This document shows, piece by piece, positions 1-64,000 of a DNA stretch of 64,000 nt. The notes under the pieces were generated by a model. That model was not told the origin of the DNA and did not search any database. It saw only the letters and a list, made by a program, of their open reading frames with translations. The translations under genes and the position numbers were made by a program. Within the stretch, counting starts at the first letter, position 1. Every line of letters begins with the position of its first letter. Source of the DNA: Rhodococcus globerulus NBRC 14531 (GTDB lineage Bacteria; Actinomycetota; Actinomycetes; Mycobacteriales; Mycobacteriaceae); the NCBI RefSeq assembly GCF_001894805.1, contig NZ_BCWX01000002.1:124001-188000 (forward strand). The letters are read 5' to 3'.

Positions 1-1
1 T

Positions 2-3000
2 CCGATCCTGTTCCTGCGGATGATGGAACGCGTCAAGGCGGGCGCGACATTGATCGTCGTCGACCCTCGACGCAACGCCACTGCCGACAAGGCAGACCTG
101 TTTCTTCAGATTGCACCCGGCACGGATCTTGCGCTGCTCAACGGACTGCTGCACCTCCTGGTCGAGGACGGTCGCACCGATCCCGAGTTCATCGCCGAGT
201 TCACCGAAGGCTGGGAGGTCATGCCCAGCTTCCTCGCGGAGTACACGCCGGACAAGGTCGCTGAATCCACCGGTATTCCCGAGGCGGACATCCGCGCCGC
301 CGCCCGGTTCATCGGTGAGGCCGGCAACTGGATGAGCTGCTGGACAATGGGTTTGAATCAGAGTACCCACGGAACGTGGAACACCAACGCAATCTGCAAC
401 CTGCATCTCGCCACCGGCGCGATCTGCAAAACCGGTAGTGGCCCGTTCTCGCTGACCGGTCAGCCGAACGCCATGGGTGGCCGCGAAATGGGATACATGG
501 GGCCAGGTTTGCCTGGTCAGCGTGCGGTGATGTTCGACGGCGACCGTGAATTCGTCGAGGACCGGTGGGGCATCCCACACGGGTCGCTGCGCACGGACGT
601 CGGCGGTGGAACCATCGACATGTTCACCCGGATGGCGGCCGGAGAGATCAAGGCGTGCTGGATTATCTGCACCAATCCCGTTGCAACGGTGGCCAATCGA
701 AAGACGGTGCTCGCCGGCCTGGAGCAAGCTGAGCTTGTCATCGCACAGGACGCATTCCTCGGCACCGAAACGAACGAATACGCCGACGTTCTGCTCCCGG
801 CGTCGTTGTGGACCGAATCCGACGGAGTGATGATCAACTCCGAACGCAACCTGACGCTCTTTCAGCAGGCGTTGGACCCGGTCGGCCAAGCATTACCGGA
901 TTGGCAGATCATCGCCAGGATCGCGTGCGAGATGGGTTATGCCGACGCATTCACCTATACGTGTGCAGAGGACGTGTTCGAGGAGATCAAGCAGTTCTGG
1001 AATCCGAAGACCGGTTACGACCTGAGGGGGGTGACGTACGAGCGCCTCCGCAAGAACTCGATCCAGTGGCCGTGCCCACCCAACAGTGATCAGGACCGCC
1101 ACCCCATTCGATACCTCAATGACGGTGTCAGTCAGCAATTGCTTGTCCGGGACGATGGCAGTACTCCGCGCCTCGCGTTCCCTACCGCCAGTGGCCGCGC
1201 GTCGTTCTTCGCCCGGCCACACATGCTGCCCGCCGAAATGCCCGACGACGACTACCCGTTCCTGCTCAACACCGGACGTCTGGCACATCAGTGGCACACC
1301 ATGACCAAAACCGGCAAGGTCGCCAAACTCAACAAACTCAACCCCGGCCCATTTGTCGAAATGCATCCCGACGACGCCGCTCGGTTCGGTATCGCCGACA
1401 AGGACGCGATCGAGGTTGCCTCACGCCGCGGCCGCGCGGTGCTGCCCGCTCTGGTCACCGACCGGGTGCGCCCGGGGAACTGCTTTGCGCCATTTCACTG
1501 GAACGACGCATTCGGTGAATACCTGACCATCAACGCCGTCACCAACGATGCAATCGATCCGGCGTCGCAGCAACCGGAGTTCAAGGCCTGCGCTGTCACC
1601 TTGACCAAGGTCGCCGTCAGAGCGCCGGAAGCTACTCCCGTCGAGAGGACAACGCACGTGTCGAGGGTCGACGTTCTCGCTGATGTCTTCGGTCAAACCG
1701 ATGCGCCTGCACCAGCATTCGATCCACTCGAACAGCAGTATCTCGCCGGACTTCTCGCCGCGCTGCGATCGGATGCCGACCGTACGCCTGGGGTTCCGAC
1801 CTTGCCACCGACTGCGCCCTTCGATTCGGGCAAGCGGATGTGGGTCGACGGTGTCCTGGCCGGCTTGTACTCACGATCTCTCGTTTCGGGTGGCCCCCCG
1901 AAGCCCGACGCGCAGCGGGAACAGATCGTTGTGCTCTGGGCGTCGCAAACCGGCAACGCCGAGGAATTTGCCGCAGCCTGTGCGACTCGGTTGGGGGGAG
2001 TCGGCTTGCCGGTGCGGGTATACGGGATGGATGAGTTCTCGGTCGCCGATCTTGCGGACACTCGTGAACTGCTGCTGATCACCAGCACGACCGGCGACGG
2101 AGATCCGCCGGACAACGGCAGCGGATTGTGGGACGCGTTGACCGGGGACGAAGCGCCTTCGCTAGCCGGGACCCGCTATTCCGTCATCGCTTTCGGTGAC
2201 TCCAACTACGACGACTTCTGTGGTCACGGGCGCAAACTCGACGCTCGGCTCGCGGAACTCGGCGCAACCCGCATCGTCGATCGTGTCGATTGTGAACCGG
2301 ACTACGAGGACGATGCTGCCGGTTGGTTGGACGCAGTCGCGACTGCAGTGGGGGACGTGACTGCAGTAGGAGATCAGCCCAGCCCCGTTGTGGTCGGATC
2401 GTCTCGTGTGAGTTCACCGCCGGACAGTTCGCGCCAGTACAGCAAGAAATCTCCACTGATCACCAGCCTGACCCGAAATGTTGTTCTCAATCGCCCGGGT
2501 TCGACAAAAGATGTGCGCCAGTTGGGCTTTCATCTGCCGGAGGGCACCGTCAGTTACGAGGCCGGCGACGCACTGGGTGTCTGGCCCCGCAACAGCACTC
2601 CGATCGTGGACGAGTGGCTCTCGGTTTCCGGTCTCGACGGCGAGAGCACAGTCGAACTGGGGGAGTACGGCGCGATGACGCTGCGTACCGCGCTCTCCGA
2701 ACGCCTCGAGATCACGCGCGTCAACAGTGATCTACTCCGATTCGTGCATCAGCGAACCCGGGACACTGACCTGGCGGAACTGCTGAAGCCGGAGAACAAG
2801 GCCGTGCTCAAGGATTGGTCGTGGGGCAGGCAATCCGTCGACGTGTTGGCCCAGTCTCCGGTTCGGGCTTCCGTCGACGACTGGCTCGGCGTGCTCAAAC
2901 CTCTTCAACCGCGGCTGTATTCGATTTCGTCGAGCCCGAAGGAGAATCCCAACGAGGTGCAGCTGACTGTCTCCGCCGTCCGGTACAACGTTGTGGGCGT

Positions 3001-3553
3001 CCCGCGGCGCGGGGTGTGCTCGACGTACCTGGCCGATTACGCCGGTAGTGACGACATCGGCATTTACGTGCAAAAATCCAGTCATTTCCGGCCGCCGTCG
3101 GATCCTGCGGCGCCCATGATCATGGTGGGGCCGGGCACCGGCATTGCGCCCTTCCGAGCGTTCCTGCACGAACGACGAGCATTGGGGCATACCGGACCGA
3201 ACTGGCTGTTCTTCGGGGAACAGCACGCCGCTACCGACTTCTATTACCGCGAAGAAATCGAAGAACTCCGCAGAGACGGATTCCTCACAGAACTCGACGT
3301 CGCGTTCTCCCGGGACCAATCGGAGAAGATCTACGTCCAGGACCGAATGCGTGAGCGGGGTGCGCTGCTGTGGGAGTGGCTGCAGAACGGCGCACACTTC
3401 TACGTGTGTGGTGACGCGGAGCGGATGGCCAAGGATGTCGACGGCGCCTTGAGCGGTGTGGTCGCACAATACGGAAAGCTTGCACCGCGTAGCGCCGAGG
3501 CATACGTCAAGGCACTGGCAGCGGAGAAACGCTACGTGCGTGACGTCTACTGA
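2..3553 (+). CDS. Fused assimilatory nitrate reductase / CysJ-type flavoprotein reductase (5' end outside window)
   Basis: The reading frame is open from the left edge (codons before the ATG at 20 read PILFLR), so the N-terminus with the Fe-S and early molybdopterin region is cut off. Numbering from the ATG at 20: residues 1-410 are molybdopterin oxidoreductase; the molybdopterin-dinucleotide-binding domain starts near 412 ([17 protein letters not shown]). A flavodoxin domain begins near 635 ([15 protein letters not shown]). FAD- and NADPH-binding FNR modules follow (RLYSISSSP near 964, [14 protein letters not shown] near 1034), ending in the aromatic C-terminus YVRDVY. The fusion joins the Mo catalytic subunit to a CPR/CysJ-like electron donor, so NADPH could feed nitrate reduction within one polypeptide. 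Nitrate as substrate is inferred from family; another Mo-oxyanion substrate is possible. Confidence 0.85.
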
Positions 3554-3590
3554 TTTATGAAGCCTCAGTTGCGGCGGTGAGAGGTGCAAA

Positions 3591-3619
3591 TTCACGCTGG
3601 ACGGGGGAGTCATTAGGAT
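3591..3619 (+). promoter_or_regulatory. Candidate valS promoter, leaderless geometry
   Basis: TTCACG (3591-3596) and TAGGAT (3614-3619) are separated by 17 bp, a TTNACN/TANNNT sigma-A-like pair. The GTG of valS begins 7 nt after the -10 hexamer, where transcription would start, so the mRNA may be leaderless. Assigned by eye. Confidence 0.45.
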
Positions 3620-3625
3620 CAAGGC

Positions 3626-6307
3626 GTGACCAGTGCAGCTCCAGAGAACCCGCAGACCCCCGCCGACGCCCTCCCCAAAAGCTGGGACCCCAGTGCTGTA
3701 GAGGCTGATTTGTATCAGGGCTGGGTGGATGCGGGTTACTTCCGCGCCGACGCCACCAGCGACAAGCCCGGATACTCGATCGTGCTTCCGCCGCCGAACG
3801 TGACCGGCAGCCTGCACATGGGCCATGCGCTCGATCACACCCTCATGGATGTGCTGAGCCGCCGCAAGCGGATGCAGGGCTTCGAAGTTCTGTGGCTGCC
3901 GGGCATGGACCACGCCGGTATCGCGACGCAGTCCGTCGTCGAGAAGCAGCTGGCAGCAGAGGGCACCAAGAAGGAAGACCTGGGCCGTGAAGCCTTCATC
4001 GAGAAGGTCTGGGAGTGGAAGCGCGAATCCGGTGGCACCATCGGCGGCCAGATGCGCCGCATCGGTGACGGTGTCGACTGGAGCCGCGAGCGCTTCACTA
4101 TGGACGAGAACCTCTCGCGTGCGGTGCAGACCGTATTCAAGCGCATGTTCGACGAGGGCCTGATCTACCGCGCCGAGCGTCTGGTCAACTGGTCGCCCGT
4201 GCTGCAGACCGCGATCTCCGACATCGAGGTCAAGTTCGAGGACGTCGAAGGTGAGCTCGTTTCCCTTCGCTACGGTTCACTCGACGACAGCGAGCCGCAC
4301 GTGATTGTCGCCACTACTCGTGTGGAGACGATGCTCGGTGATACCGCGGTGGCGGTTCATCCCGACGACGAGCGCTACAAGCACCTGCTCGGAACCACGC
4401 TCGAGCACCCGTTCACGGGCCGTCAGATCCCGATCATCGCGGACGACTACGTCGACCCCGAGTTCGGAACCGGCGCAGTCAAGATCACGCCGGCTCACGA
4501 CCCCAACGACTTCGAGATGGGCGTGCGGCACAACCTGCCCATGCCCACCATCATGGACAAGACCGGCAAGATCGCCGACACCGGAACGCAATTCGACGGC
4601 ATGGACCGCTTCGAAGCGCGCGTCAAGGTTCGCGAAGCTCTGGCCGAGCAGGGTCGCGTCGTCGCCGAGAAGCGCCCGTACCTGCACAGCGTCGGACACT
4701 CCGAGCGCAGTGGTGAAGCCATCGAGCCGCGCCTGTCGCTGCAGTGGTGGGTCAAGGTCGAAAGCCTGGCCAAGGCTGCCGGTGACGCAGTCCGTAACGG
4801 CGACACCGTCATTCATCCGGCCAGCCAGGAGCCGCGTTGGTTCGACTGGGTCGACAACATGCACGACTGGTGCATCTCGCGTCAGCTGTGGTGGGGTCAC
4901 CGCATCCCCGTCTGGTACGGCCCCGAAGGCGAAGTTGCCAGCTTCGGTCCTGACGAGACGGCACCAGAAGGCTGGGTCCAGGACCCTGACGTTCTCGACA
5001 CGTGGTTCTCGTCCGGTCTGTGGCCCTTCTCGACCATGGGATGGCCGGAGAGCACCGCCGAACTCGAAAAGTTCTACCCCACCAGCGTTTTGGTGACGGG
5101 TTACGACATCCTGTTCTTCTGGGTTGCTCGCATGATGATGTTCGGCACGTATGTCTCCGAAGACGAGTCGATCACTGCCGGAGCCGGCAAAACGGGTCCG
5201 CAAGTTCCGTTCAAGGACGTGTTCCTGCACGGGTTGGTCCGTGACCAGTTCGGTAGGAAGATGTCGAAGTCGCGTGGCAACGGTATCGACCCGCTGGATT
5301 GGGTCGAGCGTTTCGGTGCCGACGCCCTGCGGTTCACACTCGCCCGCGGTGCAAACCCCGGCAGTGACCTCTCCGTCGGTGAGGATTCCGCACAGTCCTC
5401 GCGCAACTTCGCTACAAAGCTGTTCAATGCCACCAAGTTTGCACTCATGAACGGCGCTGCACCGGCACCGCTGCCGGCGCGCAGTGAGCTCACCGACGCC
5501 GACCGGTGGATTCTCGATCGCCTGGATGCCGTTGCGGCCGAGGCCGATTCGGCGTTCGATCGCTACGAGTTCAGCAAGGCGTGCGAAGGCCTGTTCCACT
5601 TCGCGTGGGACGAGGTCTGTGACTGGTACCTCGAATTGGCGAAGGTTCAGTTTGCCGCCGACGAAACCGTCGCCGCCAACACCCGCGCGGTGCTCGGCAA
5701 CGTGCTCGACGCATTGCTGCGCCTGCTGCACCCGGTCATCCCGTTTGTGACGGAGACCTTGTGGAAGGTCCTCACGGGCGGTGAATCGGTTGTTGTTGCC
5801 GAGTGGCCGACTCAGTCCGGCAATGCTGTCGACGCTGATGCTGCTACTCGCATCGAGGACACCCAGCGTTTGATCACCGAGGTTCGCCGCTTCCGAAATG
5901 ATCAGGGCCTCAAGCCTTCCCAGAAGGTTCCGGCGCGCGCCTCCGGTCTCTCCGAAGCTGGTCTCGACGGCCAGTTTGCGTATGTGCAGGCTCTCGCCAA
6001 GCTCACCGAACCCGAAGAAGGCTTCACCGCCTCCATTTCGGTGGAGGTGCGCCTGAGCAAGGGCACAGTCACGGTCGATATCGACACCTCAGGCACCATC
6101 GACCTGGGTGCCGAGAAGAAGCGGCTCGAGAAGGACCTGACGGCAGCACAGAAGGAACTGGTCACCGCAGACAACAAGCTCGCCAACGAAGCCTTCCTCG
6201 CGAAGGCTCCCGACGCCGTCGTCGACAAGATCAAGACGCGCCGTCAGATCGCCGTCGAAGAGATCGAGCGCATCACCAACCGTTTGAAGGAGTTGGGCGA
6301 CAAGTGA
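3626..6307 (+). CDS. valS: Valyl-tRNA synthetase
   Basis: Cytoplasmic class I aminoacyl-tRNA synthetase charging tRNA-Val, 893 aa, a normal bacterial length. The HIGH-type motif is in [15 protein letters not shown] near residue 55, the editing (CP1) domain lies in the middle, and KMSKS is exact ([10 protein letters not shown] near 543). The C-terminal part holds the anticodon-binding domain and a coiled-coil arm (about 820-890, rich in Lys/Glu). Start GTG 3626 has no good Shine-Dalgarno but sits 7 nt past a TAGGAT -10 candidate. The stop overlaps the folC start by four bases, so the two are probably translationally coupled. No T-box fits in the 72-bp upstream gap. Confidence 0.97.
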
Positions 6308-7758
6308 GCTCGGTAGAACCTCCGGAATTCGGGGAGTCCGGTTTCCCGCCGATCAGTTCGGTGCCGACTCCGGTCGACATCGCCGAGTTGGCGCTGGTCG
6401 AGGCAGAACTCGACAAGCGGTGGCCGGAAACCAAGATGGAGCCGTCACTCACGCGCATCGAGGCCCTCATGGATGTGCTCGGCTCGCCGCAGCACAACTA
6501 TCCGTCCGTGCACGTCACCGGAACAAACGGCAAGACCTCGGTGACCCGGATGATCGACTCGCTCATGACCGCGCTGCATCGCCGCACTGGCCGGACCACC
6601 AGTCCGCACCTGCAGATCGCGACCGAGCGGATCAGCATCGACGGAGCGCCGATCTCCCCGCGTCTGTACGTGGACACGTTCCGCGAGATCGAACCGTACG
6701 TGCAGATGATCGATCAGCAGTCCGAAGCCGCCGGGGGACCGGCCATGAGCAAGTTCGAGGTGCTTACCGCGATGGCGTACGCCGCGTTTGCGGAAGCACC
6801 CGTCGATGTGGCTGTTGTCGAGGTCGGATTGGGTGGACGATGGGATGCCACCAACGTCATCGACGGCCAGGTTGCGGTCATCACCCCGATCAGCCTCGAT
6901 CACGCCGAGTACCTGGGCAACGACCTCGCGGGAATCGCGGAGGAAAAGGCCGGGATCATCAAGAAGGGCCGCGAGAGCCTGGTGCCGGTCGACACTGTCG
7001 CGATCATTGCCGAGCAGACCCCCGAGGTCATGGAGGTGCTGCTGCGCCGCGCCGTCGAGGTCGACGCTGCGGTGGCCCGCGAAGGTTCCGAGTTCAAGGT
7101 GCTTGGCCGCCAGATCGCCGTCGGCGGCCAACAGCTCGAACTTCAAGGACTCAGCGGCGTCTACACCGAGATCTTCCTGCCGCTCCACGGTGAGCACCAA
7201 GCGCGAAATGCGGCACTAGCCCTGGCAGCCGTCGAAGCCTTCTTCGGGGCGGGGCCCGATCGGCAACTCGATCAGGACGCCATTCGCGCCGGTTTTTCCT
7301 CCGTCGTCAATCCTGGTCGCCTCGAACGAGTTCGGAGTGCGCCGACGGTTTTCCTCGACGCGGCACACAACCCGGACGGAGCGCGCGCACTCGCGGCGGC
7401 GCTGGCGGCCGAGTTCGACTTCCGCAAGCTCGTCGGAGTGGTCAGCGTCATGAAGGACAAGGACGTCGACGCGATCATGACCGCGTTCGAGTCCGTGTTC
7501 GACGAGATCGTGGTGACGCATAACGGTTCACCGCGCGCGATGGACGTCGAGGAACTCGCGAACATCGCCGTCGCCAAGTTCGGCGACGAGCGGGTGGTCG
7601 TCGCTCCGCAGTTGGTGGACGCCTTGGAGACCGCCATCGAAATTGCGGAACAAGTAGCCGAACCAGGCGAAGCAGTATCCGGGGCAGGTGTTGTGGTCAC
7701 CGGATCCGTCGTGACAGCCGGCGCGGCCCGCACATTGTTCGGAAAGGACCCAGCGTGA
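6304..7758 (+). CDS. folC: Bifunctional dihydrofolate synthase / folylpolyglutamate synthase
   Basis: Mur-ligase-family enzyme that adds glutamate to dihydropteroate and then extends the polyglutamate tail of folates, in the cytosol. 484 aa. The ATP loop [13 protein letters not shown] lies near residue 70, followed by the family's [14 protein letters not shown] segment, [10 protein letters not shown] near 173, and the C-terminal Mur-ligase segment [14 protein letters not shown] near 350. The N-terminal 40 residues before the core are a common actinobacterial extension. The GTG start overlaps the valS stop (GTGA), and the stop overlaps the next gene in the same way, making a tightly coupled valS-folC-DUF4233 set. 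Confidence 0.95.
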
Positions 7759-8174
7759 GTACCCCGTCAGAATCGAACCCGGAGTCCGGGCGATCTCAGT
7801 TCGGCGCGCCGACCAAGGATCCGTGGAAGGGTTTCCGCGGAATTGCGTCGGGAACCTTGATTCTCGAGGTCATCGTTGTCCTGCTGACGATCCCCGTCGT
7901 GCAGGTTGTCGGCGACGGACTGAACTGGTTCTCCGGTACGTACATTCTGGGCTTGGCAGTGTTGATGATCCTGGGCTGCGGTATCCAGGGACGTCCGTGG
8001 GCGATGAAGTACAACATTGCTCTGCAGGTCCTGCTGATCCTCGGGTTCTTCGTTCACTACTCCATCGGCATCATGGGAATCGTCTTTGCCTTGGTGTGGG
8101 CGTACCTGGTCTACCTGCGTAAGGACATCGCGCGACGGATGGATGAGGGCCTGCTTCCGGGTCAGCGCGACTGA
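7755..8174 (+). CDS. DUF4233 integral membrane protein
   Basis: 139 aa, matching the DUF4233 family (Rv2446c-like), always found beside folC and ndk in mycolata as far as I recall. About four hydrophobic helices are visible: residues about 33-53 (LILEVIVVLLTIPVVQVV), 62-75, 83-101 and 102-122, with a hydrophilic N-terminus and a charged C-terminal tail. No catalytic motif is visible and the function is unknown. The start GTG overlaps the folC stop (GTGA), implying coupled translation. Confidence 0.85.
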   Translation: MSTPSESNPESGRSQFGAPTKDPWKGFRGIASGTLILEVIVVLLTIPVVQVVGDGLNWFSGTYILGLAVLMILGCGIQGRPWAMKYNIALQVLLILGFFVHYSIGIMGIVFALVWAYLVYLRKDIARRMDEGLLPGQRD

Positions 8175-8179
8175 CCATT

Positions 8180-8185
8180 TAGGCT
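8180..8185 (+). promoter_or_regulatory. Candidate -10 box for ndk, leaderless geometry
   Basis: TAGGCT lies seven bases before the ndk GTG (8193), the spacing expected if transcription starts on the start codon. No clear -35 was found, and it lies just behind the upstream gene's stop, so it could be fortuitous. Confidence 0.35.
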
Positions 8186-8192
8186 GGCCGAC

Positions 8193-8612
8193 GTGACTGA
8201 GCGCACCCTCGTACTGATCAAGCCCGACGCCGTTGCCCGTGGATACGTGGGAGAAATCCTGAGTCGTATCGAGCGCAAAGGCCTGACCATCGCAGCACTC
8301 GACCTTCGCACCGCTTCCGAAGACGTGGCTGGTAGCCACTATGCGGAGCACGCCGAGCGTCCGTTCTACCCGAGCTTGTTGGAGTTCATCACGTCCGGTC
8401 CGTTGGTTGCCGTAGTGCTCGAAGGCCCTCGCGCCATCTCCGCATTCCGTCAGCTCGCCGGCGGTACCGACCCCGTCGAGAAGGCACTACCGGGCACGAT
8501 TCGTGGCGACTTCGGTCTCGAATCGCAGCAGAACCTGGTGCACGGAAGCGATTCCGTCGAATCTGCCGAGCGTGAGATCGCGCTGTGGTTCCCGGCTCTG
8601 TCGTCCATCTGA
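8193..8612 (+). CDS. ndk: Nucleoside-diphosphate kinase
   Basis: Transfers the gamma phosphate from ATP to NDPs through a phosphohistidine. 139 aa, typical length. The N-terminal [12 protein letters not shown] is diagnostic, and the active-site His is in [16 protein letters not shown] near residue 117. The start GTG 8193 has no Shine-Dalgarno and lies 18 bp after the preceding stop, consistent with leaderless translation from a local promoter or read-through from valS-folC. A strong hairpin about 30 bases past the stop (8644-8690) probably ends the transcript. Confidence 0.97.
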
Positions 8613-8643
8613 CTCTTCGACGCGTTTCCCCGAGCAGTACTTG

Positions 8644-8690
8644 TCCCACATTGGTGCGCCCTTGCAAGTAACGGGCGCATCGGTGTGGGA
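8644..8690 (+). terminator. Hairpin downstream of ndk
   Basis: Arms 8644-8661 and 8673-8690 pair over all 18 positions (three G-U wobbles) around an 11-nt loop. There is no real U tract; the sequence goes on with TACTGCTATT. A likely terminator or RNA 3'-end stabiliser for the valS-ndk transcript. Confidence 0.6.
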
Positions 8691-8963
8691 TACTGCTATT
8701 GGTTGAAGCGCAATTTTTGTTCGACGTGTGTTCAACCGGATGACACCCAAGTTTCGATGTGACACCAGGTTCGACGTGACATTGCGCTCGATGCCCTTTC
8801 ATCGCTGCTATCGGTCAACAGGAAATCCCTGGACCTTTGCACGCTGGATGATCAGGCGCTCGGGCCACGAACCTCACGGACAACAGCCATCCAGCCAGGC
8901 ACTTCATGTGTACGCAGTGAATAACGGGCACTACGGACCATGCGGAGCGAGACCTTACAATCT

Positions 8964-8983
8964 CGCACTCACTTCTGAGTGCG
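8964..8983 (+). promoter_or_regulatory. Stem-loop in rne 5' leader
   Basis: CGCACTCA (8964-8971) and TGAGTGCG (8976-8983) form a perfect 8-bp stem with loop CTTC. An alternative stem, GCGAGA/TCTCGC (8947-8952 with 8961-8966), shares three bases, so both cannot form fully. Candidate RNase E autoregulation element. Confidence 0.35.
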
Positions 8984-9064
8984 AGTACACACAGCGCGCC
9001 CCTGCGTGGCCGCGTGACAACTCGATTGCAGAGTTGGACGCGCCCGGGGGCTGAGGAGACTTAC

Positions 9065-12000
9065 GTGGCCGATCAAGCCCCAACAGATTCAGAATCGAAC
9101 GAAACTCCGGTCTTTCCGGACAAGATGCGCGTACATGCGCTGGCTAAGTTGCTGGGAATCACCAGCAAGCAGGTCCTCGCGGAGGCTGCTGCGCTCGGAA
9201 CCGAGATTCGCAGCGCTCAGTCGAGCGTGCACCGTGATGTCGCCGAGCGCATCCATGCGTCTCTGCATGCTGTTGCCGATGCCATCGAGCCGGTAGCTGC
9301 AGAACTCGACGCTCTGATCGACCCCGTTGTCGAGAAGCCTGTCGAGACGCCTGAGGCTCCGTCCGTTGCGGAAAAGCCGGCCCGTGCGCGTCGTTCACGC
9401 AAGAAGGTTGTCGCAGAAGAGCCGGCAGTGGTTGAGTCCGCAGTCGCTGAGCCCGCTGTGGTTGACCCCGCGGTTGCCGAGATCGCCGCAGATCTTGATG
9501 CGGCCGCAGCGTTGCAGGTTAGCGAGCCCGAGCAGTCGGATCTCTTCACGTCCTTCGAAGCAGCGCAGACTCACGCACCCGAAGCGGAGCAGGCACCGGC
9601 TCAGGTCCCGCTCTTCCTGCAGCCTGACATGGAAGCGGTCGAGGTTGCGCCGCGTCGTCGCCGGGCTCGTCGTGAACCGGCAGCACCGGTGGTCGAGGAG
9701 AAGCCGAGCGCACCGGTCGAGACCGAGAGCGCACCGGCCGAAACAGCTGTCGTCGAGGCAGCGGCAGTCGAAGCTGGAGTCGAAGCAGCTGGAGTCGAAA
9801 CCAGGCAGACCCCGGAGACCGTCACCGCACCGCAGGCTGAGGGCGAGAACGCCGAGGCTGAATCCGACGAGGAAGACGACGACCAGCCGCGTCGTCGTCG
9901 CCGTGGACGCCGTGGCCGTGGCCGTGGGCGCGGTGAGCAGGCAGGCGAACAGAATGAGGACGAGTCCGAATCGGACGAATCGACCTCCGAGTCGGCTCCT
10001 GATACCGCCAAGAGCACGTCGACGGACGTCGCGGTCAAGTCCGAAGAAGCCGAGAGCGACGCAGAGTCCGAGAGCAGCGAAGATTCCGATCTCGACGCGG
10101 ATGGCAACAACCGTCGTCGCCGTCGTCGCCGTCGTCGTAAGACCGGCTCCGACAGCGGAGCCGATGCCACAACGACGTCCGAGGACGACCCGCCCAACAC
10201 GGTCGTTCACGAGCGCGAACCGCGCAGCAAGACGCGTGTCGTGCGCGACGAGGTTCAGGGAATCAGTGGCTCCACGCGACTCGAAGCCAAGCGTCAGCGT
10301 CGCCGCGACGGGCGTGATGCGGGGCGTCGTCGTCCGCCGATCCTGACCGAGTCCGAGTTCCTGGCCCGCCGCGAGGCCGTTGATCGCGTGATGGTTGTAC
10401 GCGATCGCGCCGACAGCGGTCAGCCGCACGCAACGACGCAGGTAGCAGTCCTCGAAGACGGCGTCCTCGTCGAGCACTTCGTCACCAACTCGGCCGCCGC
10501 GTCGATGGTGGGCAACGTGTACCTGGGCCGCGTCCAGAACGTGCTGCCCAGCATGGAAGCTGCGTTCATCGACATCGGGCGTGGACGTAACGGTGTGCTG
10601 TACGCCGGTGAGGTCAACTGGGAAGCTGCCGGTCTCGGCGGCAATTCCCGCAAGATCGAGCAGGCTCTCAAGCCGGGCGATCAGGTTCTGGTGCAGGTCA
10701 GCAAGGATCCGGTCGGACACAAGGGTGCCCGTCTGACCACGCAGATCTCTCTGGCCGGACGTTTCCTCGTCTACGTGCCCGGTGGTTCGTCCACCGGTAT
10801 CAGCCGCAAGCTGCCAGACACCGAGCGCAAGCGTCTCAAGGAAATCCTGCGCGACATCGTTCCGGCCGACGCCGGCGTGATCATCCGCACGGCGTCCGAA
10901 GGTGTCAGCGAAGAGGAGTTGGCGCGCGACGTCACTCGTCTGCAGGCTCAGTGGGCGGGAATCGAAGAGCAGGCCGCCGCGGCGGACTCCGGAAAGTCGG
11001 GCAGCCCGCAGGCGCTGTACGAAGAGCCGGACATGCTGGTCAAGGTTATTCGTGACCTGTTCAACGAGGATTTCTCCAAGCTGGTCATCGAGGGCGACAA
11101 GGCTCACGGCACGGTGGAGAACTACATCAACTCCGTCGCTCCGGATCTCCTGCCGCGCCTCGAGAAGTACACGCCGAACAACGGCATCGACATTTTCCAG
11201 GCCCGTCGCATCGACGAGCAGTTGGCCAAGGCTCTCGATCGCAAGGTGTGGTTGCCGTCCGGCGGCACGCTGGTGATCGACCGCACCGAGGCCATGACTG
11301 TCGTCGACGTCAATACCGGCAAGTTCACCGGCGCCGGCGGCAACCTCGAAGAGACCGTGACGCGCAACAACCTCGAAGCTGCCGAGGAGATCGTTCGTCA
11401 GATGCGCTTGCGCGACATCGGCGGAATGATCGTCGTCGACTTCATCGACATGGTGCTCGAATCGAATCGCGATCTAGTCCTGCGTCGACTGACCGAATGC
11501 CTGGGCCGTGATCGCACGCGTCACCAGGTATCCGAGGTCACGTCGCTCGGTTTGGTCCAGATGACCCGTAAGAAGCTGGGCACCGGGCTGGTCGAGGCCT
11601 TCTCGACAACCTGTGAGCACTGCCACGGTCGCGGCATCATCGTCCATTCCGAACCGGTCGAGATGAAGACCGCTGACGACGGCGGTGCACGGTCATCGCA
11701 GCAGCGCAGCGAATCCGGAAGCTCACGCAAGAACAAGCGTGGCCGCTCGGACAAGCCGGCCGCCGCAGAGTCCAACGGACACGAAGCGTCGACGCCGGAG
11801 GTTCCGGCAGTCGACGCGACAGTCAAGCGGGCACATCCCGTGGCGTTGGCGATGGCTGCACATCACGACGAGCACAGTCACGACGAGCAGAGCGCTGTGC
11901 CGGCGGAGGTAGATGCATCCAAAAGTGCCGAGCCGACGCCGGTGGCCGCGGATTCGTCCGCTGCCGATTCTGGCCGGGCTACTGATGTTGCTGTGGATGG

Positions 12001-12292
12001 TGTTGCGGCGCAGGCAGATAGCGCTGGTGATGCCGCAGCAGTTGAGACCGCTCCGCGGAGTCGTCGTCGCAGTCGCAGGGCGTCTCGGGCTGCGGCAGCG
12101 CCCAGTGTCGAGGCACCGGAGGTCGGCACGGTCTTTGTCCTGCCGACGCCCGAACCTGTGGCGGAAGCCGTAGCGGAGCCTGTTGCTGCCGGCGCAGCGG
12201 CGCCGGTCGAAGACGACGTCGTTGTGGTCAAGAGGCCGCGTCGACGCCGAGCAGCAGCACGTCCGGCCGGTCCGCCGGTTGACGGCGAGTAA
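9065..12292 (+). CDS. rne: Ribonuclease E/G, actinobacterial long form
   Basis: Endoribonuclease initiating mRNA decay and rRNA/tRNA maturation. GTG 9065 is chosen because GGAG lies six bases upstream; an in-frame ATG at 9014 lacks one. 1075 aa. Residues about 1-440 are low complexity, acidic/Ala/Pro with Arg-rich blocks (near 275-295 and 350-360), likely RNA- or protein-binding. The S1 and RNase E/G core follows (VGNVYLGRVQNVLPSMEAAF near 480; catalytic Mg site in VVDVNTGKFTGAGG near 745; DFIDM near 795). A Zn-link-like CEHCHGRG lies near 850, and the C-terminal tail is again Arg-rich. The two disordered arms flanking a central core match mycobacterial RNase E rather than the E. coli layout. 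Confidence 0.95.
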   Translation: MADQAPTDSESNETPVFPDKMRVHALAKLLGITSKQVLAEAAALGTEIRSAQSSVHRDVAERIHASLHAVADAIEPVAAELDALIDPVVEKPVETPEAPSVAEKPARARRSRKKVVAEEPAVVESAVAEPAVVDPAVAEIAADLDAAAALQVSEPEQSDLFTSFEAAQTHAPEAEQAPAQVPLFLQPDMEAVEVAPRRRRARREPAAPVVEEKPSAPVETESAPAETAVVEAAAVEAGVEAAGVETRQTPETVTAPQAEGENAEAESDEEDDDQPRRRRRGRRGRGRGRGEQAGEQNEDESESDESTSESAPDTAKSTSTDVAVKSEEAESDAESESSEDSDLDADGNNRRRRRRRRRKTGSDSGADATTTSEDDPPNTVVHEREPRSKTRVVRDEVQGISGSTRLEAKRQRRRDGRDAGRRRPPILTESEFLARREAVDRVMVVRDRADSGQPHATTQVAVLEDGVLVEHFVTNSAAASMVGNVYLGRVQNVLPSMEAAFIDIGRGRNGVLYAGEVNWEAAGLGGNSRKIEQALKPGDQVLVQVSKDPVGHKGARLTTQISLAGRFLVYVPGGSSTGISRKLPDTERKRLKEILRDIVPADAGVIIRTASEGVSEEELARDVTRLQAQWAGIEEQAAAADSGKSGSPQALYEEPDMLVKVIRDLFNEDFSKLVIEGDKAHGTVENYINSVAPDLLPRLEKYTPNNGIDIFQARRIDEQLAKALDRKVWLPSGGTLVIDRTEAMTVVDVNTGKFTGAGGNLEETVTRNNLEAAEEIVRQMRLRDIGGMIVVDFIDMVLESNRDLVLRRLTECLGRDRTRHQVSEVTSLGLVQMTRKKLGTGLVEAFSTTCEHCHGRGIIVHSEPVEMKTADDGGARSSQQRSESGSSRKNKRGRSDKPAAAESNGHEASTPEVPAVDATVKRAHPVALAMAAHHDEHSHDEQSAVPAEVDASKSAEPTPVAADSSAADSGRATDVAVDGVAAQADSAGDAAAVETAPRSRRRSRRASRAAAAPSVEAPEVGTVFVLPTPEPVAEAVAEPVAAGAAAPVEDDVVVVKRPRRRRAAARPAGPPVDGE

Positions 12293-12314
12293 GAACTACC
12301 TCCTTTCGGAAATT

Positions 12315-12353
12315 GGCTTCGGTGCCCGACCCGCTGTGGCGGGCGCCGAAGCC
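12315..12353 (+). terminator. rne terminator hairpin
   Basis: Arms 12315-12328 and 12340-12353 (GGCTTCGGTGCCCG with CGGGCGCCGAAGCC) form a 14-bp stem with one G-U and an 11-nt loop, 22 bases past the rne stop. No U tract follows. Confidence 0.6.
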
Positions 12354-12419
12354 ATGACCCGAAGTTTCTGCTGGTAGACGCAGTAAATGCAGGATCGTTT
12401 CACCCCTCGGCGGGGCGGT

Positions 12420-12449
12420 TTGACCATGACGGTTGCTTTCCCGTAACCT
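12420..12449 (+). promoter_or_regulatory. Promoter for rplU-rpmA
   Basis: TTGACC (12420-12425), an 18-bp spacer, then TAACCT (12444-12449), a good match to actinobacterial sigma-A promoters. The start would lie near 12457, leaving a leader of about 155 nt. Confidence 0.5.
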
Positions 12450-12614
12450 TGCATAGTCGCCACCCGGCGGTAGAGATTCCGTGTGCCTAGAGTGCGGGAA
12501 TGTCCCGATGCATCAGCATCGAGCCGAGGTGACATAAACCAGACCAGTCGCGATGCATTTGACGCCTCAGGCAGCAGCGCGAGCAAGTTCGAAGAAGCAA
12601 GGGGTAGCCCTCCG

Positions 12615-12926
12615 ATGGCAACGTACGCGATCGTCAAGACCGGCGGAAAGCAGTACAAGGTCGCTGTTGGTGACCTCGTCAAGGTCGAGAAGATCGAGGG
12701 TGAGCCCGGCACTGCTGTCTCGCTTGCTCCCGTTCTCGTGGTTGACGGATCTGACCTGACCACCGACACGGCCAAGCTGGCCAAGGTCGCAGTCACCAGT
12801 GAGATCGTCGAGCACACCAAGGGCCCGAAGATCCGCATCCACAAGTTCAAGAACAAGACCGGTTACCACAAGCGTCAGGGCCACAGGCAGCCGCTTACGG
12901 TGCTCAAGGTCACGGGCATCAAGTAA
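12615..12926 (+). CDS. rplU: 50S ribosomal protein L21
   Basis: 103 aa, full family length. Begins [20 protein letters not shown] and carries the L21 C-terminal signature in the [14 protein letters not shown] region. It binds 23S rRNA in the large subunit. ATG 12615 is chosen because the family always starts at this Met-Tyr-Ala-like motif; the frame is open further upstream but that part has no similarity. It sits 42 bp ahead of rpmA, the standard rplU-rpmA pair, upstream of obg. Confidence 0.97.
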
Positions 12927-12968
12927 CCAGTTCTTTCTAGCTAATTTCACCCGAGGAGGGTCAATAGC

Positions 12969-13238
12969 ATGGCACATAAGAAGGGTGCATCCAGCTCCCG
13001 TAACGGTCGCGATTCAAACGCCCAGCGCCTCGGCGTGAAGCGCTTCGGCGGCCAGTCCGTCAGCGCAGGCGAAATCCTGGTTCGCCAGCGCGGCACGCAC
13101 TTCCACCCCGGCGTCAACGTCGGCCGTGGCGGCGACGACACCCTGTTCGCTCTCGCTGCCGGTGCAGTCGAGTTCGGCCAGAAGCGTGGACGCAAGACCG
13201 TGAACATCGTTCCGGCCGTCGTTGCGGCTGAGGTCTAG
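12969..13238 (+). CDS. rpmA: 50S ribosomal protein L27
   Basis: 89 aa. The N-terminal [20 protein letters not shown] is the classic L27 start, without the cleaved extension found in Firmicutes. The segment [17 protein letters not shown] is the family signature. The N-terminus reaches towards the peptidyl-transferase centre of the ribosome. A Shine-Dalgarno GAGGAGG lies about 10 bases upstream (12953-12959). A strong terminator 70 bp downstream ends the rplU-rpmA unit before obg. Confidence 0.97.
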
Positions 13239-13306
13239 TCTCTCTCGCTAGTTGTGTGTCACAGGTGCTGCTGTTTTCAGTGAGGCCGTGACGCGTTCCA
13301 AGCTCC

Positions 13307-13359
13307 CAATAGGGGCGGACCAGGGTTGAAATAACCCGGTCCGCCCCTATTGTTTGTTT
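13307..13359 (+). terminator. Intrinsic terminator after rpmA
   Basis: Arms 13307-13320 and 13339-13352 are perfect complements (14 bp), with further inner pairing of GGGTT with AACCC, followed by TTTGTTT. The clearest Rho-independent terminator in the window. It separates rplU-rpmA from obg. Confidence 0.9.
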
Positions 13360-13453
13360 AAGCAGTACCTATTACCCCCCGAGCAACCCTGCTCACCAGA
13401 AGTTCAGCTCATCGCGTGAGACCCGCAATTGACTGAGGAAGGATCCGGCAGTC

Positions 13454-14905
13454 ATGTCCCGATTCATTGACCGTGTTGTGCTGCACGTCAGCGCTGGAAA
13501 AGGCGGCAATGGTTGCGCCTCCGTACACCGCGAGAAGTTCAAACCGCTCGGCGGCCCGGACGGCGCGAACGGCGGACGCGGCGGCGACGTCGTTCTCGTC
13601 GTCGACGAGAACATCCACACTCTCCTCGACTTCCACTTCCATCCCAATGCGAAGGCCACCAACGGCAAGCAGGGTGCCGGCAGCAACCGTGAAGGTGCCA
13701 ACGGCGAAGATCTCATCCTGAAGGTTCCGGACGGCACCGTCGTGCTCGACACAGACGGCAATGTCCTGGCTGACCTCGTCGGCGTTGGTAGCCGCTACGA
13801 CGCCGCTCAAGGCGGACGTGGTGGACTCGGCAACGCGGCATTGGCCTCGAAGGCCCGCAAGGCCCCCGGCTTCGCGTTGCTCGGTGAAGACGGCGTCGAG
13901 CGTGATCTGGTTCTCGAGCTCAAGTCGGTTGCCGACGTGGGTCTGCTCGGATTCCCCTCCGCCGGTAAGTCTTCACTGGTTTCCGTCCTCTCGGCAGCCA
14001 AGCCGAAGATCGCGGACTACCCGTTCACGACACTGGTCCCCAATCTCGGTGTCGTCTCCAGTGGTGAGACCACGTTCACCGTCGCCGACGTTCCCGGACT
14101 GATCCCCGGTGCCAGCGAAGGCCGCGGTCTGGGTCTGGACTTCCTGCGCCACATCGAGCGCTGCGCCGTACTCGCGCACGTGATCGACTGCGCAACTCTG
14201 GATCCGGGACGCGATCCGATGTCCGACATCGACGCCCTCGAAGCGGAACTGGCCGCGTACACGCCCGCGCTGTCCGGCGACTCGGGACTCGGCGACCTCG
14301 ACAAGCGCCCGCGCGTTGTCATCCTCAACAAGGCGGACGTGCCTGAGGCTGCGGAGTTGGCCGAGATGGTCACACCGGAGATCGAAGCCCGCGGATGGCC
14401 GGTATTCACGATTTCGGCCGTGAGCCGTGAAGGTCTGCGCCCGTTGACATTCGCGTTGGCGAAGATGGTGCGCGACTACCAGGAGGCTAACCCCAAGCCG
14501 GAGCCGAAGCGTCAGGTCATCAGGCCGATCAAGGTCAAGGATTCCAGCTTCACCATCGAGAAGGACCCCGATATTCCCGGTGGATTTGTCGTCCGCGGTA
14601 CGCGTCCGGAGCGGTGGATCCGTCAGACGGCCTTCGACAACGACGAAGCCGTTGGCTACCTTGCCGACCGTCTCGCACGGTTGGGCGTCGAAGATGCACT
14701 GGTCAAGAAGGGCGCACAGCCCGGGGCGTCGGTCACGATCGGTGACGTCAGCTTCGAGTGGGAGCCGATGACTCCGGCCGGTATCGACTTGACCCGTACG
14801 GGCCGCGGTACCGATCCGCGACTCGATCAGGTCGAGCGCATCGGCGCCGACGAGCGTAAGCACGCTCGACGCGTTCGCCGCGGCCTGCTCGACGAAGACA
14901 GCTAA
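13454..14905 (+). CDS. obgE: Obg family GTPase
   Basis: Essential GTPase in 50S assembly and stress signalling. 483 aa. Glycine-rich Obg fold at about 1-158 ([21 protein letters not shown]). G domain: P-loop [12 protein letters not shown] near 165, switch region [17 protein letters not shown] near 212, NKAD near 292. Then the OCT C-terminal domain at about 345-425 and an acidic/basic tail. ATG 13454 is preceded by GAGGAAGGA at 13434-13442. It lies 33 bp ahead of proB, with which it probably forms a transcript. Confidence 0.97.
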
Positions 14906-14938
14906 CACACGCGAAACCAGAAGCGAGGGAACGGGACT

Positions 14939-16042
14939 GTGCTCGGTTCCACCAGGGAGTCGATTGCGTCGGCTCACAGTATTGTCGTGAAGATCGGGTC
15001 GTCCGCACTGACCAGTTTGGTTGCGGGCCTCGATACCCATCGGCTGGATCTGCTGGCCGACGCCATCGAAGCTCGCATGCGTGCGGGTTCGGACGTCGTT
15101 GTGGTGTCCTCCGGTGCCGTGGGTGCCGGATTGGCTCCACTGGGGCTCACCAAACGACCTCGCGACCTCGCAACAAAGCAGGCGGCAGCCAGCGTCGGAC
15201 AGTTGGCGCTGGCTCATGCCTGGGGTACGTCCTTTGCGCGCTACGGGCGAACCGTGGGGCAGGTTCTGCTCACCGCTGACGACATCGCTCGGCGGACACA
15301 ACACCGCAACGCTCAGCGCACCCTCGATCGACTTAGGGCATTGCACGCGGTGGCGATCGTCAACGAAAACGACACTGTCGCAACAACAGAACTCCGTTTC
15401 GGTGACAACGATCGACTGGCCGCATTGGTGGCTCACCTCGTCGGAGCAGACGCGCTGATTCTCCTGTCGGATGTCGACGGTCTGTACGACGGTGATCCCC
15501 GGAAGGGTAGTGCCACACTGATTCCCGAGGTCAACAGCCCCGAGGATCTTGACGGCGTCGTGGCCGGTTCGGGTGGCGCGCTGGGTACGGGCGGCATGGC
15601 GTCCAAGCTCTCAGCTGCCCGTTTGGCCGCCGATTCCGGTGTGCCCGTTCTGCTTGCGGCTGCGTCCGACGCGGCTGCAGCCTTGAGCGGCGCCGATGTG
15701 GGAACCGCGTTTGCCGCGCGGCCCACCAGGCTCTCGGCCCGCCGGTTCTGGGTGCGTCATGCCGCAGATACGCAGGGCGACGTGCATCTCGATGAAGGCG
15801 CAGTTCGGGCGGTCGTCACAAAGCGCCGTAGCTTGCTGTCTGCCGGAATCGTCGGTGTCTCAGGTGATTTCCATGCCGGCGACGTGGTGTCGTTGATGGG
15901 GCCGGGGGAGAAGCCCGTTGCCCGTGGTGTTGTCGCGTTCGATGCGTCGGAGATCGAGGAAATCCTCGGACGCTCCACCGCGGATCTGCCGGCGGATATG
16001 CAGCGTCCGGTTGTTCACGCCGATGACTTGGTAGCGCTGTAG
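14939..16042 (+). CDS. proB: Glutamate 5-kinase
   Basis: First step of proline synthesis: ATP-dependent phosphorylation of glutamate. 367 aa, with an amino-acid kinase domain ([13 protein letters not shown] near residue 15; [19 protein letters not shown] near 143; [12 protein letters not shown] near 178) and a C-terminal PUA domain (about 280-365). Start GTG 14939 has GAGGGAACGGG upstream. The partner gene proA is not adjacent but about 20 kb downstream, beyond an accessory block. The 3' end overlaps the convergent sirtuin gene by 28 bases. Confidence 0.96.
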
Positions 16043-16875
16043 CTTTCGCTCGCCGCGAGAGCGGAAAGTGCTTCGGTGCAACCGATGTCGAGTTTGAGGG
16101 CGGCTAATTCGTCACCGCGGGTGAGTCCACGATTGACTATCGCAACGGGCTTTCCCGCTTTCGCGGCGTAGCGGACGAACCGTAGTCCCGACATGACGGT
16201 CAACGACGAACCGGCAACCAGTACGGCGTCGGCTTCGTCGACCAGGTTGTACGAGCGGGCAACTCGTTCCTTGGGGACGGACTCACCGAAGTACACGATG
16301 TCGGGCTTGAGAATTCCGCCGCACGCGCCGCAGTCGACAACGCGGAAATGCGCGGTCGACTCGATGACCGCATCTGCGTCCGGTGCTATCTCGACTCCCT
16401 TTGCCGCAGCAACAGTTTCGGCGAATCCTGGGTTGGCTTCCTCGAGTTGTTCGGCCAGTGTTGTCCGCGAGATCAAACGCTGACAGTTCAAGCAGCGAAC
16501 CTGTGCGTACGTGCCGTGTAGGTCGATGACATTGCGGGCTCCGGCCTTGGTGTGCAGGAGGTCGACGTTCTGGGTGATGACTCCGACGGCTCGGCCACTG
16601 CGCTCCAGCGTCGCCACCGCCCGGTGGCCCTGGTTTGGCCGGGAGCTGTCCATGTACCGCCAGCCGATGTGGTTGCGCGCCCAGTAGTGGCGCCGGAACG
16701 CGGAATCGCCGATGAACTGCTGGAAAGTCATCGGATTGCGCGGCGGGGAATCGGGTCCGCGGTAGTCAGGGATTCCGGAGTCGGTGGAGATGCCCGCGCC
16801 GGTCAGAATTGCGAGTCGGCGCCCGGACAGGAGCTCGGTAAGGGCGTCGAGGCGACTGTCACTGGTTGGCACCAT
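16015..16875 (-). CDS. Sirtuin, NAD-dependent protein deacylase
   Basis: 286 aa. NAD-binding motif [19 protein letters not shown] near residue 20; [13 protein letters not shown]; catalytic His in VIDLHGTY; zinc cysteines in RCLNCQR and [10 protein letters not shown]; and VYFGESVPK, all sirtuin signatures. Removes acyl groups from lysines, making nicotinamide and O-acyl-ADP-ribose. ATG 16875 (MVPTSDSRL) is chosen because homology begins there; the open frame beyond it runs through helR DNA. Transcribed away from helR, sharing a roughly 155-bp control region, and overlapping the end of proB by 28 bases tail to tail. Confidence 0.92.
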
Positions 16876-16937
16876 TCCAGGATAGGCCGTCAGCGTCAGT
16901 AGGCGCGCGCTTCCACTTTCAATATATAGCCGACTGG

Positions 16938-16956
16938 GGGGCTTGCGGCAAGGCCG
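16938..16956 (+). promoter_or_regulatory. Rifamycin-associated element (RAE) upstream of helR
   Basis: GGGGCTTGCGGCAAGGCCG matches the 19-bp RAE inverted repeat known ahead of rifamycin-resistance genes in actinomycetes (GGGGCTTGCGGCAAGCCCC as I recall it) at 17 of 19 positions, including the first 15 in a row. It lies 75 bp before the helR GTG. TATATA (16923-16928) just upstream is a possible -10. Confidence 0.8.
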
Positions 16957-16973
16957 GGGCAGTGCCGCAGAAT

Positions 16974-17013
16974 GGCTCTTCCGATCCCAGGTGACTGAGG
17001 GATCGGAAGAGCC
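16974..17013 (+). promoter_or_regulatory. Perfect 15-bp hairpin in helR leader
   Basis: GGCTCTTCCGATCCC (16974-16988) and its exact complement (16999-17013) flank a 10-nt loop. It lies between the RAE and the Shine-Dalgarno GGAGGGG (17022-17028). No U tract follows. It may act in attenuation or RNA stability. Confidence 0.6.
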
Positions 17014-17031
17014 ATGGAAGTGGAGGGGCAC

Positions 17032-19197
17032 GTGCCAACCCAGGGGTACGAAGACGAATTGAGCGCCGAGCAGGCTTACGTGGAGGGGCTTTACGCGCGG
17101 CTCGATGCCGAGCGTGCGCGAGTGAAGGGGAGGTACACCACAGCATTGCGGGGAGACGGCGGAAACCTCTTGCAACGCGACGACGAGGTGCGCGCCCTTG
17201 CCACCGAGGCAAAGCGGCTCGATGTGGCAGACAACGGGCTGTGTTTCGGACGGCTGGACAGTCTCGATGGTGAGCACAGTTACATCGGTCGCATCGGCCT
17301 TCTGGACGCGGACAACGAGTACGAACCTGTGCTGCTCGATTGGCGGGCGCCGGCATCACGTCCGTTCTACGTCGCCACCGCTGCTCACCCGGAAAATATG
17401 CGTCGACGCCGCCAGTTCCACACGCGCGGACGTCGTGTGGTCGATTTCACCGACGAGGTGCTCGGCCGGCCGGGTGGTACCGAGCGGGGCGACGCGGCGT
17501 TGCTCGCGGCGGTCAACGCACCGCGCGGCAACGGAATGCGCGACATCGTGGCAACGATTCAGGCGGAGCAGGACGACATCGTCCGGCTCGATCACCCCGG
17601 GGTACTGGTGATCGAGGGTGGACCGGGAACCGGGAAGACCGTGGTAGCGCTGCACCGCGTCGCGTATCTCCTGTACACCCAGCGGGCGCGGATGGAACGT
17701 CACGGCGTACTGGTGGTCGGGCCCAACCCGGCATTCCTCACCCACATCGGCCGGGTACTACCGTCGCTGGGCGAATCCGACGTGGTGTTCATGACGACGG
17801 GTGATCTGGTGCCCGGTCGCAGTGTCACGGCTGAGGACCTCCCGGAGGCTGCCCAAATCAAGGGTTCCCTGAAGTTCCTGGACGTGCTCGCGGCTGCTGT
17901 TGCCGACCGGCAACAACTGCCCACGGAACCGGTGGTGATCGAACTCGCGGACGCTACGGTGCGGATCGACGCCGAGACTGCGCAGTGGGCCAGAGAAGAG
18001 GCACGCGCCAGTGGTCACGCGCACAACGACGCCCGGGCGGTGTTCACCGAGGTACTCACGTGGGCGCTCACCGAGCGCGCGATATCACGGATCGGCCGGG
18101 GCTGGCTGAGCCGGTCGGATCGCGACGCGTGGGAACAACTGCGGGAGGACCTGATCGAGGAGCTCACGGAACATGCCGGGTTCATCGCCGCGCTTGACGA
18201 ACTGTGGCCGATCCTGACGCCGGAAACGCTTCTTGCAGAGCTGTATACGTCTACCGCGCGACTGCAGGCGGCGGGCGGCGACGACGTGCTGCTGCGCGCG
18301 CAGGGTGACGCGTGGACGGTTTCGGATGTGCCGTTGCTCGACGAATTGGTCGACCTGTTGGGCCGGGACAAACCCGTCGATCAGGCCGCCCAGCACGAAC
18401 GCAAGGAGGAAGCCGCCTATGCCGCCGGCGTGCTGGACATGATGATCAGCCGCGAGGACCTCATGGACGACGAGGACCATCTGCTGGCTCAGGACATGCT
18501 GTACGCCGAGGATCTGGCCGATCGCTTTGTCGAGCTCGATACCCGCGACCTCGCCGAACGTGCTGCCGCTGACCGGGATTGGACGTACCGGCACGTCGTG
18601 GTGGACGAGGCCCAGGAACTATCCGAAATGGACTGGCGGGTGTTGATGCGTCGCTGCCCCGATCGATCCTTCACCGTGGTGGGCGATCTTGCTCAACGAC
18701 GGTCTGCCGCCGGCGCGACCACGTGGAGCGCGATGATGGAACCGTACGTGCCTGGCCGTTGGGTCTACCGATCACTGTCGGTGAACTACCGCACTCCCGC
18801 CGAGATCATGAGCGTCGCTGCGGCCCTGCTCGCGGAGTTTGCGCCGTCGGTCTTGCCGCCGGAGTCGGTCAGGTCGTGTGGCGTCGCCCCGTGGTCGAAG
18901 CGAGTCGACTCCGGTGAACTCGACTCTGCCATAGCGGAATTCGTACGCGATGAAGCCGGTCGCGAGGGCACAAGCATTGTCATCGGTCCACACGGTGTGC
19001 CGGGCACAGTGCCGGCGTCGGAGACGAAGGGCTTGGAGTTCGACGCCGTTCTGGTGGTGGAACCGGAACGGATCCTGGCCGAGGGTTCCCGAGGTGCAGC
19101 CGAACTGTATGTAGCCCTCACCCGTGCCACCCAACGCCTCGGCGTCCTGCATCATGGCCCGTTGCCGGTAGCCCTGGCCGAACTTGACGAAGCCTGA
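17032..19197 (+). CDS. helR: HelR/HelD-like RNA polymerase-recycling motor ATPase
   Basis: UvrD/PcrA-like superfamily I protein without nuclease domains. 721 aa from GTG 17032, chosen for the strong GGAGGGG four bases upstream; an in-frame ATG at 17014 has a poorer site and lies at the foot of a hairpin. N-terminal charged coiled coil (about 5-60), then the HelD-type segment GRIGLLDADNEYEPVLLDWRAPASRPFY. Walker A GGPGTGKTVVALHR near 195; Walker B VVVDEAQELSEMDW near 522; SVNYRTPAEIM near 582; YVALTRATQRLGVL near the end. HelD proteins pull stalled RNA polymerase off nucleic acid; HelR members also displace rifamycins from it. The upstream RAE supports the HelR assignment; resistance itself is inferred. 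Confidence 0.88.
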   Translation: MPTQGYEDELSAEQAYVEGLYARLDAERARVKGRYTTALRGDGGNLLQRDDEVRALATEAKRLDVADNGLCFGRLDSLDGEHSYIGRIGLLDADNEYEPVLLDWRAPASRPFYVATAAHPENMRRRRQFHTRGRRVVDFTDEVLGRPGGTERGDAALLAAVNAPRGNGMRDIVATIQAEQDDIVRLDHPGVLVIEGGPGTGKTVVALHRVAYLLYTQRARMERHGVLVVGPNPAFLTHIGRVLPSLGESDVVFMTTGDLVPGRSVTAEDLPEAAQIKGSLKFLDVLAAAVADRQQLPTEPVVIELADATVRIDAETAQWAREEARASGHAHNDARAVFTEVLTWALTERAISRIGRGWLSRSDRDAWEQLREDLIEELTEHAGFIAALDELWPILTPETLLAELYTSTARLQAAGGDDVLLRAQGDAWTVSDVPLLDELVDLLGRDKPVDQAAQHERKEEAAYAAGVLDMMISREDLMDDEDHLLAQDMLYAEDLADRFVELDTRDLAERAAADRDWTYRHVVVDEAQELSEMDWRVLMRRCPDRSFTVVGDLAQRRSAAGATTWSAMMEPYVPGRWVYRSLSVNYRTPAEIMSVAAALLAEFAPSVLPPESVRSCGVAPWSKRVDSGELDSAIAEFVRDEAGREGTSIVIGPHGVPGTVPASETKGLEFDAVLVVEPERILAEGSRGAAELYVALTRATQRLGVLHHGPLPVALAELDEA

Positions 19198-19200
19198 GGA

Positions 19201-20133
19201 TCAGTAGCCCGCGATTGGATCGACCAGTGCTGCGAGGGTCTCTCCGTTCGCAAACCGCGTCACGTTCTTGGACACGTGATCGGCGAACGCGGCCGGCCGC
19301 ACTCCGGGGGGATTGGAATCGTGGGGAGTGATGATGGCGTTGGTCAGATCCCACAGCGGGTGGCCGTCGGGTAGCGGTTCGGGATCGGTGACGTCGAGTC
19401 CGGCGCCGCCGATCCGTTCCGTCGCGATCGCGTCCACCAGCGCATCGGTGTCCACGAGGGAACCGCGGGCGACGTTGATCACCCAGGAGTGTGGCTTCAT
19501 CGCGGCGAGTTGCGTCGCTCCGATGAGATGGCGGGTTTCGGGCGTTGCCGGGGCCGCGATGACGAAGTGATCTGCGCGAGAAAAGATTTCGTTCATACGC
19601 ATTGCCGGGTAGGTCGACACGGCGCCGGGCACGGGGCTGCCGCTGCGATTGACTGCGATGCTGTCCGCCCCCTGTGCGGCCAGCATCGGGATCAACGCAC
19701 GGCCGATCCCACCGGCGCCGATAATGGCCACGGTGGAACCCCGCAGTGTGCCGACCTTCGAGAAGAACTCGAACTGACGCCACGTCTTTGCCTCGATGTG
19801 GGCCGGCAGATGTTTGACTCCGGCCAGCAGCAACATCAGGGCGTGCTCTGCCACCGACGACGAGAACGCGCCCGCAGCAGACGTCCACGTGATGTAGGTG
19901 TCCTTCGGAATCACCCCGGCCTCGAACCAGTCCTCGATCCCGGCCGAGGGGAGCTGCACCCACCGGATCGACGGCGGCAAATCCCTCGGAAACGAATCCG
20001 GTGATCCGGCCCAGATCAGGGCGTCGGCCGACTCGAGCGGACTGATCAAACCGCCACCCCGAAGCACAGCACTGTCGAGCAGTGCATCGGGGGACGGGCC
20101 GATCGCTACACGTGGTGAGGTGTCAGTCGTCAT
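19201..20133 (-). CDS. D-isomer-specific 2-hydroxyacid dehydrogenase
   Basis: 310 aa. NAD-binding Rossmann motif AIIGAGGIGRALIPML near residue 137; the family's INVARGSLVDTDALVDAI near 216; catalytic-region GAGLDVTDPEPLPDGHPLW and the proton-donor His in IITPHDSN. The substrate cannot be told: hydroxypyruvate/glyoxylate reductase or phosphoglycerate-dehydrogenase-like activity are options. It begins 9 bp after ectC, on the same strand, so it is the fourth gene of the ectoine operon, where ectD often stands. It is convergent with helR, with 3 bp between stops. Confidence 0.88.
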   Translation of the reverse strand: MTTDTSPRVAIGPSPDALLDSAVLRGGGLISPLESADALIWAGSPDSFPRDLPPSIRWVQLPSAGIEDWFEAGVIPKDTYITWTSAAGAFSSSVAEHALMLLLAGVKHLPAHIEAKTWRQFEFFSKVGTLRGSTVAIIGAGGIGRALIPMLAAQGADSIAVNRSGSPVPGAVSTYPAMRMNEIFSRADHFVIAAPATPETRHLIGATQLAAMKPHSWVINVARGSLVDTDALVDAIATERIGGAGLDVTDPEPLPDGHPLWDLTNAIITPHDSNPPGVRPAAFADHVSKNVTRFANGETLAALVDPIAGY

Positions 20134-20142
20134 GGTTTGACG

Positions 20143-20541
20143 CTACGCGGGCACCTCGACGAGTGGGTAGATTCCGTTCTCGTCATGTACCTCACGCCCG
20201 GTGACCGGCGGATTGAACACACACAGCATCCGCATTTCCGTGTCAGGTTCGACGCGGTGACGCTCGTGCCCGTTGAGCAGGTACATCGATCCGGGAGCGA
20301 GGTCGTACTCGGTGTTGTTGTCGAGGTCGATCAGCTTTCCGGTGCCTTCGACGAGCCAGACGGCCTCGACGTGGTTGGCGTAGTGGAAGGTGTTGACCGA
20401 TCCTGCCTTGATGGTGGTCTCGTGGAACGAGAATCCGACGCGGTCGCCACCCAGGACGATGCGCTTGCTGCGCCAGTTGCCGTCCTCGCTGGTGATGTCA
20501 CGATCGGTGTCGGTGATCTCGGTGGTGGTGCGCACGATCAT
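20143..20541 (-). CDS. ectC: L-ectoine synthase
   Basis: 132 aa, family length. Cupin-fold enzyme that cyclises N-gamma-acetyl-diaminobutyrate to ectoine. Starts MIVRTTTEITDTDRDI and carries WRSKRIVLGGDRVGFSFHET, the metal-site region FHYANHVEAVWLVEG, and the C-terminal CVFNPPVTGREVHDENGIYP, all highly typical. It follows ectB by 16 bp and has AGAAAGGAA upstream. Confidence 0.96.
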   Translation of the reverse strand: MIVRTTTEITDTDRDITSEDGNWRSKRIVLGGDRVGFSFHETTIKAGSVNTFHYANHVEAVWLVEGTGKLIDLDNNTEYDLAPGSMYLLNGHERHRVEPDTEMRMLCVFNPPVTGREVHDENGIYPLVEVPA

Positions 20542-20557
20542 GGGGGAGTTCCTTTCT

Positions 20558-21820
20558 CTAGCTGCATACCTTGACGGTCGCTTCGGCCAGAATGGAGAGG
20601 CCGTGTTCGATCTCGTCGTCGGTAATCGTCAGCGCGGGAAGCAATTTCACTACCTGGTCGGACGGGCCGGAGGTTTCCGCCAGCAATCCCTCGTCGAATG
20701 CCAGTTGGCAGACCTTGCCGGCCCGCTCGGGCTGCTCGAAGACGAGGCCCTGAACCAGGCCCCGGCCGCGGGTCGAGACCTCACCGGGGAACTGATCGGC
20801 GAGATTGGCGAAGCACTCGCTGATACGCGCGCCCTTCTTCAGGGTGCTCTTGGTGAGTGCGTCGTCCGACCAGTAGTGATCGAGTGCAACCTTCGACGTC
20901 ACGAATGCCGGGTTGTTGCCGCGGAACGTTCCGTTGTGCTCGCCCGGGCCCCACACGTCGAGTTCGCGTTTGAACAGGGTGAGTGCCATCGGCATGCCGT
21001 AGCCGCCGATCGACTTCGAGAGTGTGACGATATCCGGAACGATGCCGGCCTCTTCGAAGGAGAAGAACGGACCTGTACGGCCACAACCCATTTGGACATC
21101 GTCGACGATCAGGAGGATTTCGCGATCGGAGCACAGTGTTGCGAGCGCCCGAAGCCACTCGGGGCGAGCGACATTCACGCCGCCCTCGCCCTGGACCGTC
21201 TCGACGATGACTGCGGCGGGACGGTTGATTCCGCTACCCGAATCGTCGAGGACGCGGGAGAACCACTGGAAGTCCTCGGTGACGCCGTCGAAGTAGTTGT
21301 CGAACGGCATCGGTGTCGAGTGCACGAGTGGTATGCCCGCGCCGGCGCGCTTCATCGAGTTGCCGGTGACGGACAACGCACCAAGAGTCATGCCGTGGAA
21401 AGCGTTGGTGAAGTTGATGACTGCTTCGCGGCCGGTCACCTTACGAGCCAGTTTCAGCGCGGATTCGACGGCATTGGTGCCGGTCGGGCCGGGGAACTGG
21501 ACTTTGTAGTCCAGGCCGCGGGGTTCCAAGATGTTGCGCTGGAAAGTCTCGAGGAAGTCGCGTTTGGCAACGGTGGACATATCAAGTCCGTGGGTAATTC
21601 CGTCGCTGAGAATGTAGTCCACGAGTGCGGATTTCATGACCGGGTTGTTGTGCCCGTAGTTGAGTGCGCCGGCGCCGGCGAAGAAATCCAGGTAGTCGCG
21701 GCCGTTCTCGTCACGAATCCAGGATCCGGATGCGCTGGTAAATACTGCGGGCCAATCACGGCAATAGCTGCGAACCTCGGATTCGAGGGTTTCGAAAATG
21801 CTTGCTTCAACGGTATTCAT
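20558..21820 (-). CDS. ectB: Diaminobutyrate-2-oxoglutarate transaminase
   Basis: PLP-dependent class III aminotransferase that makes L-2,4-diaminobutyrate from aspartate semialdehyde. 420 aa from ATG 21820 (MNTVEASIFETLESEVRSYC); a longer in-frame start at 21856 lacks similarity, and GGAGGA lies about 11 bases before 21820. Key features: FAGAGALNYGHNNP, the PLP-phosphate region GPTGTNAVESALKLARK, aspartate in LIVDDVQMGCGRTG, and the Schiff-base lysine in TLSKSIGGYGMP. Second gene of ectABC. Confidence 0.95.
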   Translation of the reverse strand: MNTVEASIFETLESEVRSYCRDWPAVFTSASGSWIRDENGRDYLDFFAGAGALNYGHNNPVMKSALVDYILSDGITHGLDMSTVAKRDFLETFQRNILEPRGLDYKVQFPGPTGTNAVESALKLARKVTGREAVINFTNAFHGMTLGALSVTGNSMKRAGAGIPLVHSTPMPFDNYFDGVTEDFQWFSRVLDDSGSGINRPAAVIVETVQGEGGVNVARPEWLRALATLCSDREILLIVDDVQMGCGRTGPFFSFEEAGIVPDIVTLSKSIGGYGMPMALTLFKRELDVWGPGEHNGTFRGNNPAFVTSKVALDHYWSDDALTKSTLKKGARISECFANLADQFPGEVSTRGRGLVQGLVFEQPERAGKVCQLAFDEGLLAETSGPSDQVVKLLPALTITDDEIEHGLSILAEATVKVCS

Positions 21821-21868
21821 ATCTTCTTTGTTCCTCCGGGGCAGGTTGTTTACCAACGCGGAAACGCG

Positions 21869-22384
21869 CTAGTTGCCGATTCGGTACAGATCTTCGGCTT
21901 CGTGTCCATCGGGAAAGTTGTTGGGCGAGAACAGGCTCTGCCTACTGATCGGCACATCGCGCCGTCGGGCAAGCGCAGTGAAGAGTGCGATCGAAGCCTC
22001 GTTGTCGGGGCTGATCGTCGTCTCCATAGTTGTAACGCCGAGTGGTGCAGTGCGATCCATCAATGCGCCGAGCATGCGGCCGGCAATCGCCTTGCCGCGC
22101 TGGTCTTCGTCGACAGCCACCTGCCACACGAACAGGGTTTCCTGCTCGCTGGGGCGGGTGTAGCCGGAAACAAATCCGACCACACGTCCGTCTACTTCCG
22201 CAACGATGGACGTTGCACTGAAATCCCTGCACCACAACAGGTATGCATAACTCGAATTGAGGTCGAGCACTCGTGAATCACGTGCGATCTGCCAGAGCCG
22301 GACTCCGTCATCGATCTGTGGGCTTCGTAACAACACCGCGTCCGGCGCGGTGGTCGGGATAGCTCTCGTATCAACTGGCTTCAT
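21869..22384 (-). CDS. ectA: L-2,4-diaminobutyrate N-gamma-acetyltransferase
   Basis: GNAT-fold enzyme, 171 aa, acetylating diaminobutyrate with acetyl-CoA, the middle step of ectoine synthesis. Visible EctA features: LDLNSSYAYLLWCRDF, VVGFVSGYTRPSEQETLFVWQVAVD, and the acetyl-CoA loop RGKAIAGRMLGAL. It heads the operon ectA-ectB-ectC-dehydrogenase. The 140-bp upstream gap holds an exact TGTGA-N6-TCACA site. Confidence 0.95.
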   Translation of the reverse strand: MKPVDTRAIPTTAPDAVLLRSPQIDDGVRLWQIARDSRVLDLNSSYAYLLWCRDFSATSIVAEVDGRVVGFVSGYTRPSEQETLFVWQVAVDEDQRGKAIAGRMLGALMDRTAPLGVTTMETTISPDNEASIALFTALARRRDVPISRQSLFSPNNFPDGHEAEDLYRIGN

Positions 22385-22479
22385 CGGTCATCTGAACGTA
22401 ACAAGCATCGACACAGAAGTCATGCAGATGTCCGTTTAGGGCCGTGTGGAAGCGGGTACGGCCCAGGTGAGGCCATGTA

Positions 22480-22495
22480 TGTGACGGTCCTCACA
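22480..22495. promoter_or_regulatory. CRP/GlxR-type operator upstream of ectA
   Basis: TGTGACGGTCCTCACA carries both exact 5-bp arms of the CRP-family consensus TGTGA-N6-TCACA. It is centred about 104 bp before the ectA start, between ectA and recQ. In corynebacteria and mycobacteria such sites bind GlxR/CRP. Binding here is inferred. Confidence 0.6.
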
Positions 22496-22524
22496 TTATG
22501 TAACTTTTGGTGTTGTCCGAGCGA

Positions 22525-24633
22525 CTATTTGGGGCTCGCGAGCGCCAGTGGGAGGATCGAGTGAGCGCCCGCTTGACGCAATGCGCGGGCTGCCATCGTG
22601 AAAGTCCAACCGGTGTCGGCCGTGGCGTCGACCAGGAGCACTGGCCCGCTGTGGGCACTCATATCCGGGACATCCCAGGCGTCAACCAATCCGGCTACGC
22701 GATAGGCGGAGTTTGCCGCTGAGACGGGCGGGTGTTCCGGGCGTAGTGACAGCACACCCAGATCTGTGAGTCGACCCACCTGAGCCAACTTTGCTGCGAG
22801 GCTGCTGACAAGCAGTGGGTGAGTGTGGGATTCGAGCGCCATCACACCGGTGGGTCGCTCGGCCCAATCCCAGGCCGCCAGCACGCTGATGCAGGCGCTG
22901 ACCACTGCGTCCGGCGCCTCGGCATCGGGGCCGTCGAGCAACGCGCGCAGGCGCTGGCCCCAACCCAGATCCGACAGGCGACCGAGGATGCGTCCGGATT
23001 CGGGCCCGTCCTTGATCTTTCCCGAAAGGTTGACTCCCAGCTTGCTCAGCCCGGTCGGCCACATCTTGCGAGGTTCGAGGTCGAAACCGGGCCGCTGCAA
23101 GCGCGCCCGAGTCTCGTCGAGCGCTGCGCTGTCGACGGAAGTGTCGTACCGCTGACCGGTGCAGTTGTCGCAGCGTCCACACTGCGAGTTGTCCGGCGTG
23201 AGTCCGGGATCGTCGAGTTGTTCACGGAGAAAAGTCATTCGACAGGTGGTGATGCTCTGGTACTCGACCATGGCGGCCTGCTCGCTCAGGCGAGCTTCGT
23301 CGAGACGGCCGTAGCGTTCGGCGTCGTAGACCCACGGTTCGCCGGTGCTGATCCAGCCGCCCTTGACACGTTTGACGGCTCCGTCGACGTCGAGCACTTT
23401 GAGCACCATCTCCAGGCGCGTGCGATTCAGTTCGACAAGGGGTTCCAATGCCGGTGTCGATGTTGCCTTTTCGGTGTCCAGGTGCTCGATCACACTGCGT
23501 ACCAGGTGTTCGCGAGGGAAGGCAACCGACGCGAAGTAGCTCCAGATCTGCTTGTCTTCGGCGCCGGGAAGCAGGATGACGTCGGCGCGATCGGTCGAAC
23601 GACCGGCGCGGCCGACCTGCTGGTAGTACGAGATCGGCGACGACGGAGCGCCGAGATGGATCACGAAACCGAGATCCGGCTTGTCGAAACCCATTCCGAG
23701 TGCAGACGTTGCAACCAGAGCTTTGACGCGGTTGCCCAGCAAGTCCTGTTCCAGGGATTCGCGCTCGGTGGGGTCGGTCTGTCCGGTGTAGGCGGCGACG
23801 GTATGCCCACGCTCGGACAGCAGACTTGCCAGATCTCGGGCAGCTGAGACGGTGAGGGTGTAGATGATGCCGGAACCCGGCAAGGTGTCGAGCATCTGCG
23901 CAAGCCAGGCTGCGCGCGCTGTTGCCTCGGGAATGTGCACGACGGACAGGTGCAGCGATTCTCGCTCGAGTCCGCCGCGCAGGATCAGTGTTTCCTCGCC
24001 GCCCACACCCAGTTGTGCCGAGACGTCGGCCACTACCCGGTCATTGGCCGTAGCCGTTGTCGCGAGGACGGGAATGCCGTCGCCGAGTTCGGCGATCAAG
24101 GTGCGGATGCGCCGGTAGTCCGGACGGAAGTCGTGACCCCAGTCGGACACACAGTGCGCCTCGTCCACCACAACGAGGCCCGCATCAGCTGCCAATGACG
24201 GCAGCACCTGATCGCGGAAGTCGGGGTTGTTGAGACGCTCGGGGCTGACCAGGAGAACGTCGAGATCGTTGGCAGCTACCCGCGCGTGGATGTCGTCCCA
24301 CTCGGTGACGTTGCCGGAGTTGATGGTGGCGGCTCGAACACCCGCTCGCTCGGCCGAGGCAACCTGGTTGCGCATCAGGGCCAACAGTGGCGAGACGATG
24401 ACAGTCGGGCCGTGACCGGACGCACGTAGCAACTTCGCGGAGATGAAGTAGACCGCGGACTTACCCCAGCCCGTGCGCTGCACCACCAGCGCGCGCTTGC
24501 GCTGCACCACCAGAGCCTCGATAGCCGTCCACTGGTCCTCGCGCAGGCGGGCGTCTGGCCCGGCGAGTTCACGGAGCAGACGCTCGGCTTCATCGCGCAG
24601 TACGGGTGCAGTGGTGGCGGTCATGGCTTCCAT
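22525..24633 (-). CDS. RecQ-family ATP-dependent DNA helicase
   Basis: 3'-5' superfamily II helicase, about 702 aa. Walker A in RTGWGKSAVYF; DEAH box VVDEAHCVSDWGHDFRPDYRRIR; motif VI QVGRAGRSTDRAD; zinc-binding cysteines CRMTFLREQL...CGRCDNC. No HRDC domain is obvious; the C-terminal 170 residues end in a phosphoribosyltransferase-like stretch (PVLLVDATADTGWTFTMAARALRQAGA). Similar RecQ proteins lie near other actinobacterial stress genes. ATGs at 24648, 24633 and 24624 are all possible; none has a decisive Shine-Dalgarno. Confidence 0.9.
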   Translation of the reverse strand: MEAMTATTAPVLRDEAERLLRELAGPDARLREDQWTAIEALVVQRKRALVVQRTGWGKSAVYFISAKLLRASGHGPTVIVSPLLALMRNQVASAERAGVRAATINSGNVTEWDDIHARVAANDLDVLLVSPERLNNPDFRDQVLPSLAADAGLVVVDEAHCVSDWGHDFRPDYRRIRTLIAELGDGIPVLATTATANDRVVADVSAQLGVGGEETLILRGGLERESLHLSVVHIPEATARAAWLAQMLDTLPGSGIIYTLTVSAARDLASLLSERGHTVAAYTGQTDPTERESLEQDLLGNRVKALVATSALGMGFDKPDLGFVIHLGAPSSPISYYQQVGRAGRSTDRADVILLPGAEDKQIWSYFASVAFPREHLVRSVIEHLDTEKATSTPALEPLVELNRTRLEMVLKVLDVDGAVKRVKGGWISTGEPWVYDAERYGRLDEARLSEQAAMVEYQSITTCRMTFLREQLDDPGLTPDNSQCGRCDNCTGQRYDTSVDSAALDETRARLQRPGFDLEPRKMWPTGLSKLGVNLSGKIKDGPESGRILGRLSDLGWGQRLRALLDGPDAEAPDAVVSACISVLAAWDWAERPTGVMALESHTHPLLVSSLAAKLAQVGRLTDLGVLSLRPEHPPVSAANSAYRVAGLVDAWDVPDMSAHSGPVLLVDATADTGWTFTMAARALRQAGAHSILPLALASPK

Positions 24634-24663
24634 GGTGCAGGACGGCACTGACAGGTGGGCGTT

Positions 24664-25140
24664 TCAGACCTTCTCGATCGGCTGCTGAAGTTCGGTTACC
24701 CAGCCGTCGGCGTCACCCGTGAACGCCAAGGTCACCTCGCGGCTCGGCCCGGCCGCGCGGTATCCGCCCTGCTCGATCCAGTGGCCAAGTGCCTGGTAGG
24801 CGGGTAGGCAGTTGTCCATCGACCCGGTGTGCAGGAGCGTCGCCATCTGGGGTTCGGCAGGCAGATCGGTCACGGTGAAGTCATATTCGTCACTGAGGTC
24901 CGTTTCTACTGGCAAAGCGGCGTGGACGACGGTTTTCGCCCCGTCATCGGCATCTTCGTAGTACGCGATCGCGGGGCCGGTCGGAACCATACCGGCGCGT
25001 CCTAATCCGGCGCTGAGCTGGTCGTAGAGTCCTTGGACAACCGGGCCGATCGACGACGGGTCCATGGCTTCGGCGGTGCCGGTCAACTCCGCCACCCGGA
25101 CGGTGGGCACGGACTTCACGGAAACTTCGTAGTCGGTCAT
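24664..25140 (-). CDS. GyrI-like / AraC effector-binding-domain protein
   Basis: 158 aa, single GyrI-like small-molecule-binding domain (YEVSVKSVPTVRVAELTG start, then IAYYED, LPAEPQMATLLHTGSMDN, ALGHWIEQGGYRAAGPSREVTL). No DNA-binding helix-turn-helix, so it is a stand-alone ligand-binding or hydrolase-type member rather than a regulator. It begins 3 bp after rbsK stops, so it is probably in the same transcript. Function not known. Confidence 0.8.
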   Translation of the reverse strand: MTDYEVSVKSVPTVRVAELTGTAEAMDPSSIGPVVQGLYDQLSAGLGRAGMVPTGPAIAYYEDADDGAKTVVHAALPVETDLSDEYDFTVTDLPAEPQMATLLHTGSMDNCLPAYQALGHWIEQGGYRAAGPSREVTLAFTGDADGWVTELQQPIEKV

Positions 25141-25143
25141 CTT

Positions 25144-26010
25144 TCAGCCTCGTTTCGGTAAGTGACGCTCGATGGAGGATCGGGTCGGCGATGACACCGC
25201 TGCGCCGTTCACAGTAGTTGCGAGAGCGCCTGCGATGGCGGCAAAGTGCAGAGCGCGATCGCTGTCGAGTACCCATTCCACCGCGAAGGCACCGGTGAAG
25301 GCGTCACCCGCGCCGGTGGTGTCTACGGGCGTCACCGTCGGGGAATCCGCGTGAACGGTCGTGTCGCGCTCGCGCAGATCGGCACCACCCGCGCCCAGTG
25401 TTGTGACGAGGTACGGAACTCGATCGGTGACCGAGCCGAGCTGGGTCGATTCGGTGTGATTCACGATCAGGATGTCCACCGAGCCGATCAGCTCTTCCGG
25501 AAGGTCCTGCACCGGTGAGGGATTGAGGATGACGACGGTGCCGTTGCGCCGGGCGTGTCGCGCCGCGGCGGTAACAGTGGCAAGGGGAATTTCGAGCTGG
25601 CACAGCAGGATATCCGCGCCAGCGATGGCACCGAGGTCGTCTTCGGTCAACTCGGTGACGGAAGCATTTGCGCCGGCAACCACGATGATGCTGTTTTCGG
25701 CGTCAGCGTCGACGGTAATTGCGGCAACTCCACTGGCACCGTTCACGCTACGCAGCAGTGAGGTATCCACCCCGGCGTCGGCGAGAGTGCTGCGCAATTG
25801 GGTAGCAAAACCGTCGTCGCCGACTGCGCCGATGAACGTGACGTCACCGCCTGCCTTTGCTGCCGCGATCGCTTGATTACTGCCTTTGCCACCTGGCGTA
25901 GTGGCAAAGGCAGTGCCGAGCAGGGTTTCACCGGGGGCAGGAAATCGGGGGACCGAGGTGGTCAGGTCCATGTTGATGCTGCCGACGACAACAATGCGGG
26001 GCTTGCTCAT
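25144..26010 (-). CDS. rbsK: Ribokinase (PfkB family)
   Basis: 288 aa sugar kinase phosphorylating ribose or a related pentose at O5. PfkB signature 1 is GGKGSNQAIAAAKAGGDV near residue 37, signature 2 DTTGAGDAFTGAFAVEW near 230 with the catalytic Asp in GAGD. The start NMDLTTSVPRFPAPGETLLG is typical of RbsK. ATG 26010 overlaps the stop of the MHS transporter gene (ATGA), so kinase and transporter are coupled. Adjacent nucleoside-type uptake genes make salvage ribose a reasonable but unproven substrate. Confidence 0.9.
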   Translation of the reverse strand: MSKPRIVVVGSINMDLTTSVPRFPAPGETLLGTAFATTPGGKGSNQAIAAAKAGGDVTFIGAVGDDGFATQLRSTLADAGVDTSLLRSVNGASGVAAITVDADAENSIIVVAGANASVTELTEDDLGAIAGADILLCQLEIPLATVTAAARHARRNGTVVILNPSPVQDLPEELIGSVDILIVNHTESTQLGSVTDRVPYLVTTLGAGGADLRERDTTVHADSPTVTPVDTTGAGDAFTGAFAVEWVLDSDRALHFAAIAGALATTVNGAAVSSPTRSSIERHLPKRG

Positions 26011-27452
26011 ACCTCCAGGTTATCGGCGGCAGCAGTTTTCTTCCGTCGAACCCTGCGGATGATCCGCCTGGCCTCTTCGTCGGTGGACACCGCCGGTGGT
26101 GAGCCTTCGAGTGGCTTGCGCGCTGTTTCCGGAATCATCAGCACCGCGATGCCGCCGATGACTGCGGCGATCATCATGTACATCGGCGCGACAAGATTGC
26201 TACCGGTCGTACTCTCGAGTGCCGTCAAGACCAGGGGAGTGGTGCCGCCGAAGATCGACACGGCAAGGTTGTATCCGATTGCCAAGCCGCCGTATCGGAT
26301 TCCGGTCGGGAACAGTGCGGGAAGGACCGAGGGGAACACTCCGACAAACAGGAGAAGCAGTCCGCCGAGAATGGCGAGTCCGAGGAAAACGGTGACGTAG
26401 TTGCCCACTCCGATCAGCAGGTACGCAGGCAGCGACAACACGAAGAATCCGATGAAACCGCTGAGCAGCAACGGCTTACGTCCCACCCGATCGGATAATT
26501 TGCCGACGTAGCTGATGCCGACCATCATGACGAGCATGACCACGATCATGAGAACCAGTCCGTGGGATTCGTCGTAGCCGAGGGTATTTGTCAGATAGGT
26601 CGGCATGTAGCTGAGCAGACCGTAGTGAGCGATGTTGTAGGTCGCGACCAGCACGATGCACAGAACAAGTGGTCGCCAGTTCTCGACCAGCGTTTCGCGC
26701 AGTTTCTTCCCCGTGGATTCGTCGGCGAGAGAACGTTCTTCGGCCTGTTCCATCTGCTGAAACGCGGGCGTCTCCTCGAGTCGAAGGCGCAGGTAGAGGC
26801 CGATCAGGCCGAGAGGCCCGGCAAGGAGAAACGGTATGCGCCAGCCCCACTGGAGGAGCTCTTCCGGGCTGACCACTGTTTGGATGATCGTCACAAGGCT
26901 CGCCGCGGCGACATAGCCGGCCAGGGTGCCGAATTCCAGGAAGCTGGAGAAGAAGCCGCGACGCTTGTCCGGCGCGTATTCGGCGACAAACGTACTGGCA
27001 CCGCCGTATTCGCCGCCCGTGGAAAACCCCTGCAGTAAGCGAAGGAGTACGAGCAGTATCGGCGCGGCCATGCCGATGGATTCATAACTCGGTACGAGGC
27101 CGATGGCAAAGGTGCTGCCGGCCATCAGAATTATGGTGGTGGCCAGGACTTTCTTGCGGCCGATGCGGTCACCCAGTGGCCCGAAGAACAGGCCACCCAA
27201 TGGCCGGACGATGAAGGCAGCAGCGAAGATCGCGAAGGTCGACAGCAATTGCGCACTGCCACTGGCCTCTGGGAAGAACACTTTGCCGATAGTGGTGGCC
27301 AGATAGGCGTAGACGCCGAAATCGAACCACTCCATGGCATTTCCGAGCATGGTCGCTTTGACTGCCCGTTTCACCGATGCGTCGTCGGTGACGGTGACAT
27401 CAGGTGATTCGGCCACTTCGAGAGCGCTGATCGAGTTCTCTGGTGTTGTCAT
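26007..27452 (-). CDS. MHS-family major facilitator transporter (ProP/ShiA-like)
   Basis: 481 aa, twelve hydrophobic segments, with the MHS-subfamily features VKATMLGNAMEWFDFGVYAYL at the N-terminus, FGPLGDRIGRKKVL between TM2 and TM3, and LRLLQGFSTGGEYGGA. Members carry organic acids, proline/betaine or shikimate with protons; the substrate is not readable. ATG 27452 is chosen for GGGGAG eight bases upstream. Translationally coupled to rbsK. The cytoplasmic loop EQAEERSLADESTGKKL and the C-terminal RRVRRKKTAA are as expected for inside ends. Confidence 0.88.
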   Translation of the reverse strand: MTTPENSISALEVAESPDVTVTDDASVKRAVKATMLGNAMEWFDFGVYAYLATTIGKVFFPEASGSAQLLSTFAIFAAAFIVRPLGGLFFGPLGDRIGRKKVLATTIILMAGSTFAIGLVPSYESIGMAAPILLVLLRLLQGFSTGGEYGGASTFVAEYAPDKRRGFFSSFLEFGTLAGYVAAASLVTIIQTVVSPEELLQWGWRIPFLLAGPLGLIGLYLRLRLEETPAFQQMEQAEERSLADESTGKKLRETLVENWRPLVLCIVLVATYNIAHYGLLSYMPTYLTNTLGYDESHGLVLMIVVMLVMMVGISYVGKLSDRVGRKPLLLSGFIGFFVLSLPAYLLIGVGNYVTVFLGLAILGGLLLLFVGVFPSVLPALFPTGIRYGGLAIGYNLAVSIFGGTTPLVLTALESTTGSNLVAPMYMMIAAVIGGIAVLMIPETARKPLEGSPPAVSTDEEARRIIRRVRRKKTAAADNLEV

Positions 27453-27612
27453 GACATGCGCTCCCCAGCGCAATCATCGAACCGAGCGGGGCACGTACCT
27501 GATGCACGCATCTTTGTCTTGCCCACTCGCCGATGAGCCGGTTGGGAACATGATGTCCGCGGGCCCTGTGGCTCGATGCGACCCCCGTCGCTCGGCTCTG
27601 GCTCGCGGCAGT

Positions 27613-27638
27613 GTCCGAAGCCCTGGTGGGCTCCGGAC
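27613..27638 (-). terminator. Hairpin upstream of MHS transporter gene
   Basis: Arms 27613-27623 and 27628-27638 pair over 11 bp with one wobble, loop TGGT. It lies 33 bp past the deaminase stop (27671) on the minus strand. No U tract. Likely ends or attenuates the upstream importer operon. Confidence 0.45.
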
Positions 27639-27670
27639 GTCCGGCAAGTAAGACATTCACGGTATCAGCC

Positions 27671-28105
27671 TCACCCCCGCATGGCGGCGAGGGACTCGGC
27701 TTCGAGGAGCGGACCGACGACGGAAACTTCGACATCTGCGGCGGCGATGATCTCCGCGCATCCCAGCTTGAATCGCGGACCGCCGTCGAGGATTTTCGAG
27801 AACTCTGATTCCGTCGCCGCAAAAACTATGTGGGTGATGCCCGCCCACACCATTGCGGCGCTGCACATCGGGCATGGTTCACCGCTCGCGAACATCGTCG
27901 CATTTGTAGTGGAACCGTCTGCGGCGCCGCGGATCGCGACCAATTCTGCATGCGCCGTCGGGTCACCGGAAGACGTCACTTCGTTGCGGCCTTCGGCAAT
28001 GACGGTTCCGTTCTCGCCGACGAGTACGGCGCCGAACGGCCGATTGCCGCCACCTGCGGCTTCGGCCGCGAGTGCGATTGCCCGGCGGAGGTGGACGTTG
28101 TTCAT
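27671..28105 (-). CDS. Nucleoside/nucleobase deaminase (guanine/cytosine deaminase-like, CMP/dCMP family)
   Basis: 144 aa zinc deaminase. Zinc ligands and acid are in PTAHAELVAI (HAE) near residue 52 and GEPCPMCSAAMVWAGI (PCxxC) near 80. The C-terminal half resembles guanine deaminase GuaD/TadA-type proteins, but it lacks a clear tRNA-anticodon signature, so a small base or nucleoside is the likelier substrate. The start overlaps the preceding gene stop by four bases. Its place after a BMP-type importer supports salvage or catabolism of the imported compound. Confidence 0.82.
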   Translation of the reverse strand: MNNVHLRRAIALAAEAAGGGNRPFGAVLVGENGTVIAEGRNEVTSSGDPTAHAELVAIRGAADGSTTNATMFASGEPCPMCSAAMVWAGITHIVFAATESEFSKILDGGPRFKLGCAEIIAAADVEVSVVGPLLEAESLAAMRG

Positions 28106-29079
28106 GCCGTCAAATCCAATTCTGTTCCCACGCCGGCTGCGCGGGCACGGGATAGCAGTATTCGAGCGGTGACAAGGTCTTGAAGGCCGATTCCGACCGA
28201 GTTGAACAACGTGATCTGGTCGCTCGATGTGCGCCCAGGCTTCTGTCCGGTTATGACGTGTCCGATTTCGGTGTGAAGGTCTTCAGCGGTGATGGCGCCT
28301 TCGGCAATAGCGAGCAGGGCATCTCCGGATTTGGCAAGAGTCGTCGATGTGGCGTCGACGAATAGTGATGCCACTCGCATTCCGGCAGAATCGATTTCGC
28401 GCCAATCTCCTCTCGGAGGAGCGCCGACGGCATTGACGTGAAGGCCCGGGTGGAACCAGTCTCCCGACACGATCGGAGAGTGCGACGGCGTCAGCGTGCA
28501 CAGAATATCGACTGCCGAGGTCACGGCCCTGGGGGATTCGGCTCGCTCGACGGCCAGGTTCAAATCGGCGATACGTTCCTCGAACGTCCGGATCGTGGAC
28601 GCGGAGCGCGACCAGACGAGAACCTTGTCGATTCCGCGAACGCGTGCAATCGCGCGCGTGTGTTCCACAGCCAAGGTTCCCGCCCCGACAACGCCGAGTA
28701 CGGTGCTCGTTTTTCTGGAAAGATATTCCGTGGCAACAGCACTGGCTGCGGCCGTACGGATTGCGGTAATTGCTCGCCCGTCGAGTACCGCTTCGCATTC
28801 GCCGGTTTCCGCACACGAGAGAATGATCGTAGAGCGCTGAGTCGGCAGGCCGCGAGCGGCATTGGCAGGCATGTCCGAAAGAAGTTTGACCGAACTCGAC
28901 TGCGCTGTTGCCGCAGTCATCGGAATCGAGTTTCCGCCGTTCGGCAACGGCATCGCGGATGGTTGTGGGTTGAAAGCGTCGCCCCGAGCCAGGTCGGCAT
29001 GGGCACGCTCGACAGCGTCGTAGATCTCGCTGCGGTCGATCAACGTCGTGATGTCGGAGTGGTTGAGAATCAAAGTCAT
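28102..29079 (-). CDS. Ornithine cyclodeaminase / mu-crystallin family oxidoreductase
   Basis: 325 aa. Typical OCD family layout: SVKLLSDMPANAARGLPTQRSTIILS, AITAIRTAAASAVATEYLSRK, NAD-binding VLGVVGAGTLAVEHTRAIARVRG near residue 130, and VNAVGAPPRGDWREIDSAGM. The family includes ornithine cyclodeaminase, ketimine reductase, and alanine or other amino-acid dehydrogenases; the exact one cannot be named. It overlaps the deaminase gene and follows a permease gene by 10 bp, so it belongs to the importer operon. Confidence 0.85.
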   Translation of the reverse strand: MTLILNHSDITTLIDRSEIYDAVERAHADLARGDAFNPQPSAMPLPNGGNSIPMTAATAQSSSVKLLSDMPANAARGLPTQRSTIILSCAETGECEAVLDGRAITAIRTAAASAVATEYLSRKTSTVLGVVGAGTLAVEHTRAIARVRGIDKVLVWSRSASTIRTFEERIADLNLAVERAESPRAVTSAVDILCTLTPSHSPIVSGDWFHPGLHVNAVGAPPRGDWREIDSAGMRVASLFVDATSTTLAKSGDALLAIAEGAITAEDLHTEIGHVITGQKPGRTSSDQITLFNSVGIGLQDLVTARILLSRARAAGVGTELDLTA

Positions 29080-29089
29080 GAATGGGTCC

Positions 29090-30019
29090 TTATCGGCTGT
29101 TGCCGGTGTAGGGAATGGTCAAGCAGGACGGTGCGCTACGGCTCCCGATGAATCCGCTGATCGCGACGATCGCGATGACATACGGCAGCATGACGAGCAG
29201 TGCGTATGGAATGTCGATGCCGAGAGCGGGCAATGCAAACTGCAGTGCTTGTGCGATTCCGAAGAACACGCAGGCATAGACGATGCCGAGTATTCGCCAT
29301 CCGCCGGCGATGACGGCAACCACTGCGAGGTAGCCGAGGCCACCGGTCATGTTGTCGCTGAACGAATGAACTTCCGAGAGTGCAAGTTGCGAGCCGGCAA
29401 GGCCGCCCGCGGCAGCAGCAAGAAGGACACACAGATATCGAACGCGTCGTACCGGTAGTCCGGTCCAATCGGCCGAGAGTGCGTCCTCGCCGATAGCGTC
29501 GATGGTCAGACCGGGCACAGTCCGTTTGGAGAACAGAACGGCCATGGCAACGACGAGTGCGATGCAGAGATATCCGAGCAGGGTCTGGCCGAACAAGGTG
29601 GGCCCGATAAAAGGTATGTCACTGAGTACGGGGATATCGACGCTGTGGAATCCGTCGATCGATTGACCTTTTCCGTCGGACAGGAGTACTCGGGATCCGA
29701 AGGTTGTCAGACCCAAGGCGAGAGCATTTCCGGCGACTCCGATGACGATCTGATCTGCGCGTAGGTGAACGCTTAGATGAGCCTGTGCGATGCCGAAAAC
29801 GGTGGCCGCGATGACTCCGGCCACCACACCGAGGACGGGGGAGCCGGTGGTAACAGTCGCAAGAACGCTCGCGAAGGCGCCGGTCAGCATCATTCCCTCC
29901 ATGCTGAGGTTGAGTACACCGGCACGTTCACTGATCGATTCGCCGCTTGCCGCAACCAACAAGGGAATGGCGAAGCTGACTCCGCTGGTAACGATTCCGG
30001 TGATCACTGCAGTACTCAT
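29090..30019 (-). CDS. Nucleoside-type ABC importer permease (NupQ/BmpC-like)
   Basis: 309 aa from ATG 30019 (MSTAVITGIVTSGVSFAIPLL), about nine hydrophobic segments. LVAASGESISERAGVLNLSMEGMMLTGAFA is the diagnostic opening of the BMP/nucleoside importer permease family, and GYLAVVAVIAGGWRILGIVYACVFFG is the typical late segment. The start overlaps the stop of the other permease gene (ATGA). One half of a heterodimeric membrane channel. Confidence 0.9.
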   Translation of the reverse strand: MSTAVITGIVTSGVSFAIPLLVAASGESISERAGVLNLSMEGMMLTGAFASVLATVTTGSPVLGVVAGVIAATVFGIAQAHLSVHLRADQIVIGVAGNALALGLTTFGSRVLLSDGKGQSIDGFHSVDIPVLSDIPFIGPTLFGQTLLGYLCIALVVAMAVLFSKRTVPGLTIDAIGEDALSADWTGLPVRRVRYLCVLLAAAAGGLAGSQLALSEVHSFSDNMTGGLGYLAVVAVIAGGWRILGIVYACVFFGIAQALQFALPALGIDIPYALLVMLPYVIAIVAISGFIGSRSAPSCLTIPYTGNSR

Positions 30020-31092
30020 ACCGATACAACTTCCTGGCTCGGTGCGGGCTTTCTCGTGCGCACGGCGGACGTCGTGGTCCACAGTGCGCTGCCTGCGATG
30101 AGGATGATGAGAACGGATTCGACGACTGACACGGTTGCCGCGGGAACACCCACTGCCAGTTGGAGATTGATGCCACCCGAGACGAGGAATCCGAGAAGTA
30201 GGGAAACAGCCGCGACTGCCGTCATGGACCCGCGGGCGAGCAAGCCGACAACAAGTCCGGTGAACCCCAATCCGGACGAGAAACCTTCGGCTAAAACGAA
30301 AGGTGCGGTGGCGACAATCATGCCCCCGGCGACTCCGGAAAAGGCCCCAGCGGCAGTCAGACTCAGGAATCGGGTTCGATCGACGGAGATTCCGAGACGG
30401 TGAGAAGCTTTCTGCGACAAGCCGACCGATTGCAGCTTCAGTCCGATAGCGCTGCGCTGGAGCAGGACTCCCACTGCGACGACTGCGACGAGTGCGATGA
30501 GCAGTGCGATGGTTGCGGGTGACTTGTGCAAGCCGAGTAGTGCAAGCTGGCCGGATTCTTTCAGCGGCTCGGACTGTGGAAGGGTCTCGGACGAAGTCAC
30601 GGGCTGGCGCAGTAGCGCAGGTTCGTGAACAACGAGTACGACGGCCGCGAGACCCACGAAGTTGAGGAGGAGGGTCGTGATGATTTCGCTGGTACCGCGC
30701 CGAACCTTCAGGTACGCAGCGATCGACGCCCAGAATGCCCCACCGGCGGCAGCGGACGCCAGTACCAGGACGATGCCCAGTCCGGCCGGAACTCCCTCCG
30801 GAAGCGACACACCGACGGCTGTCGCGCAGATGCCTCCCAAGGCCATCTGGCCTTCGCCGCCAACATTGACCAAACCCGCCCGGTAGGCGATGGTGAAGCC
30901 CGCTGCGATGAGCATGAGCAGTGCTGCGTTGTTCAAGGACGTGCCGATGGCGAAGGGTGTCCCGAACATGCCGTCGAAAAGCGCTTCAGTGGTCTCGGCC
31001 GGGCCGGCACCGGCGGCCGCGGCGAGAAGGAGGCCGATCAGTGCGGCAATCGCGAGGGCGGCCGATCCGATGACCAGTGGGTGTCGTCTCAC
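30016..31092 (-). CDS. Nucleoside-type ABC importer permease (NupP/BmpB-like)
   Basis: 358 aa with about nine hydrophobic segments. It contains LLMLIAAGFTIAYRAGLVNVGGEGQMALGGICA, the companion signature of this importer family, and RRGTSEIITTLLLNFVGLA, the cytoplasmic loop that meets the ATPase. C-terminus in the cytoplasm (VRTRKPAPSQEV). Overlaps its neighbours on both sides by four bases, so the ATPase and both permeases are translated as a coupled set. Confidence 0.9.
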   Translation of the reverse strand: MRRHPLVIGSAALAIAALIGLLLAAAAGAGPAETTEALFDGMFGTPFAIGTSLNNAALLMLIAAGFTIAYRAGLVNVGGEGQMALGGICATAVGVSLPEGVPAGLGIVLVLASAAAGGAFWASIAAYLKVRRGTSEIITTLLLNFVGLAAVVLVVHEPALLRQPVTSSETLPQSEPLKESGQLALLGLHKSPATIALLIALVAVVAVGVLLQRSAIGLKLQSVGLSQKASHRLGISVDRTRFLSLTAAGAFSGVAGGMIVATAPFVLAEGFSSGLGFTGLVVGLLARGSMTAVAAVSLLLGFLVSGGINLQLAVGVPAATVSVVESVLIILIAGSALWTTTSAVRTRKPAPSQEVVSV

Positions 31093-32591
31093 GCTGCCAC
31101 TCCCATCATCAGTTCGGTGATCTTGTTCTGTGCAGCAGCAGAATTCGCATCAATCGGTCCCAGCAACTGCCCGCGGTAGGCCACGAAGATCCGGTCGCAC
31201 ACAGCCATCAGTTCGTCCAATTCGCTGGAGATGACAAGCACGGCAGTCCCGGCGTCGGCGACCCGGCGGAGTCTGTCGAGCACAAAGCTGACTGCGCCGA
31301 TATCGAGACCACGGGTCGGTTGCGCTGCGACCACCGCTGCGAGCCCGTCGATCGAGAGTTCGCGGGCGAGTACAACTTTCTGCTGATTACCCCCGGACAA
31401 CGAGTGCATCGGGGCGCCAGGGCCATCGGCGCGGATGGAGTATTCGTCGATCGCACTTGCCGTTCGGGCAGCCATCTTGGCGCGGTCGAGCAGTCCGAAC
31501 CGCGTGTAATCCTTCAACCGGCCGAGAAGCAGGTTGTCGGTGACTGTCAACTCCGAGACGATCCCCTCAGCGTGTCGATCTTCGGGGACCACCCCGAGGC
31601 CGATCCTGGTTCGTGCTGCGGGGTCGAGACCCGTGATGTCCACCGCGTCGAGAAGGATTTTCCCGGTGTCTGCCGTTATTGCGCCGGAGAGGATCGAAGC
31701 CAACTCGCTCTGGCCGTTACCCTCGACGCCCGCGATACCGACGATTTCACCTCGATACACGGTCAGGTCGACACCGGTGAGTGCTTCGCTTCGATCCGGG
31801 CGCGTGAACGAGATGTTGGCGAGTGTCAGTCCGGGCTCGCGCGAAGCGGGGCGCCTGACCACCCGGGCGTGGGAGAGGGGCGCAGCAGAACCCACCATGT
31901 CGGTGAGAAGGTCGGAAATCGATGTATCCGTGAGAAGCCCACCGCCACTGACTTTTCCGCCGCGCAGTACCGTTGCCGCGTCGGCTGCGCGGGCGACCTC
32001 ACCGAGTTTGTGCGTGATGAGTACGACTGATGTGCCGGCCGCGGCCAGTGCATGGCATGTTCCGATCAGTGAATCGATTTCACCGGGGTCGAGGACAGCA
32101 GTCGGTTCGTCGAGTAGCACCAGCTCGGGATCTCGTAGCAGAGCTTTGACAATTTCCACTTTCTGGCGAGATCCGACGGGCAGGTCGGACGTCAACGCGT
32201 CGAGGTCGACGGTCAAGCCGTACTGCTGTGAGATGACGTCGAGCTTGGCGGTCAGCGCATCGACCGGAAGGCGAAAACCTTTGGTGCCGAGCAGGAGATT
32301 CTCACGGACGGTCATGGTCGGAATCAGGGAAAAGTGTTGATGGACCATCGCAATTCCCGCAGCTATGGCGTCGGCGGGGGACTGCGGCGTATAAGTACGG
32401 CCGTTGAGTGTCATCGTGCCTGATGACGGTGTCGTGGAGCCGAAGACGATGTTGCACAGCGTCGACTTTCCCGCGCCGTTCTCGCCGAGGATGCAGTGCA
32501 CCGAGCCCGGGGCGACGGTCATCGTGACATCGGTCAACGCGGATACCGATCCGAAACGCTTGCCAACGCCGTTCAGTGTCAGTGTGGCCAT
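31089..32591 (-). CDS. Sugar/nucleoside ABC importer ATPase with two cassettes
   Basis: 500 aa, RbsA/NupO type: two ABC domains in one chain. The first Walker A is intact (LGENGAGKSTLCNIVFG near residue 34) and DEPTAVLDPGEI follows. The second is degenerate at the P-loop (AGVEGNGQSELASIL), as usual in this family, but has a full signature LSGGNQQKVVLAREL. It drives uptake through the two permeases. It starts 3 bp after the lipoprotein gene stops. Confidence 0.92.
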   Translation of the reverse strand: MATLTLNGVGKRFGSVSALTDVTMTVAPGSVHCILGENGAGKSTLCNIVFGSTTPSSGTMTLNGRTYTPQSPADAIAAGIAMVHQHFSLIPTMTVRENLLLGTKGFRLPVDALTAKLDVISQQYGLTVDLDALTSDLPVGSRQKVEIVKALLRDPELVLLDEPTAVLDPGEIDSLIGTCHALAAAGTSVVLITHKLGEVARAADAATVLRGGKVSGGGLLTDTSISDLLTDMVGSAAPLSHARVVRRPASREPGLTLANISFTRPDRSEALTGVDLTVYRGEIVGIAGVEGNGQSELASILSGAITADTGKILLDAVDITGLDPAARTRIGLGVVPEDRHAEGIVSELTVTDNLLLGRLKDYTRFGLLDRAKMAARTASAIDEYSIRADGPGAPMHSLSGGNQQKVVLARELSIDGLAAVVAAQPTRGLDIGAVSFVLDRLRRVADAGTAVLVISSELDELMAVCDRIFVAYRGQLLGPIDANSAAAQNKITELMMGVAA

Positions 32592-32594
32592 TGG

Positions 32595-33572
32595 TCAGTA
32601 CAACTTCACGGTGCCATCGGCCACGGTTGCCTTGGCCTTCGTCAACGCGGCCGCGACTGCGGGGTCGCTGCTGCACAGCACGTAGTCGGTGCCGCCCTTG
32701 TCGGAAGTGAGTCCGAAGGGAACCTGTTCGGCGGCCCACGTGCCGTCGAGTGTCGAGGACACCGCGTATTCGATTTCGGTTCCGATGTCGGTGCGGACGT
32801 AGCCGAGATAGGTGGGATCGCTGCAGTCGCCGGGGATGGGTCCACCGCTCATGGTGCCGCCGGCTTCGCGGGCAGCCTGCTGCAATCCCTGCTTACCGAG
32901 GTTGACGATCTGTCCGAGAACGTCAGCGCCACCGGAAAATTCGGCGCTGGCAGCTTGCTTGGCCTTGGCTGGGTCGTTGAAGTCGCCGACATATTGTGGG
33001 CTGAGGACTCGAATATCCGGGCGCGTCAGTGTGGCTCCGGATTGGAATGCCGATGCTGCGTTGACAATTGCGGGGAGTTCCACGCCACCGACAAATCCGA
33101 CGGTGCCGGTCTTGGACACGCTCGCAGCAACTGCGCCGGAAAGGAATTCGGCTTCGGCCTGCTGGGGGTCGTAGTAGGCCAGATTGTCGAGCGGAACTGC
33201 ATCGGCCGGGCCGCCGATTTCGACGAACTTGACGTCGGGGAACTGTGCGGCGATTTTTCGGACGTCGGCGTCGGTTTGGCCGCCGACGGAGATGACCAGG
33301 TCGTTTGTCGACGCGAATCGCTGGAGGGCTTGCTGGTAGTCCGCTGCGGCGACCTGCTCGACGTAGCTGGCGTCGATCCGGTCGCCGTACGTCTCGACCA
33401 TTCGCTGGTAGCCGAGGTAGCCGGACTCCATGAAGCCTGTATCCGAGATCGAACCGGGAAAGAAGACGCCGACGGAGAGGGCGTCACTCGACGGTTCGGA
33501 GTCGGCTGAACTGCAGGAAGTCAAGGTCAATGCGGTGGCTGCGACTGCTGCGAGTGCGAGAGGAAGTTTCAT
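32595..33572 (-). CDS. BMP family substrate-binding lipoprotein
   Basis: 325 aa. N-terminal signal peptide MKLPLALAAVAATALTLTSC with a lipobox (LTSC), so it is anchored outside the membrane. The mature part has the BMP (PnrA-like) layout: SVGVFFPGSISDTGFMESGYLGYQRM, VISVGGQTDADVRKIAAQFPDVKFVEIGG, VGFVGGVELPAIV. BMP proteins bind purine nucleosides in studied cases; the ligand here is inferred. ATG 33572 has AGGAG six bases upstream; a longer frame start is in the operator region. First gene of a six-gene importer/enzyme operon, divergent from a GntR regulator. Confidence 0.92.
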   Translation of the reverse strand: MKLPLALAAVAATALTLTSCSSADSEPSSDALSVGVFFPGSISDTGFMESGYLGYQRMVETYGDRIDASYVEQVAAADYQQALQRFASTNDLVISVGGQTDADVRKIAAQFPDVKFVEIGGPADAVPLDNLAYYDPQQAEAEFLSGAVAASVSKTGTVGFVGGVELPAIVNAASAFQSGATLTRPDIRVLSPQYVGDFNDPAKAKQAASAEFSGGADVLGQIVNLGKQGLQQAAREAGGTMSGGPIPGDCSDPTYLGYVRTDIGTEIEYAVSSTLDGTWAAEQVPFGLTSDKGGTDYVLCSSDPAVAAALTKAKATVADGTVKLY

Positions 33573-33597
33573 CGGGTTCTCCTGAGTTCGTTCGAGC

Positions 33598-33619
33598 ACT
33601 TAGCGGTATACCGTTAAGT
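33598..33619. promoter_or_regulatory. Palindromic operator for the GntR/BMP divergent region
   Basis: A 22-bp inverted repeat, ACTTAGCGGTA joined to TACCGTTAAGT, with a single mismatched pair and the core CGGTATACCG. It lies 26 bp before the lipoprotein ATG and overlaps a likely minus-strand -10 (TATACC). A weaker related CGGT-GTT-ACCG sits at 33646-33656. GGTATACC-type cores are usual for FCD-class GntR proteins. Confidence 0.65.
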
Positions 33620-33742
33620 AGAAGAATGGAGGACCCGTATTTCGTCGGTGTTACCGATACGTAAGGGACTGCACACCGCGTCCCGGGGGATCGTGCACCG
33701 CTACGCTCAACTCGAGTGCAGAAGAAGATCGAAGGAGTGCCC

Positions 33743-34465
33743 GTGTCGACAGAAGTTCCGGTGGATACTCGAAAATCATTGCGAGACATCGCCTATGACG
33801 AGATTCGTGGCCGCATCGTCAATTTGGTGCTGGCTCCGGGCGCTCGACTGATCGAACGCGATCTGGCTGCTGAATTGAATGTCTCCCGCATCCCGCTGCG
33901 CGAGGCGCTCTCACTGCTGCAACAGGATGGACTTGTTGTCCTGGTGCCGAGGCAGGGAGCGATTGTCTCTCCGTTTACCGTCGACGACGTGCGGGACCTC
34001 TTCGATGTTCGCGAGAGTCTCGAAGTGCTGGCAGCGAGGCTGGCCGCTGAACGCGCGGACGCCGACTCGCTGAATGCGCTTTCTGCCCAGCTCGAAACAG
34101 CGCGGGCGGCAACCGCATTGAACGACAAGCCGGCGATTGCCGCGGCAAACGCACGGTTCCACTCGATGATTGTCGAGATGTCGGCGAACCCGCTGCTCGA
34201 GTCGTTGCTCAGGCCACTCGAGGCGCGCGTCCAGTGGCTGTTTCATCTCACCAAAGACCGTGATCCCGGACAACAGTGCGCCGAACACGAACACCTCTAT
34301 GCGGCGATAGCCGAGCGCGATCCGGATCGCGCTGCTGCATCTGCATTTTCACACGTCCATTCCGGTCGGGAAATGAGCTTGCACCTCGCGTCGATCTGGG
34401 CCGAGCGCAGCATCGATCCCGTCGAAGCGACAAAGACTCGACGCCGCGGCCGCCTTCGAAGCTGA
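33743..34465 (+). CDS. GntR family transcriptional regulator, FCD (FadR-type) class
   Basis: 240 aa. Winged helix at about 10-75 (SLRDIAYDEIRGRIVNLVLAPGARL, ELNVSRIPLREALSLLQQDGLVVLVPRQGAIV), then an all-helical FCD ligand domain (DVRDLFDVRESLEVLAARLAA...FHSMIVEMSANPLLESL...AEHEHLYAAIAERDPDRA). GTG 33743 is chosen because AGGAG lies five bases upstream. Divergent from the BMP importer operon with a palindrome between; the simplest reading is ligand-relieved repression of that operon. Confidence 0.9.
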   Translation: MSTEVPVDTRKSLRDIAYDEIRGRIVNLVLAPGARLIERDLAAELNVSRIPLREALSLLQQDGLVVLVPRQGAIVSPFTVDDVRDLFDVRESLEVLAARLAAERADADSLNALSAQLETARAATALNDKPAIAAANARFHSMIVEMSANPLLESLLRPLEARVQWLFHLTKDRDPGQQCAEHEHLYAAIAERDPDRAAASAFSHVHSGREMSLHLASIWAERSIDPVEATKTRRRGRLRS

Positions 34466-34482
34466 GGTGCCTGCGCCTGCCT

Positions 34483-35586
34483 TCAGAATGCGCGGGCGTA
34501 CTGCGACGGAACTCGCGGTCCTACTTCGGCATTCAGCTCACGTGCGGCGCGCCGTGCCCAGTAGGGATCACGCAGGAGTTCGCGTCCCAACAGCACGGCC
34601 ACCGCACTGCCGTCCTCGACGATCTTCTCTGCCTGCTCGGGTTCGGTGATCAGTCCGACTGCCGCTGCGGGAACCAGGGATTCGTTCTGGATCCGGCGGG
34701 CGAAGGGAACCTGGTAGCCGGGCTCGACCGGGATCTGTACACCCGGCGAATTACCGCCAGTGGACACGTCGACGAGGTCGACGCCGTAGTCGGTGAGGAT
34801 GTTGGCAAGTGACACAGTCTGATCCGCAGTCCAACTGCCGACCTCGAGCCCACGCTCCTCGCTGACCCAGTCCGTGGCTGACACACGGACGAACAGGGGC
34901 AACTCGGCGGGCCACACTTCTCGAACCGCCGTGAGGATTTCGAGGAGGAAGCGGATGCGGTTCTCGAAACTGCCGCCGTAGTGATCCGTTCGCTTGTTAC
35001 TGAGCGGGGAGAGGAACTGGTGGATCAGGTATCCGTGCGCCGCGTGAATTTCGACGACCTTGAACTCCGCCTGAAGCGCGCGGGTGGCTGCCGCCGCGAA
35101 GTCGGCGACGATGCCGGCAATCGCATCTGTTGTCAGTTCCGCGGGCGTTAGGTAATCACCGAATGCCACGGCGCTCGGGGCGACGGTCGTCCAGGACAGG
35201 CGGTCTTCCTGGTCGAGCGATCTACCGCCACGCCACGGAACCTTCGTCGACGCCTTGCGGCCGGCGTGCGCCAGCTGAATTCCGGGCACCGCTCCGAAGT
35301 ACGCGAGCTGCGCGTTGATCTCGGCAAACGCGCGAGCCTGCCGCTCGTTCCAGATACCGAGATCGGCGGGGCTGATTCGTCCTTCCGGGCTCACAGCGGT
35401 CGCCTCGGTGAGGATCAGGCCGACACCACCGATAGCTCGGCTCGCCAGATGCGTTCGATGCCATTCGTTGGGCACTCCCACCTGATCGCCGATGACATCA
35501 GCGGAGTACTGGCACATCGGTGCCATCCACACGCGGTTGGGAATGGTGACGCCGCGCAAGGTGAGAGGTTCGAACAGCACGCTCAC
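34483..35586 (-). CDS. NADH:flavin oxidoreductase, old yellow enzyme family (YqjM-like)
   Basis: 367 aa from GTG 35586, which has AGGAG about seven bases upstream; the longer open frame runs through the proA leader. TIM-barrel FMN enzyme: LFEPLTLRGVTIPNRVWMAPMCQYS, active-site-region Cys in MAPMCQYS as in thermophilic-like OYEs, IQLAHAGRKAS, and HAAHGYLIHQFLSPLSNKRTDHYGGSFENR with the His pair that binds the substrate. Reduces activated alkenes with NADPH; natural substrate unknown. It is the last gene of the accessory block and is divergent from proA. Confidence 0.93.
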   Translation of the reverse strand: MSVLFEPLTLRGVTIPNRVWMAPMCQYSADVIGDQVGVPNEWHRTHLASRAIGGVGLILTEATAVSPEGRISPADLGIWNERQARAFAEINAQLAYFGAVPGIQLAHAGRKASTKVPWRGGRSLDQEDRLSWTTVAPSAVAFGDYLTPAELTTDAIAGIVADFAAAATRALQAEFKVVEIHAAHGYLIHQFLSPLSNKRTDHYGGSFENRIRFLLEILTAVREVWPAELPLFVRVSATDWVSEERGLEVGSWTADQTVSLANILTDYGVDLVDVSTGGNSPGVQIPVEPGYQVPFARRIQNESLVPAAAVGLITEPEQAEKIVEDGSAVAVLLGRELLRDPYWARRAARELNAEVGPRVPSQYARAF

Positions 35587-35709
35587 GGAGTAACTCCTGA
35601 CTCGGGGAAGGGGAGGATCACCCGAAGGTGGTCGATCCCGTGCAACAGCGGTAACAGTCCGAATCATTCCCGAAAGGAACGCGTCGGAGCCAATGGCTAA
35701 TGTGTATTC

Positions 35710-36975
35710 ATGACTGCTGTAACTTCCACAGGCTCGGACACTCGCGACGTAGTGCACGAGGCTGCCCGCCGGGCGCGTAAGGCTTCGCGTGTCCTGGCGT
35801 TGCTGACCACAGCACAGAAGGACCGCGCGCTCCACGCCGCGGCCGACGCGGTTCTTGCCGCAAGTGATCAGATCCTGGCGGCAAATGCCGTCGATATCGA
35901 CACCGCGAAGGCTGCGGGTACCGAGGAATCGCTGCTTGATCGATTGCGTCTGACAGCGGATCGCATCGAAGGCATCGCTTCGGGTCTGCGTCAGGTTGCC
36001 GGACTACCCGACCCCATCGGTGAAGTGCTCCGCGGCTCCACACTGCCCAACGGCCTGGAACTGCGTCAGCAGCGCGTCCCGCTCGGTGTTGTCGGCATGG
36101 TGTACGAAGCTCGCCCCAATGTCACCGTCGACGCGTTCGGTCTGACCCTCAAGTCGGGAAATGCTGCACTGCTTCGCGGTTCGTCGTCGGCAGTCAAATC
36201 CAACGAAGCTCTTGTGGTCGCTCTTCGTGCGTCGTTGACTGCGCAGCAGCTCCCCGAAGACGCCGTTCAACTTCTGCCGAGCGCAGACCGGTCCACGGTG
36301 ACGCATCTGATTCAGGCCCGTGGTCTCGTGGACGTTGTCATCCCGCGCGGTGGCGCGGGCCTGATCAGTGCCGTCGTTCGTGATGCCACGGTCCCCACCA
36401 TCGAGACCGGTGTCGGAAACTGCCACGTCTACGTACACTCGGCTGCCGATCTGGTGATGGCCGAGAAGATTGTGCTCAACTCCAAGACCCGTCGGCCAAG
36501 CGTGTGCAACACCGCCGAGACGATCCTGGTCGACAAAGCCATTGCCGACACCGCGGTTCCCGCACTGCTTCAGGCGCTGCAGATGCATGACGTTGTTGTT
36601 CACGGCGATCTGCCCGGCCTCGTTCCGGCCACCGAGGACGACTGGTCGAACGAGTACCTCACGCTCGACGTCGCACTGAAGGTTGTTGCCGACCTGGACG
36701 AGGCAGTCGAGCACATCGACACGTACGGCACCGGCCACACCGAGGCCATCGTGACGTCGGATCTCTCGGCTGCCCGCGAGTTCACCGCGCGCGTCGACGC
36801 AGCAGCCGTCATGGTCAACGCATCAACTGCCTTCACCGACGGCGAGCAGTTCGGATTCGGAGCCGAGATCGGCATCTCGACGCAAAAACTTCACGCACGC
36901 GGCCCCATGGGGTTGCCGGAACTGACGTCCACCAAGTGGATCGTCTGGGGCGACGGACACACCCGACCCGCCTGA
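35710..36975 (+). CDS. proA: Gamma-glutamyl phosphate reductase
   Basis: Second step of proline synthesis, NADPH-dependent reduction of glutamyl-5-phosphate. 421 aa. Visible: [43 protein letters not shown], the catalytic Cys in [17 protein letters not shown] near residue 262, [36 protein letters not shown] 35710 is the natural start. The gene works with proB at 14.9 kb. No terminator was seen between it and the MoxR gene 41 bp downstream. Confidence 0.97.
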
Positions 36976-37016
36976 TCGTTCACCTGGACTTGCCCCACCC
37001 TTTTTAGGAGTTAACC

Positions 37017-37898
37017 GTGGACCGAGCTCTTCCCGATACAACACCGTTCTTCTCGAGCGTCGACGACGTCATCGAGCGTTTGGCCGAGACGGGTTACCTG
37101 TCCGACAAGGGCACTGCAACGGCGGTGTTTCTCGCCGACCGACTGGGCAAGCCCCTGCTCATCGAGGGACCGGCCGGTGTCGGTAAGACCGAGTTGGCGC
37201 GCGCGGTAGCCCAGACGACAGGCGCCGAGTTGGTGCGCCTGCAGTGCTACGAGGGCGTCGACGAGGCTCGTGCGCTGTACGAGTGGAACCACGCGAAGCA
37301 GATCCTGCGCATCCAGTCCGGCTCGGACCACAGCTGGGATTCCACCAAGGCTGATGTGTTCTCGGAGGAATTCCTTCTCGCGCGTCCACTGCTCAAGGCG
37401 ATTCGCCGCGAAGACCCGACAGTCCTGTTGATCGACGAGACCGACAAGGCCGACGTCGAGATCGAGGGACTGCTCCTCGAAGTTCTCAGCGACTTCGCGG
37501 TCACCATCCCGGAACTCGGAACCATCACCGCAACACGTAAGCCGTTCACGGTGCTGACGTCCAACGCCACCCGTGAGCTGTCCGAGGCACTCAAGCGTCG
37601 TTGCCTGTTCCTGCATCTCGATTTCCCCGATGCAGACCTCGAACGTCGCATTCTTGCCAGCCGTGTCCCCGAACTGCCCGAAGCCATTGCCGAGCAGCTG
37701 GTCAACACCATCCGCGTTCTGCGCGGCATGCAGCTCAAGAAGGTTCCCTCGGTGTCCGAAACCATCGACTGGGGTCGCACGCTCCTCGCCCTTGGCATGG
37801 ACACACTCGACGACGACGCCGTACGCGCAACACTCGGCGTCATCCTCAAGCACCAGTCCGATCAGGTGCGAGCCACCGCCGAACTTCGGCTGAACTGA
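37017..37898 (+). CDS. MoxR-type AAA+ ATPase
   Basis: 293 aa. Walker A IEGPAGVGKTELARAVAQ near residue 47, Walker B VLLIDETDKADVEIEGLLLEVL near 136, sensor 1 LTSNATRELSEALKRRCLFLHLDFP near 184. MoxR proteins are chaperone-like ATPases that work with a VWA-domain protein to assemble or activate a complex; the VWA partner follows 9 bp later. Start GTG 37017 has AGGAGTT upstream. The client is unknown. Confidence 0.9.
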   Translation: MDRALPDTTPFFSSVDDVIERLAETGYLSDKGTATAVFLADRLGKPLLIEGPAGVGKTELARAVAQTTGAELVRLQCYEGVDEARALYEWNHAKQILRIQSGSDHSWDSTKADVFSEEFLLARPLLKAIRREDPTVLLIDETDKADVEIEGLLLEVLSDFAVTIPELGTITATRKPFTVLTSNATRELSEALKRRCLFLHLDFPDADLERRILASRVPELPEAIAEQLVNTIRVLRGMQLKKVPSVSETIDWGRTLLALGMDTLDDDAVRATLGVILKHQSDQVRATAELRLN

Positions 37899-37907
37899 GG
37901 TCTGGTC

Positions 37908-39365
37908 ATGGCACTCGGAGGTACGTCACCGATCAAGCCGGGTGGACTGGCGGCGCCATACGGTCTGCCAGGTCACCTCGTCGATTTTGTCGAGGCCCTT
38001 CGCCGACGCGGCATCATGGTCGGCCCCTCCGAGACCGTCGACGCCGGCCAGGTCATGTCGGTCCTCGATCTTCTCGACCGTGAAGCGCTCCGCGAAGGGC
38101 TGGCCTGCTCGCTGCTGCGCCGGCCCACCCATCGCGCGACCTTCGACGCCGTTTTCGACCTGTGGTTCCCGCGGGCGATCGGCGACCGTGCGGTGGGCGA
38201 CGTCGACGTCAGCCTGCCGCGTAAGCCTGACGGCAGCCTCGATCTGCAGGCGCTGCGGGAGCTGATCGCCGAACTGCTGACCGACGGCAGCGACGAGGCC
38301 ATGGAGCTGACCGAGCTTCTCACTGCCGCGATGGTCGAAGAGCTGGGGCAGTACCAGTCGAGCAACGGACCGTCGTTCTCCGCATACCAGGCGTTGCGGG
38401 ACGTCGCTCCCGAAACACTGCTCAACAAGATCCTCGAAGGACTACTCGGTAATCAGCAGGGCGGTAGTGAGGGCAAGGACAACTCCGACTATCAATCGGA
38501 GGTTGCCAAGCGGACAGCGGCCCAGCGCATCGCGGACTTCCGCAAGATGGTCGAGAAGGAAACGCGTCGACGTACGGCCGAGAATCTCGGCAAGGAGCGC
38601 GTCGCCACCTACGGTGTTCCGAAGCTGGCCGAAGAAGTCGACTTCCTACGCGCGTCCGACGCGGAACTCACGACGCTCAAGAAGAACGTGACTCCGCTGG
38701 CACGGTTGCTCGCCAGCAGACTTGCCGTCCGTCGCAGTCGCAGCCGAGCCGGTTCCATCGACTTGCGTCGAACCTTGCGTAAATCGATGTCGACGGGCGG
38801 GGTGCCGATCGATCTGGTGCAGCGCAAACCCAAACGCGCGCGTCCCGAACTTGTCGTGATGTGCGACGTGTCCGGTTCGGTAGCCGGGTTCAGCCACTTC
38901 ACCTTGCTGTTGGTCAACGCTCTGCGAGAGCAGTTCTCCCGCGTACGCGTATTTGCGTTCATCGACACCACCGACGAGGTCACCCGGTACTTCGATTCGA
39001 ATGCCGACCTCGGATCCGCGATGTCACGGATGGTTCGTGAAGCGGAGCTGATCACGTACGACGGTCACTCCGACTACGGCCACGCCTTCGGGGTATTCCA
39101 GGAGAAGTTCGCACAGAGCATCACCAGTCGCACATCACTGCTGGTACTGGGCGACGGTCGCAACAACTACCGCGACCCAAACCTGCAATCACTCGCGCAG
39201 ATGGTTGCAGTGGCCAAGCACGCACACTGGCTCAATCCAGAGCCCAAGGGGCAGTGGGGGTCGGGCGACTCGGCTGCCAAGGTGTACAACGAGGTCATCA
39301 GCATGCACGAGTGCCGCTCCGCCCAGCAGCTGGCCGACGTGGTGTCCGGCCTGCTGCCGGTGTGA
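37908..39365 (+). CDS. VWA-domain protein, CoxE-like, MoxR partner
   Basis: 485 aa. N-terminal helical region ([30 protein letters not shown]), charged middle ([22 protein letters not shown]), and a C-terminal von Willebrand A domain with a MIDAS-like DVSGSVAGF near residue 325 and [13 protein letters not shown] near 415. CoxE/VWA plus MoxR pairs act in metal-centre insertion or similar maturation. ATG 37908 follows the MoxR stop by 9 bp. Confidence 0.88.
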
Positions 39366-39403
39366 GACACGTAAGCTCGGCAGCTGTGCAGAAGGGACAA
39401 TCG

Positions 39404-40087
39404 GTGGAACGTGCTCGACGCCTCGGCGTGATGGGCGGCACTTTCGACCCCATTCACCACGGTCACCTCGTCGCAGCGAGTGAGGTCGCCGACAGGTTCG
39501 GACTCGACGAAGTGATCTTCGTCCCCACCGGCCGACCGTGGCAGAAGGAGGCTCGAGGCGTCAGCCCGGCAGAGGACAGGTACCTCATGACGGTCATCGC
39601 CACCGCCTCCAACCCGCGGTTTTCCGTTTCCCGGGTCGATGTCGACCGTGAAAAAGTGACGTACACCGTGGACACACTTCGCGACCTGCGGGCTTATCAT
39701 CCGGACGCGGAACTGTTCTTCATCACTGGTGCCGATGCGCTGGCCAGCATCCTTTCCTGGCAAGATTGGGAAGAGTTGTTCGCATTGGCAAAATTTGTCG
39801 GAGTATCGCGACCGGGTTTCGATCTCAACACCGAGCACCTGGCCGCTCACCTCGACACGATGCCCGCCGATGCGGTGACGTTGATCGAGATCCCGGCTCT
39901 TGCCATTTCGTCGACCGAATGTCGGCGTCGAGCAAGCGAAGACCGTCCTGTCTGGTACCTCGTACCGGATGGAGTGGTGCAGTACATCTCGAAGCGGAAC
40001 CTGTATCGACCTGTCGACGCGGAGCGCCGTGACGGTGCGACAACCATGTCGGAACCGGCGCCTGGCAAGACGGCCGATTCGAACTAG
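39404..40087 (+). CDS. nadD: Nicotinate-nucleotide adenylyltransferase
   Basis: Makes deamido-NAD from nicotinate mononucleotide and ATP. 227 aa. [18 protein letters not shown] holds the nucleotidyl-transferase (T/H)xGH motif; [20 protein letters not shown] and the late [24 protein letters not shown] are NadD signatures. GTG 39404 is preferred for GAAGGG seven bases upstream and because mycobacterial NadD starts at the equivalent point. GTG 39386, 8 nt past a TAAGCT -10-like box, is the alternative. The C-terminal 15 residues are extra. Confidence 0.93.
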
Positions 40088-40123
40088 AAGCAATACCAAG
40101 AAGACGAAACTGGAGAACATCGA

Positions 40124-40570
40124 GTGAGCGCAACAACCGAAGCCATCGACATGGCACGCATCGCGGCCCTGGCAGCCGACGAGAAGCTGGCCACTGAAGT
40201 GGTGGTGCTCGATGTGTCCGAGCAATTGGTCATCACGGACTGCTTTGTCATCGCATCCGCCGCTACCGAGCGTCAGGTGAACTCGATCGTCGAGAACATC
40301 GAAGATCGCCTCCGCGAGGCCGGCCACAAGCCGATCCGTCGTGAAGGCACCCGCGAGGGTCGTTGGGCACTTCTCGACTACGCCGAGATCGTTGTTCACG
40401 TGCAGCACGACGAGGAGCGCAATTTCTACGCTCTCGATCGTCTGTGGAAGGACTGCCCGGCAGTCGAGGTCGAAGGACTCGGCCTGAACATCCCGGGACC
40501 GGCTGACGCACACACAGTGTTCGACACCGACACGGTTGCCGAGCCGGACGCGCAGGAACCTTCACTGTGA
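40124..40570 (+). CDS. rsfS: Ribosome silencing factor
   Basis: 148 aa, RsfS/DUF143 (Iojap) family. Binds L14 and blocks subunit joining under starvation. The signature LDVSEQLVITDCFVIASAATERQVNSIVENIEDRLRE and GTREGRWALLDYAEIVVHVQHDEERNFYALDRLWKD is clear. The C-terminal 30 residues (Pro/Asp-rich) are an actinobacterial tail. GTG 40124; its stop overlaps the next gene start (GTGA). Confidence 0.95.
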   Translation: MSATTEAIDMARIAALAADEKLATEVVVLDVSEQLVITDCFVIASAATERQVNSIVENIEDRLREAGHKPIRREGTREGRWALLDYAEIVVHVQHDEERNFYALDRLWKDCPAVEVEGLGLNIPGPADAHTVFDTDTVAEPDAQEPSL

Positions 40571-41241
40571 CCTCCTCGGCGCCGGGAGCGGCGTCGAATC
40601 CTGTGCGGCGGCTGATTCTGCTCCGCCACGGGCAGACCGTGTACAACGCCGATTCTCGGATGCAGGGGCAACTCGACACCGACTTGTCGGAGTTGGGGCG
40701 CACGCAAGCGAAGAGTGCTGGTCCGGTGATCGCCGACCGTGCGCCGCTGACTATCGTGTCCTCGGACCTCAAGCGCGCGTACTTCACGGCAGTCGCTGTC
40801 GGTGATGCGGCCGGGCTTCCGGTCCTCACCGACACGCGTCTGCGTGAGACGCACCTCGGCGGCTGGCAGGGATTGACCCACAGCGACGTCGACGAGCAGA
40901 CACCTGGGCTCCGGGCGTCGTGGCGAGCTGACGCGACATTGGCCCCGCCTGGCGGTGAAAGCCGCATCGACGTTGCGAAGCGCAGTGTGCCGGTGGTGAC
41001 GGAACTTCTGGCGGCACTTCCCGACTGGGCCGAGAGGCCGGTTGTCCTGGTGGCACACGGCGGCTTGATCGCGGCGTTGACCGCTGCACTGCTCGACTTG
41101 CCGATCGACCGCTGGGCGATTCTGGGCGGTCTCGGAAATACGAGTTGGGTTCAGCTCAGCGGACACGGAGATCCGGCTTCCATCGAATGGCGACTCGACG
41201 TATGGAATGCTTCTGCGAGTGTCGCAAATGACGTCCTCTGA
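40567..41241 (+). CDS. gpgP: Histidine phosphatase, probable glucosyl-3-phosphoglycerate phosphatase
   Basis: 224 aa, branch-2-like histidine phosphatase core: [30 protein letters not shown] with catalytic RHG near residue 19, second His in [16 protein letters not shown] near 158. Position between rsfS and the OctT-like gene matches Rv2419c, the GpgP that dephosphorylates glucosyl-3-phosphoglycerate in methylglucose lipopolysaccharide synthesis. That specificity is inferred from synteny. It starts at GTG 40567 overlapping rsfS. Confidence 0.85.
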
Positions 41242-41995
41242 GAGTGCCGACGGGCAGCGCCCCGTCCTTCTGGTTATTGCCGATTCGCTGTCGTATTTCG
41301 GCCCCAAAGGCGGACTGGCCGCCGACCATTCGCGGATCTGGCCCAACCTCGTCGCCGAGGAGTTGGGGTGGGACGTCGAGCTTGTCGCGCGCATCGGCTG
41401 GACGTGTCGCGACGCGTGGTGGGCGCTGACCCAGGACCCGCGAGTGTGGGCTGCTGTCCCGCGCGCCGGGGCTGTTGTGTTTGCCGTCGGCGGTATGGAT
41501 TCTCTGCCGTCACCGCTGCCCACCGCGTTGCGTGAAACCATCCGCTACGTGCGGCCACCGGCCCTACGGCGCGTGGTCCGCGAGGGATACCAGTGGCTTC
41601 AACCGCGCCTGGCACCACTCGGCCGCCCCGTGGCGCTGCCACCGAAGCTGAGCGTCGAATACCTCGAGAGCTCACGAAACGCGTTGGAATACATGCGTCC
41701 CGAACTGCCGATGATCGCGACGTTGCCGTCCGTGCATCGCAGTGACGCGTACGCGAGTGTCCATGCCGGTCGTCCGGCCGCAGTATCTGCGATCACCGAA
41801 TGGGCAACAGCCAACGAGGTACCCATCGTGGATCTTGCCGAGGCGGTACGCGAAAACGTGTTCTCCGACAATGGCAACCCGGACGGAATTCACTGGGGTT
41901 GGGACGGACACATCGGTGTCGCCCGGGCCATGACTGCCGCAATTCGCGCCGCCGAAGCTCAGCGTGCGCCCACGTCCGCAAGTGAGGTCGGGTAG
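41228..41995 (+). CDS. octT: Diglucosylglycerate octanoyltransferase-like SGNH enzyme
   Basis: 255 aa, SGNH-hydrolase-like: [54 protein letters not shown] carries the GDSL-like block with an ADS nucleophile Ser, and a late [20 protein letters not shown] contains the Asp-His pair (DGIHW). Synteny with Rv2418c suggests OctT, which adds octanoate to the MGLP primer. ATG 41228 overlaps gpgP by 14 bases. Confidence 0.82.
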
Positions 41996-41999
41996 CGAA

Positions 42000-42836
42000 G
42001 TGTCAGTTGTCGTCGTCACGGATTCGTCTGCCTGCGTCCCACACGAATCTTCCGAAGCGTGTGGGCTTCAAATCGTTCCGTTGCACATCCTTCGTGACAG
42101 CACTGATTTCCTCGAAGGCGTCGACACCATTCCCGACGACCTGTCCGGGCTCTCGACGGCTGGTGCCTCACCGGCAGAGCTGACCGAGGCCTACGGGCGC
42201 GCACTGGACCTGAGCCAGGGCGACGGTGTTGTCGCAGTCCACATCTCGCGGCAACTTTCGAGCACCTGGGACGCCGGGAGGCAGGCGGCCGAGGAATTCG
42301 GCGGCAAGGTACGCATCGTCGATTCAGCGTCCACCGGTATGGGTTTGGGATTCCCGGCCTTGGAAGCGGCGCGATTCGCAGCGACCGGATCTCCGCTCGA
42401 CCTCGTGTACGACCGCGCCGTCGACGTAGCCGAACGCGGGCGCGCCTTCATCTTCGTCGACAAGCTCGACCAATTGCGTCGTGGTGGCCGGATCAGTACA
42501 GCGGCAGCTTTGTTGGGTACCGCCCTGGCGATGAAACCGCTGCTGCACCTGGTGGACGGCAAACTGGTCTTGAAAGAAAAAACTCGCACCAGCACCAAAG
42601 CGCTCGCGAGATTGGTTGATGCGGCAGTGGAGCGAGCGGGGCGCAGCCGCGTGGCCATCGCCGTCCATCACATGAAAGCTCGGGAACGAGCCGAGGGCAT
42701 CGCCGCACAACTGTCCGAGCGAATCCCGAATGTCGCCGAAACCGTGGTCACCGATTTCAGCGCAGTCCTGGGCGTGCACGTAGGCGTAGGCGCGATCGGT
42801 GTTGTGGTGTGCCCACTTCCGGAAGATGTGCCCTGA
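42000..42836 (+). CDS. DegV family fatty-acid-binding protein
   Basis: 278 aa from GTG 42000. DegV signatures: SVVVVTDSSACVPHESSEACGLQIVPLHIL, VAVHISRQLSSTWDAGRQAA, VRIVDSASTGMGLGFPALEAA, FVDKLDQLRRGGRISTAAALLGTALAMKPLLHL. DegV proteins bind a single fatty acid, as FakB does for fatty-acid kinase. No FakA is in the window. The nearby octanoyl-transfer gene makes an acyl-carrier link plausible but unproven. An upstream in-frame ATG at 41964 would lie inside octT and is not favoured. Confidence 0.9.
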   Translation: MSVVVVTDSSACVPHESSEACGLQIVPLHILRDSTDFLEGVDTIPDDLSGLSTAGASPAELTEAYGRALDLSQGDGVVAVHISRQLSSTWDAGRQAAEEFGGKVRIVDSASTGMGLGFPALEAARFAATGSPLDLVYDRAVDVAERGRAFIFVDKLDQLRRGGRISTAAALLGTALAMKPLLHLVDGKLVLKEKTRTSTKALARLVDAAVERAGRSRVAIAVHHMKARERAEGIAAQLSERIPNVAETVVTDFSAVLGVHVGVGAIGVVVCPLPEDVP

Positions 42837-42844
42837 CCAGTCGG

Positions 42845-42871
42845 TTATCCACAGACTGACAGTTATCCCCA
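42845..42871 (+). promoter_or_regulatory. Two DnaA-box-like nonamers upstream of comEA
   Basis: TTATCCACA (42845-42853) is the exact DnaA consensus, and TTATCCCCA (42863-42871) differs at one base. Same orientation, 18 bp apart. They lie in the 86-bp degV-comEA gap, 52-78 bp before the comEA start. Confidence 0.5.
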
Positions 42872-42910
42872 ACACGATTTCTCTCGCTGCACAGATCAGT
42901 GGCCGCTCGC

Positions 42911-42916
42911 TAGCGT
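42911..42916 (+). promoter_or_regulatory. Candidate -10 box for comEA
   Basis: TAGCGT ends six bases before the comEA ATG (42923), as expected for a leaderless message. No good -35 was found. Confidence 0.35.
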
Positions 42917-42922
42917 CGCCTC

Positions 42923-43747
42923 ATGCGGATCAATCAAGAGCGGGAGAGGGTGCGTGATCGACTTTCCGCGATGAGCGGCGACGTCGCCCGTCCGGCAGTG
43001 CCCGAGTGGCTTCTGGATGTCGACGAAGAAGACGGATCTGAGGAGGATGCTCGGTATTCCGCGGTGCCCGAACGTTGGCGCGGTATGCGATGGAGTCCGC
43101 ACCGGCGCGGTGCAATTGTGTTGGTTTTCATTGCGCTTGCTGCCGCAGGGCTCGGTGTTTTTGCACTGTGGTGGGATTCGCCGACAATCCAGGCGGTGCC
43201 GGCACTGCCTGCAGCTGTGGGAATTCCGGTCGCGACATCGAATCAGGCTCAGCCGTCAGCGCTCGTCGATGACTCTGGTCCGGCATCGGTGGTTGTCAGT
43301 GTTGTCGGGCTGGTGCACAATCCCGGATTGGTGACACTGCCCGATACCTCACGGATCGCTGATGCACTGAGCGCGGCCGGTGGGGTGCTCGACAACGCTG
43401 ACACTCTCAGCTTGAACTTGGCACAGAAACTGTCCGACGGCGATCAAGTAGTTGTTGGTGCGGTGGGTGATTCGCCGGATCAGCAGATCAGTTCGACTAC
43501 AGCGGGCGGGGGGTCGGCTACGCCGAGTGCATCCGCTCCCTCGGGTGCAAATGGGGCACCGATCAATCTGAATACTGCGACGGAAGCCGAACTCGACGGG
43601 CTTCCCGGAGTTGGACCCGTCACGGCGAGCGCGATCCTCGCATGGCGTACGTCCAACGGAAAGTTCACGGACATAGAACAATTGGGTGAGGTGGACGGCA
43701 TCGGTCCGGCGCGGCTCGACAAGCTGCGAGCTCTGGTCACAGTTTGA
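42923..43747 (+). CDS. comEA: ComEA-type DNA-binding protein (SLBB + helix-hairpin-helix)
   Basis: 274 aa. Cytoplasmic charged N-terminus (1-57), one membrane segment about 58-80 (GAIVLVFIALAAAGLGVFALWW), an external SLBB-like domain (VVSVVGLVHNPGLVTLPDTSRIADALSAAGGV), a Ser/Ala/Gly linker, and a C-terminal HhH pair PINLNTATEAELDGLPGVGPVTASAILAWR. In competent bacteria ComEA binds incoming DNA and hands it to ComEC. ATG 42923 is the only sensible start. comEC follows with a 4-base overlap. Confidence 0.92.
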   Translation: MRINQERERVRDRLSAMSGDVARPAVPEWLLDVDEEDGSEEDARYSAVPERWRGMRWSPHRRGAIVLVFIALAAAGLGVFALWWDSPTIQAVPALPAAVGIPVATSNQAQPSALVDDSGPASVVVSVVGLVHNPGLVTLPDTSRIADALSAAGGVLDNADTLSLNLAQKLSDGDQVVVGAVGDSPDQQISSTTAGGGSATPSASAPSGANGAPINLNTATEAELDGLPGVGPVTASAILAWRTSNGKFTDIEQLGEVDGIGPARLDKLRALVTV

Positions 43748-46104
43748 ACGGGGATGCAGAGCAGCGGATTCTCGACGCGAGGCTTGTGCCCGCAGCGGTT
43801 GCGGTGTGGGGAGCAACTGCTGCGGGCATCGTGTTCGGGTCCGGACTTGCGTGGTGCGTCGCGGTGACTTCGGGCATTGCCTGCGCCGGCCTGGCTGTTT
43901 GCGTGTGGCGGTGGGGATCTACGGACTGGATTCCGGTCCTATTGGTGGCCTGCGTATTCGGCGGTGCATTCAGCGCTGTGACTGCGTGGCGGATGGCAGA
44001 TGTCGAAGCACATCCACTGGCGCGCGCTGCGTCGTCCGGAGGGTGGGTGACCGCGGAGGTGAACCCCACCGAGGACCCACGGGCGACGGCGTCGTCGATG
44101 GGTCCCGGTCAGGTGTATTTCCGGGCATCGGTGCGATCGGTGACCGTGGGTAATCAGCACTACGACGCACGCGGCGCCGTGACAGTACGCGCGCCGAGCG
44201 GGCTGTGGCCGGAAACGCTTCCCGGACAGGCGCTTACGATTCGGGGAAAGGTAAGCGTTCCATCGCGCTCGGATCTGACGTTGGCAGTGATCACCACCGA
44301 AGGCGGGCCGCTCGAGATCGGCGGCGCACCGTGGTATCAGCGGTGGGCCGGCGTCGTGCGGTCTCGATTTGCGGAGGTATGTGCTCAGGCGCTGGCTCCC
44401 GATGCGGCGGGCCTGCTGCCTGGTTTGGTCGTGGGGGACACCTTTGCCTTGTCTCCGGTAGTCAAGGACAACTTCACGGCGGCCGGTCTTTCTCATCTCA
44501 CCGCCGTGTCCGGTGCAAACATCAGCATTCTCCTGGGCGCTGTGTTACTGCTGGTGCGGGCTGCCGCACTCGATCCGCGGATCGGGGCGGCACTTGCAGC
44601 TGTGACGATCCTGGCGTTCGTGATTGTGGCGCGGCCGTCGCCGAGTGTGCTTCGCGCCGCGGTGATGGGCACGATCGGATTGTTGAGTTTGGTGACGGGA
44701 CGACGCAAACAGGCACTGCCCGCGTTGGGCGCGGCCGTCATCGTGTTGGTGATCGTGATGCCGGAACTGGCCGTTGACTGGGGATTTGTGTTGTCGACCA
44801 CGGCAACCGGGGCATTGGTGATCCTTGCGCCCGTGTGGGTCGACGCACTTCGGCTGCGCGGTTGGCCGCGGTGGCTGGCAGAGATGACGGCAGTGTCGAG
44901 TGCCGCGTTTGCTGTCACCGCGCCGGTAGTGGCCGCGATGGCAGGCACGCTCAGTGTCCTGTCGATAGCCGCAAACCTGTTGGTGGCACCGGTGATCGGA
45001 GTTCTCACGGTATTGGGGGCACTGATGGCGCTGCTCGCCTTGGTAAGTGCGCCCGCGGCCGCACTTCTGGCTTTGGCTGTGCGGCCGCCGATGTGGTGGC
45101 TGCTCTCCGTCGCAGACCGGGCTGCCTCGGTGCCAGGGGCAAACCTCACCGTGCCGTCGGGATTGCTCGGGGCACTTGTAGTCCTGGGGCTGGTGCTTGT
45201 CTCGATACTCCTGCTGTGGAATCGCATCTCGCGGTGGCTACTCGGCGCAGTGCTGACGGGACTGGTGCTGGCACTGGCGTTTCACCACGTCTTCTCCGGT
45301 GGGCGGCTGGCGCCGGGATGGGCCATGGTGATGTGCGACGTGGGGCAGGGCGACGGACTGGTGCTGGCCACGGGGGATGGCCGGGTAATCGTGATCGACG
45401 TCGGGCCCGATCCGACGTCGATGGACCGTTGCCTGAACATGTTGGGGGTCGACGATATTGCGCTCGTTCTGATCAGTCATTTTCACGCCGATCACATCGC
45501 CGGACTCGACGCCGTGCTTGCCGGTCGTTCGGTGTCGGCTGTGGGTGTCGGCCCGATGTTGTTGCCGGAATCAGGTTTTCGCGATGTGGACGCGGCCGCA
45601 CGAGCCCATGGAGTTCCGCTGGTCGGTCTGCGCGCCGGGTCCACGTTTGTTCTCGGGACGGTGCAGTTCGACGTTCTCGGTCCCGTGTTGCCGGTACCCC
45701 GTGATGTCGTGGACGCGGACGCGTCGGCCAACGATCAGTCCCTGGTGCTGATGGCGCACACGAGTGCAGGCCGCATACTGTTGACCGGCGACTCGGAAAC
45801 CGCGGGTGAAGCGTCGATCATGCGTAGCGGAATCGACGTGCGGGCAGATGTCCTGAAACTGCCGCATCACGGCTCACGAACTACATCGAAAGCATTTCTC
45901 GAGGCGGTTCGCCCCCGGCTGACCTTGGTGAGCGCCGGCGCCGGCAACACCTTCGGGCATCCGCATCCGCAGGTGTTGAGCGAGCTGGAATCGTTGGGCG
46001 GCGTCGTGGCACGTACCGATCAAGGTGGCACGCTCGCGGTGTACGGAAGCGTCGACGGGTCCGTGTCCGTGGTGTCGGTACCTCGTGGGACGATCTTCGG
46101 GTGA
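43744..46104 (+). CDS. comEC: ComEC/Rec2 DNA-uptake channel protein
   Basis: 786 aa, about ten hydrophobic segments. Order: N-terminal membrane segments and OB-like DUF4131 region (about 10-180), competence domain (LLPGLVVGDTFALSPVVKDNFTAAGLSHLTAVSGANISILLG near 223), and a C-terminal metallo-beta-lactamase domain (VMCDVGQGDGLVLATGDGRVIVIDVGPDP; ISHFHADHIAGLDAVL near 578; LPHHGSRTT near 706). The zinc/nuclease motif is intact. A TTG start overlapping the comEA stop is required for an unbroken frame; later GTGs are possible. Natural competence in this organism is not shown by the sequence. Confidence 0.9.
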   Translation: MNGDAEQRILDARLVPAAVAVWGATAAGIVFGSGLAWCVAVTSGIACAGLAVCVWRWGSTDWIPVLLVACVFGGAFSAVTAWRMADVEAHPLARAASSGGWVTAEVNPTEDPRATASSMGPGQVYFRASVRSVTVGNQHYDARGAVTVRAPSGLWPETLPGQALTIRGKVSVPSRSDLTLAVITTEGGPLEIGGAPWYQRWAGVVRSRFAEVCAQALAPDAAGLLPGLVVGDTFALSPVVKDNFTAAGLSHLTAVSGANISILLGAVLLLVRAAALDPRIGAALAAVTILAFVIVARPSPSVLRAAVMGTIGLLSLVTGRRKQALPALGAAVIVLVIVMPELAVDWGFVLSTTATGALVILAPVWVDALRLRGWPRWLAEMTAVSSAAFAVTAPVVAAMAGTLSVLSIAANLLVAPVIGVLTVLGALMALLALVSAPAAALLALAVRPPMWWLLSVADRAASVPGANLTVPSGLLGALVVLGLVLVSILLLWNRISRWLLGAVLTGLVLALAFHHVFSGGRLAPGWAMVMCDVGQGDGLVLATGDGRVIVIDVGPDPTSMDRCLNMLGVDDIALVLISHFHADHIAGLDAVLAGRSVSAVGVGPMLLPESGFRDVDAAARAHGVPLVGLRAGSTFVLGTVQFDVLGPVLPVPRDVVDADASANDQSLVLMAHTSAGRILLTGDSETAGEASIMRSGIDVRADVLKLPHHGSRTTSKAFLEAVRPRLTLVSAGAGNTFGHPHPQVLSELESLGGVVARTDQGGTLAVYGSVDGSVSVVSVPRGTIFG

Positions 46105-47075
46105 GTACTCCGGCTGGCCTCGACCCGTTGCACCTCGTTCTCGGAGACGACGAATTCCTGATCGAACGGGCAGTGTCGACGTTGATCAAGGCCGTTCGTG
46201 GTGATCGTGGGCAGGGAATCTCGGATCTGCCCATCACCCGGATGCGTGCCGGCGATGCCAATGCGCCAGAACTTGCCGAACTGCTCAGTCCGTCGCTGTT
46301 CGCGGAAGATCGTGTGATCGTTCTGGAAGCGGCAGCGGAGGCCGGCAAGGACGCCGTTGCACTGGTACTCGACGCAGCCCGCGAACCGTCCGAAGGTGTT
46401 GTGCTGATTGTTCTGCACTCCGGTGGTGGACGCGCAAAAGCACTGGCGCCCGCGCTGGAGAAGTTAGGCGCCGTAGTTCATCAGTGCGCCAAACTCAACA
46501 AATCTCAGTTGACCGATTTTGTTCGGGCCGAGTTTTCGTCCGCAGATGTCAAGGTTTCACCCGCTGTCATCGGGGCAATGATCGAAAGCGTCGGCTCGAA
46601 CCTGCGTGAGTTGGCATCGGCGTGTTCCCAGTTGGCTGCAGATACCGGCGGGAAGATCGACGTCGACGCTGTCCATCAGTACTACTCCGGCAGGGCCGAG
46701 GTGTCGGGGTTCGACGTCGCGGACAAAGTAATCGTCGGGGATACCCGGGGCGCGCTCGAAGCACTTCGCTGGGCTGACCAGATCGGAACCCCGCACGTTC
46801 TTCTGGCGGACGCCCTTGCCGACGCCGTGCATACCGTCGCGAAGGTCGGCCCGTATGCCCGGGGCGGTGATCCGTTCCGGTTGGCGTCGGAGCTCGGGAT
46901 GCCGCCGTGGAAGGTCAAGAAGGCAATCAAGGAAGTGAAGGGCTGGGACCCGGCGTCGATCGGCGCAGCGATGCAGATTGTTGCCGCGCTCAACGCCGAT
47001 GTGAAGGGTGCGGCCGTCGACTCGTCCTATGCGCTGGAATCAGCGGTGCGTAAGGTTTGTGCGCTGCGTAAGTAA
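46101..47075 (+). CDS. holA: DNA polymerase III delta subunit
   Basis: Clamp-loader subunit that opens the beta ring. 324 aa, AAA+-fold without intact Walker motifs, typical for delta. The opening LHLVLGDDEFLIERAVSTLIKAVR is the family signature, with ALEALRWADQIGTPHVLLADALADAVH in the lid and a C-terminal collar. GTG 46101 overlaps the comEC stop. The gene order degV-comEA-comEC-holA-rpsT is the common one in actinobacteria. Confidence 0.93.
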   Translation: MSTPAGLDPLHLVLGDDEFLIERAVSTLIKAVRGDRGQGISDLPITRMRAGDANAPELAELLSPSLFAEDRVIVLEAAAEAGKDAVALVLDAAREPSEGVVLIVLHSGGGRAKALAPALEKLGAVVHQCAKLNKSQLTDFVRAEFSSADVKVSPAVIGAMIESVGSNLRELASACSQLAADTGGKIDVDAVHQYYSGRAEVSGFDVADKVIVGDTRGALEALRWADQIGTPHVLLADALADAVHTVAKVGPYARGGDPFRLASELGMPPWKVKKAIKEVKGWDPASIGAAMQIVAALNADVKGAAVDSSYALESAVRKVCALRK

Positions 47076-47121
47076 GACGCGCTCGGCACGCCGTATTATT
47101 CGAACGCATTATTTGAACGCA

Positions 47122-47160
47122 CAATAGCCGCTCTGGTCGAGTAGACCGGAGCGGCTATTG
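47122..47160. terminator. Bidirectional terminator between holA and rpsT
   Basis: Arms 47122-47138 and 47144-47160 pair over 17 bp with one wobble around GAGTA. It lies between two convergent genes, 47 bp past the holA stop and 40 bp past the rpsT stop. U tracts are short on both sides (the minus strand ends CTATTGTG). Confidence 0.8.
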
Positions 47161-47199
47161 AAACACCACTGATGACGGCGAACCGTCAACGAGGATGTG

Positions 47200-47460
47200 T
47201 CAGATCTTGTTTGCAGCCTGCGCGAGTGCAGACTTCTTGTTTGCAGCCTGGTTGGCGTGGATAACGCCCTTGCTGGCTGCCTTGTCGAGCTTGCGGCTGG
47301 TGGCGACGAGGAGCTCGTTGGCCTTGTCCTTGTCACCGGCTGCCGCAGCCTCGCGGAATGAACGAATCGCGGTACGCAGCGAGGACTTCACCGACTGGTT
47401 ACGGAGTCGGGCCGCCTCGTTGGTACGGATTCGCTTCACCTGGGACTTGATGTTGGCCAC
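47200..47460 (-). CDS. rpsT: 30S ribosomal protein S20
   Basis: 86 aa, all helical and basic. Starts [21 protein letters not shown] and ends with [25 protein letters not shown], the S20 pattern. GTG 47460 is chosen because S20 begins at M-A-N-I-K; the longer frame upstream has no similarity. It binds 16S rRNA. Divergent from the ATP-grasp operon. Confidence 0.96.
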
Positions 47461-47658
47461 GCGTAAAATCCTTGTCGTCTTTAGCTGGTTACGGTCGAGA
47501 AAGCTGTGGGCGCACTGATGCACCGACTGGCAAGATTACCAGTCCAGGGTCGAATATCCCAAACCGCCGCACGATGCGCCTGATTGAGAAGGTTACACCG
47601 GGTTTGCGGGGATGTTTCCGCACTGCTCAAATCGCGGACGTGTAGCAGCATGTTTGCT

Positions 47659-49278
47659 ATGACGCCGACGACAGACAATGTGGTGAATACAGGCTCGGCC
47701 ACGACGCGGGCGCGTCCCTCCGGAGTGTTCGACGGATATGCGGACATCGGTCGCTACGAGTTGGCTTTCGACGAGATGTTCGACGCCGACGGATCAGTGC
47801 GCGAGTCCTATCGAGGGGTGTACTCCGCGCTGGCGCCGACGAGCAGTAAGGACCTCGGGGCCCGCGCAGACGCTCTTGGTCGCGCCTTCATCGATCAGGG
47901 GGTGACGTTCTCGCTCTCGGGGCAGGAAAGCCCCTTCCCGTTGGATGTGGTTCCGCGCGTTATCGCGGCGCAGGAGTGGGCGCACCTCGAAAAGGGCATC
48001 AAACAACGGGTCAAAGCGCTGGAGTTGTTTCTGGCAGACATTTACGGCGAACAGCGGATTCTGCGTGATCACGTGCTTCCCCGGCGGCTGGTCACCTCGT
48101 GTGAGCACTTCCACCGGGAGGCCACGGGAATTGTGCCGCCCAACGGCGTGCGTATTCACGTGGCCGGGATCGACCTGGTGCGGGACGAAGTCGGTGACTT
48201 CCGGGTGCTAGAGGATAATCTGCGATCACCGTCCGGGGTCTCCTATGTGATGGAGAACCGTCGGACCATGACGCGGGTGTTCCCGGACCTGTTCATGTCG
48301 CACCGGGTGCGCGCTGTCGGTGATTATGCAACTCATTTGCTGCGCGCCCTGCGAGCCGGTGCGGCCACGAACGAAGCCGACCCAACTGTGGTTGTTCTCA
48401 CACCGGGTGTCGCGAATTCGGCGTACTTCGAACACTCGCTGCTCGCGCGACAGATGGGTGTCGAGTTGGTGGAGGGCCGCGACCTCTTCTGCCGCGACAA
48501 CGTCGTCTACATGCGCACGACGGAAGGTGAACGTCAGGTCGACGTGATCTACCGACGGATAGACGATGACTACCTCGACCCGATGCACTTCCGCCCGGAC
48601 TCGATTCTCGGTGTGGCCGGCGTGCTCAACGCGGCCCGGGCCGGCAACGTCGTGATTTCGAGTGCTGTGGGAAACGGCGTCGGAGACGACAAACTTGTCT
48701 ACACCTATGTGCCGCAGATCATCGATTACTACCTCGGCGAGAAACCGTTGCTGCAGAACGTCGACACGTTCCGTTGCTGGCTCGACGACGAGTGTGAGGA
48801 AGTACTCGACCGCGTCGCGGAACTGGTGATCAAACCCGTCGAGGGGTCCGGTGGGTACGGCATCGTGTTCGGCCCGGACGCGAGCCCGGCGGAACTGGCC
48901 GAGATCACCGGAAAGATCAGAGCCGATCCGCGCGGCTGGATCGCTCAACCGGTGGTGCAGTTGTCGACAGTGCCCACGAAGATCGGGGACGTGTTGTCGC
49001 CGCGTCATGTCGATCTGCGTCCCTTTGCGGTCAACGACGGTGACGACATCTGGGTATTGCCCGGCGGGTTGACTCGCGTGGCGCTCCCGGAAGGCTCGTT
49101 GGTGGTCAACTCGAGCCAAGGCGGGGGAAGCAAGGACACATGGGTATTGGCCGCGGCGACATCAACCGACGCCGGAGAACTGGCGGGTGAGGAACTTGTC
49201 GGCGAACCGCCGGAATCCGCAGAACCTGACAAGGGCCCGGAACTGACTCCGTCACAACTGAATCAACAACAACAGTGA
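47659..49278 (+). CDS. Circularly permuted ATP-grasp type 2 protein (DUF404/DUF407)
   Basis: 539 aa from ATG 47659; ATG 47650 is an alternative. Signatures: YDELAFDEMF-like opening, LGRAFIDQGVTFSLSGQESPFPLDVVPRVI, RVKALELFLADIYGEQRIL, HVAGIDLVRDEVGDFRVLEDNLRSPSGVSYVMENR, ELVIKPVEGSGGYGIVFGPDA and QPVVQLSTVPT. ATP-grasp folds make an amide or peptide bond through an acyl phosphate. In actinobacteria it is linked to an alpha-E protein and a transglutaminase-like protein, as here. The substrate is unknown. The C-terminal tail is Glu/Pro/Gln-rich and probably disordered. Confidence 0.88.
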   Translation: MTPTTDNVVNTGSATTRARPSGVFDGYADIGRYELAFDEMFDADGSVRESYRGVYSALAPTSSKDLGARADALGRAFIDQGVTFSLSGQESPFPLDVVPRVIAAQEWAHLEKGIKQRVKALELFLADIYGEQRILRDHVLPRRLVTSCEHFHREATGIVPPNGVRIHVAGIDLVRDEVGDFRVLEDNLRSPSGVSYVMENRRTMTRVFPDLFMSHRVRAVGDYATHLLRALRAGAATNEADPTVVVLTPGVANSAYFEHSLLARQMGVELVEGRDLFCRDNVVYMRTTEGERQVDVIYRRIDDDYLDPMHFRPDSILGVAGVLNAARAGNVVISSAVGNGVGDDKLVYTYVPQIIDYYLGEKPLLQNVDTFRCWLDDECEEVLDRVAELVIKPVEGSGGYGIVFGPDASPAELAEITGKIRADPRGWIAQPVVQLSTVPTKIGDVLSPRHVDLRPFAVNDGDDIWVLPGGLTRVALPEGSLVVNSSQGGGSKDTWVLAAATSTDAGELAGEELVGEPPESAEPDKGPELTPSQLNQQQQ

Positions 49279-49318
49279 TCACGCCGAAGCGGTCAACAGA
49301 ACGGAGTGTGATGTAAGG

Positions 49319-50290
49319 ATGCTTGCCAGAAATGCCGAATCTCTCTACTGGATCGGCCGTTACGTGGAACGGGCCGATGACACCGCGCGCATCCTCGACG
49401 TGACCGTCCACCAACTGCTCGACGACACGACCCTCGATCCGGATCGAACGTCGCGGTTGTTGCTTCGGGTCCTCGGAATCGACGCGCCGGAAGAGGAACT
49501 GGATGTGCGGTCGCTGACGGATCTTGTTGCGTTCAGTCGCAATCAGGTCGGATCGATCGTCGACTCACTGTCGAGCGCCCGGGAAAACGCTCGTGGCGCA
49601 CGTGAGGTGACGTCCAGTGAGATGTGGGAGTGCCTGAACACGACGTACAACGGATTGGGGGAGCGCGAGCGAGCGTCGCGCTACCTCGGGCCACACGAGT
49701 TCTTCCGCTACGTCGAGGAACGCGCGGCAATGTTTGCGGGACTGGCGGATTCGACGCTCAGCCGCGACGACGGTTACCGGTTCCTGCTGTTGGGTCGCTC
49801 CATCGAGCGAGTCGACATGATCGTGCGCATGCTGCTGGCTCGTGCGGGGGACAAGCCGACGTCGCCTGCCTGGGTGTCGGTGCTGCGCTCGGCCGGCGCG
49901 CACGACACGTACCTCCGTACCTACCGTGGTGCTCTCGACGCGAACCGGGTCGTGGAGTTCATCCTTCTCGATCGGCTGTTTCCGCGGTCGGTGTTCCACT
50001 CGATTCGGCAAGCGGAGAAGTGCCTGGAGGAACTGGACCCGCAGCAGGCCAGCCGGGTCGGGATCCGCGCTGAGGCCACCCGATTGCTCGGTAGGGCACG
50101 AAGTGAGCTCGAGTTCCTCCCCCAGGGAGTGTTGCTCGAGGATTTGCAGTTGAGACTGTTGGGTTGGCAGGAGACGTGTCGCGAACTGGGTGAGGCTATT
50201 TCGTTGCAGTACTTCCATGCCGCGCCATGGGTCGCGTGGACTGACGCAAGTGCTGTCTACGCCGAGGCGACTGTGGAGGGGGAACTGTGA
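49319..50290 (+). CDS. Alpha-E domain protein
   Basis: 323 aa, mostly helical. Begins MLARNAESLYWIGRYVERADDTARILDV, the alpha-E hallmark, with ENARGAREVTSSEMWECLNTTYNGL and FLLLGRSIERVDMIVRMLLAR further on. Function not known in detail; it always accompanies the permuted ATP-grasp protein. It starts 40 bp after that gene and its stop overlaps the next start (GTGA). Confidence 0.87.
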   Translation: MLARNAESLYWIGRYVERADDTARILDVTVHQLLDDTTLDPDRTSRLLLRVLGIDAPEEELDVRSLTDLVAFSRNQVGSIVDSLSSARENARGAREVTSSEMWECLNTTYNGLGERERASRYLGPHEFFRYVEERAAMFAGLADSTLSRDDGYRFLLLGRSIERVDMIVRMLLARAGDKPTSPAWVSVLRSAGAHDTYLRTYRGALDANRVVEFILLDRLFPRSVFHSIRQAEKCLEELDPQQASRVGIRAEATRLLGRARSELEFLPQGVLLEDLQLRLLGWQETCRELGEAISLQYFHAAPWVAWTDASAVYAEATVEGEL

Positions 50291-51129
50291 GTTGGCGAAT
50301 GAGGGTTGTACACACGACCGGATATGCCTACGAAGCTCCGGTGACGTCGTCGTACAACGAGGTACGACTGACTCCACGGGGTGACAACCGGCAAACGGTC
50401 ATCCTGAACCGCGTCGAGACCCAACCGGCTTCGCGTGCCTACCGGTACACCGACTATTGGGGTACTGCGGTGACGGCTTTCGATCTTCATGCGCCGCATA
50501 AGGAACTGGAAGTCACCGGTCTTTCCGTTGTCGAGACGGAACCGTTTGTCGCGCCGGAAGAAAAGGTCGGCTGGGACGAGTTGGCCGGTAATTCGATCAA
50601 GGATCGGTTCAACGAACAATTGAGTTTCACGGATTATGTCCCGCGAGACGAGAAGTTCACGGCAATTGCCGAAGAATTGCGACAGGGTTTATCGCCGGAG
50701 GAAGCGGTAGTGACCGTGTCGAAATGGGTGCACAGCGAAATGTCGTATGTGCCCGGGACTACCGGTGTCCACACGTCGGCGGTCGAAGCCTGGGCCGCAC
50801 GCGAAGGTGTGTGTCAGGATTATGCGCATTTGACACTCGACATACTGCGCACCATGGGAATTCCGTGTCGATATGTTTCCGGATATCTGCATCCGACGCG
50901 CGATGCCGCTATCGGGGACACGGTGGTAGGGGAATCACACGCCTGGATTGAGGCGTGGACGGGTGCCTGGTGGGGATACGACCCGACAAACGTGATAGCT
51001 GTGAATGAACAACATGTCGCGGTCGGGATAGGTCGGGACTATTCGGATGTGCCGCCGCTGAAGGGAATCTATTCCGGCGGTCGATCGACAGATCTCGAAG
51101 TTGTTGTGGAGATCACTCGCCTTGCGTAA
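50287..51129 (+). CDS. Transglutaminase-like cysteine peptidase family protein
   Basis: 280 aa. N-terminal beta region (MRVVHTTGYAYEAPVTSSYNEVRLTPR) and a transglutaminase core with the Cys in AREGVCQDYAHLTLDILRTMGIPCRYVSGYL near residue 178, His in ESHAWIEAWTGAWWGYDPTN near 220 and the Asp of YDPTN. The triad is complete, so the protein may cleave or transfer amide bonds. Third gene of the ATP-grasp/alpha-E set. It could undo or process the bond made by the ATP-grasp enzyme; that is inference. Confidence 0.88.
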   Translation: MSWRMRVVHTTGYAYEAPVTSSYNEVRLTPRGDNRQTVILNRVETQPASRAYRYTDYWGTAVTAFDLHAPHKELEVTGLSVVETEPFVAPEEKVGWDELAGNSIKDRFNEQLSFTDYVPRDEKFTAIAEELRQGLSPEEAVVTVSKWVHSEMSYVPGTTGVHTSAVEAWAAREGVCQDYAHLTLDILRTMGIPCRYVSGYLHPTRDAAIGDTVVGESHAWIEAWTGAWWGYDPTNVIAVNEQHVAVGIGRDYSDVPPLKGIYSGGRSTDLEVVVEITRLA

Positions 51130-51190
51130 AGTCCGGCAAATCTAGACGCGTGAGCATTACTGCCGTTTCATTGACGAAGAAGGTGGGAAT

Positions 51191-51964
51191 ATGTCTCCAA
51201 CTGCACAGGAATTAACCGAGGTCGAACCGATTTCGGACGTCAAGAAATATGTGGCCGAAGCGGTGGGGACATTTGTACTGGTGTTCTCCGCCGTCGGCAC
51301 CGCCGTATTTGCCGGTGCGAAAGTCGGAAACCTCGGGGTTGCTCTGGCTTTCGGTTTGACCTTGCTGTTTCTGGTGTACGCCATCGGCCCGATTTCGGGT
51401 TGTCACGTCAATCCCGCAGTGACCGTCGGCCAATTTGCCATCGGGCGAATCTCGGCAGTGAATGCGGGCATCTACATCGTCGCTCAGATAATCGGTGGTC
51501 TTCTTGCGGGTGTTGTCATCTACACCGTCGCAAACAGCCTTCCTGCCTACAACAGAGTCGCAGACGGCCTGGGTGCTAACGGCTGGGGAGCGCACAGTCC
51601 GTCGGCCGAGAAAAATCTCCTCGGAATGGTGGTGTCCGACGGCTACGGCATCGGCGCCACGATGATCATCGAGATCTTGCTGACCGCGCTACTGGTGTTC
51701 GTCGTTCTGGCGTCCACCGACCAGATCTCCGACGTTCCGCTGGCCGGTGTGTCCATCGGCTTCACGCTCGCCGTGATCCACCTGATCTCGATCCCGATCG
51801 ACAACACGTCCGTGAACCCCGCCCGCAGCCTTGCCGTCGCCCCGTATCAGGTCGGTGCCATGGGCCAAGTGTGGCTGTTCATCGTGTTCCCGATCATCGG
51901 CGGCGCACTCGGCGCACTGATCTATCGCGCGTTGTTCGGCCGATTCAATCGCTTGAACAGCTGA
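51191..51964 (+). CDS. Aquaporin (MIP family), AqpZ-like
   Basis: 257 aa with six membrane helices. Two NPA boxes: SGCHVNPAVTVGQFAIG near residue 73 and DNTSVNPARSLAVAPYQVG near 202. Selectivity-filter features of a water pore: His in VIHLISIPI before the second NPA and Arg in NPARS. It moves water with the osmotic gradient. A GAAGGTGGGA sequence precedes the ATG. It probably has its own transcript behind the transglutaminase-like gene. Confidence 0.93.
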   Translation: MSPTAQELTEVEPISDVKKYVAEAVGTFVLVFSAVGTAVFAGAKVGNLGVALAFGLTLLFLVYAIGPISGCHVNPAVTVGQFAIGRISAVNAGIYIVAQIIGGLLAGVVIYTVANSLPAYNRVADGLGANGWGAHSPSAEKNLLGMVVSDGYGIGATMIIEILLTALLVFVVLASTDQISDVPLAGVSIGFTLAVIHLISIPIDNTSVNPARSLAVAPYQVGAMGQVWLFIVFPIIGGALGALIYRALFGRFNRLNS

Positions 51965-52015
51965 GCCGCCTCAACAGCTGAGCGTTTCGGTAGTGCTTTG
52001 TCCTTCGGGTCGGCT

Positions 52016-52534
52016 TCAGCTCCAGCTGAAGTCGGCCCGAAGTTTGGTGGCCACCAGTTCGAACTTCTTACGGTCCATGACGGCTCCTTCGCGGCGAATA
52101 CCGGCTTCCGGGACGTCGAGAACACGATCCAACCTGATCCAACTTGGGCGGCCTTCGCTGTCCCACGGGCCGGACCCGATGGCGACCCAATCTCGCTCGC
52201 CGTTGCGCTTGCTCTGCGACGACAGCATCAAGCCCAGGAGTGTGTCCCCGTCTCGGCCGACAACCAGAACCGGGCGGTCCTTGCCCTGCGTCGGGTCCTC
52301 TTCGTAGGCGACCCAGGTCCAGACGATCTCGCCGGGATCGGCTTTGCCGTCGAGATCGGGGGAGTATTCGACCTTGCGGGCGCGATGCGCGGTGGGAACG
52401 GTGCGCGCCGCGACCGGTCGGCCGGACGGGCCCGTCGACGCGTTCGACGACTGCAGTTGGCGTAGCAGTGTCGGGCCCTTGTCCAGAGCGAAGTTACCGA
52501 GGGTTCTACCGAGCTGCTTCCACATGCTTGCCAT
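52016..52534 (-). CDS. PemK/MazF-fold family protein
   Basis: About 172 aa. A 65-residue basic/low-complexity N-terminal extension (MASMWKQLGRTLGNFALDKG) is followed by a MazF/PemK-like fold (GEIVWTWVAYEEDPTQGKDRPVLVVGRDGDTLLGLMLSSQS, then LDRVLDVPEAGIRREGAVMDRKKFELVATKL). There is no antitoxin gene beside it, and the same gene lies next to lepA in mycobacteria (Rv2405), so a toxin role is doubtful. ATGs at 52534 and 52525 are both possible. Confidence 0.75.
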   Translation of the reverse strand: MASMWKQLGRTLGNFALDKGPTLLRQLQSSNASTGPSGRPVAARTVPTAHRARKVEYSPDLDGKADPGEIVWTWVAYEEDPTQGKDRPVLVVGRDGDTLLGLMLSSQSKRNGERDWVAIGSGPWDSEGRPSWIRLDRVLDVPEAGIRREGAVMDRKKFELVATKLRADFSWS

Positions 52535-52658
52535 GGCGACCGAGCATAATCGCATGGTGCGCGGGAACCCTGAGCGCTTGGTGCGGGCACACCCGAGTGC
52601 TCTGTGCGGGAACCGCTGGCGCGGCGGCGGTGAGACTTGGATATCCTAAGGGTTGACA

Positions 52659-54545
52659 GTGGCCCGGATCCGGGCCGGTGCCGGTCCGATTAAGGGGTCT
52701 CCCATCAGCAGCTTCGCCGACAAGACGTTCACGGATCCTGCGCAGATCCGGAACTTCTGCATCATTGCGCACATCGACCACGGTAAGTCGACGCTGGCAG
52801 ACCGCATGCTGCAGCTCACCGGCGTGGTCGAAGAGCGGGCGATGCGCGCGCAGTATCTGGACCGCATGGACATCGAGCGCGAACGTGGCATCACCATCAA
52901 GGCCCAGAATGTGCGCCTGCCCTGGACTGTCAACGGTGAAGAGTTTGTCCTCCACCTCATCGACACCCCCGGCCACGTCGACTTCACGTACGAGGTCTCG
53001 CGTGCGCTCGAAGCGTGTGAAGGCGCGATCCTGCTGGTCGACGCAGCTCAGGGCATCGAAGCTCAGACACTGGCCAACCTGTACCTGGCGATGGAGAAGG
53101 ATCTCAAGATCATTCCCGTCCTCAACAAGATCGACCTCCCGGCTGCCGATCCCGACCGCTATGCCGAGGAAATTGCGCACATCACCGGCTGTGAGCCCGG
53201 CGATGTCCTGCGCGTCTCGGGTAAGACCGGCATGGGCGTCAAGGAACTGCTCGACGAAGTAATCGTGCAGATTCCCGCACCCGTCGGTGATGCCGACGGT
53301 CCGGCTCGCGCGATGATCTTCGACTCGGTCTACGACGCGTATCGCGGCGTGGTCACGTACGTGCGTGTTGTCGACGGCCGGATCCGTCCGCGCGAGAAGA
53401 TCACGATGATGTCCACCGGCACCACGCACGAACTGCTCGAGGTCGGCATCATCTCGCCCGAGCCGAAGGCCAGTATCGGCCTGGGTGTCGGCGAGGTGGG
53501 CTATCTCATCACGGGTGTGAAGGACGTTCGTCAGTCGCGAGTCGGTGACACTGTCACCACCACGCGCAACGGTGCCACTCAACCGCTCGTCGGCTACCGC
53601 GATCCCAAGCCGATGGTCTACTCGGGTCTGTACCCGATGGACGGCTCGGACTACCCCGTGCTGCGCGACGCTTTGGACAAGCTCCGCCTCAACGACGCGG
53701 CCCTGGCGTACGAGCCCGAGACATCGGTTGCTCTGGGATTCGGTTTCCGCTGCGGCTTCCTGGGACTGCTGCACATGGAAATCACCCGTGACCGTCTCGA
53801 GCGCGAGTTCGGTCTCGAACTGATTTCCACGGCGCCCAACGTCGTGTATCGCGTCGTGATGGAAGACGGGTCCGAGGTCATCGTCACCAACCCGTCGTAC
53901 TGGCCTGAAGGCAAGGTTCGTGAAGTGTACGAGCCGGTCGCCAAGTGCACCGTCATCGCGCCGAGCGAGTACGTCGGCGCCATCATGGAGCTGTGCCAGT
54001 CGCGTCGTGGTGAGCTCGGCGGCATGGACTACCTGTCGGAGACCCGCGTCGAACTGCGCTACGAATTGCCCATGGGCGAGATCATGTTCGACTTCTTCGA
54101 CGCGCTCAAGTCCCGCACAAAGGGCTACGCCAGCCTCGACTACGAAGAGGCCGGCGAGCAGCAGGCAGACCTGGTGAAGGTCGACATTCTGCTGCAGGGC
54201 GAGGCCGTCGACGCGTTCTCCTCGATCGTTCACCGCTCCAATGCCGGCGCCTACGGTGGCCGCATGACATCGAAGCTGCGCGAGCTCATCCCGCGTCAGC
54301 AGTTCGAAGTTCCGATCCAGGCCGCGATCGGCGCGAAGATCATCTCGCGCGAGAACATTCGCGCAATCCGCAAGGATGTCCTTGCCAAGTGCTACGGCGG
54401 CGACATCAGCCGTAAGCGCAAGCTGCTCGAGAAGCAGAAGGAAGGCAAGAAGCGGATGAAGACCATCGGCCGCGTCGAGGTTCCGCAGGAAGCATTCGTG
54501 GCAGCACTGACATCCGAATCGGTCGGCGAGAAGCCCAAGAAGTAG
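52659..54545 (+). CDS. lepA: Elongation factor 4 (LepA)
   Basis: Ribosome-bound translational GTPase. 628 aa. G1 [18 protein letters not shown]2 [12 protein letters not shown]3 [15 protein letters not shown]4 VLNKIDLP, then the LepA-specific C-terminal domain ([59 protein letters not shown]). Start GTG 52659 is favoured by AAGGG (52648-52652) six bases upstream; a TTG at 52653 is also in frame. The 25-residue N-terminal extension before the conserved ISSFADKTF matches the mycobacterial form. Confidence 0.95.
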
Positions 54546-54551
54546 GAGCGC

Positions 54552-55502
54552 ATGATCACCACCTGGTTGTCCCGAGAATTCGGAATCGAGATCCCCGTAC
54601 TCGGGGCACCCATGGGTGGGCGGGCCGGTGGTGCCCTCGCCGGCGCGGTCTCCGCTGCCGGTGGGCTGGGTCTGCTGGGGGCGGCCAGGTACAACACACC
54701 CGAGTGGATCGAGGCCGAAGCCGACGTGGCTCGGTCGATCGGCGGGAAATTCGGTGTCGGGCTCATGACGTGGTCACTGCCCGAGAACGAATTGATGCTC
54801 GACACCGCGATCGCGGTCAAACCGACCATGATCACCTTGTCGTTCGGTGATCCCGCCGCCTATGTCGGCCGCATCCACGATGCCGGGATTCCTGTTGTGT
54901 CACAGATCAATACGCTCGAGGACCTTCGTATCGTGGAGGCCGCGGGAGTGGACGCCGTCATCGCGCAGGGCGGTGAGGCCGGCGGGCACACCGGCCGCAT
55001 CGGGACGTTGCCTCTGCTGCAGGAGATCCTCGAAGCAACCTCGCTGCCGGTGCTCGCTGCGGGTGGAGTCGGGACCGGGCGCGGTCTGGCCGCGGTTCTT
55101 GCTGCCGGCGCGGAGGGCGTGATGATCGGGACCGCGTTGCTCGCCAGCCCCGAAACTGTCGGCCCGGATTACGCGCGTGATCGCGTCGTCGAAGCTGGGA
55201 GTGCGGACACCGTCTACACGTCCGTGTTCGACCGAGCGCGCAGTCAGCCGTGGCCGCAGCGTTGGGGTGGCCGAGCCATCGCCAACGACTTCACGGCAGC
55301 GTGGGACGGCGTCGATGCCGATGAGGAAACTCTCGCAAAGGCGTACGACCCGTCCGATCCGAACAACGGCGTCGTGTATGCCGGAGAAGCGGTGGGACTC
55401 GTGCATGGAACTCACCCCGCCGGTGACGTGGTTCGGCGGATCGGCGCGGATGCGGAGCGCCACCTATCTGCTGTGCGCCTTTCTTTAACCGCGGGCGGTT
55501 GA
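54552..55502 (+). CDS. Nitronate monooxygenase (2-nitropropane dioxygenase family)
   Basis: 316 aa FMN TIM-barrel enzyme oxidising nitronates such as propionate-3-nitronate. VLGAPMGGRAGGALAGAVSAAGGLGLLGAARY opening; AVIAQGGEAGGHTGRIGTLPLL near residue 136, with the catalytic His in GGHTG; LAAGGVGTGRGLAAVLAAGAEGVMIGTALLASPE near 173. ATG 54552 lies 6 bp after lepA. The last codons and stop are inside a perfect 17-bp inverted repeat, so the terminator is partly coding. Confidence 0.9.
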   Translation: MITTWLSREFGIEIPVLGAPMGGRAGGALAGAVSAAGGLGLLGAARYNTPEWIEAEADVARSIGGKFGVGLMTWSLPENELMLDTAIAVKPTMITLSFGDPAAYVGRIHDAGIPVVSQINTLEDLRIVEAAGVDAVIAQGGEAGGHTGRIGTLPLLQEILEATSLPVLAAGGVGTGRGLAAVLAAGAEGVMIGTALLASPETVGPDYARDRVVEAGSADTVYTSVFDRARSQPWPQRWGGRAIANDFTAAWDGVDADEETLAKAYDPSDPNNGVVYAGEAVGLVHGTHPAGDVVRRIGADAERHLSAVRLSLTAGG

Positions 55503-55518
55503 GAAAGGCGCACAGCAG
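55468..55518. terminator. Bidirectional terminator overlapping a stop codon
   Basis: Arms 55468-55484 and 55502-55518 are perfect 17-bp complements; inside them AACCG pairs with CGGTT. It covers the last 11 codons and the stop of the nitronate monooxygenase gene and ends 5 bp from the stop of the convergent trehalase gene. Confidence 0.8.
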
Positions 55519-55523
55519 GGGAC

Positions 55524-57512
55524 TTACGTCGCGTTGTGCGCAGGCTGGAATGCGCCGGCTTCGGCGGCCTCCTCGGCGCGGATCACGTGCACCACGGCGT
55601 TGATCAATGCCAGGTGGGTGAACGCCTGCGGGAAGTTTCCGAGATGACGGCCGGTGTGTGCGTCGATCTCCTCGGCGTAGAGCTTGAGCGGGCTGGCAAA
55701 TCCGAGTAGACGCTCACACAGGTGCTTCGCGCGCTCGAGTTCGCCGATCTCGACCAACGCCGAGACCAACCAGAACGAACAGATGGTGAATGTGCCTTCC
55801 TCGCCGCTCAATCCGTCGTCGGTGGTTTCGACGCGGTAGCGCAGAACCAGGCCTTCTTCGGTGAGTTCGTCGGCGATGGCAAGCACGGTTGCCCGGATGC
55901 GGGGATCGTCGGCCGGAAGGAAACGCAGGAGCGGCGCGAGAAGCAGCGATGCGTCGAGTGAATTGTGGCCGTATCGCTGGGTGAGCACACCACGAGAGTC
56001 GACGCCGTGAGCGAGGATATCCTCTTTGATCTCGTCGGCAATGGCGGACCACTGCTGCGCAAAGCTCTTCTCGCCCTGCATTTCTGCGAGCTTGGCGCCG
56101 CGGTCGAGAGCAACCCAGCACATGATCTTCGACGATGTGAAGTGTTGCGGTTCGCCGCGCACTTCCCAGATCCCGCGGTCGGGTTGACGCCAATGCTTGA
56201 TGGCTTCCTCGACCTGCCGCTTGAGGAGCGGCCACAATGCTTCGGGGACACGCTCACGGGTGCGGATGTGGAGATACACCGAGTCGAGCATGGTGCCCCA
56301 GATGTCGTGCTGTTTCTGGTCGAACGCGCCGTTGCCGATCCGTACCGGCCGGGCACCGTCGTAGCCGGACAGGTGGCTCAGTTCGGACTCCTCGAGGGTT
56401 CGCTCACCGCCGATGCCGTACATGACTTGCAACGGGTGTGGTTTCCCGTGGTCGGAGCTGGAGACGTCGTAGATGAAGTTGAAGAAATCGTTGGCCTCGC
56501 GGTCCAGTCCGAGGGTGTAGAGGCCCCAGAGTGCGAAGGTGGAATCGCGAACCCACGCGTAGCGGTAGTCCCAGTTACGTTCTCCGCCAGGTGTTTCCGG
56601 GAGAGATGTCGTGGAGGCGGCAAGGAGGGCGCCGGTGGGGGCATAGGTGAGCCCCTTGAGGGTGAGTGCGCTGCGCTGGAGGTAGGCCCGCCACGGATGG
56701 TCCGGGAACTTGCCGATGGTGACCCATTCCCGCCACGATTTTGCGGTCTGCCACATCATCTCGGCGGCTTCGTCGAAGGTCTGCGGCGACGGCAGTTCGG
56801 ACCACGACAGTGCGACGAACGCGTTGTCGCCCTCGACCAGCCGGGTGCGGGCACGGGCTTCGCGCCCCTCGAGTCCGAGGCGCAGATCGGTGGTGAGGCG
56901 CAGTGACGGATGATCGCCGGGCCGCGAGGAATGGCACGTGGCCGTCGCTTCCTCGTACACCTTGCCGGTGTACTCCCAGATTGCGGCACCCCGGTGGTAA
57001 TCGAAGGCCGGTTCGCAGCTCATTTCGAGTTCGACAGTGCCGCTGACGCACTTCACAGTGCGGAGCAGGATGTGTTCTGCATCCCAGTCGGTGGGTGTGC
57101 GCCGATGAGTGCTGGAACGCTTGTCGACGTTGTGCCACGGGCCGAGAACCAACGCGTCGCGCACGACCAGCCATCCCGTCTCCGTCTGCCAGGTGGTCTC
57201 GAGAATGAGCCCGCCGGGAAGGTAGCGGCGAGCTGCCGGAACGTTCTGGCCGTACGGGCCGATCCGGAAGTGCCCTGCACTGCGATCCAGGATCGCGCCG
57301 AAGACGCTCGGAGAGTCGGGACGCGGGACGCACATCCACTCCACTGATCCGTTCCGGGCGATCAAGCAGGATGTCTCGCAGTCGGACAGAAATGCGTAGT
57401 CGTCGATGGGCGGGAAGGTGCTTCGGTGGTGGCCTGCCGTGGTGGAGGGGACGGCCTGCATTACTTCGTCGTCGACACTCATTCGGACATTGTCCGGCCA
57501 GATCTGAGGCAC
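55524..57512 (-). CDS. GH15 family glycoside hydrolase, trehalase-like
   Basis: About 662 aa. N-terminal domain YAFLSDCETSCLIARNGSVEWMCVPRPDSPSVFGAILD is the usual start of GH15 trehalases/glucoamylase-like proteins, and ERNWDYRYAWVRDSTFALWGL near residue 315 is their (alpha/alpha)6-barrel signature; a late GTFTICSFWLVSALVEIGEL follows. Synteny with Rv2402 supports trehalase. No signal peptide, so it is cytosolic. GTG 57512 has GGAG five bases upstream; GTG 57518 and ATG 57482 are alternatives. Confidence 0.87.
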   Translation of the reverse strand: MPQIWPDNVRMSVDDEVMQAVPSTTAGHHRSTFPPIDDYAFLSDCETSCLIARNGSVEWMCVPRPDSPSVFGAILDRSAGHFRIGPYGQNVPAARRYLPGGLILETTWQTETGWLVVRDALVLGPWHNVDKRSSTHRRTPTDWDAEHILLRTVKCVSGTVELEMSCEPAFDYHRGAAIWEYTGKVYEEATATCHSSRPGDHPSLRLTTDLRLGLEGREARARTRLVEGDNAFVALSWSELPSPQTFDEAAEMMWQTAKSWREWVTIGKFPDHPWRAYLQRSALTLKGLTYAPTGALLAASTTSLPETPGGERNWDYRYAWVRDSTFALWGLYTLGLDREANDFFNFIYDVSSSDHGKPHPLQVMYGIGGERTLEESELSHLSGYDGARPVRIGNGAFDQKQHDIWGTMLDSVYLHIRTRERVPEALWPLLKRQVEEAIKHWRQPDRGIWEVRGEPQHFTSSKIMCWVALDRGAKLAEMQGEKSFAQQWSAIADEIKEDILAHGVDSRGVLTQRYGHNSLDASLLLAPLLRFLPADDPRIRATVLAIADELTEEGLVLRYRVETTDDGLSGEEGTFTICSFWLVSALVEIGELERAKHLCERLLGFASPLKLYAEEIDAHTGRHLGNFPQAFTHLALINAVVHVIRAEEAAEAGAFQPAHNAT

Positions 57513-57559
57513 GTCCACTCCGCAGCTGTTCGGTGCCCGCGGCGGCGAACGATAGGGTG

Positions 57560-57808
57560 ATGAGCGTGGAGCGAATTGCGGGTTGGTGGGACGGCGTGGA
57601 GCTGTGGATTGCCGGCCTTCCCTTCATCCCACAGGTCGTGTTGGTCCTTGCCGTTGTTGTTCCACTGTGTGCCGGCATCGCGATCGGTCTGGATCGTGGA
57701 TTGTCAGCAGTGTTGTCGTCGCCGGTCTTCGAGTGGCTACGACGCACCCCAGCGGCAATCTCCGAGAAAACCCCCGAGAAATCTTTCAGAGAAGTCGAGG
57801 AAAACTGA
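57560..57808 (+). CDS. Small single-pass membrane protein (Rv2401A-like)
   Basis: 82 aa from ATG 57560. One hydrophobic helix about 22-43 (IPQVVLVLAVVVPLCAGIAIG), then a charged tail (EKTPEKSFREVEEN). Position between the trehalase and sulfate-uptake genes matches Rv2401A; no known function. The stop overlaps the next tiny ORF as TGATG. Confidence 0.7.
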   Translation: MSVERIAGWWDGVELWIAGLPFIPQVVLVLAVVVPLCAGIAIGLDRGLSAVLSSPVFEWLRRTPAAISEKTPEKSFREVEEN

Positions 57809-57885
57809 TGCCCCGCTCACGGGTCACTCTTGCACTGATCGCCCTGATCCTTCTTTGTATCGTGGCGTGGCTTCTCACTCGTTAG
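57808..57885 (+). CDS. Putative 25-aa membrane peptide
   Basis: ATG 57808 overlaps the previous stop (TGATG). 25 aa, basic MPRSR start, a 16-residue hydrophobic stretch (VTLALIALILLCIVAWLL) and TR end. Coupled reinitiation is likely. It could be a real micropeptide or a chance ORF; conservation is needed to decide. Confidence 0.4.
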   Translation: MPRSRVTLALIALILLCIVAWLLTR

Positions 57886-57893
57886 AGATTCGA

Positions 57894-57923
57894 TTCGAGA
57901 CCGCCGGAATGCTCTGCTAGAGT
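57894..57923 (+). promoter_or_regulatory. Promoter of the cysteine leader and sulfate operon
   Basis: TTCGAG (57894-57899) and TAGAGT (57918-57923), spacer 18 bp. The leader GTG (57931) begins eight bases after the -10, where transcription would start, giving a leaderless mRNA. Confidence 0.5.
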
Positions 57924-57930
57924 CCTCGAC

Positions 57931-58020
57931 GTGTCCGAAGCAGCAGCTCCCCAGATCCGCCACCAGTTGGCGTTGATCGCTGTCGGCATGCTTGACGTCG
58001 CTGACGTCGCCTGTTGTTGA
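57931..58020 (+). CDS. Leader peptide ending Cys-Cys (cysteine-responsive attenuator candidate)
   Basis: 29 codons, GTG to TGA, beginning MSEAAAPQIRHQLALIA and ending DVADVACC. The last two sense codons are TGT TGT. It lies in the 339-bp gap before the sulfate-binding protein gene. Leaderless short ORFs with a run of Cys codons act as cysteine-responsive attenuators ahead of sulfur genes in mycobacteria; here slow translation at the Cys codons would expose or hide downstream structure. Too short to show by codon statistics alone. Confidence 0.7.
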   Translation: MSEAAAPQIRHQLALIAVGMLDVADVACC

Positions 58021-58224
58021 TTTCCCTGTAGTTCGAATTCCTCGGTGGCGCACGTGCGCCCCGCTCGAACTCTTCTGCGCGTAGTTCGCGCCCCCCGACC
58101 ATGGGCATCTTAAAGCCCCGTCGGCTCTTCATGTCCGAACATTCCGATGGATTCAGCCCCAGAGGTCTCGGACTTTCACGCTGTGTCAGCCCTTTTCTGT
58201 CAGCCCTCTCGGAAGGTATCTGCA
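58021..58224 (+). promoter_or_regulatory. Structured leader region after the Cys-Cys ORF
   Basis: A hairpin with outer arms AGTTCGA (58030-58036) and TCGAACT (58065-58071) and an inner GGCGCAC/GTGCGCC stem (58047-58060) begins ten bases past the leader stop. The word GTAGTTCG is repeated at 58081-58088, inside a small GCGCG/CGCGC hairpin, so TCGAACT could pair with either copy. The sulfate gene Shine-Dalgarno (GGAAGG) sits near 58211-58216. Confidence 0.45.
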
Positions 58225-59256
58225 ATGAAACGCCGTTCCCGCACACTCCTCACTGCTATCGCGACCATGGGGGCCGTGGTACTCACAGCGTGCAGCGGTG
58301 GCTCGAGCGATACCGTCGGCGCCGATACGGTTGCCAGCGACGGTAGCGCCGGCACGATCAACCTGTTTGCCTACGCGGTCCCGAAGCCCGGCTTCGACAA
58401 GCTGATTCCCGCATTCCAGGCGACGGAAGACGGCAAGAACGTTGCGTTCAACCCGTCGTACGGCGCCTCGGGCGACCAGTCGCGCAAGGTGAAGGACGGC
58501 GCGGAAGCCGACTTCGTCAACTTCTCCGTCGAGCCCGACATCACTCGCCTCGTCGACGCGGGCCTGGTGGACAAGAACTGGAATCAGGACGCCTACAACG
58601 GAATTCCGTTCGGATCGGTTGTCACCATCGTGACGCGTCCCGGAAACCCGAAGGGCATCAAGGACTGGGACGACCTGCTCCAGCCCGGCCTCGAGGTTGT
58701 CACCCCGAACCCGTTCAGTTCGGGCTCGGCCAAGTGGAACCTGTTGGCGCCGTACGCGGCAAAGAGTGACGGCGGCAAGAACCCGCAGGCCGGCCTCGAC
58801 TACATCACCGCGCTCGTCAACGATCACGTCAAGATCCAGCCGAAGTCGGGCCGCGAAGCATCGGAAGCCTTCTTGCAGGGCAGCGGCGACGTTCTGATCA
58901 GCTACGAGAACGAAGCACTGTTCATCGAGGGCAACGGAGATCCGGTCGAGCACGTCACCCCGCCGACGACGTTCAAGATCGAGAATCCGGTCGCTGTGCT
59001 GTCGAACAGCAAGGTTCTGGAGCAGGCAACGGCGTTCAAGGATTACCTCTACACCACCGAAGGCCAGAAGCTGTGGGCCGAAGCAGGATTCCGCCCGGTT
59101 GATCCCGCGGTTGCCGCCGAGTTCACCGACAAGTTCCCGGAGCCCACGAAGCTGTGGACCATCACGGATCTGGGTGGCTGGAAGACCGTCGACTCCACAC
59201 TGTTCACCAAGGATACCGGTTCCATCGCCGTAATCTACGACAACGCAACCAAGTAA
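58225..59256 (+). CDS. subI: Sulfate-binding lipoprotein of ABC importer
   Basis: 343 aa. Lipoprotein signal MKRRSRTLLTAIATMGAVVLTAC (lipobox LTAC), then the sulfate/thiosulfate-binding family body: INLFAYAVPKPGFDKLIPAF, FNPSYGASGDQSRKVKDGAEADFVNFSVEPDITRLVDAGLV, VVTPNPFSSGSAKWNLLAPYA. Captures sulfate or thiosulfate outside the membrane for CysTWA. ATG 58225 is chosen for the lipoprotein signal; the longer frame start at 58147 is not. First gene of the operon with permeases 8 bp downstream. Confidence 0.94.
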   Translation: MKRRSRTLLTAIATMGAVVLTACSGGSSDTVGADTVASDGSAGTINLFAYAVPKPGFDKLIPAFQATEDGKNVAFNPSYGASGDQSRKVKDGAEADFVNFSVEPDITRLVDAGLVDKNWNQDAYNGIPFGSVVTIVTRPGNPKGIKDWDDLLQPGLEVVTPNPFSSGSAKWNLLAPYAAKSDGGKNPQAGLDYITALVNDHVKIQPKSGREASEAFLQGSGDVLISYENEALFIEGNGDPVEHVTPPTTFKIENPVAVLSNSKVLEQATAFKDYLYTTEGQKLWAEAGFRPVDPAVAAEFTDKFPEPTKLWTITDLGGWKTVDSTLFTKDTGSIAVIYDNATK

Positions 59257-59263
59257 GACTGCC

Positions 59264-60109
59264 GTGACCGACACCATTGAACGCACACCCGTGACCCGCA
59301 AACCCAAACTCGCGCGGGTCACGGGAAGCGTCGGGCCACTCGGCATCGGCGTGGCCACACTCTGGCTTTCCATCATCGTCCTGCTGCCGCTCGCGGCGCT
59401 GACCGTCACCGCTTTCGACGACGGTATCGCCGGGTTCTGGGACGCCATCACCGCACCGGTCGCGCTGGCGTCGTTGCGGGTGACGCTGTTCGCCTCGATC
59501 GTCGTGGCGTTGATCAACGTCGTGATGGGCACGATCATCGCGTGGGTGCTTGTGCGAGACGAGTTCCCGGGCAAGCGAATTGTGAACGCGATGATCGACC
59601 TGCCGTTTGCGTTGCCGACCATCGTGGCGTCGATTGTTCTGCTGTCGCTGTACGGGCCGCAGTCACCGATCGACATTCACCTCAACGCAACCCAGCCCGG
59701 CCTGATCGTCGCGCTGGCATTCGTGACTCTGCCGTTTGTGGTGCGTTCGGTGCAGCCGGTTCTGATGGAGGTCGATCGTGAAGTCGAGGAAGCGGCAGCA
59801 TCTTTGGGTGCGTCCAACTGGACGATCTTCCGTTCCGTTGTGTTGCCGACGCTGGCTCCTGCCGTGATTTCAGGAGCCGGCCTGGCGTTTGCGCGAGCGA
59901 TCGGTGAGTACGGTTCGGTGGTTCTCATCGGCGGCAACATTCCGCGCGTGACGCAGGTGACGTCGCAGTACATTCAGCAGCAGATCGAAATCGATCGTCC
60001 GACCAATGCTGCTGCGGTGTCGGTGGCCTTGCTGCTCATCGCGTTCGTGACGCTGTTCGTGCTGCGTCTCTTCTCTTCTCGGGGTCAACGACGTGAGGAA
60101 CGCGGCTGA
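59264..60109 (+). CDS. cysT: Sulfate ABC transporter permease CysT
   Basis: 281 aa with six membrane segments. The EAA loop for ATPase contact is EVDREVEEAAASLGASNWTIFRSVVLPTLAPAVISGAGLAFARAIGEYGSVVLIGGN near residues 167-225, and the opening ALTVTAFDDGIAGFWDAITAPVALASLRVTL is CysT-like. Start GTG 59264 lies 7 bp after the binding-protein gene. The stop overlaps the cysW start by one base. Confidence 0.95.
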   Translation: MTDTIERTPVTRKPKLARVTGSVGPLGIGVATLWLSIIVLLPLAALTVTAFDDGIAGFWDAITAPVALASLRVTLFASIVVALINVVMGTIIAWVLVRDEFPGKRIVNAMIDLPFALPTIVASIVLLSLYGPQSPIDIHLNATQPGLIVALAFVTLPFVVRSVQPVLMEVDREVEEAAASLGASNWTIFRSVVLPTLAPAVISGAGLAFARAIGEYGSVVLIGGNIPRVTQVTSQYIQQQIEIDRPTNAAAVSVALLLIAFVTLFVLRLFSSRGQRREERG

Positions 60110-60915
60110 TGAACATTTCCACGAAATCGCGGATCGGACTGCGGTCCGTCGCGCTCCTGTACCTGTTCGTTCTTCTTGTGGTGCCGATCGGTGTGATCTT
60201 GACGCGTACGTTCGAGAACGGGATCGGCGCGTTCATCGACTCGATCACGACGCCTGCGGCGATTTCGGCACTGAATCTGTCGCTGCTCATCGTGGTGATC
60301 GTGGTACCGATCAACGTGATCTTCGGAATTGTCACCGCACTTGCCTTGGTGCGCGGGCGTTTTCCCGGTCGCGGTGTTTTGCAGTCCGTCGTCGACCTGC
60401 CGTTTGCGGTCTCGCCTGTTGTGGTCGGTGTGTCGCTGATCCTGCTGTGGGGCGCAAACGGATGGTTCGGCGGAATCGAGTCCTTGGGATTCAAGGTGAT
60501 CTTCGGATTGCCTGGCATGGTGCTCGCAACCATCTTCGTCACGTTGCCGTTTGTCGTCCGCGAGGTCGAACCCGTCCTGCACGAGATCGGTGACGAGCAG
60601 GAGCAGGCCGCGGCGACGCTGGGGGCTTCGGGGTGGCAGACGTTCTGGCGCATCACGTTGCCCGCGATTCGGTGGGGCTTGACCTATGGAATCGTGTTGA
60701 CCGTTGCCCGCTCTCTCGGTGAATTCGGGGCTGTCATCATGGTGTCGTCGGGCTTCCCAGGGGTATCCCAGACGTTGACCTTGCTCGTGCATTCGCGATA
60801 CATCGACGATCACAACACCTTTGGTGCGTATTCGGCAGCTACTCTGCTGATGGGCATCGCCATCATTGTCCTGTTGCTGATGACGCTGCTGGACCGCAAG
60901 AGGAGCAACACATGA
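60109..60915 (+). CDS. cysW: Sulfate ABC transporter permease CysW
   Basis: 268 aa with six membrane segments. EAA loop [58 protein letters not shown] is CysW-like. ATG 60109 overlaps the cysT stop (TGATG), and its own stop overlaps the cysA start (ATGA). Pairs with CysT to form the sulfate channel. Confidence 0.95.
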
Positions 60916-61949
60916 TCACTGTGACCGGGGCGCGTAAGAACTACGGTGACTTCGCGGCGCTCGACGACGTGTCCGTCAACATCCCGTCCGGTTCCCTGAC
61001 CGCACTGCTCGGGCCGAGTGGCTCCGGCAAGTCGACGCTATTGCGGTCGATCGCGGGTCTCGAGCAACTCGATTCCGGCACCATCACGATTGCGGGAAAG
61101 GACGTCACCGGCGTCTCCCCGCAGAAGCGTGACATCGGGTTCGTGTTCCAGCATTACGCCGCGTTCAAGCACATGACGGTTCGCGACAACGTCGCGTTCG
61201 GTCTCAAGATCCGTAAGCGTCCGAAGCCGGAGATCGAGAAGAAAGTCAACGAACTTCTGGAGATCGTCGGCCTCGACGGCTTCCAGCATCGTTATCCGGC
61301 ACAGCTGTCCGGTGGTCAGCGTCAGCGGATGGCATTGGCGCGTGCCCTTGCCGTCGATCCGCAGGTGCTGCTGCTCGACGAGCCTTTTGGCGCGCTGGAC
61401 GCGAAAGTTCGCGCAGACCTGCGCACCTGGCTCCGCCGGTTGCACGACGAAGTGCATGTCACGACGGTTCTGGTCACCCACGACCAGGAGGAAGCCCTCG
61501 ATGTCGCGGATCGTATCGCTGTGCTGAACAAGGGACGGATCGAGCAGATCGGTGAACCTGCCGACCTCTACGACCGCCCGGCCAACGATTTTGTGATGTC
61601 CTTCCTCGGATCTGTCGCCAAGCTCAACGGCCAGTTGGTGCGCCCGCACGACATCCGGCTCGGCCGCGACCCCAGCATGGCTCTCGCTCAGGAAGCCGGA
61701 ACCGCAGAATCGCTCGGCGTCACCCGGGCGACGGTCGAACGTGTGGTGTACCTGGGCTTCGAGGTTCGTGTGGACCTGCGCAACGAAGCGACGGGGGAGC
61801 TGTTCTCAGCTCAGGTCACGCGCGGAGACAGTGCTGCTCTGCATTTGGAAGCCGGCGAGACGGTGTACGCCCGTGCGACTCGGGTTCCGGACCTTCCGGA
61901 AGAGCCGGTGGACTCTCCGACGGTTGTGAGCCTCGTAGGCCAGGTGTGA
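60912..61949 (+). CDS. cysA: Sulfate ABC transporter ATPase CysA
   Basis: 345 aa. Walker [21 protein letters not shown] near residue 34, Q-loop [14 protein letters not shown], signature [19 protein letters not shown] near 129, Walker [18 protein letters not shown]-loop [15 protein letters not shown]. The C-terminal TOBE region runs about 240-345. Drives sulfate/thiosulfate import, feeding the assimilatory pathway that shares siroheme chemistry with nitrate/nitrite reduction. Nine bp separate its stop from the convergent stress-protein gene. Confidence 0.96.
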
Positions 61950-61958
61950 CGCGGTTTC

Positions 61959-62855
61959 TCACCCCTCGCGGCACACCATCACCGGGCACTGGGCGTGGTG
62001 AATGAGGCTCTGACTGGTGGATCCCACGATCGAGGCCATGAACGGGCTTCGACCGTGGCTTCCCACGACAACAAGTTGAGCCTCGGCTGAATGTTCGAGA
62101 AGCGCCTTCATCGGTCCACTTCTCTGCACGCTGCGAGTGACCTCGACCTCGGGGTACTTCTCGGTCCAGCCGGCGAGGCATTCGGAGAGCAGCGCGTTCT
62201 CGTGCTCCTCGTACGGACCCCAATCGGTGAACCGCCGCGCTTCGGAGTAGCCCCCGAGCGAGGCGTGTTCGTTCCAGGTGTGGACGGCAACGAGGGGCAC
62301 ACCGAGAAACGCCGCAAACTCGAAGGCGTGGCCGGTGGCGAGTTCGCTGAGTTTGCTGCCGTCGATACCGACGACGATGGGCCTGGTGTCGGTGTTGGCG
62401 TGATCGCCGCTGCCGCGGAAGACGGTCACCGGGCAATGGGCGCGGTTCACCACTCTGATCGTGTCGGATCCCAGAAACACCGACTGCATCTCGGTGGTTC
62501 CGGCTTGTCCGAGTGAGAGGATTCGTGCGGTTTTCGAGAGTTCGACGAGCGCTGCCGCCGTGGTACCGGAGACGAATACACGCTCGATGGTGACGTCGGT
62601 GTGGTCGTCACGAATGGCGTTCTCGGCCTCCTCGACCAACTTCGCACCTTCGATACGGACGTGACGATCGAACATCTCTTCGTCGGTCACGGCGCCGCCT
62701 TCGCTGAAATCCGGTTGTCCGCGCAGCACATGTGTCAGGCGCAGCGGTTCGTCGAATTTCCGGGCCGCAGACGCCGCCCATCGCGCAGCGTTCACCGCGC
62801 CGGGGGAGCCGTCGATTCCGGCCACGATTCCGTGTCGAACAGATGCACTGGTCAT
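61959..62855 (-). CDS. Universal stress protein with two UspA domains
   Basis: 298 aa, two tandem USP domains. First: HGIVAGIDGSPGAVNAARWAASAARK with ATP-binding LSLGQAGTTEMQSVFLGSDTIRVVNRAHCPVTVFRG. Second: RPIVVGIDGSKLSELATGHAFEFAAFLGVPLVAVHTW with LVVVGSHGRSPFMASIVGSTSQSLIHHAQCPVMV. The G-2x-G-9x-G(S/T) ATP motifs are present in both, so nucleotide binding is likely. Tandem USPs are common in mycobacteria and respond to hypoxia and starvation. Confidence 0.93.
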   Translation of the reverse strand: MTSASVRHGIVAGIDGSPGAVNAARWAASAARKFDEPLRLTHVLRGQPDFSEGGAVTDEEMFDRHVRIEGAKLVEEAENAIRDDHTDVTIERVFVSGTTAAALVELSKTARILSLGQAGTTEMQSVFLGSDTIRVVNRAHCPVTVFRGSGDHANTDTRPIVVGIDGSKLSELATGHAFEFAAFLGVPLVAVHTWNEHASLGGYSEARRFTDWGPYEEHENALLSECLAGWTEKYPEVEVTRSVQRSGPMKALLEHSAEAQLVVVGSHGRSPFMASIVGSTSQSLIHHAQCPVMVCREG

Positions 62856-62909
62856 GGGAGTCTCCTCGCGTCGCCTCCTTCCAGTGTGTCCCTGCTCGCC
62901 TCGGGTTCG

Positions 62910-63695
62910 CTACACGGAAGCCTTTGCCCGCCGGGCAAGCACGTCGGTGGAGACCGAGGGCAGTGATCGACGTGGCCGCAATGACAGCAGGGCAGTGATG
63001 AATCCGTTACCGAGAAGTGTCATGTCGACGTTTTTCAGAACGGTTCTGCGCATCAGGGCGAGGATCGCTGCGACGCCTGTGACGGCCATCCACATGGGAA
63101 GCGGGTAGAGCGTGAGACGTTCACCGAGTCCGAAGGTGAGGGTTCGGCCGAGGAGAAGGACAGCACCGACGAGTCCTGTTGCCGCGCAAAGGCCTGACCA
63201 CACTGCGATCCACCGCTGGTGGTTCCAGAACGAGACGGTGAGAAGCACGAGGACGGCGTGGCGGGCGACAAATCCGGGCAGGACAGCAGTCCAGTGGACG
63301 AAGGTTCCGTCGTTGGCGGGGAACATTCCGGTGGCAGCGGTACTCAAGGCCACGACGACTGCCAGTCCCAGTATCCATTTCTTCGTGCGACCGTCCGGAA
63401 TGTACTTGTGCAGCAACGCTGCTCCGAGAATGGTGAGTGCGCCGAGGATCATGAACGCGGCATTCATCACGTCGTGTAGCGGTGAACACGAATCGGTGCT
63501 GCAGGTTGTGACGCCCAGCGAACTGATGGAATCACGCGCAAAACTGTAGGGAGTCTTCCAGGCGCCGGCTGTGAGGATCTCGACCAGTAGATACAGGACG
63601 GACAGGACCCAGGCGACGCCGGCGGTGCCGAGACGGAAATTGTGAGTGATCGTCTTGCTCCCAACTGGTTGGTGGAACCAACAGTACGGTAACAA
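62910..63695 (-). CDS. DUF998 family membrane protein
   Basis: About 261 aa. Six or seven hydrophobic helices, with the DUF998 features SISSLGVTTCSTDSCSPLHDVMNAAFMILGALTILGAALL and ATGMFPANDGTFVHWTAVLPGFVARHAVLVL. Function unknown. The start is uncertain: the longest frame begins with TTG 63695, and no ATG/GTG lies before the first helix. A GGGAG stands eight bases before an ATC codon at about 63650. Confidence 0.75.
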   Translation of the reverse strand: MLPYCWFHQPVGSKTITHNFRLGTAGVAWVLSVLYLLVEILTAGAWKTPYSFARDSISSLGVTTCSTDSCSPLHDVMNAAFMILGALTILGAALLHKYIPDGRTKKWILGLAVVVALSTAATGMFPANDGTFVHWTAVLPGFVARHAVLVLLTVSFWNHQRWIAVWSGLCAATGLVGAVLLLGRTLTFGLGERLTLYPLPMWMAVTGVAAILALMRRTVLKNVDMTLLGNGFITALLSLRPRRSLPSVSTDVLARRAKASV

Positions 63696-63719
63696 TCTGA
63701 TAACGGCCTGTGAAATTGC

Positions 63720-64000
63720 TCAGGCGGAGCGAATCAACCGGCCGGGAAGAGTTTCAGCAGCGGCGTTGTATCGGTCGATCATCGTCTCGATCAGCAGGGC
63801 GTGGGCACCGATGGTGTCTGCAAAAACCGTGCCGTCGAAAGCGGTAGTTGCGGCAGCACTGAGGCGATCGGTCAGAAGGCCGGGTGCAAGAAACCATGGC
63901 GCAACAACTATGCGGTTGGCGCCGCCTTCGCGGAGTGCGGAAATTGCGGCCCCCACGCTGGGCTGCGCCGAGGTGGCAAAACAGACTCGAACACCGGACC
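63720..64000 (-). CDS. Sirohydrochlorin chelatase-like protein (5' end outside window)
   Basis: Partial. The frame is open to the right edge, reading SGVRVCFATSAQPS just upstream of VGAAISALREGGANRIVVAPWFLAPGLLTDRLSAAA, the CbiX/SirB C-terminal half-repeat. It inserts iron or cobalt into sirohydrochlorin to make siroheme. Position near sulfate uptake and, in relatives, sulfite/nitrite reductase (Rv2393 region) fits siroheme supply. The metal-binding residues of the N-terminal half lie outside the window. Confidence 0.75.
   Translation of the reverse strand, partial: SGVRVCFATSAQPSVGAAISALREGGANRIVVAPWFLAPGLLTDRLSAAATTAFDGTVFADTIGAHALLIETMIDRYNAAAETLPGRLIRSA

Follow-up and report, generated by a model that had tools for sequence, protein, structure and literature searches.

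We found that a 29-codon open reading frame at 57931-58020, on the forward strand of the analysed 64,000-nucleotide stretch of Rhodococcus globerulus DNA (hereafter, the window), most likely places the sulfate importer operon subI-cysTWA under cysteine-responsive control, as a leader of the Ms4533A family in which a paused ribosome would relieve attenuation. Judged by its sequence, the ORF belongs, as a representative from Rhodococcus, to a family of cysteine attenuators known from mycobacteria, for which an annotation model already exists.

The ORF runs from GTG to TGA, is translated as VSEAAAPQIRHQLALIAVGMLDVADVACC and ends in GCC TGT TGT TGA, just as the initial annotation had read it. Seven bases separate its GTG from a -10-like TAGAGT (57918-57923), which places the start on the eighth base past the hexamer, again as first described; TGC stands directly 5' of TAGAGT, and together they form an extended -10 element, TGCTAGAGT, at 57915-57923. 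A scan of 57850-58260 for two-hexamer sigma-70-type promoters gave none, the -10 being the only recognisable part. When both strands of the 64 kb were scanned for TANNNT followed at 6-8 nt by an ATG or GTG ORF of 8-50 codons, four ORFs were obtained, and only the one at 57931-58020 has CC within its last four residues. Relatives keep this arrangement: of 154 distinct leaders, 153 have TANNNT and then an in-frame start, at a distance of 7 nt in 136 leaders, of 6 nt in 16 and of 9 nt in one. The geometry agrees with a leaderless message, short of proof. Farther upstream, a 25-residue ORF (MPRSRVTLALIALILLCIVAWLLTR, 57808-57885, forward strand) with the look of a single membrane helix stops 45 nt short of the leader start. 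A Pfam search of it gave no family, and a crude pattern finds a counterpart upstream of 65 of the 105 leaders with enough flanking DNA, mycobacterial-type leaders included.

The NCBIfam model NF042937 ("Ms4533A family Cys-rich leader peptide") matches the ORF over residues 1-29 with 53.3 bits (E 2.3e-14), against a curated cut-off of 31 bits. With this match the ORF falls into a named family and cannot be called unannotatable. It supports the earlier suggestion of a polycysteine, leaderless-type class as in mycobacteria and corrects the statement that the ORF is too short for standard annotation, NF042937 being a standard annotation model for it. The model also matches in all 18 aligned relatives, and within the genus 27 of 28 genomes carry the family, the one miss being a 74% complete genome. 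At wider range, 208 of 401 genomes of the taxonomic family, in 20 of 31 genera, have a match at E ≤ 0.001 (194 over the cut-off), as do 33 of 298 sampled genomes of the order (29 over the cut-off) and none of 14 control genomes; because the number of first-look candidates scored in each genome was limited, these absences are not firm. An Rfam search of the whole window at the gathering threshold gave no match. NF042935, considered as a possible Cys-leader family, was rejected as an unrelated model of 477 positions.

The relatives compared below come from 177 fetched loci, which yielded 154 distinct leaders and 128 distinct cores; five loci with a family match (L049, L050, L065, L188 and L190) gave no hit to the regular expression that defined the core. 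Leaders are called mycobacterial or non-mycobacterial by the Val/Ile two residues after the R/G position, and not by taxonomy records. Seven Prescottella-type loci (L015, L016, L018, L019, L023, L025 and L029) carry two leaders that differ in sequence, and in the two that we opened, L015 and L016, the unit of leader and subI is duplicated in tandem.

Downstream of the leader, on the same strand, lie subI (58225-59256), encoding the substrate-binding protein of a sulfate ABC transporter, the permease genes cysT (59264-60109) and cysW (60109-60915), and cysA (60912-61949), encoding the sulfate ATPase; they match TIGR00971, TIGR02139, TIGR02140 and TIGR00968, respectively, all over the cut-off. 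The gap of 204 nt between the leader ORF and subI includes the Shine-Dalgarno sequence of subI, GGAAGG, at 58211-58216. In 151 of the 154 distinct leaders subI follows at a distance of 71-265 nt, and the other three run off the fetched DNA; the position ahead of the importer, pointed out at the start, is thus kept across the relatives.

The leader peptide is conserved as RHxLALIAVGxxxVADxxC, and the codons beneath it vary. Between the 23 mycobacterial-type and the 105 other cores, pS was 0.816 and pN 0.063 over nine core codons (LALIAV plus VAD), with pN somewhat flattered towards conservation by a regular expression that demanded AV and VAD; L057 and the window encode the identical LALIAVG without sharing a single one of its seven codons. 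Since codons change and residues are kept, selection acts on the peptide beyond its cysteines. It also acts on codons: the conserved Cys codon after VADxx, which aligns with the first of the tandem TGT TGT codons of the window leader (58012-58017), is TGT in 128 of 128 distinct cores, against 46 of 175 Cys codons (26%) in the genes of the window. Conserved Cys codons with silent changes elsewhere were the pattern that the initial annotation had proposed to look for, and this is what the comparison gave. The next codon is Cys in 85 of the 128 cores (TGT in 75 of them) and Arg in the other 43. After VAD, non-mycobacterial cores (n = 105) have one Cys in 42 cases, two in 59 and three in 4, and mycobacterial-type cores (n = 23) have two in 12, three in 6 and four in 5. 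Immediately 5' of the Cys codons of the window leader we also noted a perfect tandem repeat, two copies of TGACGTCGC at 57993-58010, in which a GACGTC hairpin is possible.

Short ORFs are common, and this one could have arisen by chance and have no function. Such an origin is hardly credible here, because it is contradicted by conservation throughout the family: the profile match, the presence in 27 of 28 genus genomes, the TGT found in 128 of 128 cores, the pS and pN values and the linkage to subI. The conserved peptide raises another question, namely whether the nascent RHxLALIAVGxxxVADxxC prolongs, from within the exit tunnel, the pause at a single required Cys codon, in the manner of an arrest peptide and in combination with either of the output steps considered below. 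We regard this as possible, if on the doubtful side. The seven synonymous changes in LALIAVG and the low pN argue for it, as does the sufficiency of one Cys codon in 42 of the 105 non-mycobacterial cores. However, part of the core (H, L, A) overlaps the hairpin H1, described next, so that RNA pairing could explain some of the conservation, and Pfam holds no family for the leader peptide.

RNAalifold on 102 nonredundant leaders gave two candidate hairpins within the reading frame, and their pairs were counted in 64 leaders. H1 (57958-57972) has the form CGCCA-N5-TGGCG; H2 (58000-58017) has the form GCNGAYR...UGUYGN and pairs 58000-58006 with 58012-58017, its 3' arm being the Cys codons. Pairing is kept in 97.5% of cells for H1, 99.2% for H2 and 98.4% for the two jointly, the last value being reached by none of 500 shuffles, and it drops to 20-65% when the partners are slid by 1-3 columns. 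In H1, both sides change at the closing pair only. Its first residue is R, G, S or C, yet of the 128 cores all but one, with GGT, use an NGC codon there, and the Leu/Val codon opposite it ends in G in 127 of 128. The closing pair is C-G, G-C, A-U, U-A or U-G in 121 of the 128 cores and broken in seven. A lengthening of H1 through GATC...GATC (57954-57957 and 57975-57978), which may occur, was set aside as weak, the observed pairing of the outer extension being close to expectation.

All variation in H2 is one-sided, with no compensatory change among the 64 leaders, and support for H2 therefore comes from the invariant TGT and from a switch between Cys and Arg that keeps YG. That the third base of TGT never varies would follow from H2; a codon-level reason is possible too. 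Controls for covariation in the joint structure were mixed. Eight cells changed on both sides, against 1.3 in the shuffles (0 of 500 reached this number), and only one pair showed such a change, against 0.8 in the shuffles, 377 of 500 of which were at least as high; the control slid by +3 had 16 doubly changed cells, against the 8 of the structure itself. Given these controls, H1 and H2 are good candidates for RNA hairpins, which fit the constraints on the codons, short of proof. Alternatively, the dyad GCCA-N5-TGGC could be a DNA operator for a sulfur regulator, the ORF being secondary. In favour of an operator, changes in its four inner pairs are very rare and the closing pair tends to stay symmetric. 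Against it, the dyad sits in a reading frame under strong conservation, the genome contains a single exact match to the extended motif, and a C-to-T change is tolerated as a G-U pair, once (L056). We consider an operator quite improbable.

In the mechanism that we favour, a cysteine-responsive leader, the transcript would start at the GTG and be translated by a 70S ribosome in the leaderless manner. With Cys-tRNA in short supply, the ribosome would pause on the terminal TGT codon or codons and would keep the downstream leader RNA from blocking subI, raising sulfate import; with ample cysteine, it would finish the leader and the operon would be attenuated. The sign of this regulation follows work on M. 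smegmatis, as conveyed by citing papers. The many relatives with a single Cys codon count against this mechanism, since one codon would be weak for a pure starvation sensor. As to the output step in Rhodococcus, the least certain part, we lean slightly to premature transcription termination in the C-rich spacer, either Rho-dependent or at the hairpin that follows the stop codon, over masking of the ribosome site, which is a close rival. If masking operates, as in the translational attenuation of M. smegmatis, the leader RNA would cover the ribosome-binding site of subI and a ribosome stalled on the Cys codons would open it. This is the published model for leaders of the family (PMC9031893, PMC13236596), and for Rhodococcus we hold it to be tenable, though tentative.

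We folded 142 nonredundant leaders, 23 mycobacterial and 119 of Rhodococcus/Nocardia type, both freely and with the conserved Cys codon occupied by a stalled ribosome. In the mycobacterial leaders, the free fraction of the Shine-Dalgarno sequence was 0.159 (shuffles 0.440, p = 5e-7) and grew by 0.195 on stalling (shuffles 0.028, p = 0.006), with a rise of more than 0.1 in 14 leaders and a fall in none; these P values, like all those from folding, treat related sequences as independent. In the 119 Rhodococcus/Nocardia-type leaders there was no signal of masking as a group, the Shine-Dalgarno sequence being 0.340 free against 0.335 in shuffles (p = 0.3), and the mean effect of stalling was -0.012 (12 up, 17 down). 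The Shine-Dalgarno result differs between the two groups (p = 5e-6, relatedness ignored). The wider region from Shine-Dalgarno to start codon behaved similarly but more weakly, being 0.307 free against 0.418 in shuffles for the mycobacterial leaders and 0.446 against 0.413 for the others; the mean stalling gain there was not above shuffles in either group (p = 0.21 and 0.22, respectively) and did not differ between them (p = 0.12).

Ten clusters of at least four members with similar spacers covered 71 of the 142 leaders. In the two mycobacterial clusters, comprising 11 of the 23 leaders, the Cys/stop segment is predicted to lie on one side of a helix of 14-16 bp, and a CUUUUCC/CUUUCC segment to pair with the Shine-Dalgarno sequence, an arrangement in keeping with translational attenuation as published. 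As a feature of the whole family, a sequence complementary to the subI ribosome site beside the stop codon was rejected: of 119 non-mycobacterial leaders, 16 have the best such site at no more than 20 nt from the stop, and of the 23 mycobacterial ones none does.

The six leaders of the window clade have the Shine-Dalgarno sequence mostly paired (0.07-0.30 free), and in their consensus UGUUGUUGAUUUCC can pair with GGAAGGUAUCUGCAAU, at the Shine-Dalgarno and start (duplexes of -9.0 to -13.2 kcal/mol in five leaders). These observations argue for masking; the pairing shows no compensatory change and no covariation, which argues against it. In L004 and L005, the Shine-Dalgarno sequence pairs with the Cys/stop segment at 0.58-0.59 and stalling frees it modestly (from 0.10 to 0.20 and from 0.12 to 0.31, respectively), favouring masking in those leaders. 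The window leader (L043 in the folded set) speaks for the other side: its Shine-Dalgarno sequence pairs mainly with the subI coding sequence (0.74, against 0.03 with the Cys/stop segment), and folding does not show that stalling on the Cys codons frees it (0.07 to 0.11 free). The subI coding sequence is the main partner in L008 and L009 as well (0.71-0.80 over the three leaders), and the earlier ORF is mostly the partner in L090 (0.52), with little or no stalling gain in any of these. Taken together, the window clade does not decide between masking and termination.

Termination, to which we lean, is suggested by the missing masking signal in the 119 Rhodococcus/Nocardia-type leaders and by the spacer between the leader and the ribosome-binding site of subI (58021-58210), which is C-rich and G-poor (C 0.36, G 0.23), as leader RNAs of the Rho type are. 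C exceeds G in 118 of 120 non-mycobacterial and in 22 of 23 mycobacterial spacers, so that the bias is without clade specificity, and this counts against termination via the spacer. Among 34 control stretches upstream of genes in the window (mean C-G 0.000, sd 0.07), three were as C-biased as the spacer, one of the 34 being the stretch before subI itself. A trp-type terminator hairpin with a U-tract was not found between leader and subI. The scan for intrinsic terminators gave only one terminator-like site, inside the ORF and at chance level, and in 33 leaders the best spacer hairpin was not in excess of shuffles (mean -16.7 against -16.1 kcal/mol).

A hairpin directly after the ORF, claimed in the initial annotation, is present at 58030-58071 (AGTTCGA...TCGAACT, then CTTCTG). 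It is kept in nine distinct clade sequences, with pairing-preserving changes and a U-rich tail, one pair being broken in one of them, but the tail is weak and the element is specific to the clade, not general across the leader family. With the usual ribosome footprint, a ribosome with either Cys codon in its A site would end just short of this hairpin, a point against the favoured mechanism. The repeated word reported after the ORF, GTAGTTCG, does occur twice, at 58028-58035 and 58081-58088. We rejected it as an alternative-structure element: it is found twice in the window genome only, once in L090 and not at all in the other seven of the nine clade sequences, and alternative structures built on a word that is not conserved in the clade are unlikely to matter.

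Compared with the Ms4533A family and the polycysteine leaderless sORFs of M. smegmatis, the window leader shares the full 29-residue profile match, the leaderless-type promoter spacing and the C-terminal Cys codons, and the mycobacterial relatives that we fetched have the same downstream gene, subI. It differs in having two Cys codons, against up to four there, and a GTG start, where most mycobacterial-type leaders have ATG; its spacer of 204 nt compares with medians of 188 nt in non-mycobacterial and 119 nt in mycobacterial leaders. Unlike mycobacterial leaders, those of Rhodococcus/Nocardia type give no group-level folding sign of a masked subI ribosome site. The sensor is conserved, and the output step may differ between the mycobacterial and the Rhodococcus/Nocardia types. 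A bolder form of this idea would be one cysteine sensor with interchangeable outputs. The ORF, nascent peptide, in-frame hairpin and invariant UGU would make up a sensing module across Mycobacteriaceae, in which a single UGU plus the peptide is enough to sense cysteine, coupled in mycobacteria to unmasking of the ribosome site and in Rhodococcus/Nocardia to a different step, probably Rho-dependent premature termination. In its entirety this proposal is speculative and rather unlikely.

In the classical transcription attenuators of trp, his and leu, too, genes that supply an amino acid are preceded by a leader peptide with codons for that amino acid, which regulates them. The leader studied here differs in that its peptide is largely conserved, that we found no clear U-tract terminator and that it looks leaderless. 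In Rho-dependent attenuation of the tnaC type, a stall near the stop beside C-rich RNA could shield Rho loading, and the nascent peptide is conserved, as it is here. The sign expected here is the opposite, scarcity and not abundance turning the operon on, and the role of Rho is putative. Polycysteine leaderless sORFs of M. smegmatis are reportedly the subject of Canestrari et al. (2020), and a set of operons in that species is said to be under independent Cys leaders. A literature search that covered few subscription papers found nothing on Cys leaders of Rhodococcus. For riboswitches of Mtb, termination by Rho within leaders has been reported (PMC12810186). Conserved mycobacterial Cys-rich uORFs are described upstream of cysA2, Rv0485 and nirA (PMC4633059), and six predicted regulatory Cys-rich uORFs are treated (PMC9094748).

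The same genome contains other Cys leaders, of which two precede sulfur genes, a point in favour of the proposed regulation. The Ms4527A leader (NF042936) and cis_reg_atten (NF042934) families also consist of short Cys-containing leaders, and both have examples here, the NF042936 match being below the cut-off; their core is different (RRHxDxxR...) and they precede other operons. The Ms4527A-like leader, which ends in RRHVDFKRVCSSTCLHCCCC and lies about 5.4 kb beyond the right end of the window (L100, C2:193391-193450, reverse strand), scores 41.4 bits for NF042936 against a cut-off of 45. Its next gene has nitrite/sulphite reductase domains, and the operon behind it may read back towards the right end of the window. 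Two further leaders are at C3:353396-353452 on the reverse strand (L093) and C1:628791-628847 on the forward strand (L092). One of these two ends in CRLGGCCCSCC and precedes a DUF4395 protein and a rhodanese, and one ends in RRHVDLCRTAGSFCTH and precedes a family 5 solute-binding protein. A possible leader below the family cut-off (L094, C1:623983-624030, forward strand) ends in RRTASCHCR, with the codons TGT CAC TGT CGC TGA. Given these other leaders, several operons are likely to be under independent Cys leaders in this Rhodococcus genome, by analogy with M. smegmatis.

Our results extend the range of the sulfate importer leader, a cysteine-responsive element that has been tested in mycobacteria, to Rhodococcus, Prescottella and Nocardia. 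They also go beyond the polycysteine picture: the peptide is conserved outside its Cys codons, the UGU is invariant, some leaders have a single Cys, and the output may have changed. A known kind of leader is found in a host group for which we found no published test, and there is good reason to ask about a changed output. Control by the sulfur source in Rhodococcus is of practical use in desulfurisation. Through this tiny leader gene, the cell can very probably turn sulfate import on once cysteine becomes scarce.
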